From contig NZ_MVAR01000037.1 in assembly GCF_001999325.1 (NCBI RefSeq), positions 1 through 39,471 on the forward strand: 39,471 nucleotides of DNA. Direction: 5' to 3'. Below, in pieces: positions 1 through 39,471 of this stretch. Made by a program: the position numbers and the translations under genes. The notes under the pieces were generated by a model, which saw only the letters and a list, made by a program, of their open reading frames with translations, did not search any database and was not told the DNA's origin. The first letter of the stretch is position 1. Every line of letters begins with the position of its first letter. This DNA is from Thioalkalivibrio versutus (GTDB lineage Bacteria > Pseudomonadota > Gammaproteobacteria > Ectothiorhodospirales > Ectothiorhodospiraceae).

Positions 1-690
1 GTCATGGTCATGGTCATGGTCCGTGGATTCGGTCGCGGCGTCGAGGAAGGCGCGGGCCTCGGGGAACAGGGCACCGCCGCGCTCCAGCCGGGGCCGGTCC
101 AGCCATTCGCGCTCGATGCGGGCCTGAGTCGTCTCGACCACCAGGGGGCGCGGCGAGGGCATCGCGGCGACGTAGGCATGCAGCGTCTCGCGGTCATCCT
201 CGCTGTAGAGATCGGCCTTGTTGGCCAGGAGCACGTCGGCCAGGGCGATCTGGTCCTGCCAGGTCGGGTGCTCGCGATGGCGGGGCGAGGCCAGGTGGCG
301 TGCATCCATCAGGGTCACGGTGGCGCGCAGATCGAGGACGCCGGCGTAGGGCGGTTCGGTCAGGGTGCGGATGATCTGCGCCGGGTGCCCGAGACCGGTC
401 GGTTCGATCAGGATGCGGTCGGGTTTCTGGCTGCGGATCAGCCGGTTCAGGCCGACGGTAAACATCTGCGCCGAGACGCAGCACAGGCACCCGCCGGGAA
501 CCTCTTCTAGGGCCACGCCGGTATCCGCCAGCAGCCCGCCATCCACGCCGATCTCGCCGAACTCGTTGACCAGCACAGCCCAGTGCTCGCCTTCCGGGCG
601 CTGTGCGAGCAGGTGACGGATGGCGGTGGTCTTGCCGACGCCAAGAAAGCCGGTGATCAGGTTCAGCGGGATGTCGCGATGTTGGGCCAT
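1..690 (-). CDS. CobW/COG0523-family GTPase (metallochaperone), 3' end cut off by window
   Basis: This is a G3E-family P-loop GTPase of the CobW/YjiA/ZigA group, which deliver metal ions (Zn, Co, Fe) to client proteins in the cytoplasm. 230 codons are visible from the ATG at 690. The Walker A motif GFLGVGKT is at residues 14-21, the family-defining metal-binding CLCC at 68-71, and the NKAD guanine-specificity motif at 157-160. The visible end is an alternating Asp-His run (about residues 224-230), the His-rich metal-binding linker typical of the family; the C-terminal CobW_C domain lies outside the window. The gene starts 1 base after the motB stop on the same strand, so it is probably co-transcribed with motAB. 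The family is certain; the metal and client are not visible. Confidence 0.93.
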   Translation of the reverse strand, partial: MAQHRDIPLNLITGFLGVGKTTAIRHLLAQRPEGEHWAVLVNEFGEIGVDGGLLADTGVALEEVPGGCLCCVSAQMFTVGLNRLIRSQKPDRILIEPTGLGHPAQIIRTLTEPPYAGVLDLRATVTLMDARHLASPRHREHPTWQDQIALADVLLANKADLYSEDDRETLHAYVAAMPSPRPLVVETTQARIEREWLDRPRLERGGALFPEARAFLDAATESTDHDHDHD

Positions 691-691
691 T

Positions 692-1642
692 TTAGCTGGG
701 GTCGTCCAGTTGCGCGGGCGGTGGGGCGGTGCCGTTGTCTGCCGGCCCCAGGGTGTCGGGGCGCACGCCCTCGCTCTCCAGGCTCTGGCGCATGGCATCG
801 TCGGCCTGCTGGGACATGACGATGATGGAGATGCGGCGATTGATGGCCGCTTCCGGATTTTCGCGGTTGAAGGGCACGCTGGCCGCCAGACCCACCACCT
901 GGGCAATCTGGTCGGATTGGGTGCCGCCGGCGATCAGCGCGCGGCGGGCCGCGTTGGCACGGTCGGCCGAGAGTTCCCAGTTGGTGTAGTCCGGGCGCAG
1001 CAGCGGGCGCGCGTCGGTGTGTCCGGTGATCGAGACGCGGTTGGGGACCTTGTTGATCAGGCTGGCCAGTTCACGCAGGATCGCGTCGGCGTGCTCGAGG
1101 GGCCGCGCGCTGGCGCTGTCGAACATCGGGCGGTTCTCGCGATCGATGATCTGGATGCGCAGGCCCTCGGGCGTGATGTCCAGGAGCAACTGGTCCTTGA
1201 AGGGCTCCAGCGCCTGGCTTTGTTCGACCGCTTCCTCCAGGGCCCTTTGCAGTGTCTCGAGGGCCTCACGGTCGCGCGCCTCGGCCAGGTCGTCGAAGGT
1301 CTGCTCGTCGATGCCCACGGGGGCGTCCATGCGCTCGGGGTCATCGAGGATCTCGGGCAGGCCCTCGAAGTCGATGATCGACGGGTCCACGCCGGTGCCG
1401 TCGCCCGGGGCCTGCCCGGGCAGGGCCGCCTCGCCGTCGAAGGCCGACGGATTCTTGAAGTATTCCGACAGCCCGGCGCGTTCTTCTACCTCCATCGCCG
1501 CGAGCAGCCACAGGAGCAGGAAGAAGGCCATCATCGCGGTGGCGAAGTCGGCGAAGGCGACCTTCCACGAGCCCCCGTGGTGGGCCGCCTTGACCACCTT
1601 CTTCTTGACGATGATCGGCTGGGTCTTGTCTTCGACGCCCAT
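692..1642 (-). CDS. motB: Flagellar motor stator protein MotB
   Basis: MotB anchors the proton-driven stator to peptidoglycan and carries the ion-binding aspartate. The protein has 316 residues. A basic N-terminus precedes the single membrane segment (about 28-48), which contains Asp32 in the motif ADFATAMMAFF; this matches the essential Asp32 of E. coli MotB. A plug and linker region follows, then a C-terminal OmpA-like peptidoglycan-binding domain (about 165-290) with the ITGHTDARP core and NRRISI near the end. The gene follows motA with a 19-base gap. The lack of polar substitutions around Asp32 suggests a proton rather than sodium motor, which is inference. Confidence 0.96.
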   Translation of the reverse strand: MGVEDKTQPIIVKKKVVKAAHHGGSWKVAFADFATAMMAFFLLLWLLAAMEVEERAGLSEYFKNPSAFDGEAALPGQAPGDGTGVDPSIIDFEGLPEILDDPERMDAPVGIDEQTFDDLAEARDREALETLQRALEEAVEQSQALEPFKDQLLLDITPEGLRIQIIDRENRPMFDSASARPLEHADAILRELASLINKVPNRVSITGHTDARPLLRPDYTNWELSADRANAARRALIAGGTQSDQIAQVVGLAASVPFNRENPEAAINRRISIIVMSQQADDAMRQSLESEGVRPDTLGPADNGTAPPPAQLDDPS

Positions 1643-1661
1643 GGATTCGGTCCGGACGGCC

Positions 1662-2516
1662 TCAGGCCGCCTTCACGTGCTCCTCGAGTTCGGCGAAGCC
1701 GGGACGCATCTCGCTTTCCATGGTCTTGCGCCCGAATTCCACTGCCACCTGCGGGCTGTACCCCTGAACGTTGGCGAGGATGCAGGCCTTGATGCACTGG
1801 AGGAACTTGGCTTCTTCTTGGGACCGCGACTCCAGGGCGGCCGCGGTTGGACCGACAAAGCCATAGGCCAGGAGGATGCCGAGGAAGGAGCCGACCAGGG
1901 CCGCTGCCACGCTCATCCCGATTTCCTCGATCGAACCGCCGATTGCGCCCATGGTGTTCACGATCCCCAGAACAGCGGCCACGATACCGAAGCCGGGCAG
2001 GGCATCCGCCACGCGGTTGACCGCATGGCTGGGGCGCTCGGATTCCTCGTGGTGGGTCTCCAGGTCCACGTCCATCAGGGCGTCCAGCTCGTGCGGGTTC
2101 ATCGAGCCGGAGATGATCAGGCGCATGTAGTCGGTGATGAACTCGACCGCGTGATGGTCCTTGAGTACCCGGGGATGCGCCTGGAACAGGGCACTCTCCT
2201 CGGGCTCCTCGACGTCGCCTTCGATGCCCATCAGGCCTTCCTTGCGGGCCTTGGTGAACAGCTTGTACATCAGCGCGAGCAGGTCGAGATAGTCGTCGCG
2301 CGAGTACTTGGCACCCCCCTTCAGGAGTTGGGGGAGGGACTTCATGACGGTGATCACAACCCGCAACGGGTTGGCGATCAGGAAGGCGCCCAGGGCCGCG
2401 CCGCCGATGATCATGTATTCGTACGGCTGCCAGATGACCATGATATTGCCACCGTGCAGCATGAAGCCGCCGAACACGCCGCCGAGCACGATGATAAAGC
2501 CGAGAATGTACTTCAC
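1662..2516 (-). CDS. motA: Flagellar motor stator protein MotA
   Basis: MotA forms the five-subunit ring of the stator and couples ion flow to torque on FliG. The protein has 284 residues, the usual length for the E. coli-type family (about 295). Four membrane segments are visible (about 1-20, 32-50, 173-192, 203-222). The charged cytoplasmic residues that contact FliG are present as Arg91 and Glu99, and the two conserved prolines as Pro174 (DALPGFG) and Pro223 (FVGPTAA). It is the first gene of the motA-motB-cobW set. The 113 bases upstream are shared with the divergent HDOD gene; I see no clear FliA promoter for motA there. Confidence 0.96.
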   Translation of the reverse strand: MKYILGFIIVLGGVFGGFMLHGGNIMVIWQPYEYMIIGGAALGAFLIANPLRVVITVMKSLPQLLKGGAKYSRDDYLDLLALMYKLFTKARKEGLMGIEGDVEEPEESALFQAHPRVLKDHHAVEFITDYMRLIISGSMNPHELDALMDVDLETHHEESERPSHAVNRVADALPGFGIVAAVLGIVNTMGAIGGSIEEIGMSVAAALVGSFLGILLAYGFVGPTAAALESRSQEEAKFLQCIKACILANVQGYSPQVAVEFGRKTMESEMRPGFAELEEHVKAA

Positions 2517-2629
2517 TGATGGGGTTCCGGGATGTGGGCTCGAGTAGGGGTTCTGCGGGCCAGTTCACAGTGCCGCAGTTGCTATAGTGACGGGCATAAC
2601 CATAACGACTCCCCTGCGCGAGGTACAGC

Positions 2630-4012
2630 ATGTCCCTGGACAAGGACGCGCCCTACATGGACGAAGCCGCCCGCCTGACGGCCGTGGAATGGCCGATCCT
2701 CGAGGCGAGCGATGCGGTGTTTGCCGACCCCGACGCCCTGGTTGAGCGCTCGCTGCGCGAACTGGCGCGTTACGCCGAACGCGACCCCGGTCTGAGCCTG
2801 CGTCTGATCCTGCGTGCAAACCGTTCGCGCCGCGGCCTGCGCCAGGAAGTGCACGCGGTGGGGGACGCCATCGCCATGCTGGGGTTGCAGAACGTCCATC
2901 AGGAGGCGACTGCGGCGCCGCGCGTCGAGGATGTCGTTACCCAGCCGCAGGCTTATCGCGAGATGGCGGCGCAATCGCGGCTGGCGGCAATGATTGCGAC
3001 CGAAATCGCAGGCGAGCGCCACGATACCGAGCCGGGCGAGCTGGCCCTGGCCGCCCTGCTGAATCAGCTCGGCCTGCTCGCCCTGCTGGTGGAGGGCGAG
3101 CCGCGCCTGGCCCGGCTGATGGAGATCCTCGAGCTGAATGCGCTTCCGGACGAGGCCAGTTACACCGCGCTGGGGTACGCAACGGACGATCTCTCGCGTG
3201 CGATGGCGGAACAAATGGAGCTGCCGGAACTGGTGCAGGGGACACTGCGGGCGGTCAATGCGGCGCATCACCGGGCCTTTGAGGTGATGGTCGCGAGTGC
3301 CGTGGCCTGGCAGGTCTTTCGCGGCATGGATACCGCGCGCGGTGACCGCGACCTCGCGCTGCTGGCCGGGTTGATGGGTTTGACCGACAAGGAGGCCGCG
3401 GACCGGATCAGAGCGGTGATCGAGCGTTTCAACGCGGATGTCGCGGTCTATCATCGTGAACCGCTGGATCCGCAGATACCCGGGCGGGTCTGGCTGCGCG
3501 AGCCACATCGGCCGCGCCTGGCCCTGATGCCGCGGGTCGACCTGCTGGAAGAGGGGATTGCCGCGCTCGAGAAAGAGCCGAACCGCGAGCTGCGCGTACG
3601 GCGGATGCTGCGGGTGATGCAGTTCGGTGTAGGCCTGAACCGGGTGGTTTTTGCCCGTCTGTCCCGGGATGGCGAGACGCTGCGTGCCGAGCACCTGGTC
3701 GGCACGCTGCACGAGCCGGAGTTCAGCCACTTTGTGATCAACCGTGCGGCGCTCGGACCGTTGGCGCAGGTCCTGGATAAGGACACGCCGCAGTGGTGGG
3801 ACCGCAAGCGCATCCATGAGCAGATGCCTCCGGCGGTGCGCAAGCTGACCGGCGGGGTCGACTGTCTCGTCGCGCGCCTGTGCGATGGTGAGCGCGTGCT
3901 GGGCCTGGTCTACGCCGACCGGCGTTCGCGTGACCTGGAGCTGACCCCGTTCGCCTTCGAGGGCTTTCGGCGTGTGCTGGCGGCGGCATCGCGGCCCGTT
4001 GAACCCCGGTAG
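2630..4012 (+). CDS. HDOD-domain signalling protein
   Basis: The protein has 460 residues. The N-terminal two thirds (about 20-270) have the helical pattern of an HDOD domain, the HD-GYP-like fold that lacks the catalytic His-Asp residues: alternating alanine/leucine helices with [16 protein letters not shown] about 140-155. The last part (about 300-455) has the alternating pattern of a GAF-like sensory domain ([20 protein letters not shown]). HDOD proteins are regulators of motility, stress and virulence responses and have no known enzymatic activity. It sits between motAB and a chemoreceptor, so a role in motility control is plausible but inferred. The ATG at 2630 follows a weak GCGAGGT ribosome site. 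Confidence 0.8.
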
Positions 4013-4030
4013 GCCGCCGCCGGGTGCGAT

Positions 4031-4057
4031 TCAAGTTTGGGGCATCCGGGTCGATAC
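4031..4057 (+). promoter_or_regulatory. FliA (sigma-28) promoter of the chemoreceptor gene
   Basis: The -35 element TCAAGTTT (4031-4038), an 11-base spacer and the -10 element GTCGATAC (4050-4057) closely match the flagellar class III consensus (TAAAGTTT-N11-GCCGATAA). The predicted start of transcription is about 4064, giving a leader of roughly 118 bases before the ATG at 4182. The target gene is a chemoreceptor, which is the expected FliA regulon member. Confidence 0.72.
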
Positions 4058-4067
4058 ATTCGTAAGA

Positions 4068-4081
4068 GCGAATATATTCGC
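4068..4081. promoter_or_regulatory. 14-bp perfect palindrome at the transcription start, candidate operator
   Basis: GCGAATATATTCGC is an exact 14-base palindrome located about +4 to +17 relative to the predicted FliA start site. It is an AT-rich core in GC-rich DNA and has the size and symmetry of a dimeric repressor site. No regulator can be named from sequence. Confidence 0.45.
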
Positions 4082-4181
4082 CGGGGATCATCCTCGAGGG
4101 CGCGGGTCGCAGCGAACGGCCCGCGCGAATTTGGGTTGTCGGACACGTCCTGTTCGGCATACAAGAATAAGGAAGTACGGC

Positions 4182-5747
4182 ATGCGCAAGAATCTTCCCG
4201 TCACCCAGGCGGCCTATTCGCTCGATCGGCATGGGGATCTGATCTCGGCCACGGACGAAAAAGGCCGCATTCGCTATGCGAACGACGACTTCGTCGCGGT
4301 CAGCGGCTTCGACTGCGCGGAGTTGGAGGGGGCTGCACACAATATTGTGCGCCACCCGGACATGCCGGAGGCCGCCTACGCGAACATGTGGGCGACCCTG
4401 AAGGCCGATGGGGCCTGGATGGGCATCGTCAAGAATCGGCGCAAGAACGGCGATCATTACTGGGTGGACGCCTTTGTCACCCCCGCCTACGAGAACGGGC
4501 GCAAGACCGGCTACGAGTCGGTGCGGGCGACCCCGGAGCGCGAACATGTGGCACGCGCCGAGAAGGTGTATGCCGCGATCAACCGGGGTCGGAGCTTCGC
4601 ACGGCGCTGGTATCACGGCCTGACCTGTCGCCTGGCGGGCACCTGGATCGTGGGCGTCCTGCTGGCACTCGCCGTCGTGTTCTCGGCGTCTTCGCCTGTG
4701 GTGCAGGCGGCCCTGCTGGTGCTGATCTTCGCTGTCGGCGGCGTGGCGTCGCTGGTGTTTACCTCCGGGGTGCGCCAGGCGGTCAACCGCGCCCAGGCCC
4801 AGTTCGACAACCCGGTCATGGAGGCGATCTACACCGGGCGGCGCGATGACAGCGCCTCGCTGGAACTGGTACAGCGCTTCGGCGAGGCCAAACTGCGCAC
4901 CGTGCTGGGCCGCATCGAGGACAAGGCCGAGGCGGTGAGTGACGGTGCCCACTCGATGGCCAGCAGCGTGGACCAGACGGCCGCCGGCGTGGAGCGCCAG
5001 CAAAACGAGATCGACCAGGTCGCCACGGCCATGAACGAGATGACTTCGACCATCCAGGAGATGGCGAGCAACTCCGCGCGCGCCGCCGAGGCCGCCAACA
5101 ACGCCGAGAAGGAAACCGGTTCCGGGCAGGATGTCGTGAACGACACGGTTTCCGTGATCAACCGCATGGCAGCGGAGGTCGAGTCCACGGCCGAGAAGCT
5201 CGGCAAGCTGGAAGCGAGCACCGTGGAGATCGACAAGATTCTGAGTGTCATTCGCGAGATCGCCGAGCAGACCAACCTGCTGGCGCTGAATGCCGCGATC
5301 GAGGCCGCCCGCGCCGGGGAACACGGCCGCGGGTTCGCCGTGGTGGCCGACGAGGTGCGCAGCCTGTCGCAGCGCACCGATGAATCCACGGTGACCATTC
5401 GCAATATGATCGAGAGCCTGCAGTCCGGGGCGCGCGAGGCCATGTCCGCGATGCGTGCCAGTCAGGAGCGGGCCGCTGACGGGGTGGAGAAGGCCCAGGC
5501 GGCGGGCGATTCACTGACCAGCATCCGCGAGGCCGTTGGTCAGATCACCGAGATGAACACCCAGATCGCCACCGCGGTCGAGGAACAAAGCGCGGTCTCC
5601 GAGGAGATCAACCGCAACGTGACGTCCATTCGCGACGTGGCCACCGAGACCGGTTCCGTCTCCGCCCATGCCCGCGACGCCAGCGCGCGGATGCAGGCCG
5701 AGGCCGCCGAACTGAAGGCGCTGATCCACCGCTTCGAACAGAAATAA
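4182..5747 (+). CDS. Aer-like PAS methyl-accepting chemotaxis protein
   Basis: A 521-residue energy-taxis receptor. Residues 8-120 form an Aer-type PAS domain with the family stretches RYANDDF (31-37), [10 protein letters not shown] (53-62) and [15 protein letters not shown] (81-95), the region that holds FAD in E. coli Aer. A membrane hairpin spans about 152-168 and 174-195. The rest is the cytoplasmic coiled-coil signalling domain, with the CheA/CheW-binding tip [19 protein letters not shown] at about 362-380. There is no large periplasmic domain, again like Aer. The frame is open upstream to 3972; I chose the ATG at 4182 because AAGGAAG lies just before it and the Aer family begins there. 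Binding of FAD is inferred from the PAS motifs. Confidence 0.92.
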
Positions 5748-5850
5748 GCCGACCCTCGATCGGGCCGTCATCGAGTACTTGGTATGGGCTGGAGCGGTGG
5801 CGTCGAGCCTTCGTGGCGATGGCGGGCGGAACCGCGTTGGCACGCAGTGG

Positions 5851-5885
5851 GCAGGATGCGTTGAGCGCAGCGAACCGCATCCTGC
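5851..5885. repeat. 35-bp palindromic intergenic repeat
   Basis: GCAGGATGCG (5851-5860) and CGCATCCTGC (5876-5885) form a perfect 10-bp stem around a 15-base loop, TTGAGCGCAGCGAAC. The arrangement and loop (a hexamer-like GAGCGCAGCGAA) resemble a dispersed repeat I know from many gammaproteobacterial intergenic regions. It lies between two convergent genes, where it may also help to end transcription, although there is no T-run. Confidence 0.6.
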
Positions 5886-5943
5886 AAGTTCATGTGTCGG
5901 CAGAGGCCCTGATTTTTTCTGCGCCTCGTGGTGAACGGGAACG

Positions 5944-7170
<1,227 letters not shown>

Positions 7171-7291
7171 CAGTAGGCGCGGGCGCGAGGTAACGGTGTG
7201 CGGAGTGTAACGCAGCGCCGCGTTGCTGCCGAGACGCCGCGGCCCTGCCGGGGTTGGACGGCATCGGGTAGCCCGCGTCATCCGCGTGTGG

Positions 7292-7393
7292 GTCATCTCG
7301 GACGCCGCGAGCGGCGATCCGGGATCTCCACGGTCCGGCGGTTGGCCCGGCGCTGGAGATCCCGGCTCTGCGCTTGGCTCCGGCCGGGATGAC
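7292..7393. repeat. About 102-bp multi-hairpin intergenic repeat element
   Basis: The element is bounded by imperfect inverted ends, GTCATCTCGG (7292-7301) and CCGGGATGAC (7384-7393), 9 of 10 matching. Inside are GCCGC/GCGGC (7303-7314) and a perfect 10-bp pair GGGATCTCCA (7321-7330) and TGGAGATCCC (7354-7363). The GTCATCCCGG ends are characteristic of short non-coding palindromic repeats spread through many proteobacterial chromosomes. It carries no gene and sits in the gap upstream of ispG. Confidence 0.62.
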
Positions 7394-7422
7394 GGGGCGG
7401 TCTGGCCACCCGCAGGGGGTGA

Positions 7423-8544
7423 TCAGCGTTCCAGGCCGGCCCTCCAGGGCTGGAAGGTGTTCTCGACCGCGGCGCGACTGGCCGCGTGCCGGGCCTCGAC
7501 GCGCGCGGCGATGGCCTGCTGCCAGGCCAGGCGGGTCTCGGCGTGCAGGGCGTCCAGGGCCTCGTGCAGGGCCTGCTCCAGGTCTTCGCGGTGGCGGGTC
7601 TCGTCGAGCCGCAGAAGCAGCCAATCCACGCCGATGATCGTGGCCCCGGCAGCGGTGATGCCACAGCCCAGCGAGAACGGACCGCTCCAGGCGCAGACCC
7701 CGGCACCAAGGGCGCCCGCGCGGCCGGCGCGACCGAGGCTGCGCGCCAGCCCCGCCTGCGTGGCGCGGGCGGCCAGCCGGGCCTGCACGGCGCGCGCGAT
7801 CAACGGAGTCGCGAGCCCGGTGCCGGCAGCGGCCGTGGCCGCCAGGCCGGTGCGCTGATCGAAGCGCTCCAGGTCGATATCCAGCGCCGTGTGCAGGGCG
7901 TGGCCGCGTTCGATCTCGGCCGCTGAGACCCCTCCGGCGCGCGGCGGTGGGCTCGGGATGCGCGCGTCCGCGAGGCGCTCGGCCAGCTCCAGACGCCAGA
8001 CGTCGCGAACCTGGCGTTGTTGCTCGTCCACGCCCCATTCGATGCGGGTCGCCAGGTCCCGCAGGGCGTGATCCCACAGCGCCTCGGGCAGCAGGCGCTC
8101 GCGCAGCATCCGCGCGGGGGCATCCGGTTCGGCGTCGCCCAGCCACTGGGTCCCGCGCAGCCACAGGCGCATGTATTCGGCGCCCAGCGAGTAGTACCAG
8201 TCCGCGACCTCGGGGACGCGGTCGTGCAGTTCCGCGAAGCGGGCATCGAGTTCGGCATCCACGCGGCCTTGCCAGTGGTCCCGGGCCTCGGCGTCCCCCG
8301 CCTCCAGCCATTCGAGCGTGAAGCGTTCGAGGCGGGTGAGGCGTTCTTGATCGACCTGGTAGCGCTGCTCGCCGAGTTGCAGGGTCAGCGGCGCGGCCTC
8401 TTCCCAGCTGCGGGGTTCGTGCTGGCTGGCCAGCCACAAAAGGCTGGTGCTGGCCAGCAGGGTCAGGACCAGCCAGGTCCAGGCCGTATGCCACCCCGCC
8501 GTCATCGCCATGGCCGGGTGCCGGTTGGGGCTTGCGGGATGCAC
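7423..8544 (-). CDS. Membrane-associated protein of unknown function
   Basis: I do not recognise this family. From the GTG at 8544 it has 373 residues; an ATG at 8511 is a possible later start, and neither has a clear ribosome site. One membrane segment lies near the N-terminus (about 21-39). A charged, helical, tryptophan-containing domain follows (about 45-230, WEE, WLEAGDAEARDHW, DWYYSLGAEYMRLWL), then an Ala/Gly-rich stretch with a probable second membrane hairpin (about 255-310) and a final amphipathic helix. It begins 21 bases after the stop of the gene encoding a six-segment membrane protein, so the two are probably co-expressed. Function unknown; the large soluble part is probably periplasmic. 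Confidence 0.75.
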   Translation of the reverse strand: MHPASPNRHPAMAMTAGWHTAWTWLVLTLLASTSLLWLASQHEPRSWEEAAPLTLQLGEQRYQVDQERLTRLERFTLEWLEAGDAEARDHWQGRVDAELDARFAELHDRVPEVADWYYSLGAEYMRLWLRGTQWLGDAEPDAPARMLRERLLPEALWDHALRDLATRIEWGVDEQQRQVRDVWRLELAERLADARIPSPPPRAGGVSAAEIERGHALHTALDIDLERFDQRTGLAATAAAGTGLATPLIARAVQARLAARATQAGLARSLGRAGRAGALGAGVCAWSGPFSLGCGITAAGATIIGVDWLLLRLDETRHREDLEQALHEALDALHAETRLAWQQAIAARVEARHAASRAAVENTFQPWRAGLER

Positions 8545-8565
8545 GACGGCATGGCGGGGTCCGCG

Positions 8566-9420
8566 CTACTCGATGACGGGGGCGTTGCGCGGGTCGCCCA
8601 GGGTGTCGTTCGTCGGGCGCAGCGGCAGCAGGCCGTTGGCCAGGAGCAGGAAGCCGAGGGCCAGGAAGGCCTGTTCCGCGAGTACCAGCAGCCAGCCGAG
8701 CAGGGCCGGCAGGGATTCCACACCCTGCGGGAACCATTGCTGGCCCAGCCACAGGCGCAGGGCGTCCTGGGCGGCGGCGAGTTGCAACCCGGCCTCCAGC
8801 AGATGGCTGCGCGCGGCCTCCTGGTGGACCAGGAACCAGACCGCCTGTTCCAGCGAGGCGCCGGTCAGGTCGGGGTACCGGGCCAGCAGGGCCAGCGCCA
8901 GCAGGGCGACGATCAGCAGCAGGCCCGTGAGCCGCAGGGCCCCGCGGCGGACCAGTTCCGGTGCGAACTGCGGATGGGCATGGCCGCGCAGCAGGCGGGC
9001 GAACAGGGCCTCGCTGATCACCAGCACGAAGCCGGCGACCAGCAGGGCGGCCCAGACCTCCTGGGTCGGGATGCGCGCGAGGGTGATCAGCAGCAGTCCG
9101 CCCAGCAGCGCGCCGATGATCAGGTGCCGCAGGGCCATCAGCGGCCCGCCCCGCAGGCGCCGAGGCCATTGGCTGGTCGGCTCCAGGTAGCCGCGCAGGA
9201 AGGCCGCGCGCCGTACCCGGTGGCGCCGGAAGCCGCCATGGGCGATCAGCAGGGTGACACCGATCCACAGCGCCATCACCCCGGCCTCGGGCAGGACCCG
9301 CAGGTTCATGTGCATCAGCCACAGCCCGATTACCAGCAATGTCACGGTAAAGGCATGGCGCAGGGCGATATGCCGGGTCGGGGGTGGGCTGGACGCGGTG
9401 GACGAGGATGAACGGGACAC
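8566..9420 (-). CDS. Six-segment integral membrane protein of unknown function
   Basis: A 284-residue membrane protein with no family I can name. Likely membrane segments are at about 22-39, 45-61, 97-117, 122-142, 161-180 and 238-265; a soluble stretch of about 55 residues (182-237) separates the last two. A serine-rich N-terminal tail and several Arg-rich loops (RRHRVRRAAF) suggest the N-terminus is cytoplasmic. The start is a GTG at 9420 with GGAG five bases upstream. It is the first gene of a two-gene unit with the protein encoded at 7423-8544. Nothing in it indicates an enzyme or transporter motif. Confidence 0.78.
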   Translation of the reverse strand: MSRSSSSTASSPPPTRHIALRHAFTVTLLVIGLWLMHMNLRVLPEAGVMALWIGVTLLIAHGGFRRHRVRRAAFLRGYLEPTSQWPRRLRGGPLMALRHLIIGALLGGLLLITLARIPTQEVWAALLVAGFVLVISEALFARLLRGHAHPQFAPELVRRGALRLTGLLLIVALLALALLARYPDLTGASLEQAVWFLVHQEAARSHLLEAGLQLAAAQDALRLWLGQQWFPQGVESLPALLGWLLVLAEQAFLALGFLLLANGLLPLRPTNDTLGDPRNAPVIE

Positions 9421-9519
9421 GGTGGCTCCAGGAGGATATGCACGCCCTGATGGTAGCAGGCGCGGGGGTTGTCGCCTGGCGTTCCGGTTTCGTTCAGCCG
9501 GAGGCGCTATAACAGCGGC

Positions 9520-10197
9520 ATGACTTGGACTCGTCTCGCTCGATACTGTTCGCCGGCCGTGTTCGGTCTGGCGGTGTGGCTAATGCTGTGGTGGCCGGCC
9601 TCTGTGGCCGCGGAGGAACTGCGCCTGCATGCGGTGTTCGGGGATCGCGCGGTGCTGTCCGTGGGGGACGAGCGGGCCGTGGTCTCCACCGGCGAGTCCG
9701 GCCCGGGCGGGGTGCGGGTCCTGCGCACGCGCCCGGGCGCGGCCCTGGTGGAGTACGGCGGCCGACAGCATGAGCTGCGGGTGCAGCAACGGGCGGCCCC
9801 GGCGCGGCCGGTCGGGCCGGCGGAGGGGGGTGTCGAGGTGCGGGTGCATCGAGACTCGCGCGGCGACCACGCGCTGACCGCCGGGGTGAACGGTACGGCC
9901 GTTACCGTCGTCGTCGATGCGCAGGCTGACTCGGTGTTGCTGCGTGAGACCGATGCCGAGCAGGCCGGGATTGACGCCGATCAGGGGCGCTCGGTGCGCA
10001 TCCGCGACGTCCGGGGCACGCAGCATGGGCAGCGCGTCCGGATCGAGCAGTTGCAGGTGGGCGCGCTACGCCGTTCGGGGGTCAGTGCGATCGTGTTGCC
10101 CGACGATGCACTGCCGCGCTCGCGTCTGGGCCGCAGTTTCCTCGAGCACTACGCGGTCGAAACGGACGGCGATGCCGTCGTGATCCGCGAGCGCTGA
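9520..10197 (+). CDS. Exported retropepsin-like (clan AA) protein lacking the catalytic Asp-Thr-Gly
   Basis: A 225-residue protein with a signal peptide (about 1-31, ending ASVAAEE). Residues about 108-225 follow the layout of the bacterial single-domain retropepsin-like family: a GxVNGxxVTVVVD strand, then the active-site triplet, then DAEQAGID, and a closing LGRSFLEHYAVETDGD that matches the family's LGMSFL ending. The catalytic triplet, normally Asp-Thr-Gly, is Asp133-Ala-Gln here. It therefore probably has the fold without protease activity. It may be periplasmic or bound to the outer face of the membrane. It ends 16 bases before the start of the MFS transporter gene, so the two may be one operon. 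Start chosen at the ATG followed by the signal peptide. Confidence 0.72.
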   Translation: MTWTRLARYCSPAVFGLAVWLMLWWPASVAAEELRLHAVFGDRAVLSVGDERAVVSTGESGPGGVRVLRTRPGAALVEYGGRQHELRVQQRAAPARPVGPAEGGVEVRVHRDSRGDHALTAGVNGTAVTVVVDAQADSVLLRETDAEQAGIDADQGRSVRIRDVRGTQHGQRVRIEQLQVGALRRSGVSAIVLPDDALPRSRLGRSFLEHYAVETDGDAVVIRER

Positions 10198-10213
10198 GGA
10201 GGTGGGTTAGCAT

Positions 10214-11575
10214 GTGGCCCGTCATGACCCCCGAGATTCCTGCATGCCGCTGATTCGGCGCCACCCCGAGAACGCGCCCGCCCCCCGGCGCGAGATCTTC
10301 GGCTGGGCGATGTTCGACTTCGCCAATCAGGCCTACACCCTGCTGATCATCACGGTGATCTTCGGCGACCTGTTTACGCGGGTGATTGTCGGCGATGCCC
10401 CGGATTATCGTCTCGGTAACCTGTTGTGGAGCGTGGCCCTGGCGGTCAGCTACGCGATGGTGATCGTGGCCGCACCGTTTGCCGGGGCGATCATGGATGC
10501 CACCGCCTCGCGCAAGCGTTTCCTCGCCGCCTCGTGGGTGCTGACGATCATCACCACCGCGTTGTTGTACTTCGTCGAACCGGGGCTGGTGTTCTTCGGC
10601 ATGGCGCTGATCATCGCCTCGAACTTCGGCTATGCCATCGGCGAGTCCTTCATCGCCAGCTTCCTGCCCGACCTGGGGCCACCGGAGAAGCTCGGCTGGA
10701 TCTCGGGGCTGGGCTGGGGGCTCGGGTATATCGGCGGGCTGGTGGCGACGGCCTTTGCCCTGGGGCTTCTGGGCGAGGTGAGCGCGGAGAACTTCGAGCG
10801 CATTCGCTGGGTCGGGCCGTTCGCGGCCGCGTTCTTCCTGGTCTCGGCGCTGCCGACCTTCCTGTTCCTGAAGGAGCGCGGTACCCGTCGGCGCATGGCG
10901 CGCAACGTCCAGCTGGGACTCGGCTGGAAGCGGGTCAAGGCCTCGCTGGTCACGCTGGGCGAGCGCCGCGACCTGCGCGCCCTGTTCGTGTCCATCTTTT
11001 TCGTGATGGCCGGGATCTACATCATCATCGCCTTCACCTTCATCTACGGTGCGCAGGTGATCCAGTGGGACGAACCGACGCGCGTGATGATGTTCGTGGT
11101 GACCCAGATCACCGCGGTGATCGGTGCCGTGGGCTTCGGGTTCCTGCAGGACCGCGCGGGGCCGGTGCGCATCTATCGCATCACGCTGGTGCTTTGGGCA
11201 TTGGCGGTGCTGGCGATCTTTGCCACGCCGACCATCGCCCAGTGGCTGAGCGTGCTGCTGGGACGGCCGGTGGAGGCGCAGATGGTGTTCCTCGGCGTCG
11301 GCATCCTGGCCGGGCTTTGCCTCGGTTCGGCGCAGTCCGCCGGGCGTGCCCTGGTGGCGCTGATGGTACCGGCGCGCGAGGCCGGGCGCTGGTTCGGCTT
11401 CTGGGGGCTGGCGTCCAAGGCCGCGGCGATCTTCGGCCTGCTCGGCATCGGGCTGCTCCAGGTCTGGCTGGGTCTCGAGAACGCCATCCTGTTCTGCCTG
11501 TTCCTGTTCCTCGCCGGGCTGCTGGCATCCATTCCCATCCGCCTCGCCGACCGCCGCCAGGCCGCGGCGGTTTGA
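10214..11575 (+). CDS. MFS transporter, UMF1 (Atg22-like) family
   Basis: A 453-residue polytopic protein with about 11-12 membrane segments. The family signature WAMFDFANQAY (about 32-42) is near the N-terminus and is diagnostic for the UMF1 group, related to yeast vacuolar Atg22. A GWISGLGWGLGYIGG stretch follows in the middle of the first half. Substrates of bacterial members are not established; amino acid or small-metabolite export is a family-level guess. I used the GTG at 10214 because the strong GAGGAGG ribosome site (10196-10202) is spaced for it; the ATG at 10244 (MPLIRRHP) is the alternative and has no such site. An out-of-frame ATG at 10212 would give only 13 codons. Confidence 0.85.
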   Translation: MARHDPRDSCMPLIRRHPENAPAPRREIFGWAMFDFANQAYTLLIITVIFGDLFTRVIVGDAPDYRLGNLLWSVALAVSYAMVIVAAPFAGAIMDATASRKRFLAASWVLTIITTALLYFVEPGLVFFGMALIIASNFGYAIGESFIASFLPDLGPPEKLGWISGLGWGLGYIGGLVATAFALGLLGEVSAENFERIRWVGPFAAAFFLVSALPTFLFLKERGTRRRMARNVQLGLGWKRVKASLVTLGERRDLRALFVSIFFVMAGIYIIIAFTFIYGAQVIQWDEPTRVMMFVVTQITAVIGAVGFGFLQDRAGPVRIYRITLVLWALAVLAIFATPTIAQWLSVLLGRPVEAQMVFLGVGILAGLCLGSAQSAGRALVALMVPAREAGRWFGFWGLASKAAAIFGLLGIGLLQVWLGLENAILFCLFLFLAGLLASIPIRLADRRQAAAV

Positions 11576-11579
11576 TTCG

Positions 11580-11627
11580 CCACGAAGCACACGAAGGCCC
11601 TTCTTCGTATCTTCGTGCGCTCCGTGG
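11580..11627. repeat. Short palindromic CACGAAG-type repeat after the MFS gene
   Basis: The left arm 11580-11596 (CCACGAAGCACACGAAG) and right arm 11611-11627 (CTTCGTGCGCTCCGTGG) pair at 15 of 17 positions around a 14-base loop. It begins four bases after the stop of the transporter gene and could fold as its terminator, without a T-run. The arms are nearly the same as the outer arms of the larger element at 12247-12540. Confidence 0.65.
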
Positions 11628-11639
11628 TGGAAATTCGAG

Positions 11640-11944
11640 CTACTCGTCTGGATCGCTCAGGCGTGTGGCGAGATGACCCGGGGCCTGGCGGCAATCGAGG
11701 ATGGCGTAGACGCGGATGATTTCGTCATCGACCCGATAGTAGATCGCGAAGGGGAAGCGGCGGGAAAGCAGACGATGGAAACCATGATGCTGCTCGTGCA
11801 CGCCGGCGTACAGGAGCAGGGAGTCGATGTCGGAAATAGGGCATCGAGGAAGTACTCGCCCAGCCCCGGTGACCGGGAGGCGTAGAACGCAGCCCCTCGG
11901 GCCAGCTCCTCTTCCGCCGCGTCGAGGAGTTCGATCAAGCGCAA
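11640..11944 (-). pseudogene. RelE/ParE-family toxin, frameshifted
   Basis: The first 37 or so codons from the ATG at 11944 read as the start of a ParE toxin (MRLIELLDAAEEELARGAAF, then SPGLGEYFLDAL). At about 11841-11848 the frame slips by one base. Continuing in the shifted frame restores a normal ParE ending: DIDSLLLYAGVHEQHHGFHR, then LLSRRFPFAIYYRVDDEIIR and VYAILDCRQAPGHLATRL, stopping at 11640-11642. Without the shift the original frame runs on as unrelated residues to 11657. ParE toxins poison gyrase; this copy should be inactive unless the shift is a sequencing error or is bypassed. It lies 9 bases after the antitoxin gene. Confidence 0.8.
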
Positions 11945-11953
11945 GGCAGGCCG

Positions 11954-12166
11954 TTACCCGTTGCGCAGGCGTCGCTTGGCGTCGTCCCAGGGGCGAAATC
12001 GGGCCTCACTGCTGGCAGCGGTCGCCTGGCGCTGTTCCAGCACGTCGCGATGCCAATTGGGGACCGGGACATCCGCCGGATTACGCGCCAAGTCTTCCCA
12101 CAGCTCCTCCATGGCGCGGAGCTTTTCGGTCGTGGTCATTTGGTCGAGAGCGAGGGATGCAGTCAC
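11954..12166 (-). CDS. Addiction-module antitoxin (PF09720-type)
   Basis: A 70-residue antitoxin of the addiction-module component family, the usual partner of RelE/ParE toxins in an antitoxin-first operon. The pattern TEKLRAMEELWEDLA (about 13-27) followed by PNWHRDVLEQR (about 36-46) and a C-terminal WDDAKRRLR is typical. The start is a GTG at 12166 with GGGAG eight bases upstream. The toxin gene that follows is frameshifted, so this antitoxin may be orphaned. A promoter with an overlapping inverted repeat lies directly upstream. Confidence 0.82.
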   Translation of the reverse strand: MTASLALDQMTTTEKLRAMEELWEDLARNPADVPVPNWHRDVLEQRQATAASSEARFRPWDDAKRRLRNG

Positions 12167-12194
12167 GTGTAACTCCCTTCAAACATACGAATCC

Positions 12195-12229
12195 AGTATA
12201 GCCCGTCGGCTGAGTACACGCCGTCGGGC
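12195..12229 (-). promoter_or_regulatory. Antitoxin promoter -10 and overlapping inverted-repeat operator
   Basis: On the minus strand a good -10 box, TATACT, lies at 12195-12200, about 30 bases before the GTG start. Immediately upstream are two 10-base arms, GCCCGTCGGC (12201-12210) and GCCGTCGGGC (12220-12229), that pair at 9 of 10 positions around a 9-base spacer. The position suits autoregulation by the antitoxin, as is common in such modules; this is inferred. Confidence 0.42.
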
Positions 12230-12246
12230 CGGTCTCGTTTGATCAA

Positions 12247-12540
12247 CCACGAAGCGCACGAAGGCACGCGAAGGGCGATTGCACCACAGAGGACACGGCA
12301 TACACAGAGAAAAGCGAAGACAGTTTCGAACCGGGCAGGATGCCGATGCCGTGGAGCCAAAGGAAGCGCATCAATGCCCGCCACTGGTCTGACTGGACCA
12401 CTCACCGTTCTTCTCGCCCCAGCTTTTCGGCCCCCTGGCCCGCCATCGGATTTCTCGGTGCCTTCCGTGCCCTCTGTGGTGCAACCCGCCCTTGACCTTG
12501 ACCTTGACCTAGACCTGGCCCTTCTTCGTGCGCTTCGTGG
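12247..12540. repeat. 294-bp element built of two nested inverted repeats
   Basis: Outer arms CCACGAAGCGCACGAAG (12247-12263) and CTTCGTGCGCTTCGTGG (12524-12540) pair perfectly over 17 bases. Inside them, 12280-12298 and 12465-12483 pair at 18 of 19 positions (core CACAGAGG/CCTCTGTG). Between the inner arms lie about 166 bases of unique sequence, and between inner and outer right arms a short hexamer repeat (CCTTGA three times from 12490, then CCTAGA). No gene is seen; this accounts for most of the 407-base gap between the antitoxin and the RND gene. The outer arms resemble the short repeat at 11580-11627. Confidence 0.7.
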
Positions 12541-12573
12541 CGGGAGTACAAAGCCACGGGTGGGCGCGGAGGG

Positions 12574-15500
12574 CTATTCGGTGGCGTGGTGGGTGGTGGT
12601 GGCGCCGCGGTCGAAGCGGCCCTCGTAGAGGCGCAGCAGGGCGGGGATCACGAACAGCACCAGCACGGTGGCGATGGCCAGGCCGAAGACGATGGAGATC
12701 GCCATCGGGATCAGGAACTGGGCCTGGACCGAGCGTTCGAACAGCAGCGGGGTGAGGCCGGCGATGGTGGTGACCGAGGTCAGGATCACCGCGCGCAGGC
12801 GCTGGCAGGCGGCCTCGACGATCGCCTCCTGCAGGGCCAGCCCGGCCTCGCGCAGGCCCTGGTAGAAGCTCACCAGGATGATCGAGTTGTTGACCACGAT
12901 CCCGGTCAGGCCGAACAGGCCGAACAGCGACAGGATGGTCAGCTCCACGTTGAGGATCCAGTGCCCGAGCAGGGCGCCGAGGATGCCGAACGGGATGATC
13001 GCCATTACGATCAGTGGCCAGCCCCAGGAGGCGAAGACCCAGGCCAGGGTGATGTACATCAGCCCCAGCGCCAGGATCAGGCCCGTGCGCATGTCGGCGA
13101 AGGTCTCGGCCTGGTCGGCGGCGCGCCCCTCGAAGGAATACTCGATGCCGTAGCGTGCCGCGAGGTCGTCCAGCGGGCCGTCCTCCAGCGCGGCGCGGAT
13201 GCGCGCGGCGTTGTTCACGCTGCGGTCGACCTCGGTGGAGACCTGGATGGCCAGGCGGGTGTCGGCATGGCGCAGGGTCTCGAAGCCCTGGCGCGAGCGC
13301 AGATCGACCACGCTGCCCAGCGGGGCGAATTCGCCGCTCGGCAGGCGCAGGTTCAGCCGCTCCAGGCTCTCGCTGGAATGGCGTTCGTGATCCGGCAGGC
13401 GCACGCGCACCTCGACCTCCTCCAGCCCGTCCTGGTAGAGCTGGGCGAGGTGGCCGTCGAAGGCGTCGCGCAGCTGGGCACCGACCGATTCGGTGGTCAG
13501 GCCCAGGGCGCGGCCCTCCGGCTTGACCTGGAACACCAGCTGTTCGCGGCCGAACGGGGTGTCGTCGTTGGTGGCGAAGGTGCCGGCGAAGTCGTCGAAG
13601 ATATCCGCCAGCTCCAGGGCCGCGTTCTTCAGCACATGCGGATCATCGCCGGTCAGGCGCACTTCCAGATCGCGCCCGGGCGGGCCGGTCTGGCGCTCGT
13701 CGATGCTGAAATTCTCGATGCCCGGGGCCTGGCGCACGCGCTCCTCCCAGGCCTGGATGAATTGGCGGTTGCGCACCTCGCGCTGTTCCGGCGATGCCAG
13801 TTCGACCTGGATGTTGCCGAACTGGTCGCCGCGTGGGGCGTTGCCGTCGCCGGGGTCGATCCCGCGCCCAAGCCGAGTCACCGAGGCGCGCACCAGGTCG
13901 CCGCCGAGCTCCTGTTCGGTCTCCGCCAGGGCCTGCTCGACGTGGATCAGGAAGGCCTCCACCCGCTCCGGCGGGGTGCCGGCGACGAAGTTGACGCCGG
14001 CATTGACGATGGTGCCCTCGGGAGACGGGAAGAAGGTGAAGCCGATGCGCCCGCTGGCGGCCAGGCCGATGGCCAGGATCAGCGCGCCGACGGCCAGCGC
14101 CAGAGTGGTGCCGGAATGATTGACTGACACGGTGACCGCGCGGCGGAAGGCGCCGTTGCGGAAGCCCTCGAAGCCGTTGTCGAAGCGCTCGCGCAGGCTG
14201 CCCGGGCGCGGCGGCTTGAGCCGGTGCATCACGCCCTTGAGGTGGGCAGGCAGGATCAGGAAGGCGATCAGCAAGGTGGCGATGATCACGCAGATCACCA
14301 CCAGCGGGATGTCGAACAGGATGTTGCCGATGATCCCCCCGATCAGCATCAGCGGCAGGAACGCGGCGACCGTGGTCAGCGAGGCGGCGATCACCGGCCC
14401 GACCATGCGCCGGGCGCCGTCGCGCGCGGCGCGGCTGGCCGACATTCCGCGCTGGTGCAGGCTGTAGGCGTGCTCCGAGACCACGATGGCGTTGTCGACG
14501 ATGATCCCCAGCGACATGATGAAGCCGAACAGCGAGATCATGTTGATCGAGCCGCCGACCACCCACAGCACCACGAAGGCGGCGGTGAACGCGATCGGGA
14601 TGCCCAGTGCCACGCGCAGGGCGATGTGGCGGTTGAGGAACAGGAACAGGATTGCCAGGACGAGCAACAGGCCGCCCAGACCGTTTTTCAGCAGCAGCGT
14701 GATGCGCTCGGACAGGAGCTCCCAGAAGGCATCGGTGACCTGTAGATCAACCCCGGGCGGCAGGGCGGGGCGGGTTTCGGCCAGCCAGTCCTCCAGCACC
14801 TGCGCGGCGGCGAGGGAGTCGCCGGTCTCCGAGCGCAGCAATTGCATCTCGATCGCCCGCTGGCCGTTGGCGCGGACGCGTACCTGCCCGTCGCGATGGC
14901 GCAGGTCCAGGGTCGCGATATCGCCCAGGGTCAGGCGCCCCAGCTCGCCATCGCCGCGCAGTACCAGGCGCTCGAAGCTGACGATGTCGCGCGCCTGCTC
15001 CAGGCTGCGGATCTGGCGCGCGGTGTCGTCGCGACCCACCGAGCCGGCCGGCAGGTCCTGCGCCATGGCGCGGATCTGCTCGCCGATATCCGCGAGCGTC
15101 ATGTCCAGGCGGTAGAGCGTTGCGGATGGCACCTGGATGGCCATCTCGTCCTCGGTCAGGCCGGTGAACTCGATGCGCGCGATGCCGGCATCCAGCAGTT
15201 CGCGTTCGAACTGACGCGCGAGGATGCGCAGTTGCTGCGGGTCCTCGGGGCCGGTCAGCAGCAACCGCGCCACCGGCTCGTAGCGGATGATGCGGGTGAC
15301 CACCGGGGTCTCGGCGGCCTCTGGCAGGTTGCGCTGCTGGTTCACACGGTCGTTGACCTGCTCCAGCGCCAGGGTCATGTCGGTCCCGGCCTCGAACTCC
15401 ATGGTGACCACGCCGATGCCCAGTGCCGAGGTGGAGGTCATGTTGCGCAGGCCGTCGACGGTGCGCAGGTCCTGCTCCAGCGGGTCGACGATGGCGCGTT

Positions 15501-15762
15501 CGACATCCTCCGCGCTGGCCCCCGTCCAGGGCACTTCGACGGTCACGAAGTCGAGTTCGAAGTTGGGGAAGAACTGGGTATTCAGCTTGGTCAGGGCAAA
15601 GGCCCCGGCCAGCAGCATCAGTGCAATCAGCAGGTTGGCGGCGAGGCGATGCTCCAGAAACAGCTGGATCGGGCCGCGTGGAGGCCCGTCGTGTTCCTGC
15701 GCGCCGCCACCAGGCATGGGCTGCCCGGATTCCGGCGCGCTGCCGGTCTCCGATTCGCTCAT
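12574..15762 (-). CDS. RND efflux transporter permease (HAE1/AcrB family)
   Basis: A 1062-residue inner-membrane RND pump, the standard length, that exports drugs or other toxic compounds with the adaptor encoded upstream. Topology is the usual 12 segments with two large periplasmic loops: N-terminal segment at about 35-55 (LEHRLAANLLIALMLLAGAF), the VPWTGASAEDVER porter motif at about 75-87, and the TM4 motif GIIVDNAIVVSEH. AcrB has two aspartates in TM4 and a lysine in TM10; here TM4 has Asp-Asn and TM10 reads GIVVNNSIILVSF without a lysine, so it belongs to a different subgroup from AcrB. The ATG overlaps the stop of the adaptor gene by four bases. No outer-membrane TolC-type gene is in the window. 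The substrate is unknown. Confidence 0.93.
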   Translation of the reverse strand: MSESETGSAPESGQPMPGGGAQEHDGPPRGPIQLFLEHRLAANLLIALMLLAGAFALTKLNTQFFPNFELDFVTVEVPWTGASAEDVERAIVDPLEQDLRTVDGLRNMTSTSALGIGVVTMEFEAGTDMTLALEQVNDRVNQQRNLPEAAETPVVTRIIRYEPVARLLLTGPEDPQQLRILARQFERELLDAGIARIEFTGLTEDEMAIQVPSATLYRLDMTLADIGEQIRAMAQDLPAGSVGRDDTARQIRSLEQARDIVSFERLVLRGDGELGRLTLGDIATLDLRHRDGQVRVRANGQRAIEMQLLRSETGDSLAAAQVLEDWLAETRPALPPGVDLQVTDAFWELLSERITLLLKNGLGGLLLVLAILFLFLNRHIALRVALGIPIAFTAAFVVLWVVGGSINMISLFGFIMSLGIIVDNAIVVSEHAYSLHQRGMSASRAARDGARRMVGPVIAASLTTVAAFLPLMLIGGIIGNILFDIPLVVICVIIATLLIAFLILPAHLKGVMHRLKPPRPGSLRERFDNGFEGFRNGAFRRAVTVSVNHSGTTLALAVGALILAIGLAASGRIGFTFFPSPEGTIVNAGVNFVAGTPPERVEAFLIHVEQALAETEQELGGDLVRASVTRLGRGIDPGDGNAPRGDQFGNIQVELASPEQREVRNRQFIQAWEERVRQAPGIENFSIDERQTGPPGRDLEVRLTGDDPHVLKNAALELADIFDDFAGTFATNDDTPFGREQLVFQVKPEGRALGLTTESVGAQLRDAFDGHLAQLYQDGLEEVEVRVRLPDHERHSSESLERLNLRLPSGEFAPLGSVVDLRSRQGFETLRHADTRLAIQVSTEVDRSVNNAARIRAALEDGPLDDLAARYGIEYSFEGRAADQAETFADMRTGLILALGLMYITLAWVFASWGWPLIVMAIIPFGILGALLGHWILNVELTILSLFGLFGLTGIVVNNSIILVSFYQGLREAGLALQEAIVEAACQRLRAVILTSVTTIAGLTPLLFERSVQAQFLIPMAISIVFGLAIATVLVLFVIPALLRLYEGRFDRGATTTHHATE

Positions 15763-17015
15763 CGGCCGGAATCCTGTTCTTCAACCTCGACCCGCAGGCC
15801 ATCCACGGCATTCGGCAGGCGGGTGGCGATCAGGGTGTCGCCAGCGGCGATCGCGTCGCTGCGGATCAGGGCGAGGGTGTTGCCGTCCGCGTCGATGAAG
15901 TCACCCAGACGGTCCACCTGCAGCGACTCCAGGCGGCCGTCGACCACGCGGAACACGCGGTCGCGCCCGAACAGGGACTCGAACGGAACGGCCAGGCTGT
16001 CGGGCTCCTCGGGCAGCTGCAGGCGCAGCTCGACGAATCGATTCAGCGGTAGGCGCTGGCCGCCCGAGCGAACCTCGAACACCCCGCGCAGCCCGGAGTC
16101 GCCGCTGCGGGTCTCGCCCTCCAGGCGCGCGAGCTCGGTCTCGATCTCGTGGCCACCGACCGTCGCGTGCGCGGGGAGGGATGTGCCCTCCTGCAGCAGG
16201 GCCGCGACCCGGGCGACCAGGTGTTCCGGAAGGCTGGCGCGAATCTCCAGGTCATCCACGGCGTACAGCCGCAACAACGGGTCCCCGGGCCGGGCGCGTT
16301 CGCCAGTGGCGACCTCGACCTCGACGACGCGGGCATCGAAGGGCGCGCGGATGGTGGTGCGTTCCAGGTCGATCGCGGCCTGCGCCTCGGCAGCGCGGGC
16401 GCGCGCCAGGCGGGCCTCGGCCTGGGCCCGGCGCATCGGGGCATCGGCCACGGCCTGCTCGCGGCTGTCCACGGTGATGCTGGCCTGTTGCAGGCGTTCG
16501 CGCGCGGCATCGACGTCGGATTCGGAACCGAGATTGCGTCCGCGCAGGTCGCGGGCCCGTTCCAGGCCGCGTTCGGCAATTGCCAGCAGCTCGCGTTCGC
16601 GGCGCAGGGCCTCGCGGTCGAAGCGGGCGCGCAGTTCCTCGCTCTCGACCGCGCCTTCCAGTTCCTGGCGTTCGGCCTCGCGCTGGTCCAGCAGGAGCTG
16701 GGCCTCGCGCGGGTCGATGCGGACGAGGGCATCGCCCGACGCCACCCGCTGCCCTGCGCGCGCCGGCACGTCTTCGATCTCGCCCTCGACCGCGGCACGC
16801 AGCAGCGCATCGCGGGCGGACTGGCTGCGTCCGTTCAGCATGATGCCCGGGCGGTGGGTGCCGGGCTCGGCGGTCAGACCCTGCACCGGCCAGGTGCGTT
16901 CGCTGGCCTCCGGCGGCGGGGCCGAGGGCCCGGTCGCGCGCAGAATCATGAAGCCCACCACCGCGACGGCGAGGATCAGGACAGGGAGGATGGCTCGGCG
17001 GAGGGCGCGCGGCAT
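15759..17015 (-). CDS. RND efflux periplasmic adaptor (membrane fusion protein)
   Basis: A 418-residue adaptor of the HlyD/AcrA type that links the RND pump to an outer-membrane channel. One N-terminal membrane anchor (about 10-27) is followed by a lipoyl-like half domain (DVPARAGQRVASGDALVRID), a long Arg/Glu-rich coiled-coil hairpin (about 105-215, with DQREAERQELEG and SDVDAARERLQQA), the second lipoyl half (TIRAPFDARVVEVEVATGE, about 232-250) and beta-barrel domains. The gene precedes the pump gene with an ATGA overlap, so translation is coupled. Start is the ATG at 17015; the upstream ribosome site is weak. Confidence 0.93.
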   Translation of the reverse strand: MPRALRRAILPVLILAVAVVGFMILRATGPSAPPPEASERTWPVQGLTAEPGTHRPGIMLNGRSQSARDALLRAAVEGEIEDVPARAGQRVASGDALVRIDPREAQLLLDQREAERQELEGAVESEELRARFDREALRRERELLAIAERGLERARDLRGRNLGSESDVDAARERLQQASITVDSREQAVADAPMRRAQAEARLARARAAEAQAAIDLERTTIRAPFDARVVEVEVATGERARPGDPLLRLYAVDDLEIRASLPEHLVARVAALLQEGTSLPAHATVGGHEIETELARLEGETRSGDSGLRGVFEVRSGGQRLPLNRFVELRLQLPEEPDSLAVPFESLFGRDRVFRVVDGRLESLQVDRLGDFIDADGNTLALIRSDAIAAGDTLIATRLPNAVDGLRVEVEEQDSGR

Positions 17016-17199
17016 GGGTATCTCGATTTGTTCGCGGTACTGGCAAGCCGGGTATGGCTCGTCGCTTGGAGACGCGCGCGGGCCGGAGGTTCCCGCAGCG
17101 GGTCACATCATACCATCGCGGTTTGTGGGGGAACCCCCGCGGTTGCGGTCAGTCCCTATTGTGCCAATATTACGTTTTGCTTAAATGAGGATAAAGGCG

Positions 17200-17754
17200 A
17201 TGAAGGGATCCAAGCAGTTTCTTGGCGGGCTTTTGGCGGCGGGTTTGCTGGCGGGCGGCGTTGCGGCTCCGGTCCTGGCCGAGGCGCCGCAGATCTGCGA
17301 GTGTCGCGATGGTCTGGAGATGGAGGGGACGCCGTGGATTCGCCTGATGCCGGGCGACATGACGGGGGGGTACTTCGTGCTCCGCAATAGCGGCGATCAG
17401 GATTATCGGATCGTTGCGGCGGAGGCGCCCATCGCGAAGGTGGTGGAGCTACACGAGCATGCCCATGTGGATGGCGTGATGCGCATGCGCCAGGTCGACG
17501 GCCTGGAACTCCCGGCTGGCGAGACCCTGGTGCTGGAGCCGGGCGGACTGCATCTGATGTTCATCGGCCTGCACGAGCCGCTGACGGCGGGGGACTGGAT
17601 CCCGGTGATCCTGGAGTTTGCCGACGGCGAAACCATGGCGATTCATGCCCGGGTGCAGCGGGGCGAGGGTGCCGGTGAGGGCCACTCCCGCGGGCACATG
17701 ATGGACGGAGATGCTCGCGGCATGGACCACGAGGCCGGGCACGACGGGCACTGA
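17200..17754 (+). CDS. PCu(A)C-type periplasmic copper chaperone
   Basis: A 184-residue exported protein of the PCu(A)C (DUF461) family, which carries Cu(I) in the periplasm and helps metallate the CuA site of cytochrome oxidases. After a signal peptide (about 1-27) the metal motif is present as His85 and His87 (ELHEH), Met94/Met96 (GVMRMR), His118 and Met120 (GGLHLM). The C-terminal tail is rich in His, Met and acidic residues (about 160-184), a likely extra copper-binding tail. I chose the ATG at 17200, with AAAGG just upstream, over the ATG at 17185, which lacks a ribosome site. It has no oxidase genes beside it; the neighbouring RND genes are on the other strand. Confidence 0.9.
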   Translation: MKGSKQFLGGLLAAGLLAGGVAAPVLAEAPQICECRDGLEMEGTPWIRLMPGDMTGGYFVLRNSGDQDYRIVAAEAPIAKVVELHEHAHVDGVMRMRQVDGLELPAGETLVLEPGGLHLMFIGLHEPLTAGDWIPVILEFADGETMAIHARVQRGEGAGEGHSRGHMMDGDARGMDHEAGHDGH

Positions 17755-17766
17755 AACGGACGCGGC

Positions 17767-17781
17767 GTACCCGTTGGGTAC
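17767..17781. terminator. Short hairpin between convergent genes
   Basis: GTACCC (17767-17772) and GGGTAC (17776-17781) pair around a 3-base loop between the convergent copper-chaperone and PpiC genes. There is no T-run, so its role as a terminator is weakly supported. Confidence 0.25.
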
Positions 17782-17795
17782 ACAGCGTTCCGGCC

Positions 17796-18653
17796 TTACT
17801 GGTTGGCGGGCCGGGTCGGGATCTCGACGTCGGCGTCTTCGCGCAGCGCCTCCAGATACTCCTGGATGGCGCGGCTTTCGAGGATCTCGATCAGCTCGGC
17901 GCGCACGTCTTCCAGTTCCGGGACCGGGGTATCGCGGGTTTCCTCCAGGCGGATGATGTGCCAGCCGAAGCGGCTCTCGACCGGTTCCGCGGTGGTCTCG
18001 CCCGGTTCCAGCGCCATGGCCGCCTCGCTGAACGCGGGGACCATCTGTTCCGGGGCGAACCAGCCGAGTTCGCCACCACGGGCCGCCGAGCCCGGATCGG
18101 TGGAATGGGCTTCGGCCAGTTCGGCAAAGTCCGCGTCGGCCTCCAGCTCTTCGAGCAGTTCGCGGGCGCGTTCCGCCTCTTCCACCAGGATGTGCCGAGC
18201 GCGATATTCGGTACCGCGGATCTGCTCGATCTGGCGGTCGTACTCCGCCTCGAGGTCCGCCTGCGTGATGTCGAGCTCCGCGGTGATGCGCTCCATCAGC
18301 AGCGAAGCCAGCAGGTTGGTCTCGACCATGCGCAGGATGCGTCGGGTCTCGGCATCGGTATCCAGCCCGCGGGCGACCGCCTCCTGACGCAGTAGCTCAA
18401 GGCTGATGACTTCCTCCAGCGTGCCGTCGCTCGCGGCCGGGCCGGGATCCTCGTCCATGCCGGCGTAGGCGAACAGGTCGGCGCGGGTGATCGCTTCACC
18501 GTTGACGATGGCGACGGTATCGGCGTCCCCGGTATCCGTGGTGACGTCGTCACCGGTGAACTCCGGCGTGGCTTGGTCCTGCGTGTCGCAGGCGGCGAGC
18601 AGGCCGGCGAGGGCCAGGGCGCTCAGGGCTGTGGTCAGGATGCGCCGCTTCAT
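17796..18653 (-). CDS. PpiC-type (parvulin) peptidyl-prolyl isomerase lipoprotein
   Basis: A 285-residue exported foldase of the SurA/PpiD/PrsA group. The signal peptide ends in a lipobox, LLAAC with Cys22 as the lipidation site, so it should be membrane-anchored in the periplasm. The SurA_N-like chaperone domain (about 45-145) precedes one parvulin domain (about 150-245), with RARHILVE at its start, GGELGWF in the middle and SRFGWHIIRLEE at its end. The frame is open 26 codons further upstream, but the ATG at 18653 begins the signal peptide. It shares one base with the stop of the YciI-like gene upstream (TGATG), so the pair is translationally coupled. Confidence 0.92.
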   Translation of the reverse strand: MKRRILTTALSALALAGLLAACDTQDQATPEFTGDDVTTDTGDADTVAIVNGEAITRADLFAYAGMDEDPGPAASDGTLEEVISLELLRQEAVARGLDTDAETRRILRMVETNLLASLLMERITAELDITQADLEAEYDRQIEQIRGTEYRARHILVEEAERARELLEELEADADFAELAEAHSTDPGSAARGGELGWFAPEQMVPAFSEAAMALEPGETTAEPVESRFGWHIIRLEETRDTPVPELEDVRAELIEILESRAIQEYLEALREDADVEIPTRPANQ

Positions 18654-18949
18654 CAAAACACCTGCTTGAACGGGCGCACGTCGACCGTGGTGTACACGCC
18701 GGCCGCCACGTAGGGGTCGGCGTCGGCCCATTCGCGTGCGGCCTCCAGCGAGGGGAACTCCGCGACGATCAGGCTGCCGGTGAAGCCGGCCGGGCCCGGG
18801 TCGTTACTGTCGATGGCGGGGCAGGGGCCGGCCAGGATCAGCCGGCCGTCGTCGCGCAGGGCCTGCAGCCGGGCGACGTGTTCCGGGCGCGCGGCCAGGC
18901 GCGCATCCAGCGAATCGGGGGCATCCTCGCCCTGGATCATGTACAGCAT
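18653..18949 (-). CDS. YciI-like protein
   Basis: A 98-residue cytoplasmic protein of the YciI/YCII family (ferredoxin-like fold, alpha-beta barrel dimers). Visible family features are the short N-terminal strand [11 protein letters not shown], the invariant-type His in [11 protein letters not shown], the [10 protein letters not shown] turn with acidic residues nearby, and the C-terminal [17 protein letters not shown]. Biochemical roles of most members are unknown; related proteins act as dehydrochlorinases or in stress responses. I placed the start at 18949, seven bases after GAGGAG; ATGs at 18955 and 18973 lie on or before that site. It is coupled to the PpiC gene downstream. Confidence 0.87.
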
Positions 18950-19077
18950 CGGCATTCTCCTCGGTAAGGGCACCAGTCTAACGATGTCGGCGGCCGGATG
19001 CCGTGAAGGGCTCGTTCTTATGGGCGCGCCGATGGATGCGCTACACTGCGCGGCCGATCACCGCACCGACTTGTCCC

Positions 19078-19692
19078 ATGATCTCGATCCACCCCGATAA
19101 TCCCCAGCCCCGGCTGATACGGCAGGTCCTGGACCAGCTGCAGGAGGGGGCCGTCATCGCCCTGCCGACGGATGCCTGCTATGCGCTGGCCTGCCTGCCG
19201 GGCGACAAGACCGGGGCGGATCGCATTCGCCGCATCCGTCAGGTGGACGAGACCCATCACCTGACGCTGTTGTGCCGCGATCTCTCGGAACTGGGCGTGT
19301 ACGCGAAGGTGGACAACACCGCCTTTCGCCTGATGAAGGCCCTGACCCCGGGGGCCTACACGTTCATTCTGCCCGCCACCCGCGAGGTCCCGCGGCGGCT
19401 GCAGCACCCGAAGCGCCGTACGATCGGTATGCGCGTGCCGGCGAGCCCGATTGTCTCGGCGCTGCTGGAAGAGCTGGGGTCGCCGCTGATGTCCGCGACC
19501 CTGCAACTCCCCGGGGATGAAGTCCCGTTGAGCGAGCCCTGGGAGATCGAGGAGCGCCTGGGCAAGGTGGTGGATCTGGTGGTTGACGGCGGCGCCGGGA
19601 CCCTGGAGGCCACCAGTGTGGTGGATCTGACCGGCGACGCGCCCGAGGTGATGCGGCATGGCCTGGGCGACGTGGGATTTCTGGATGAATAG
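19078..19692 (+). CDS. yciO: YciO/YrdC/Sua5-family protein (YciO type)
   Basis: A 204-residue protein of the SUA5-YciO-YrdC superfamily. Threonylcarbamoyladenylate synthesis for tRNA t6A is the activity of TsaC/Sua5; YciO members are close relatives with weaker or less clear activity. The sequence follows E. coli YciO rather than TsaC through most of its length: IALPTDACYALAC, DRIRRIRQVDETHHLTLLCR, KALTPGAYTFILPATREVPR, RTIGMRVP and the C-terminal SVVDLTGDAPEVMRHGLGDV. Start is the ATG at 19078 (MISIHPDNPQ). The gene leads toward the YdgA-like, trpS and scpAB genes on the same strand, an order seen in other gammaproteobacteria. Confidence 0.9.
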   Translation: MISIHPDNPQPRLIRQVLDQLQEGAVIALPTDACYALACLPGDKTGADRIRRIRQVDETHHLTLLCRDLSELGVYAKVDNTAFRLMKALTPGAYTFILPATREVPRRLQHPKRRTIGMRVPASPIVSALLEELGSPLMSATLQLPGDEVPLSEPWEIEERLGKVVDLVVDGGAGTLEATSVVDLTGDAPEVMRHGLGDVGFLDE

Positions 19693-19742
19693 CCCCGGCC
19701 GACGGCGGGGATCACGGCGCGGCACGGCCGCAGGGAGGCGCA

Positions 19743-21110
19743 ATGCGTAAGTGGGTGGTTCTTGCGGTGGTGGTGCTGGCAGTGGCGGCCATCTGGCCGG
19801 TGGTGGTCGGCACACAGGTCGAGGGTACCGTCGCCGAGACACACGAGGCGCAGCTTGGCGAGGTGTATCTGCGTCACGAGATGCTCGAATACGAGCGCGG
19901 CTACCTGGCCGCCAGCGGTCGCAGTCGGCTGATCCTGGAGGATGCCGACGGGCGCTTCGAGATCCCCCTGGTACACGCTGTGCGCCATGGCCTGCTGGGG
20001 GCGCGCGGCGATTCCTTCGTGGATCTGGATACCCTGGCCGCCCCGGACGACTCGCTGCTCGCCCATCTGTTGCGCTCGCTGGATCTACAGGTGCATTCGC
20101 GCTCGGGGATCGGCGGTGGCGTGACCACCCGCATTGCGTTCGATGACCTGCGCATGGATCTGATGAGCGTGCCCGAGGTGTCCGAACACGCCGCTACGGT
20201 GGGCGGCCCGTTGTGGCTGGATCTTGCGGCGGGTCAGGGGCGCTTCGCCTGGTCGTCCGAGCAGATCCTGGTGAGCCTGGACCTGCCGGAAACGAGATTG
20301 TCCGATGCCAGCTTCTCGTGGGAGGCGCGCGAGGCACGTTATGCCACGGTTTTCGAGGCCGATGCCGACGGGGTCTTCGGGCGGCTGCCGGACTACGAAG
20401 GCGGCCTGGCGGCGGCCGTGATCGAACTGCGTGAGGGCGAGGCGACCCGCCTTCACCTGGAGCGCCCCCGCCTCGACGCCTTCCAGCATACGAACAACGA
20501 CCGCATGGACTCGCGCCTGCGGCTGCAGGTCGATCACGCCCGGGTGGATGATGGCGCGGGGGATGCCCTGACGCTCACGGCCCTGGACCTGCAGGCGGCG
20601 ATCCTGCGCTGGGACCGTCCCAGCATGCTGCAGTTTCTGGCCGAGCTGGAAGCGGTCGACGCGCGCGGCATTGAGGGCGAGCAGCGCAATGCCCTGATCG
20701 GTTCGGCGATGATCGATGCCCTGGGCGGCATGATTGAACACCAGCCGGCGATCCAGTTGCGGGCGTCGCTGAACGACGAGCCGCCCCGGCAGGTCGCGCT
20801 GGACGCCGAGCTCGGCCTGCATGGCACGCAGCAAAGTCTGACGACCCGCCCGCTGGAGACCCTGCGGCTGGACAGCGATCTGCGACTCGGGCTGGAATGG
20901 GTGGCCGAATTCGACGCCGCGTATCCCGATATCGACCTGGACGCGCAGTTGCATGCCCTTGCTGCGGATGGCTGGGTCCGTCGCGATGCCGAGGCCGGCT
21001 ACTGGCACGGCACGCTGGCGATGGCGGACGGCCGCGTGCGCATCAACGACGTAGATCGCACGGCAATGCTTCTGGCCTTGCTGTTCGCCTTCTCCGGCGG
21101 CATGTTCTGA
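19743..21110 (+). CDS. YdgA-like DUF945 family protein
   Basis: A 455-residue protein with one N-terminal membrane anchor (about 1-22, MRKWVVLAVVVLAVAAIWPV) and a long beta-rich exported part. The layout matches the DUF945/YdgA family: an early stretch (about 42-65) in which the envelope domain starts (LRHEMLEYERGYLAASGRSR), then repeated amphipathic strands (LRLDSDLRLGLEW) and a C-terminal domain ending in an RINDVDRTAMLLALLF helix. The family is probably periplasmic or inner-membrane linked and has no known biochemical role. It starts 50 bases after the yciO gene and ends 57 bases before trpS. Confidence 0.82.
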   Translation: MRKWVVLAVVVLAVAAIWPVVVGTQVEGTVAETHEAQLGEVYLRHEMLEYERGYLAASGRSRLILEDADGRFEIPLVHAVRHGLLGARGDSFVDLDTLAAPDDSLLAHLLRSLDLQVHSRSGIGGGVTTRIAFDDLRMDLMSVPEVSEHAATVGGPLWLDLAAGQGRFAWSSEQILVSLDLPETRLSDASFSWEAREARYATVFEADADGVFGRLPDYEGGLAAAVIELREGEATRLHLERPRLDAFQHTNNDRMDSRLRLQVDHARVDDGAGDALTLTALDLQAAILRWDRPSMLQFLAELEAVDARGIEGEQRNALIGSAMIDALGGMIEHQPAIQLRASLNDEPPRQVALDAELGLHGTQQSLTTRPLETLRLDSDLRLGLEWVAEFDAAYPDIDLDAQLHALAADGWVRRDAEAGYWHGTLAMADGRVRINDVDRTAMLLALLFAFSGGMF

Positions 21111-21167
21111 GACGACTGACCGGGTGTGGACGCGCCCGTTTTATTCTGAGAGGAAGGGATAGATTCC

Positions 21168-22388
21168 GTGAGCAGTAACCAGGGTACCAACCAGCGCGTG
21201 ATCTCCGGCATGCGCCCCACCGGGCGCCTGCATCTGGGCCACTACCACGGTGTGCTGAAGAACTGGATCGAGTTGCAGCACAACTACGAGTGCTTCTTCT
21301 TCGTCGCCGACTGGCATGCGCTGACCACCCATTACGAGGATCCGGGTGACCTGCAGCAGCACGTGACCGAGATGGTCATCGACTGGCTGGCGGCCGGAGT
21401 GAGCCCGGGTTCCGCTACGCTGTTCGTGCAGTCGCGCGTGCCGGAGCACGCCGAGCTGCATCTGCTGTTGTCGATGATTACCCCGCTCGGCTGGCTGGAG
21501 CGGGTACCGACCTACAAGGATCAGCAGGAGCAGCTGCGCGAGAAGGACCTGGCGACCTACGGATTCCTCGGCTATCCGGTGCTGCAGAGCGCCGACGTGC
21601 TGGCCTACCGCGCCGGCATGGTCCCGGTGGGCGAGGACCAGGTATCGCACCTGGAGGTCACGCGCGAGATCGCGCGGCGCTTCAATCACCTCTACGGCCG
21701 CGAGCCCGGCTTTGCCGAGAAGGCCGAGGCGGCCGCCGACAAGATGGGCAAGAAGGCCGCCAAGCGCTACCGCGACCTGCGCAAGCGGTTTCAGGAGCAG
21801 GGCGAGGAAGAGTCGCTGGAGGTTGCCCGGGCCATGCTCGATTCGCAGCAGAACATCTCGCTGGGGGATCGCGAGCGCCTGTTCGGCTACCTCGAGGGTG
21901 GCGGCAAGATCATCCTGCCGGAGCCGCAGCCGCGCCTGACCCCGGCCTCGAAGATGCCGGGCCTGGACGGGCGCAAGATGTCCAAGAGCTACGGCAACAC
22001 CATCAGCCTGCGCACCGAGCCGGCCGAGGTGGAGAGCCTGATCCGTACCATGCCGACGGACCCCGCGCGGGTGCGGCGCACCGATCCGGGGGATCCGGAA
22101 AAGTGTCCGGTATGGGATCTGCACAAGGTCTACACCGACGCGAGCCAGCGCGAGGAGCTGCACGCCGGCTGCACCACGGCGGGCATCGGCTGCCTCGACT
22201 GCAAGCGCCCGCTGATCGAGGCGGTGCAGGCCGAGCTGGAACCCATCCAGCAACGCGCGAAGGAATACGCCGAGGATCCGGCGCTGGTGCGCTCCATCAT
22301 CGTCGAGGGCTCCGAGGCCGCCCGCGAAGAGGCCCGCGAGACCCTGGAAGAGGTGCGCCGGGCCATGGGCCTGGACTACCTGCGATGA
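21168..22388 (+). CDS. trpS: Tryptophan--tRNA ligase
   Basis: The enzyme charges tRNA-Trp in the cytoplasm. It has 406 residues. The class I signatures are HLGH (residues 22-25) and KMSKS (270-274). Compared with the ~330-residue E. coli enzyme it carries an insertion of roughly 60 residues (about 184-250, Lys/Arg/Glu-rich, AAADKMGKKAAKRYRDLRKR) before the KMSKS loop; similar long forms occur in Pseudomonas and Xanthomonas relatives. A Cys pair (CxxxGIGCLDC, about 336-345) near the C-terminus could be a metal site. Start is a GTG at 21168 with AGGAAGG about 10 bases upstream. It is followed after 15 bases by scpA. Confidence 0.96.
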   Translation: MSSNQGTNQRVISGMRPTGRLHLGHYHGVLKNWIELQHNYECFFFVADWHALTTHYEDPGDLQQHVTEMVIDWLAAGVSPGSATLFVQSRVPEHAELHLLLSMITPLGWLERVPTYKDQQEQLREKDLATYGFLGYPVLQSADVLAYRAGMVPVGEDQVSHLEVTREIARRFNHLYGREPGFAEKAEAAADKMGKKAAKRYRDLRKRFQEQGEEESLEVARAMLDSQQNISLGDRERLFGYLEGGGKIILPEPQPRLTPASKMPGLDGRKMSKSYGNTISLRTEPAEVESLIRTMPTDPARVRRTDPGDPEKCPVWDLHKVYTDASQREELHAGCTTAGIGCLDCKRPLIEAVQAELEPIQQRAKEYAEDPALVRSIIVEGSEAAREEARETLEEVRRAMGLDYLR

Positions 22389-22403
22389 GCCAGAGTCTGA
22401 GGC

Positions 22404-23273
22404 ATGGACCCGTACGCTGACTCGAGCGACGACCTCGAGCGCCCCGCGACCGTCGAGACCGGCGCGCACGGGGAGGTGCTTTATCGTGTGCATGGCGAGC
22501 CGGTGGCGGAGCTGCCGGCCGATCTCTATATCCCGCCCGACGCCCTGGAGGTCTTTCTCGACTCCTTCGAGGGGCCGCTGGATCTGTTGCTGTACCTGAT
22601 CCGTCGCCAGAACCTCGACATCCTGTCGATCCCCATCGCCGAGATCACTCGGCAGTACATGGGCTATATCGAGGTAATGCAGGCCCTGCGCCTGGAGCTG
22701 GCGGGGGAGTATCTGGTGATGGCCGCCCTGCTGGCCGAGATCAAGTCGCGCATGCTCCTGCCGCGGCCGAAGGAGGCCGAGGCAGACGAGGATGCCGACC
22801 CGCGCATGGCGCTGATCCGGCAGCTGCAGGAATACGAACAGTTCAAGATCGCCGCCGAACGAGTGGATGCCCTCCCGCGCATGGATCGCGATGTGTTCGC
22901 CGCCGGCGCCAGCGTCGAGGCGCTCGAGGGCCCACCGCCGCCCGGGCCGACGCTGGACGAGCTCATGGAGGCACTGGCGGCGGTGATGCACCGTGCGAGT
23001 CTGATGGCGCACCATCATGTCTCCACCGAGCAGCTGTCGGTGCGCGAACGCATGTCGAACATCCTCGACAGCCTGCATCCCGAACGCTTCACCGATTTCG
23101 TGACCCTGCTTCTGGCTACCGAGGGGCGCCAGGGAGTCGTGGTGTCGTTCCTGGCGGTGCTGGAGCTGACCAAGGCCGGCCTGATCGAGTGGGGCCAGAG
23201 CGAACCCTACAGCCCTATCCGGTTGCGCCGGCGTGGGGCGCCCGTGGGAGACGAAGGGGGAGAATCGGCGTGA
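22404..23273 (+). CDS. scpA: Segregation and condensation protein A
   Basis: ScpA is the kleisin subunit that bridges the SMC heads in the chromosome condensation complex. The protein has 289 residues. The N-terminal SMC-binding signature is clear (about 45-75: VFLDSFEGPLDLLLYLIRRQ, then NLDILSIPIAEIT) and MAALLAEIKSRMLLPRP follows at about 105-121. A long acidic linker leads to the C-terminal winged helix (about 225-285). It stops in a 4-base overlap with scpB, a coupling typical for this pair. The smc gene itself is not in the window. Confidence 0.95.
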   Translation: MDPYADSSDDLERPATVETGAHGEVLYRVHGEPVAELPADLYIPPDALEVFLDSFEGPLDLLLYLIRRQNLDILSIPIAEITRQYMGYIEVMQALRLELAGEYLVMAALLAEIKSRMLLPRPKEAEADEDADPRMALIRQLQEYEQFKIAAERVDALPRMDRDVFAAGASVEALEGPPPPGPTLDELMEALAAVMHRASLMAHHHVSTEQLSVRERMSNILDSLHPERFTDFVTLLLATEGRQGVVVSFLAVLELTKAGLIEWGQSEPYSPIRLRRRGAPVGDEGGESA

Positions 23274-23995
23274 GCGTAACCACTGTATCGGATGTGCAGG
23301 TGTCTGCCGCGGCCGTTGATGACGCGCAGTTGCGGGCCGTCGAGCTTGCGGTGGAGGCCGTGCTGTTTGCGGCCGCGGAACCGGTGGGGCCGCGCGACCT
23401 GAAGGCTGCCTGCGAGGACCTTGGCGAGATCGATCAGGCCTTGCTGGAACGGGCGCTTGGTCGTCTGCAGGAACGCTATAACGATCGTGCGATCGAGCTG
23501 GTGCGCTCCGCTGGCGGGTATCGCTTCCGCGTGCGTTCGCGCTTCTCCGCGGCCGTTCGGGCGGCTCAGCCCGAGCGCCCGGCGCGGCTGTCACGGGCCC
23601 TGCTGGAGACGCTGGCGATCATCGCCTATCGCCAGCCGGTCACCCGCGCCGAGATCGAGGCCGTGCGCGGGGTGGCAGTCAGTACCGGGATCATGCGCAC
23701 GCTGCAGGAACGCGAGTGGGTACGGGTGGTGGGGCACAAGGAGGTGCCGGGCCGCCCCGCGCTGTACGCGACCACCCGCAGCTTCCTCGACGACCTGGGC
23801 CTGCAGCGCCTGGAGGAACTGCCGCCGCTGGATCAGATCCGCGACCTCGCGGATGTGGCCTCCGACGCGGGCCTTAGCCTGTCGCCACCGGACGCGAAAG
23901 AAGACGCCGGTCCGGGCACGAGCCCGCATCTCGATTTCGATGACGGGGATGCCGATCCGGATCCGGAGCCGGCACCCCCGACGCACTCACTCTGA
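23270..23995 (+). CDS. scpB: Segregation and condensation protein B
   Basis: ScpB is the winged-helix partner of ScpA and acts as a dimer in the SMC complex. The protein has 241 residues; the two winged-helix domains are at about 22-95 and 100-180, with the family stretch RALLETLAIIAYRQPVTRAE and VGHKEVPGRPALYATT. The tail after 195 is acidic and of low complexity (DDGDADPDPEPAPP). The start is the GTG at 23270 that shares its GTGA with the scpA stop, which fits translational coupling. In many relatives rluB follows; here the next gene is on the opposite strand and ends only 2 bases away. Confidence 0.94.
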   Translation: MSVTTVSDVQVSAAAVDDAQLRAVELAVEAVLFAAAEPVGPRDLKAACEDLGEIDQALLERALGRLQERYNDRAIELVRSAGGYRFRVRSRFSAAVRAAQPERPARLSRALLETLAIIAYRQPVTRAEIEAVRGVAVSTGIMRTLQEREWVRVVGHKEVPGRPALYATTRSFLDDLGLQRLEELPPLDQIRDLADVASDAGLSLSPPDAKEDAGPGTSPHLDFDDGDADPDPEPAPPTHSL

Positions 23996-23997
23996 GA

Positions 23998-24807
23998 TCA
24001 GCACTGGGCCGTTTCGGTGGTTTCCGGGCAGTCCTGCTGCACCAGGCGGTCGTCGTCCAGCCATTCCATGATGCCGTCGGTCACGTTGTAGACGTTCTCG
24101 TAGCCAAGGCCGTCGGCCAAAGCGCGGGCGAGGGCGCCGGTGCGGTTGCCTACGCGGCAGATCAGCACGACTTCCTCGTCCGGCTTGACCAGGTTGGTGA
24201 ACTGCTCGCCAAAGGTCGGGTTGAGCTCGCCATTCTCGTCGAAGGCGGTAATGCGGTAGCTGCCCTCGATCACGCCGGTCTCCGCCCATTCGTCCGGACG
24301 GCGGATGTCGACGATGGTTGCGCCCTCGCGGATCTTCTCGGCCAGGCCTTCGTTGTCCAGGCCGCTAAAGGGCGCGCGTTCGACGTCGAGGATCTCGACC
24401 TCGAAGCGCAGGGTCGCGTTGGACGGGATGATGTTGCCGGCCCCGCGTTCGCCATAGCCGAGTTCCGGCGGGATGACGATCTCGCGCTTGCCGCCTTCGC
24501 GCATGCCCATCACGCCCTGTTCGAAGCCCGGGATCACCTGGCCCGCGCCCAGCGTGAGCGCAAATGGCGCGCCGGACTCGCGGCTGGAATCGAACACGCT
24601 CCCGTCCTCTTCCAGCGACCCGGTGTAATGCAGGATGGCCGTGTCATGCCGCACGATCCCGGGTCCTTCGCCGGCTTCGATTTCGTGGATCTCGATGGAT
24701 GCTGCGGGCTCCGCGCTGGCAATGCCGCCTGCGAGCAACGAGCCGATCAGCGCCACTGTAAATATAATAAAACCGGAATATGCGGAATTACAAAAAGTGA
24801 TCTTCAT
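23998..24807 (-). CDS. Exported FKBP-type peptidyl-prolyl isomerase fused to a rhodanese domain
   Basis: A 269-residue protein with a signal peptide (about 1-32). Residues 48-143 are an FKBP domain: YTGSLEEDGSVFDSSRE (61-77), the TLGAGQVIPGFEQG loop (85-98) and GYGERGAGNIIPSN (117-130). Residues about 150-255 are a rhodanese domain with EGATIVDIRRPDEW (161-174) and the active-site Cys217 in LICRVGNRTG. FKBP domains catalyse proline isomerisation in folding; rhodaneses carry sulfane sulfur on the cysteine. The fusion is unusual and suggests a periplasmic foldase or carrier tied to sulfur or copper handling; that is inference. It diverges from the sulfite dehydrogenase gene. The start was set at the ATG at 24807, 30 codons inside the open frame, where the signal peptide begins. 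Confidence 0.88.
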   Translation of the reverse strand: MKITFCNSAYSGFIIFTVALIGSLLAGGIASAEPAASIEIHEIEAGEGPGIVRHDTAILHYTGSLEEDGSVFDSSRESGAPFALTLGAGQVIPGFEQGVMGMREGGKREIVIPPELGYGERGAGNIIPSNATLRFEVEILDVERAPFSGLDNEGLAEKIREGATIVDIRRPDEWAETGVIEGSYRITAFDENGELNPTFGEQFTNLVKPDEEVVLICRVGNRTGALARALADGLGYENVYNVTDGIMEWLDDDRLVQQDCPETTETAQC

Positions 24808-24962
24808 TGTGTAGCTTCCGTTTATATTAAAAAGGGTTAATAAAAGCCTGTGATCAGCAAGTTGCGAGATCCAATGGGGCCCTATTCTACACCGCATATC
24901 GATGATCGAATACAGGCGTTATGTAGAAGTTTCTGGATCTTGTAAAAAATCCCCATTTTTTA

Positions 24963-24991
24963 TTGCAGGCTTTGAAGGCGTTTGCTACAAC
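24963..24991 (+). promoter_or_regulatory. Candidate sigma-70 promoter of the sulfite dehydrogenase genes
   Basis: TTGCAG (24963-24968), a 17-base spacer and TACAAC (24986-24991) form a plausible promoter 74 bases before the ATG at 25065. The match is moderate. The whole divergent gap (24808-25064) is AT-rich against its GC-rich surroundings. Confidence 0.35.
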
Positions 24992-25064
24992 TCCAAGTGG
25001 CTGTCCCAGGGAGAGAGGGGCAGTACATGAGATTTTGTTCCGAGAACAAGCCGGAGGCAGGCAA

Positions 25065-26396
25065 ATGACTGACCACAAGAACGATGGTTCCGAGATGGAC
25101 CGCAAGTCCGAAGAAGAAACCCGGGAGACCGAACAGCTGACCGAGACGGGCGCCGCCCGTCGCGGTTTCCTGGGTCGCCTGGGCAAGGGCGGTGCCGCCC
25201 TGGCCGTGATGGGTCTGGGCGCGGAAACCGCCATGCAGACCATGTTCCAGCGCAGCACCCTGTCCAGTGCCGTGGCCGCCGGCATCGAGGGCTTCCACGT
25301 GGATGGCAAGGTGGACGGCTTCATCTGGCTGAATGACCGCCCGATCAACGGTGAACTGCCGCCGCACCTGCTGCACGACGAAGTGACCCCGTTCCCCAAT
25401 ATGTTCATCCGCAACAACGGCGTTCCTCCGGAGAAGGCCGGGATCGACGCATCTGCATGGACCCTGACGGTCCACGGCGAAGCGGCGAACGAGGAGAAGT
25501 CCTACACCATCGCGGACCTCAAGGAGAAGTTCGAGCACCACACCCTGCAGATCTGGATCGAGTGTGGTGGCAACGGGCGTGCCGCGTTCGAGCCGTCCCC
25601 GCGCGGTAACCAGTGGGATCTCGGTGCGGTCGGCTGCCCGACCTGGACGGGTGTGCGTCTGCGCGACGTGCTGGAAGACGTCGGTTACGACGCCGACAAA
25701 GCCGAGTACATTGGCTTCAAGGCGGGTGACGCGCACCTGAGCGGCCGTGATGATCTGGATGCGCTGTCGCGTGGCTGCCCCATGCGCAAGGCCGTGGAAG
25801 ACGAGACCCTCATTGTCTGGGCGATGAATGGTGAAGACATCCCGGAACAGCACGGCTATCCGCTGCGCCTGATCACCCCGGGCTTCCCGGGTTCCGCCAG
25901 CGGCAAGTGGCTGACCGAGATCCTCGTCCGTGATCGCGAGCATGACGGTCAGGGCATGACCGGCCACAGCTATCGCGTACCGCGTCATCCGGTGGAGCCG
26001 GGTGCCGACGTCCCGAACGAGGACATGGTCGTCCTCGAGGAAATGCCGGTGAAGTCCCTGATCACCTATCCGCAGACCGGTGCCGAGACCTCCGTTGGCA
26101 GTACGCTGAAGGTTGCGGGCAAGGCCTGGGATGGTCACGGCGATGTCGAGGAGCTTCATGTCTCGACCGACTTCGGGGTGACCTGGCAGAAGGCCGACCT
26201 GAAGCGTCCGGTGAACAAGTTCGCCTGGCAGACCTGGGAAGCGGATATCGAGTTCTCCGAACCCGGTTTCCATCAGGTGTGGGCCGTGGCCACCAACAGC
26301 AAGGGCGATCGTCAGCCGATGGTGCTGCCGGGCTGGAACCCGCGGGGCTACGGCAACAACAAGGCCCACCACATCGATGTCCGCGTCAAAGCGTAA
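25065..26396 (+). CDS. Molybdenum sulfite dehydrogenase catalytic subunit (SorA/SoxC type)
   Basis: This oxidises sulfite to sulfate in the periplasm, passing electrons to a cytochrome c. The protein has 443 residues. A twin-arginine signal (ARRGFLGRLG, Arg32-Arg33) shows folded export with its molybdopterin cofactor. The cofactor domain carries the ligand Cys167 in WIECGGNGRAAF. The C-terminal Mo-co dimerisation domain follows from about 310 (HVSTDFGVTWQKADL, PNARG-like loop near the end). The WIECGGNGR motif is nearer to SoxC and SorA than to animal sulfite oxidase. The next gene encodes a monohaem cytochrome c, which argues for SorAB, but no other sox genes are in the window. The start at 25065 has GGAG upstream; an earlier in-frame start at 24963 would put residues before the signal. 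Confidence 0.9.
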   Translation: MTDHKNDGSEMDRKSEEETRETEQLTETGAARRGFLGRLGKGGAALAVMGLGAETAMQTMFQRSTLSSAVAAGIEGFHVDGKVDGFIWLNDRPINGELPPHLLHDEVTPFPNMFIRNNGVPPEKAGIDASAWTLTVHGEAANEEKSYTIADLKEKFEHHTLQIWIECGGNGRAAFEPSPRGNQWDLGAVGCPTWTGVRLRDVLEDVGYDADKAEYIGFKAGDAHLSGRDDLDALSRGCPMRKAVEDETLIVWAMNGEDIPEQHGYPLRLITPGFPGSASGKWLTEILVRDREHDGQGMTGHSYRVPRHPVEPGADVPNEDMVVLEEMPVKSLITYPQTGAETSVGSTLKVAGKAWDGHGDVEELHVSTDFGVTWQKADLKRPVNKFAWQTWEADIEFSEPGFHQVWAVATNSKGDRQPMVLPGWNPRGYGNNKAHHIDVRVKA

Positions 26397-26405
26397 GGAG
26401 CACCA

Positions 26406-26732
26406 ATGAAGCCGAAGATGGTCCTGTTGTTGCCGGCCATCCTCGGCCTCCTCTGGGGGGCGCCTGCATTGTCGGGCGACCACGTCGAGGCTGCCGAGGA
26501 GTACAAGACCGACTCGGAAACCGGGCTGATCAAGGCCCCGGGATTCGATACGGTCAAGAACAATTGCACGGTATGTCACTCGGCCCGGTTGTTCACCAGC
26601 CGTGGGTACACGCGCAAGATCTGGCTGGAACAGATCCGCTGGATGCAGGACACCCAGGGGCTCTGGGAGTTCTCCCCCGAAGTGGAGGAGGAGATCCTGG
26701 ATTACCTGGAAACCTTCTACCCACCGCGTTGA
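26406..26732 (+). CDS. Small monohaem cytochrome c, sulfite dehydrogenase electron acceptor (SorB-like)
   Basis: A 108-residue exported protein: signal peptide about 1-23, then one haem-binding motif CTVCH (residues 54-58). Met80 (IRWMQ) is the likely second axial ligand. The size and its place, nine bases after the catalytic gene, fit the SorB subunit of bacterial sulfite dehydrogenases, which takes electrons from the molybdenum centre and passes them on to the respiratory chain. A strong hairpin terminator follows, so the two genes form a complete transcription unit. Confidence 0.88.
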   Translation: MKPKMVLLLPAILGLLWGAPALSGDHVEAAEEYKTDSETGLIKAPGFDTVKNNCTVCHSARLFTSRGYTRKIWLEQIRWMQDTQGLWEFSPEVEEEILDYLETFYPPR

Positions 26733-26750
26733 TCGTGACACGGTGAAGAC

Positions 26751-26781
26751 AAAACGCCCCGGGGTTTCCCGGGGCGTTTTT
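26751..26781. terminator. Bidirectional intrinsic terminator
   Basis: AACGCCCCGGG (26753-26763) and CCCGGGGCGTT (26768-26778) form an 11-bp stem with a 4-base loop, flanked by AAAA on the left and TTTTT on the right. It closes the sulfite dehydrogenase operon and, on the other strand, can end rlmL, which stops at 26835. Confidence 0.9.
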
Positions 26782-26834
26782 GTGTGTGTGCCCTGTGCAG
26801 GGCTGGGCGCCGTTGCCCTCGGCGGCCAGCCCCT

Positions 26835-29057
26835 CTAGCCGCGGCCTGCGTGCGTGATGGCCCAGCAACGATGGGGCGGGGGCGGGCGTCGGTAGTCCTC
26901 GTCCAGCGTCTCGCGCGTGATGTCGCGGGCCTCGAGTCCGGTCAGGGCCTCGTGGTCCAGCTCGAAGCGGCGGCGGTTGGTGGAGAAGTAGAGCACGCCA
27001 TCCGGGGTGAGCAGGCGCGCGGCCAGGAGGATCAGGTGGGCATGGTCGCGCTGCACCTCGAAGTCGTCCTCGGTGCGCTTGGAGTTGGAGAAGGTGGGCG
27101 GGTCCAGGAAGATCCGCTCGAACACCATGCCGGGGGTGTCCGTGGCCCCTTCCAGCCAGTGGATCACGTCCTCGCGCAGCAGGGCGTGGGTGCCGGGCTG
27201 GCGCCGGCTGCGGCCATCGCGGATCTCGGCCTCCAGACCGTTGGCGCGGAAGTTGTCCTCGGCCCACTCCAGGTAGGTGTTGGACAGATCGACTGATACG
27301 GTCTGGCGTGCGCCGCCCACCGCGGCATGCACGCTGACCGCGGCGGTGTAGCAGAACAGATTCAGCAGGCGCAGGCCACGGCATTCCTGTTGCAGGCGCA
27401 GTCGCATCGGCCGGTGGTCCAGGAACAGCCCGCTGTCGAGGTAGGCATCCAGGTCGACCCACAGGCGGCAGCCGTGCTCGTGCACCGGAAACGGAGCGGG
27501 CTGGGCGGTCTCCGCGCGCTGGTACTGCGAGCGTCCCTTCTGTGCCCGGCGCTGCTTGTAATGCAGGTGGGCGGGCTCGACGCCGGTAACCTCCAGCATC
27601 GCGGCCAGTGCGCCGCGCAGACGCGCCTCGGCGCGTGCGGGATCGACGCTGGCGGGCGCGGCAAACTCCTGCACATGCAGGTGAACCGTGCCGTCCTCGG
27701 CCTCGTAGCGGTCGATCTGCAGGGGGTATTCGGCCAGATCCGTGTCGTAGATGCGATAGCAGGTGATCTCCTGGCGCCGCGCCCAGCGAGCCAGGTGACG
27801 CAGGTTCTTCTGCAGGCGGTTGGCGAAATCCGGCGCCGGGGCCGCGGCCGGCTCGTCGCGCCGATGGATCTCGAACTGCAGCAGGTGGCAGGCAAGGGTG
27901 CCGTTGTAGAAGCGGTGCTTGTGGCTGGCGCGCAGGCCCAGGCGTTGCGAGTCGGTGGTGTCCGCCACCAGCAGGGCGACATGCCAGCCGCCGAAGGCGC
28001 TGCGCAGGCGCTCGCCCAGCAGGCTGTAGAGCTTGATCAGTTCCGGGGTGTTGCCGATGCGCTCGCCGTAGGGCGGGTTGCTGACCAGCATGCCGTGGTC
28101 GGCCGGGGGCTCCAGGGTCAGGGCCTCGGCCTGCTCGAAGCGCGTGCAGTCGCGCACGCCGGCGGTCTGGGCCGCCTTGCGGGCGGCGGCCACCGCCCCC
28201 CGGTCGCGGTCGCTGCCCCGCAGCGGCGGGCCCTGCCAGGGGCGCACCGCGTCCCGCGCCTCGGCCACGCAGCGGTCCCAGAGCCCGGCATCGTGGCCGG
28301 ACCAGCCGTGGGGGCGGAAACCCTCGCGCAGCAGGCCGGGGGCGGTACGGGTGGCCATCAGGGCGGCTTCGATCACCAGGGTGCCGCTGCCGCAGAAGGG
28401 GTCGAGGAACTGCGCGTCGGGATGGGTCTCCAGGTGTTCCGGCCAGCCGGCACGCATCAGCAGCGCGGCGGCGAGGTTCTCGCGTAGCGGGGCCTCGCCG
28501 CCGCTGCCGCGATAGCCGCGACGGTGCAGGCCACCGTTGCCGAGGTCCAGGCTGATCTGGGCCTGTCGGCCCTGCAGTTGCAGCAGCACGCGCACGTCCG
28601 GATCGGCGGCGTCCACGTCGGGGCGTTCGCCGGTGGCGTCGCGGAAGGCGTCGGCGATGCCATCCTTCACGCGCACCCCGGCGAAATGGGTATGCCCGAT
28701 GTGCGAACTCTTGCCGGTCACATCCACCGCAAAGGTGGCGTCGAGCCCGAACAGGGCGGGCCAGTCCAGGGCCCGGCTGGCGACGTAGCAGGCATCGCCG
28801 TCGGGTTCGTCGAAGCGTACCAGCGGCAGCAGGATGCGGCTGGCCACGCGGCTGCCGAGCAGGCAGCGGTACAGCGTGGCGAGATCCGCGTGAAAGTGGA
28901 TGCCGGCGCGGTCTTCGCGCAGGTCCAGGGCACCGAATCCCTCCAGCTCGCGAGCGACCAGCGGGGCGAGCCCGCCGGCGGCCGTGGCCAGATACTCGCG
29001 GTGGTCGGCCGTCGGGTCGAAGGGGGCAATCGGTTCGCCGGAGGGAGACTCGGTCAT
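26835..29057 (-). CDS. rlmL: Bifunctional 23S rRNA methyltransferase RlmKL
   Basis: A 740-residue fused enzyme that methylates 23S rRNA at m2G2445 (RlmL half) and m7G2069 (RlmK half). An N-terminal THUMP RNA-binding domain (about 60-165) leads to the first methyltransferase with LDPFCGSGTLVIEAAL and the catalytic NPPYGERIG motif. A second Rossmann methyltransferase follows with LNLFCYTAAVSVHAA and DPPTFSNSKRTEDD. The order and length match E. coli RlmKL (702 residues), so both halves appear intact. Start is the ATG at 29057; the open frame extends 14 codons further without a better start. It is separated from neighbours on both sides and is probably a single-gene unit. Confidence 0.95.
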   Translation of the reverse strand: MTESPSGEPIAPFDPTADHREYLATAAGGLAPLVARELEGFGALDLREDRAGIHFHADLATLYRCLLGSRVASRILLPLVRFDEPDGDACYVASRALDWPALFGLDATFAVDVTGKSSHIGHTHFAGVRVKDGIADAFRDATGERPDVDAADPDVRVLLQLQGRQAQISLDLGNGGLHRRGYRGSGGEAPLRENLAAALLMRAGWPEHLETHPDAQFLDPFCGSGTLVIEAALMATRTAPGLLREGFRPHGWSGHDAGLWDRCVAEARDAVRPWQGPPLRGSDRDRGAVAAARKAAQTAGVRDCTRFEQAEALTLEPPADHGMLVSNPPYGERIGNTPELIKLYSLLGERLRSAFGGWHVALLVADTTDSQRLGLRASHKHRFYNGTLACHLLQFEIHRRDEPAAAPAPDFANRLQKNLRHLARWARRQEITCYRIYDTDLAEYPLQIDRYEAEDGTVHLHVQEFAAPASVDPARAEARLRGALAAMLEVTGVEPAHLHYKQRRAQKGRSQYQRAETAQPAPFPVHEHGCRLWVDLDAYLDSGLFLDHRPMRLRLQQECRGLRLLNLFCYTAAVSVHAAVGGARQTVSVDLSNTYLEWAEDNFRANGLEAEIRDGRSRRQPGTHALLREDVIHWLEGATDTPGMVFERIFLDPPTFSNSKRTEDDFEVQRDHAHLILLAARLLTPDGVLYFSTNRRRFELDHEALTGLEARDITRETLDEDYRRPPPPHRCWAITHAGRG

Positions 29058-29139
29058 CGTGGGCTCGGGCTGGCTGGGAAGCCCGACATTCTGGCACAAC
29101 CGGGTGCCGTGCCGGAGCGGGACTGGAGACTCGCGGCGT

Positions 29140-29925
29140 TCAGCGCAGCAGGCGCCGGCGGATCAGGTAGGTGGCCAGGATGATGGCGCTCCCGCCGTAG
29201 GCGGTAATCACGGCCAGGTGCGGCAGCCAGGCCGCGGGCCAGGTGCCGGTCATCAGCGGACGCACGATCTCCAGTACATGCGCCAGTGGCAGGGCCAGGG
29301 CCAGGCCCTGCACCCAGCCGGGCAGTTCGGTCAGCGGAAAGAACACCCCGGACAGCAGCAACATCGGCGTGACGGCCAGGGTGAAGTAGTAGAGGAAGAA
29401 GTCGTAGCTGCGCGCCAGGGCGGTGATGACCAGGGCCAGCGCGCCGAAGGTGAACGCGGCGAGGAAGATCACCGGCAGCGCGAGCAGGGCGCGGGCATCG
29501 GCCACCAGCCCCAGCACGCTGGCGACGATCAGGATGGTAATGGCGCTGATCAGGCCCTTGGTCGCGGCCCAGACGGCCTCGGCGAAGACGATGTCGTCCA
29601 GCGTGAGCGGGGTGGCCAGCATGCCCAGCCAGGTGTTCTGTTCCGCCATGCGGGTGTAGGCGGAATACATGCCCTCGAAGCTGGCGGTGAACATCGCGGA
29701 GGAGCAGATGATGCCCGAGGCGATGAACACCATGTAGCGCATGCCGTCGAGATCGCCCACCAGGCTGCCGAAGCCGTAGCCGAAGGCCAGCAGATACAGG
29801 ATCGGTTCGCCGAAATTGCCCAGCATTGAGGGCACGATCAGCTTGCGCCAGACCAGAAGGTTGCGCCGCCAGACGGCGACGAAGCGCAGGCTGGGGCGGG
29901 GCAGGATGGGGTGGTCGCCGGACAT
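29140..29925 (-). CDS. ABC-2 type transporter permease (NodJ-like)
   Basis: A 261-residue inner-membrane permease with six predicted segments (about 39-55, 63-82, 110-135, 143-165, 170-195, 230-255). The pattern of PSMLGNFGEPILYLLAFGYG and MFTASFEGMYSAYTRM matches the NodJ/ABC-2 family, which exports lipo-oligosaccharides, polysaccharides, lipids or drugs. It begins 4 bases after the stop of the ATPase gene on the same strand, so it is the second gene of a two-gene exporter. The substrate is not evident; this NodIJ type also occurs in bacteria that make no Nod factor. Confidence 0.9.
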   Translation of the reverse strand: MSGDHPILPRPSLRFVAVWRRNLLVWRKLIVPSMLGNFGEPILYLLAFGYGFGSLVGDLDGMRYMVFIASGIICSSAMFTASFEGMYSAYTRMAEQNTWLGMLATPLTLDDIVFAEAVWAATKGLISAITILIVASVLGLVADARALLALPVIFLAAFTFGALALVITALARSYDFFLYYFTLAVTPMLLLSGVFFPLTELPGWVQGLALALPLAHVLEIVRPLMTGTWPAAWLPHLAVITAYGGSAIILATYLIRRRLLR

Positions 29926-29929
29926 GGGC

Positions 29930-30865
29930 TCAGTCCCTCAGCTCGTGGCCGGTGAGTTTCAGGAAGACGTCTTCCAGATCCGCCTCGCGCAGGGTGGGCT
30001 CGTGGCCGAGCGCGCGCAGGCGCTCGCGCAGCCGGTCCGGCTCGGCGGTGTAGACCAGCCAGGTGTCGGCGACCTGGTGGGCCCGGTCCTTCGGGCCCAG
30101 CTCGCGCTGCAGGACCTCGCCGGCGTCCGTGCCGCCAACGGTCAGGACCCAGGGCTCGATGTGTTCCGCGATCAGCCGGCTCGGGGCATCACAGGCGATG
30201 ATGCGGCCGTGGTCGATGATCGCGATGCGGTCGCACAGTTCCTCGGCCTCTTCCATGTAGTGGGTGGTCAGCACGAGGGTGACGCCCGAGGCGCGCAGCG
30301 CCCGAAGCTGGCGCCACAGATGATGCCGGGCCTGCGGGTCGAGACCGGTGGTGGGCTCGTCCAGCACCACCACCTCGGGTTCGTTGATCAGCGCACGGGC
30401 CAGGGTCAGGCGCCGCTTCATGCCGCCGGACAGGGCATTGATGCGCGCGCCGCGCTTGTCGTTCAGGTTGACCTGCGCCAGTAGCCGGTCGATGCGCGAA
30501 TCCACCTCCGGCCCGGCCATTCCGAAATAGGCGGCGTAGGTGCGCATGTTCTCGATCACCGTGAAGTCGGGATCGAGGGTGTCGAACTGGGGCACGATGC
30601 CGAGGCGTTCGCGCACGGCGCGTTCGCCTTCCGGCATGGGCAGGCCCAGGACCTCGACCTGCCCGCCGTCGATCGGCGTCATGCCCAGCAGCATGCGCAG
30701 GGTGGTGGTCTTGCCAGCACCGTTGGGACCCAGCAGGCCGAAGAACTCGCCGGGGGCAATCTCCAGATCCACGCCGTCCACGACCGCAACGCCGTCGTAC
30801 GCCTTGTACAGCTGCTGAATGCGGATGGCGGACACGGCGGGACTCGTGGCGGATGGAGAGTGCAT
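29930..30865 (-). CDS. ABC transporter ATP-binding protein (NodI-like)
   Basis: A 311-residue ATPase that powers the NodJ-like permease encoded 4 bases downstream. The Walker A motif is GPNGAGKTT, the ABC signature LSGGMKRRL, Walker B VVVLDEPTTGLDP, followed by the switch His in TTHYMEEA. The C-terminal 80 residues (EPTLREADLEDVFLKLTG) match the NodI/DrrA group. The start is uncertain: the ATG at 30865 is used, while a GTG at 30835 would begin at the conserved strand directly; neither has a clear ribosome site. A terminator for the preceding gene lies upstream, so the pair has its own promoter, not identified. Confidence 0.9.
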   Translation of the reverse strand: MHSPSATSPAVSAIRIQQLYKAYDGVAVVDGVDLEIAPGEFFGLLGPNGAGKTTTLRMLLGMTPIDGGQVEVLGLPMPEGERAVRERLGIVPQFDTLDPDFTVIENMRTYAAYFGMAGPEVDSRIDRLLAQVNLNDKRGARINALSGGMKRRLTLARALINEPEVVVLDEPTTGLDPQARHHLWRQLRALRASGVTLVLTTHYMEEAEELCDRIAIIDHGRIIACDAPSRLIAEHIEPWVLTVGGTDAGEVLQRELGPKDRAHQVADTWLVYTAEPDRLRERLRALGHEPTLREADLEDVFLKLTGHELRD

Positions 30866-30914
30866 ACCATACCGATTCGCGGCGGCACCCCCAATGTCCC
30901 CCTGTGATGCCATG

Positions 30915-30943
30915 AAAAAGGCCCGGATCTCGCGATCCGGGCC
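30915..30943 (-). terminator. Intrinsic terminator of the downstream DsrE-family gene
   Basis: On the minus strand GGCCCGGATC (30943-30934) pairs with GATCCGGGCC (30929-30920) over 10 bases with a 4-base loop, followed by TTTTT (30919-30915). It lies 28 bases after the stop of the DsrE-family gene at 30971. Confidence 0.9.
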
Positions 30944-30970
30944 GATCTTTCGGCACGTTTTCGGAATCTG

Positions 30971-31417
30971 TTAGGGCCGGCTGTAGGTATAGCCCTGGTG
31001 TTGCAGCCAGGAGATGCGCGCCACGCCGCTCGGGATTACGTCGTCTTCGGAGGCGTCGAAGAGTTCTTCGAGGGCGATATTGCGTCCGCGCAGGGTGTTC
31101 GCACAGACCTGGAACTCCACGTTCTGCATCTTTAGGTTCTCGATGCGGCCGCGCAGGTTCTCGTTGGTGTTGGCAGTTTGCAGCAGCCCGAGGCCGTCCC
31201 CGTGCATCACCACCTTGATCTCCATGTTGTCGGCGCCCACGGCGTTGATATGGTTCTGGATGTTGCCCATCGCGGCCATGTAGCGCCGCTCGTCGTCGTA
31301 GTTCACGTGGTAGATCACTTTGTGCGTGCCATAGTCGAAGTCGCTCGCGGCCGCCAGGCCGGGGATGCCGAGCACCATGGCGAGCAGGGCGGGAAGGAGC
31401 AGTTTCATTGCGTTCAT
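30971..31417 (-). CDS. Exported DsrE-family protein, paralogue 1
   Basis: A 148-residue protein of the DsrE/COG1416 family with a signal peptide (about 1-25). DsrE-like proteins bind or pass sulfur through a conserved cysteine; most characterised ones are cytoplasmic, so the signal peptide points to a periplasmic variant. The single cysteine of the mature part is Cys105 in EFQVCANTLRGRNI. Other family features are KVIYHVNYDDER (33-44), NIQNHINAVGAD (52-63), VVMHGDGLGLLQ and IPSGVARISWLQHQGYTY near the end. It is the downstream copy of a tandem pair with the gene at 31716. The start at 31417 follows AGGAGG; the frame is open further upstream. Confidence 0.88.
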   Translation of the reverse strand: MNAMKLLLPALLAMVLGIPGLAAASDFDYGTHKVIYHVNYDDERRYMAAMGNIQNHINAVGADNMEIKVVMHGDGLGLLQTANTNENLRGRIENLKMQNVEFQVCANTLRGRNIALEELFDASEDDVIPSGVARISWLQHQGYTYSRP

Positions 31418-31533
31418 TGCACAGGTTCCTCCTGAAACAACAACGAACCCGGGCGGGTTTGAGGTGCGCCACGGGGCCTTGCGCCGGGGTTGGCGCGCTG
31501 CGATCGGGGACTTCGCGGTGAAGGCGATCGACA

Positions 31534-31547
31534 GGTATGAGTAAGAC
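31534..31547 (-). promoter_or_regulatory. Upstream motif of DsrE gene 1
   Basis: On the minus strand this reads GTCTTACTCATACC and lies about 120-130 bases before the start of the gene at 30971. It matches the motif at 32272-32286 (GTCTTACCCATAACC), which lies at nearly the same distance upstream of the paralogue. The CATA(A)C part could be a -10 element; no matching -35 is seen. Confidence 0.4.
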
Positions 31548-31641
31548 GCATCAGCCATGCGCCTATTCCCGTCTGCAGCGCCACAAAAAGGGTCATGTGC
31601 CGTGTAGGGCGGGTTTACGAGAGGAGTCTAGTTGCACAAAG

Positions 31642-31666
31642 AAAAGGGCCCGGGAGACCCGGGCCC
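31642..31666 (-). terminator. Intrinsic terminator of DsrE gene 2
   Basis: On the minus strand GGGCCCGGG and CCCGGGCCC (31666-31658 with 31654-31646) form a 9-bp stem with a 3-base loop, followed by TTTTC. It lies 50 bases after the stop of the gene at 31716, so the two DsrE genes are probably separate transcripts. Confidence 0.87.
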
Positions 31667-31715
31667 GAAGCGACGACCGGGAGATGGCGGTCGCCGGGTC
31701 CTTGCTGCAGGGGTA

Positions 31716-32162
31716 TTACGGACGCACGTAGGTGTAGCCCTGCTGCTGCAGGTGCGACAGGTGGGCCACACCGCTCGGGATGATGTCGTCCTCGGACGCG
31801 TCGTAGAGATCGTTGGCGACATCGATGTTCCGGCCAACGACGGTGTTGTTGCACACCTGGAAGTCCACGTCCTGCATCTTCAGCTGATCGACGAAGGCCT
31901 TCAGGTCCTCGTTCGACTTGGCGTGCTGCAGCAGGCTGAGCCCGTTGCCGTGCATCACGACCTTGATGCTCATGCGGTCGGCGCCCACGGCGTTGATGTG
32001 GTTCTGGATGTTGCGCATCGCGCCGATCTGCCGCTGTTCGTTGTCGTGGTTCACGTGATAGACGACTTTCTGCTCGGAATAGTAGCTATCCGCGAGGGCG
32101 GTACCCGGCAGGGCGAATACGGCGGCGGCCATGGCCAGCGGAAGGATGAAGCGTTTGTTCAT
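31716..32162 (-). CDS. Exported DsrE-family protein, paralogue 2
   Basis: The upstream member of the tandem pair, again exactly 148 residues, with a signal peptide (about 1-25, MNKRFILPLAMAAAVFALPG). It shares with paralogue 1 the stretches YHVN, NIQNHINAVGAD, KVVMHG and GLxLLQ, the single mature-part cysteine (Cys104 in FQVCNNTVVGRNI), DASEDD, IPSGVA and QGYTYxRP. The rest differs, so the duplication is not recent. A role in sulfur handling in the periplasm is inferred from the family and from the sulfite dehydrogenase and rhodanese genes nearby. The start at 32162 has GGAG upstream, and the gene has its own terminator. Confidence 0.88.
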   Translation of the reverse strand: MNKRFILPLAMAAAVFALPGTALADSYYSEQKVVYHVNHDNEQRQIGAMRNIQNHINAVGADRMSIKVVMHGNGLSLLQHAKSNEDLKAFVDQLKMQDVDFQVCNNTVVGRNIDVANDLYDASEDDIIPSGVAHLSHLQQQGYTYVRP

Positions 32163-32271
32163 GATCGGGCTCCTGCGTTTGTTCCCGTGTTTTGTTTTCG
32201 ATACGCCCGGGGCGTATGCCGCGTTGCAATCAGAGACCGGATCCAGGGCGGCGTCCATGCCTCTGGTGTCC

Positions 32272-32286
32272 GGTTATGGGTAAGAC
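32272..32286 (-). promoter_or_regulatory. Upstream motif of DsrE gene 2
   Basis: On the minus strand GTCTTACCCATAACC, about 110-124 bases before the ATG at 32162. It is the counterpart of the motif at 31534-31547. Conservation in an otherwise diverged leader suggests a shared regulatory or promoter element. Confidence 0.4.
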
Positions 32287-32367
32287 GGGAACCGTTGGCG
32301 ATTATTCCGATCAAATGCAAGATAAGCATTTGATATAAAGTCGAAAATTAGAATATTAGAGTGAGCT

Positions 32368-33219
32368 TTATTGGTGCATTGCCCAGGTTGCATGCACGGC
32401 CAGGGTGAGCAGGACCAGGCCGCCGGCCAGTAGCGTGAGGGTGCCGGGGGCCTCGGCCAGGAACAGCCAGACCCAGAGGGTGCCGAACACCGCCTCCAGC
32501 ACCAGGAACAGGGCTACCTCGCCGGCCGGCAAAAAGCGGGTCGACAGGGCGATCAGGGTCAGCGCCAGGGGGAGCTGGACGAGGCCCATGATCGCCAGGA
32601 CTGCGAGGCTGTCGAGCCCGACCGCGAGTGGCGTCGCCAGCGGCCATGCGATCAGCGCGGCCAGCATCCCGCCCGCCGCGATCACGGCCAGCCGGTCCAC
32701 TCGGGGCGCGCGGCGCAGCAGGGTCAGGTTGATGCCGACCACCAGGGCCGCCAGCAGCGCCAGGGCGTCGCCCAGCCAGCCCCCGGCCTCCAGCGAGCCG
32801 GCCAACACCACGGCAATCCCGCCGATACAGATCAGCATGGCGATCCAGGTCCGCAGTGGCACCCATTCGCGCAGCAGCAGTCCGGAGAACACGGCCGCGA
32901 ACAGCGGCGAGGCCGCCAGGATGACCACCACGTTGGCGACCGTGGTGTGCAGGATGGCGAGTACGAACAGGATGGTGGTCGCCGCGAACCCGGCCGCGAC
33001 CCAGCCGGCATCGCGCCCGCCCAGTCGCAGGTGGGTCCAGGCCCAGCGCCCGTCGAGGATCCGCAGCAGCAGGGTCAGGGCGAGGGCCATCAGCAACCCG
33101 CGCCAGAAGACGATATCCATGCCCTGGGTGTTGGCCAGGCGCACCAGCAGTCCGTCGAAGCTGAGCGCCATCACGCCGGTGAAGGCGAGCAGGGAGCCGT
33201 GCAGGTGTTCGCGTTGCAT
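32368..33219 (-). CDS. DMT-superfamily (EamA) transporter
   Basis: A 283-residue inner-membrane protein with ten predicted segments in two EamA halves. Motifs that fit are ALSFDGLLVRLANTQGMDIV and FWRGLL (about 17-44), LHTTVANVVVILAASPLFAA (about 90-109) and, in the second half, FLPAGEVALFLVLEAVFGTL near the end. Members export amino acids or other small metabolites, or are uncharacterised; the substrate here is unknown. The frame is open far upstream to 33408, but the ATG at 33219 has GGAGGG upstream and starts where the family does. A MITE-like element lies 45 bases upstream. Confidence 0.9.
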   Translation of the reverse strand: MQREHLHGSLLAFTGVMALSFDGLLVRLANTQGMDIVFWRGLLMALALTLLLRILDGRWAWTHLRLGGRDAGWVAAGFAATTILFVLAILHTTVANVVVILAASPLFAAVFSGLLLREWVPLRTWIAMLICIGGIAVVLAGSLEAGGWLGDALALLAALVVGINLTLLRRAPRVDRLAVIAAGGMLAALIAWPLATPLAVGLDSLAVLAIMGLVQLPLALTLIALSTRFLPAGEVALFLVLEAVFGTLWVWLFLAEAPGTLTLLAGGLVLLTLAVHATWAMHQ

Positions 33220-33264
33220 GATCCGGTTCACCCTCCATGTGCCGCGGGTTCGACGGGATTGCTG

Positions 33265-33560
33265 GGGAAACACGCAGCAATGTAACCACTCGCGTGGGTG
33301 CCCCAGGTTTTCCGAGACTAGGCGTGACGCGTGGCGGGTAGGGGTTCTACTCGCCCGTTCTCGATCTATTCGGGGCGCAACGCAGCACCGGGGAACCTGG
33401 GGCACCAACCCAAGGGCCTCGGCCGCCCGTTGTTGATGAAAACAGGCGCGCGAATGGCGTTGCGGGTCGCATATGCAGCTCGGCTACACTGCGCCCACCG
33501 CGCCTTGTTCGCACGCAGAAGCGACTCGAGCGCGCGTGGTTGCATTGCTCGGTGTTTCCC
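33265..33560. mobile_element. MITE-like non-coding element, 296 bp
   Basis: Terminal inverted repeats of 23 bases lie at 33265-33287 (starting GGGAAACACGCAGCAATG) and 33538-33560 (ending in GTGTTTCCC); they match at 20 of 23 positions. A second internal pair, GGTGCCCCAGGTT (33297-33309) and AACCTGGGGCACC (33394-33406), is perfect over 13 bases. There is no transposase, and no clear target duplication. It fills most of the 371-base gap between the divergent DMT gene and the dehydrogenase pseudogene. Its left end shares about 45 bases with a partial copy at 35799. Assignment to an insertion-sequence family is not possible by eye. Confidence 0.68.
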
Positions 33561-33590
33561 TTGTGCCCGATATTGTTCCAGGAGAGTCGC

Positions 33591-34437
33591 ATGTCCGTAT
33601 CCAGCCTGCCGCCCGAACTCCAGCCGATCGGGGCCATTGGCCTCGGCATCATGGGGGCGCCCATGACCCGCAACCTCCTCGCCGCCGGGGCCGACGTCCA
33701 GGTCTGGGCGCGCCGGCCGGAGACGGCGGAAGCACTCGCGCAGGATGGGGCGCAGCCATGCACGAGCCTCCCGGAGCTGGTTCGCGGCGTGAGGGTGCTG
33801 GTGCTGAATGTCTCCGATACGCCGGATGTCGAGGCGCTGATGCTGGGGCCGGACGGGGTCCTGGAGCACGCCCGCCCCGGCCTGATCGTGATCGATCACA
33901 GCACCATCGACCCGATGCGCACCCGCGCCATCGCCCGCGCGGGCCGGGACGCTGAGCCTGATGGTGGGCGGGCCGGTCGATGTTGTCGAGAGGCTGCGAC
34001 CGATCTTCGAAGTGGTGGGCTCCACCCTGACCCACGTGGGCGACAGCGGCGCGGGGCAGATCGCCAAGGCCTGCAACCAGCTGGTGGTGGGCGAGACCCT
34101 GGTCGCGGTGGGCGAGGCCTTTGCCCTGGCGGAGCAGTCCGGTGTCGACCCGGCGCGGGTGCGCGAGGCGCTGATGGGCGGGTTTGCCTCTTCGCGCATC
34201 CTCGAGGTGCACGGGCAGCGCCTGCTGGACGGCGACTTCGAGCCCGGGTTCCAGGTCGGCCTGTACCACAAGGATCTGGGGATTATCGCCGATCTGAGCC
34301 GCGACCTCGGGCTGGCGACGGAGGGGCTCACGCCTGTGCGCGAGGCCGTGGATGCGGCGCTCGAGGCCGGACAGGCGCGGCACGACGTGGCCATCCTGGC
34401 GCGATTCTGTGTGCGTGCCAGCGAACCGGCTGCCTGA
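33591..34437 (+). pseudogene. 3-hydroxyisobutyrate dehydrogenase-like NAD(P) oxidoreductase, internally deleted
   Basis: The 5' part (about 120 codons from the ATG at 33591, with AGGAGAG upstream) gives the NAD-binding domain: IGAIGLGIMGAPMTRNLLAA and a beta-hydroxyacid pattern to DHSTIDPMRTRAIARA. The 3' part continues in a different frame from about 33943, AGTLSLMVGGP, and includes the catalytic-type lysine in GAGQIAKACNQLV and the helical C-terminal domain to 34437. Comparison with GarR-type enzymes shows about 20 residues missing between the parts, including the conserved DAPVSGG, together with a frame change. Both point to a deletion near 33941-33945. It should be non-functional; an assembly error is the alternative. 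Its stop is 17 bases from that of the convergent transporter gene. Confidence 0.85.
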
Positions 34438-34454
34438 CGAGCTGCCCCGGCGCT

Positions 34455-35756
34455 TCAGAGCCCGAAGCGCCAGACCAGCCAGGCCAGCGAGAACCCGCCG
34501 AGGAAGACGAGGCCGGCCCAGGCCAGGCCACGCAGGCCGGGACCCGGTTTCGCGGCGGCCGGCACGTCCGGTGACATCACCGCGCGGAAGGTGAGCCAGG
34601 CGAGGATCGGAGCGGACAGGAACGACAGGGTGGTGGCGATGTCGACGAAGCGCGTGAACTGCTCGCCGGCCAGCCAGATCAGGGCCAGCGCTCCGGCCGC
34701 GACGATCAGCAGGGCGATGCGATAGCCCCACCAGTCCAGCCCGCGCTCGCCCCGGGGGGCGGGTTCCATGTCCTGCGCCTGGTGGCCGTTCTCTCGCAGG
34801 GTGCGGATGATCGCCATGATGACCCGCGGATAGGCGTCGGTGACCGCCAGGGTGGTGGAGAACATGGTGGTCAGTGCCGCGATGGCGATCAGGGATCGGC
34901 TCCACTCGCCCAGGCTGTGGGCGTAGAGATCCACCAGCTGCGCCGAAAAGGCGGCGGCCCCCGGGGCGAAACCGACGCCGGTGCCGTACATCAGCAATGC
35001 CCCCAGCAGCATGAATGCAAGCGCCAGCAGGGTCGCCCCGAGGTAGCCCAGGCGGAAGTCGAAGACCGCCTCGCGCACGCTGGGATGGTGCCCGGTCATG
35101 CGGGCGCGTTCCTGGGTCCAGACCGAGTGCCAGGCGGCGACATCCAGCGGGATCGGCATCCAGCCGAGCAAGGCCAGAACGAAGGCCAATCCGGCCAGGG
35201 TCCACAGGTTCGACCATTCCGGTGCGCCGGATAGGGCCTGCCAGTCCGGCGCTTCCTGAAAGGCGAGCGCGACGGCGACGACGGTGGAGATGCTCAGGGC
35301 AGCCATGATGACCTTCATGCCCAGGTCCAGGCCCTTGTAGGCCTCGATCATCAGGAACCCGATACAGGCGGCCAGGATCAGCGCGGACAGTGCGACCATC
35401 GACAGGTCCAGCCCGAACACCAGCGCGAACAGGCCTGCGGTGGTCAGCGTCACTACGGCCTGAATGATGAACAGCGTCCCCAGGGTGACGGCGATATAGA
35501 GTCCCAGGGCCCAGTTGCCAAGGCGGTGGTAGCCGGTGAGCAGGTTGTGTCCGGTGGCCGCGGCGTAGCGCGGGCCGAATTCCAGGAAGGGGTACTTGAA
35601 CAGGCAGGCCAGCAGCACGATCGGGATCAGCAGCAGACCGTATTCGGCCCCGCCCCGGGTGGCCTGGACCAGATGCGAGACGCCCACCGCCGCTCCGGCC
35701 ATCAGCAGGCCCGGTCCGATGGCGGCGCGCAGGGAGGCGCGGGTGGTAGCGGTCAT
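34455..35756 (-). CDS. NRAMP-family-like transporter with altered metal-binding motifs
   Basis: A 433-residue protein with about 11 membrane segments. The fold fits the NRAMP (MntH) family: GPGLLMAGAAVG at the start of TM1, followed by the family's GAxYG turn (GGAEYG), AYKGLDLGMKVIM near TM5, and GWMPIPLDVAAW at TM6. Canonical NRAMPs have DPGN in TM1 and a MPHN-type motif in TM6, which bind Mn2+/Fe2+. Here TM1 reads GVSH at the DPGN position and TM6 reads MPIPLD, so the usual metal site is absent. Related non-canonical members are known to carry other ions or to be uncharacterised; the substrate is unknown. A partial MITE end lies just upstream. Confidence 0.85.
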   Translation of the reverse strand: MTATTRASLRAAIGPGLLMAGAAVGVSHLVQATRGGAEYGLLLIPIVLLACLFKYPFLEFGPRYAAATGHNLLTGYHRLGNWALGLYIAVTLGTLFIIQAVVTLTTAGLFALVFGLDLSMVALSALILAACIGFLMIEAYKGLDLGMKVIMAALSISTVVAVALAFQEAPDWQALSGAPEWSNLWTLAGLAFVLALLGWMPIPLDVAAWHSVWTQERARMTGHHPSVREAVFDFRLGYLGATLLALAFMLLGALLMYGTGVGFAPGAAAFSAQLVDLYAHSLGEWSRSLIAIAALTTMFSTTLAVTDAYPRVIMAIIRTLRENGHQAQDMEPAPRGERGLDWWGYRIALLIVAAGALALIWLAGEQFTRFVDIATTLSFLSAPILAWLTFRAVMSPDVPAAAKPGPGLRGLAWAGLVFLGGFSLAWLVWRFGL

Positions 35757-35798
35757 GGGCCTGGGTCCGGGGGTAAGGGTGTGGGGGTACGGATTCTA

Positions 35799-35845
35799 GG
35801 GAAACACTGATCAATGTACACGTGCGTTTGGGTGTCCCATGTTCC
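35799..35845. repeat. Partial copy of the MITE left end
   Basis: From GGGAAACAC (35799-35807) onward the sequence follows the left end of the element at 33265 for about 45 bases with scattered changes and single-base gaps, including CAATGTA and GGGTGTCCCA. Both copies also have GGATT just before the end. No right end with GTGTTTCCC is found in the following 300 bases, so it looks truncated. The copies are in direct orientation and bracket the dehydrogenase pseudogene and NRAMP-like gene. Confidence 0.5.
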
Positions 35846-35997
35846 CGATCCTGCCTCGGTTCTGATGGATGGACAGCGGATCGCAGGACGCCAAGGCCCG
35901 CACAGCGCGCCTTGTCTCGAGAAACTTGGGGATCAACGCGACTCATCAGCGTCGCCCAGGGAAGACGAGGGCGTGCCCTGACCGCGCCCGCCACGCT

Positions 35998-37551
35998 TCA
36001 GAGCGATAGCGGGACGCGACGGTAGACTTGCGGTGCGTTGGGGATATGGTCGCTGCTTGCGGGGAAGCGCTGGATCAACTTGTCGTAATAGCTGCGAATG
36101 TTCTGCACGTAGAGCACCGGCTCCCAGCCGCGGGCGTAGCCATAGCGGGTTTGCTCATGCCATTCGCGTTCCGCCAGGCGTGGCAGCCACTGCATTACGT
36201 CCAGCCAGCGATCCGGATCGTCGCCGTTGGCATCGGCCAGGCGCCGGGCGTCATGCAGGTGCCCCAGCCCCACGTTGTAGGCCGCCAGCGTCATCCAGGT
36301 GCGGTCCGGTTCCGGGATGCGTTCCGGTAGGCGCTCACGCAGGTCCAGCAGGTAGCGGGTGCCGCCGTCGACGCTGGATGCCGGATCGGTGCGGTCCTCG
36401 ACGCCGAGGCCGGACGCGGTGTTCTGGGTCAGCATCATCAGCCCGCGCACCCCGGTGGGGGAGATGGCCTCCGCGTTCCAGTGAGACTCCTGGTAGGCCA
36501 CCGCGGCGATGAAGCGCCAGTCCAGGCCGTATTCGGCGCCGGCGCGTTCGAACAGGCCGCGAAAGCGATCCAGCTGGTTATCCACGCGCCGGGCGAAGGT
36601 CAGGGCGTCCACCAGGTCGTGGGTCTCCAGATGGCCCAGGTAGCGGTCGATCATCAGTTCCAGGTCACGGTTCCCTCGCAGGCGGTCAATGTAGGCCTCC
36701 GCCGCGTCGATCAGGCTGCGGTCGAAGCCGGCCGGGAACAGCCAGGTGACGGCCACCCCGCGCTCGAATTCATAGGCGGTACGCAGATCGGGATGCAAGC
36801 GTTGCAGCCGGCCGAACTCCAGGGAGCTCATCAGGGCATAGTCGATTTGGCCCGCGGCCAATGCCTGGCGTTGCGCTTCGGCGGTCCCGATGGGTACCAG
36901 CTCGACCGGCGGGTCTCGCGGCTCGTACCCGAGGGTCTCGAACAGGCCCGGATTCGGGGTCTCGGACTCCGGATCCCCTGCCCGGACCGATACCTGTTGC
37001 CTCGCCGCGTCGGCGTGGGCCAGATGGGCCCGCAGGCGTTCCGGCAGCGGCGACTGTGCGGTGAGTCCGAGTCGGGTTCCGGCGGGCAGGCTGGCGAGGG
37101 CGGGCAGTGCAGCGGTGGATTCGTTGCCGCGCCAGAAGGCGAGAACCTGCTGGATGGCGAGGATCTCCGGACCGCGTTCGATCGTCGGTTCATCGGGGTC
37201 GACCAGCAGCCCGGCGGCCAGGTCCGCCCGGTGTTCGCGCAGGCGGCGGTGGGCCTCGGCGGCGGTCTCCACGCGGGTTACGCGAATGCGCGTGCCCAGT
37301 TCCTTCGCGAAGCCATGCAGCAGGGCCAGTTCCAGTTGGTCGTGGCCATTAGTGGCCGCCAGCTCCGAGCGCCCCAAAGGCGCTTCGACCAGCACTACCT
37401 GCAGTTCCTCGCGGAAGGTCAATTGCTGCAGGGCCGAGGGCGGCTGGAACCAGACCCGCAGGCCGATCATCACCAGCAATACGATGAACACGCCGAGCTC
37501 GATCTGGCGCCAGGTCGAACTCGGGGGGCGAAGGTGGAGGTGCGGGAACAT
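35998..37551 (-). CDS. mltF: Membrane-bound lytic murein transglycosylase F
   Basis: MltF cleaves peptidoglycan glycan strands in the periplasm during turnover. The protein has 517 residues, the usual size. An N-terminal membrane anchor (about 19-36) precedes a solute-binding-protein-type regulatory domain (about 47-300) and a C-terminal lysozyme-like SLT domain (about 330-470). The catalytic Glu355 lies in AYQESHWNAEAISPTGVRGL, with MMLTQNTA following. It ends 241 bases from the NRAMP-like gene. The AurF-like gene upstream on the same strand ends 70 bases away. Confidence 0.95.
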   Translation of the reverse strand: MFPHLHLRPPSSTWRQIELGVFIVLLVMIGLRVWFQPPSALQQLTFREELQVVLVEAPLGRSELAATNGHDQLELALLHGFAKELGTRIRVTRVETAAEAHRRLREHRADLAAGLLVDPDEPTIERGPEILAIQQVLAFWRGNESTAALPALASLPAGTRLGLTAQSPLPERLRAHLAHADAARQQVSVRAGDPESETPNPGLFETLGYEPRDPPVELVPIGTAEAQRQALAAGQIDYALMSSLEFGRLQRLHPDLRTAYEFERGVAVTWLFPAGFDRSLIDAAEAYIDRLRGNRDLELMIDRYLGHLETHDLVDALTFARRVDNQLDRFRGLFERAGAEYGLDWRFIAAVAYQESHWNAEAISPTGVRGLMMLTQNTASGLGVEDRTDPASSVDGGTRYLLDLRERLPERIPEPDRTWMTLAAYNVGLGHLHDARRLADANGDDPDRWLDVMQWLPRLAEREWHEQTRYGYARGWEPVLYVQNIRSYYDKLIQRFPASSDHIPNAPQVYRRVPLSL

Positions 37552-37621
37552 GACCCGATGATACCCAATCGGCCGTGCAGGCAGTGCTAGCCGACGACCG
37601 GCGCAGGGCGAGATGGTGACC

Positions 37622-38482
37622 CTATCGCCAGTTCAGGACCAGGCCCTGGGCGCGGAGGATCTGCAGTGCGGGGTCGACACAGGTATCGATGAAGGCGGCC
37701 CGGCGTGGGTTGTCGCGCGCCAGACGGCGGTAGTGAGGGCCCGCGGGCAGGCCCGCGAGCTGGTAGATATCCGCCGTGGGGTAGTAGAAGGCGTGCACGA
37801 ACTGGCGGAACACCCGCCGCATCAGCGGGCGATAGGCCGCCTTCTGCCAGGCCGGAAGGGTATCCAGGTAGCTTTCCAGCGTGTCGCGGGCATGTGCCAT
37901 GTGGCGCGCTTCGTCGATCATGTGGGTGGAGACGACGTCATGCACCGTGGGGCTGATCTGGTCACGGCGCTGGTGGATCAGACGGTTCATCCGGTCCGGG
38001 ACCTCCTCGCCGATCATCACCGCGATCCAGAAGATCGAGGACTCGAAGGGGGCAAAGCGGCCGACCAGGGTGGCGAGCCTTGGTTTCGGGAAGCGCCGTT
38101 CCGGCAGCTCCAGCCCGCTGCGGCGCATGAACTCGATGAACATCAGGCTGTGACCGGCCTCTTCGCGCAGCTCGTGCAGGCGGTAGTTCAGCCGGTCCAG
38201 GCGGCCGGTCGAGTGCATGGAGATGCGCGAGATGCGTTCCATGAACAGGCCTTCCAGCCACAGCGCGCCACTGATGAAATAGAGAAATTCGTACTGCGAG
38301 AGGCGCCGCTTCTGCTCGCCCGACAGCGCGGAATATTCCGGCGTGCCGAACAGCGAGATGGCCTCTTCCGGGATCCAGTAGTCCTCCGAAGACAGCGCAT
38401 CCCAGCGAATCCGCGTGAGCGGATCCTGGTACGGCGAGCTGTTGCGGCTCAAATGATCGAGCAGCTCCTGGGAGGAATTCAT
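37622..38482 (-). CDS. AurF-like diiron oxygenase family protein
   Basis: A 286-residue helical protein. Seven residues match the ligand set of AurF, the p-aminobenzoate N-oxygenase, in order and nearly in spacing: Glu77, Glu108 and His111 (REEAGH), Glu160 (MIGEE), and His187, Glu191, His194 (HMIDEARH, spacing 4 and 3 as in AurF). It probably holds a diiron centre and oxidises an unknown substrate with O2. No biosynthetic genes surround it, so an antibiotic pathway is unlikely. The frame is open upstream; I used the ATG at 38482, and an ATG at 38503 is the alternative. It may be co-transcribed with mltF. Confidence 0.85.
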   Translation of the reverse strand: MNSSQELLDHLSRNSSPYQDPLTRIRWDALSSEDYWIPEEAISLFGTPEYSALSGEQKRRLSQYEFLYFISGALWLEGLFMERISRISMHSTGRLDRLNYRLHELREEAGHSLMFIEFMRRSGLELPERRFPKPRLATLVGRFAPFESSIFWIAVMIGEEVPDRMNRLIHQRRDQISPTVHDVVSTHMIDEARHMAHARDTLESYLDTLPAWQKAAYRPLMRRVFRQFVHAFYYPTADIYQLAGLPAGPHYRRLARDNPRRAAFIDTCVDPALQILRAQGLVLNWR

Positions 38483-38581
38483 CGTTGGCGTGCCGGGACC
38501 CATGCGGATAACGCCCGGAATCATACCGACTCTGGCGCTCCGGACCAACGCCAACCCGTTGCAATCTGCGGTTGCTCCCCC

Positions 38582-38923
38582 ATGATGGAGCCCATGGACA
38601 AGAATCTGCGGTACCGAATCAATTTCCTGAACAACGGAAAAACGTACGAGCTGTACGCCCGTGACGTTTACCAGGACGAGCTTTACGGTTTCGTCACCAT
38701 CGAGGGCCTGCTGTTCGGCGAGCGCACACAGGTGGTGGTGGACCCCTCGGAGGAGCGCTTGCGCACCGAGTTCGAGGGTGTGGAGCGCTTCCATGTGCCG
38801 ATGCACGCGTTGATCCGGATCGACGAGGTCACGGCAGTGGGTACCCCGCGCATTCACGATGCGGGAACTGCCGGGGGCAATGTCCACGCTTTTCCCGGTC
38901 TGCCGGGCAAGGGCGGTTCCTGA
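38582..38923 (+). CDS. DUF1820 family protein
   Basis: A 113-residue cytoplasmic protein of the DUF1820 family, found in Pseudomonas and many gammaproteobacteria, with no established function. The family core is clear: YRINFLNNGKTYELYARDVY, VTIEGLLFGERTQVVVDP, then EFEGVERFHVPMHALIRIDE. It is mostly beta-stranded. The ATG at 38582 gives MMEPMDKNLR; a third ATG at 38594 is an alternative start. It diverges from the AurF-like gene, with under 100 bases between the two start codons. The tRNA-Ser gene follows after about 96 bases. Confidence 0.87.
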   Translation: MMEPMDKNLRYRINFLNNGKTYELYARDVYQDELYGFVTIEGLLFGERTQVVVDPSEERLRTEFEGVERFHVPMHALIRIDEVTAVGTPRIHDAGTAGGNVHAFPGLPGKGGS

Positions 38924-38954
38924 TCCCGCAAGCTGCTGTTTTTCGTCCCCTCCA

Positions 38955-38983
38955 TTGCGCCGCTGCCGCGCCTGGTTTAGGAT
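38955..38983 (+). promoter_or_regulatory. Candidate promoter of tRNA-Ser
   Basis: TTGCGC (38955-38960), a 17-base spacer and TAGGAT (38978-38983) lie 37 bases before the tRNA. A GC-rich stretch (TCCGCGC) follows the -10, as in growth-rate-controlled tRNA promoters. The match is moderate. Confidence 0.45.
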
Positions 38984-39019
38984 TCCGCGCTTCGTGACCG
39001 TCCAGCGGTTGCGGAAAAC

Positions 39020-39110
39020 GGAGAGGTGGCCGAGCGGTCGAAGGCGCACGCCTGGAAAGTGTGTATACGGTAACCCCGTATCGAGGGTTCGAATCCCTCC
39101 CTCTCCGCCA
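39020..39110 (+). tRNA. tRNA-Ser (anticodon GGA)
   Basis: The acceptor arms GGAGAGG (39020-39026) and CCTCTCC (39100-39106) pair fully, with discriminator G and an encoded CCA (39108-39110). The anticodon loop CTGGAAA places GGA at 39054-39056, decoding UCC/UCU. A long variable arm (ATACGG with CCGTAT) identifies a class II serine tRNA, and the T arm has the GTTCGAAT loop. The length is 91 bases. Confidence 0.96.
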
Positions 39111-39117
39111 GATTCGA

Positions 39118-39145
39118 GCAAAGGGGCCAGGTTGGCCCCTTTTGC
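39118..39145 (+). terminator. Intrinsic terminator after tRNA-Ser
   Basis: GGGGCC (39123-39128) and GGCCCC (39134-39139) pair around AGGTT, extended by GCAAA on the left and TTTTGC on the right, with TTTT as the T-run. It begins eight bases after the encoded CCA. Confidence 0.85.
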
Positions 39146-39166
39146 ATTTCCAGCCCCTGGCGTATC

Positions 39167-39183
39167 GGGATTCGAACCCTCGA
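39167..39183 (-). other. Inverted tRNA 3' fragment
   Basis: On the minus strand 39183-39167 reads TCGAGGGTTCGAATCCC, an exact 17-base copy of the T-arm region of tRNA-Ser (39081-39097). It is followed by CGCCAG after a short diverged stretch, as at the end of the real tRNA. No full tRNA can be folded here. It looks like a remnant, such as a displaced integration-site half. Confidence 0.6.
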
Positions 39184-39206
39184 TCGATCAAGGTGATGGT
39201 TCGACG

Positions 39207-39229
39207 GGTGCCGTGCAGCGGCACCTTTT
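39207..39229 (+). terminator. Second hairpin terminator downstream of tRNA
   Basis: GGTGCCG (39207-39213) and CGGCACC (39219-39225) pair around TGCAG and are followed by TTTT. The tail TTTTGCAT is shared with the first terminator, so the two may be duplicates. Confidence 0.6.
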
Positions 39230-39263
39230 GCATCTGCGGCCTCGGGGATCCTGCTTGTCCGTG

Positions 39264-39391
39264 GGTGGCTGGGTCCTGGTTCGTCCTCCGGTGTTTACGG
39301 TGCCTTCGGTCCGCCGCCTGCCGTGTCGTGGCTGGCCCCGGTTCGTCGTTGGGTGTTTACGGTGCCTTCGTCCGACCGCCTGCCGGGCGCT
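39264..39391. repeat. Two tandem copies of a 64-bp repeat
   Basis: Copies begin at 39264 and 39328 (each GTGGCTGG followed by GGTTCGTC, then GGTGTTTACGGTGCCTTCG and GCCTGCCG). They differ at scattered positions. No gene is present in this 361-base end region (39111-39471) and the only open frames are in the repeat itself. Confidence 0.7.
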
Positions 39392-39412
39392 GACTCGCCA
39401 GCGCGCCGCGAG

Positions 39413-39440
39413 GTACTTTCTTGCTTGCCCAAGAAAGTAC
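39413..39440. repeat. 11-bp inverted repeat of a dispersed intergenic family
   Basis: GTACTTTCTTG (39413-39423) and CAAGAAAGTAC (39430-39440) pair perfectly around CTTGCC and are followed by CCAAAGAAGGGCACCC. This sequence type is familiar as a dispersed intergenic repeat in proteobacteria; the reverse strand gives a spurious open frame starting MPFFGYFLG. Confidence 0.6.
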
Positions 39441-39471
39441 CCAAAGAAGGGCACCCGGATTTCGCCCGGGA

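Follow-up and report, generated by a model that had tools for sequence, protein, structure and literature searches.

A putatively exported FKBP-rhodanese fusion with a C-terminal cysteine pair, divergent from SorA-like genes in Thioalkalivibrio versutus

Why an FKBP domain should be joined to a rhodanese domain in one putatively exported protein, and whether that protein takes part in the sulfur chemistry suggested by the genes beside it, is the question raised by a gene of Thioalkalivibrio versutus lying in the window, the whole stretch of 39,471 nucleotides of contig NZ_MVAR01000037.1 analyzed here, from a genome of 2.83 Mb in 58 contigs (G000; other genomes and loci are likewise cited by G and L numbers). 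Periplasmic transport and resolution of sulfane sulfur in sulfur oxidizers are poorly known, and for Tv. thiocyanoxidans the available part of one report describes the enzyme converting zero-valent sulfur to sulfite as presently unknown (PMC5328954). A conserved protein with three cysteines is a direct test case for a rhodanese that itself carries the acceptor dithiol, and the fusion also allows asking why a foldase is joined to a rhodanese. In the reading favored here, to which a probability of about 0.5 is given, the protein is a periplasmic foldase-sulfurtransferase with a C-terminal dithiol that takes up or resolves persulfide. Within this reading we infer both activities, the redox role of the tail, the sulfur donor, the client or substrate, and the partner.

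The fusion gene occupies positions 23998–24807 on the minus strand and encodes 269 aa plus a stop from an ATG start; it is convergent with trpS-scpA-scpB as assigned by family profiles. The N-terminus (MKITF...GGIASA, then E) reads by eye as a putative Sec signal peptide of residues 1–32, cut after ASA (24712–24807, minus strand), and on this basis the protein is putatively exported. A hydrophobic N-terminus is seen by eye in most of the 41 relatives, and the open frame of one fusion (L094, in G011) shows no signal peptide. The FKBP_C domain spans residues 53–140 (24388–24651, minus strand), covers profile positions 7–94 of 94 with 109.2 bits against a Pfam gathering score of 21.1 (E 1.3e-31), and is placed identically by the genome search. 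The Rhodanese domain spans residues 155–251 (24055–24345, minus strand) and covers profile positions 5–101 of 102 with 55.5 bits against a gathering score of 22.2 (E 8.4e-15). The preliminary description of a signal-peptide protein with complete FKBP and rhodanese domains thus holds, with Pfam matches near full length and the signal peptide read by eye, and its active-site Cys217 is the cysteine of the rhodanese loop C217-R-V-G-N-R222 (24142–24159, minus strand), present in 41 of 41 relatives.

Among solved structures the whole protein is matched best by 3jxv, an FKBP. For the rhodanese part the best solved relative is 8w14, followed by 1qxn, a weak match (E 6.4e-5) entitled 'sulfide dehydrogenase' which we take to be Sud of Wolinella, a periplasmic transferase of polysulfide sulfur. 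AlphaFold2 gives a mediocre model (mean pLDDT 66.5, pTM 0.54), and because most of the tail falls below 50 it is silent on whether the tail reaches Cys217. The best 50 of 935 Foldseek matches of the model are either FKBP or Mip proteins or complexes that contain such a protein; since they name FKBP/Mip alone, the rhodanese fold is without structural confirmation, and nothing is gained from these 50 for the rhodanese part, the tail or the domain arrangement.

Both presumptive active sites are conserved in an alignment of 41 relatives of the fusion, 39 from the order plus G065 and G080. FKBP positions matched by eye to Tyr26, Phe36, Asp37, Ile56, Tyr82, Ile91 and Phe99 are identical in all 41, the FKBP12 numbering and the correspondence of pocket positions being our assumption. 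Variation is seen at the positions matched to Arg42, Phe46, Val55 and Trp59; at the Trp59 equivalent 28 sequences have W and 13 have F, and the Arg42 equivalent is R in 24. The rhodanese residues Asp167, Cys217 and Arg222 show no variation across the 41, and the catalytic loop cysteine is also found, by eye, in six distant fusions. Because the canonical FKBP pocket and the rhodanese Cys and Arg are conserved in an exported-type protein, the term periplasmic foldase-sulfurtransferase fits.

Exported FKBP prolyl isomerases of the FkpA/Mip type are presumably the nearest kind to the FKBP part. These and the small Burkholderia FKBPs 2ke0 and 8p3c have a complete FKBP_C domain and the canonical pocket in common with the fusion, which nevertheless lacks the N-terminal part of FkpA/Mip and has a rhodanese joined instead; NCBIfam PRK10902, which we take to be FkpA, gives the window protein 78.7 of 215 bits. 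The single-domain rhodaneses 8w14 and 1qxn share its sequence family, Cys loop and Arg, whereas the N-terminal FKBP and the C-terminal CX8C pair are features of the fusion. In the Sud-Psr system, as we assume, polysulfide reductase genes adjoin Sud; at the present locus no polysulfide reductase stands beside the fusion, the adjoining enzyme being of the sulfite-oxidase type. Sud is named a periplasmic sulfurtransferase in an accessible portion of the literature (PMC3397948). Wheat TaPar32 and Arabidopsis AtPin3 combine a prolyl isomerase with a C-terminal rhodanese-like domain, as excerpted from one source (PMC9797600), but these are plant proteins and their isomerase is a parvulin, the fold of which is unrelated to FKBP. 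No description of an FKBP-rhodanese fusion or of its tail was found in the open-licence literature, and 'fkbp' is absent from the main text of the Thioalkalivibrio papers examined. The fusion protein appears to be a new combination of known domain kinds, for which the plant parvulins are a precedent of prolyl isomerase plus rhodanese.

The window protein has cysteines at three positions past the signal peptide, 217, 260 and 269, and the last two, of which Cys269 is the final residue, form a C-terminal CX8C motif (24001–24030, minus strand). From residue 36 onward exactly three cysteines occur in 29 of the 41 aligned relatives and exactly one, the catalytic one, in the other 12, so that Cys260 and Cys269 are gained or lost jointly, all or none. 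A CX8C ending is present in 30 of the 49 fusions read (the 41 aligned, G018, G028 and six distant ones); its lack in 19 of 49 indicates that the tail is not essential to the fusion. All 12 fusions read from the sister clade within the order are without the pair, and the distant fusion L210 ends in CxxC instead of CX8C.

In the proposed mechanism the FKBP domain would act as a prolyl isomerase and the rhodanese domain would load Cys217 with sulfane sulfur, the source being polysulfide, thiosulfate or the persulfide of a thiol. Where all three cysteines are present, Cys260 and Cys269 would be a built-in acceptor or resolving dithiol, either receiving the persulfide or reducing it and closing to a disulfide, which an external reductant would reopen, whereas a fusion with one cysteine would depend on an acceptor from outside. 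The most economical reading of the sequence would be a rhodanese that forms a persulfide, carries a dithiol at its own C-terminus and is tethered to the FKBP. The tail may be likened, by analogy and not by homology, to the arm of DsrC. According to the available sections of one article, DsrC/TusE have two conserved cysteines on a C-terminal tail, DsrC is treated as cytoplasmic, sulfur is bound on the penultimate Cys of its arm, and product release is proposed to occur via disulfide closure (PMC3397948). The two belong to different families, the arm of DsrC having Cys100 and a penultimate Cys111 whereas the fusion has CX8C with the Cys last; the DsrC family is absent among the Pfam and NCBIfam matches of the window protein, which has no penultimate-Cys arm. 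As a stand-in for the Dsr pathway the tail was rejected, since it occurs with DsrA above the cut-off (G007, G010, G018, G031, G034, G036, G038 and G040) and also with none above it (the window's genome and others).

The fusion is widespread within the order and seldom found beyond it. Full-length copies are found in 41 of 47 order genomes; nothing matches at 1e-30 in G019, G035, G037 and G039, the fusion of G030 is cut by a contig end, and G006 has the rhodanese alone. The gene is found at 71–94% identity on ten named Thioalkalivibrio contigs. A further contig (L045, PWSR01000115.1), filed under a Clostridia MAG, has part of the fusion at 84% identity; it probably belongs to Thioalkalivibrio and was misbinned. 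Of 369 genomes drawn from the class, nine carry the fusion, namely three of the four own-family genomes among those listed and six others (6/365; G065, G080, G404, G148, G264 and G363), and a draw of 398 genomes of the phylum adds two carriers outside the class (G655 and G673); in both draws the best 6–7 candidates per genome were scored at a cut-off of 1e-30, so that diverged fusions may escape. A rhodanese tree of 108 columns with many weak forks gives three label changes for the fusion state and is also compatible with one origin. Three fusions from genus g107 (L207–L209) have a lipobox-like start and by eye look like lipoproteins. The surroundings of the fusion include a gene for a nitrous-oxide-reductase propeller domain at L208 and ccmF/ccmE at L209. 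The role in cytochrome maturation offered by the preliminary description finds too little to stand on, namely this one convergent ccmF/ccmE pair at one distant carrier.

The window's genome has four FKBP matches, which by eye are the fusion, trigger factor, a SlyD-like and a SlpA-like protein; the other three have no signal peptide by eye, and the fusion is the sole exported FKBP found there. Its FKBP domain is therefore probably a general periplasmic foldase and client-holding domain. At 17185–18731 of the window a copper chaperone PCu(A)C gene adjoins the gene of a PPIC parvulin whose start is lipobox-like, so the exported prolyl isomerases are not limited to FKBP. Among the matches listed, which reach down to ∼46 bits and from which trigger-factor-length frames near 70 bits are excluded, another FKBP class scoring 70–91 bits occurs in 26 of 31 other order genomes but in no genome of the window's clade, which has 16, and is also missing in G006, G013, G023, G030 and G036; the four genomes without a fusion match (G019, G035, G037 and G039) all have it. 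That the fusion is the sole exported FKBP found in the window's genome lends some weight to the alternative that the protein is mainly a housekeeping periplasmic FKBP foldase, its rhodanese being a passive or minor add-on (for example one that scavenges thiols or cyanide) and its sulfur setting a side effect of life in sulfur oxidizers. The same alternative accords with the retention of the fusion amid varied sulfur gene sets, including that of G032, which has a CX8C-tailed fusion and neither SoxB nor DsrA, and with neighbors that outside the window's clade are by eye not recognizably sulfur genes. However, an add-on of no consequence sits poorly with a rhodanese Cys and Arg that are invariant in 41 of 41 and with stand-alone rhodanese paralogs that keep the tail without any FKBP, and the alternative is considered somewhat unlikely.

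On the other side, across a divergent intergenic gap of 257 nt (24808–25064, GC 0.45), lies a gene for a SorA-like molybdoenzyme of 443 aa (25065–26396, plus strand), assigned to the sulfite-oxidase family by profile matches and possibly linked in function to the fusion, followed by one for a SorB-like small protein of 108 aa with a CxxCH heme motif (26406–26732, plus strand; NCBIfam SorB 26.3 bits, cut-off 93). The larger protein falls below all the NCBIfam cut-offs concerned (SorA 204.9 of 600 bits, SorT 198 of 570, SoxC 156 of 420); its best solved relative is 2blf (E 4.1e-43), and the Cys of its ECGGNGR is aligned to the Mo-ligand Cys of QCSGNSR. The divergence from SorAB-like genes over an AT-rich gap is thereby confirmed, and calling these sulfite dehydrogenase genes agrees with the family and the Mo-ligand Cys but goes beyond the SorA, SorT, SoxC and SorB scores; because both proteins are below these cut-offs, 'SorAB-like' is right and 'sorAB' is not established. 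A sorA gene, TK90_0686, is already known in strain K90mix from the portion of the record available, and identity with the present locus is not implied (PMC3368412); a low-similarity sulfite:cytochrome c oxidoreductase is described for Tv. thiocyanoxidans in the part of the paper at hand (PMC5328954).

For the linkage survey 96 relatives were searched with the SorA-like protein and the places found were compared with those of the fusion. The two genes are divergent neighbors in 13 genomes, with gaps of 207–601 nt to the aligned starts, all inside one clade of 16 fusions (support 100/99); of the remaining members G007 and G012 have no SorA-like match, and G018, a fragmented assembly, has the genes on different contigs. 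Eight other order genomes hold them apart, ∼17 kb away in G009, on one contig in G033, G034 and G038, and on different contigs in G017, G031, G036 and G040, while G030 has a SorA-like gene and the cut-off fusion. No SorA-like match better than 1e-100 is found in 19 of the 41 full-length order carriers, three of which (G008, G014 and G015) have more distant sulfite-oxidase-family matches. Outside the window's clade the fusion adjoins, by eye, other genes such as those for formyltetrahydrofolate deformylase or glycerophosphodiesterase. The adjacency is thus the habit of one clade and not general. Although a foldase-sulfurtransferase fits the conserved residues, the proposal that it serves sulfur oxidation is not supported as a general tie to sulfite oxidation, given those 19 carriers. 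It had also been proposed that a common fusion with no sulfur-gene linkage would refute a sulfur role; the fusion is not common overall but mostly lacks that linkage.

The 13 neighbors form two deep SorA-like lineages, one of six (the window, G002, G004, G010, G021 and G026) and one of seven (G001, G005, G020, G022, G024, G025 and G029), and at least three label changes are needed on a quick tree. G022 and G026 have sister fusions (99/95) that nevertheless face different lineages. The 601-nt gap of G022 (L106) is mosaic: its fusion side matches all six lineage-one gaps above shuffles (for example 120/157 identical with the window) and no lineage-two gap, whereas its sorA side matches lineage two (for example 131/158 identical with G029) and not lineage one. 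This mosaic indicates that recombination, with its breakpoint near the gap, replaced the SorA-like segment and left the fusion in place. No regulatory block common to both SorA-like types is seen in the gaps. An adjacency that outlived an enzyme swap, in addition to its presence in 13 genomes, could suggest that the fusion is a dedicated helper of the SorA-like enzyme, in folding, cytochrome or cofactor assembly, or delivery of a sulfur substrate; some CX8C paralogs likewise stand beside Mo-enzyme or Moco genes (ArrA/ArxA-like at L221, L222 and L225, MobA at L221, MoeA at L218). However, recombination beside a stable flank explains the swap without selection for the pair, though such selection is still compatible with it, and the confinement to one clade, the 19 carriers with no close SorA-like gene and the eight genomes with both genes apart are not what a dedicated helper would lead one to expect. 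Moreover, a Tat-like RRGFLG motif, read by eye, indicates that the SorA-like enzyme probably folds before export. Such a dedicated role is distinctly unlikely.

A tie to thiosulfate oxidation through SoxB was likewise set aside: SoxB is above the cut-off in 148 of 369 class genomes, and its enrichment among carriers (6/9 versus 142/360 of the others) is not significant (p = 0.10). Outside the order SoxB is above the cut-off in five of eight carriers (G065, G080, G404, G655 and G673) and in none of the three g107 carriers.

The tail is also found without the FKBP. Among 20 stand-alone rhodaneses read, a CX8C ending on the last residue occurs in all eight from the sister clade of the same order (L218–L225; nine were found and G008 was left out) and in none of the 12 from other orders. 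The eight have, by eye, a hydrophobic segment ahead of the rhodanese domain, and several of those from other orders have a lipobox-like start. That a stand-alone paralog offsets tail loss in the fusion one for one was rejected, since G014 (99% complete) has neither. Near the paralogs, matches to the ArrA model of 1120–1125 bits (cut-off 1600) at L221, L222 and L225 are read as ArxA-like. L221 also has an ArrB-model match below the cut-off (334/450), MobA above the cut-off, and, between the rhodanese and the iron-sulfur gene, a 350-aa protein with no family match; a MoeA-type gene above the cut-off lies at L218, ArsA at L224 and ArsB at L225. The CX8C pair might accordingly bind a metal or metalloid, or form a permanent structural disulfide, in a protein that copes with arsenite, thioarsenate, copper or mercury and relays no sulfur. 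The four loci with ArxA-like, ArsA or ArsB genes (L221, L222, L224 and L225) and the association of paralog and ArxA-like gene over 47 genomes (6/3/2/36, p = 2e-4) point that way, but the association vanishes within the 14-genome sister clade (p = 0.58), so the co-occurrence does not go beyond clade membership, and the window's genome has no ArxA-like match at 1e-200; this explanation is improbable. In Tv. jannaschii an operon near arx and ars is reported to contain a rhodanese-related gene that is up-regulated at 5 mM arsenite, and equivalence of that gene to the CX8C paralog is not implied (PMC6620896).

A bolder form of the foldase-sulfurtransferase reading would make the rhodanese and its tail a self-contained periplasmic sulfur relay, in which Cys217 loads and the CX8C arm takes and resolves the sulfur, the module being either fused to the sole exported FKBP of the cell or membrane-anchored alone, in each case seen beside genes for periplasmic molybdoenzymes (SorA-like or ArxA-like) that it possibly supplies or protects. 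This extension is unlikely as it stands. About 6 kb from the fusion, at 30974–31558 and 31719–32258 (both minus strand), the window encodes a tandem pair of DsrE/F-like (PF02635) proteins that have one Cys in common (VCANT/VCNNT) and show signal-peptide-like stretches; they are possible periplasmic sulfur-relay partners of the fusion.
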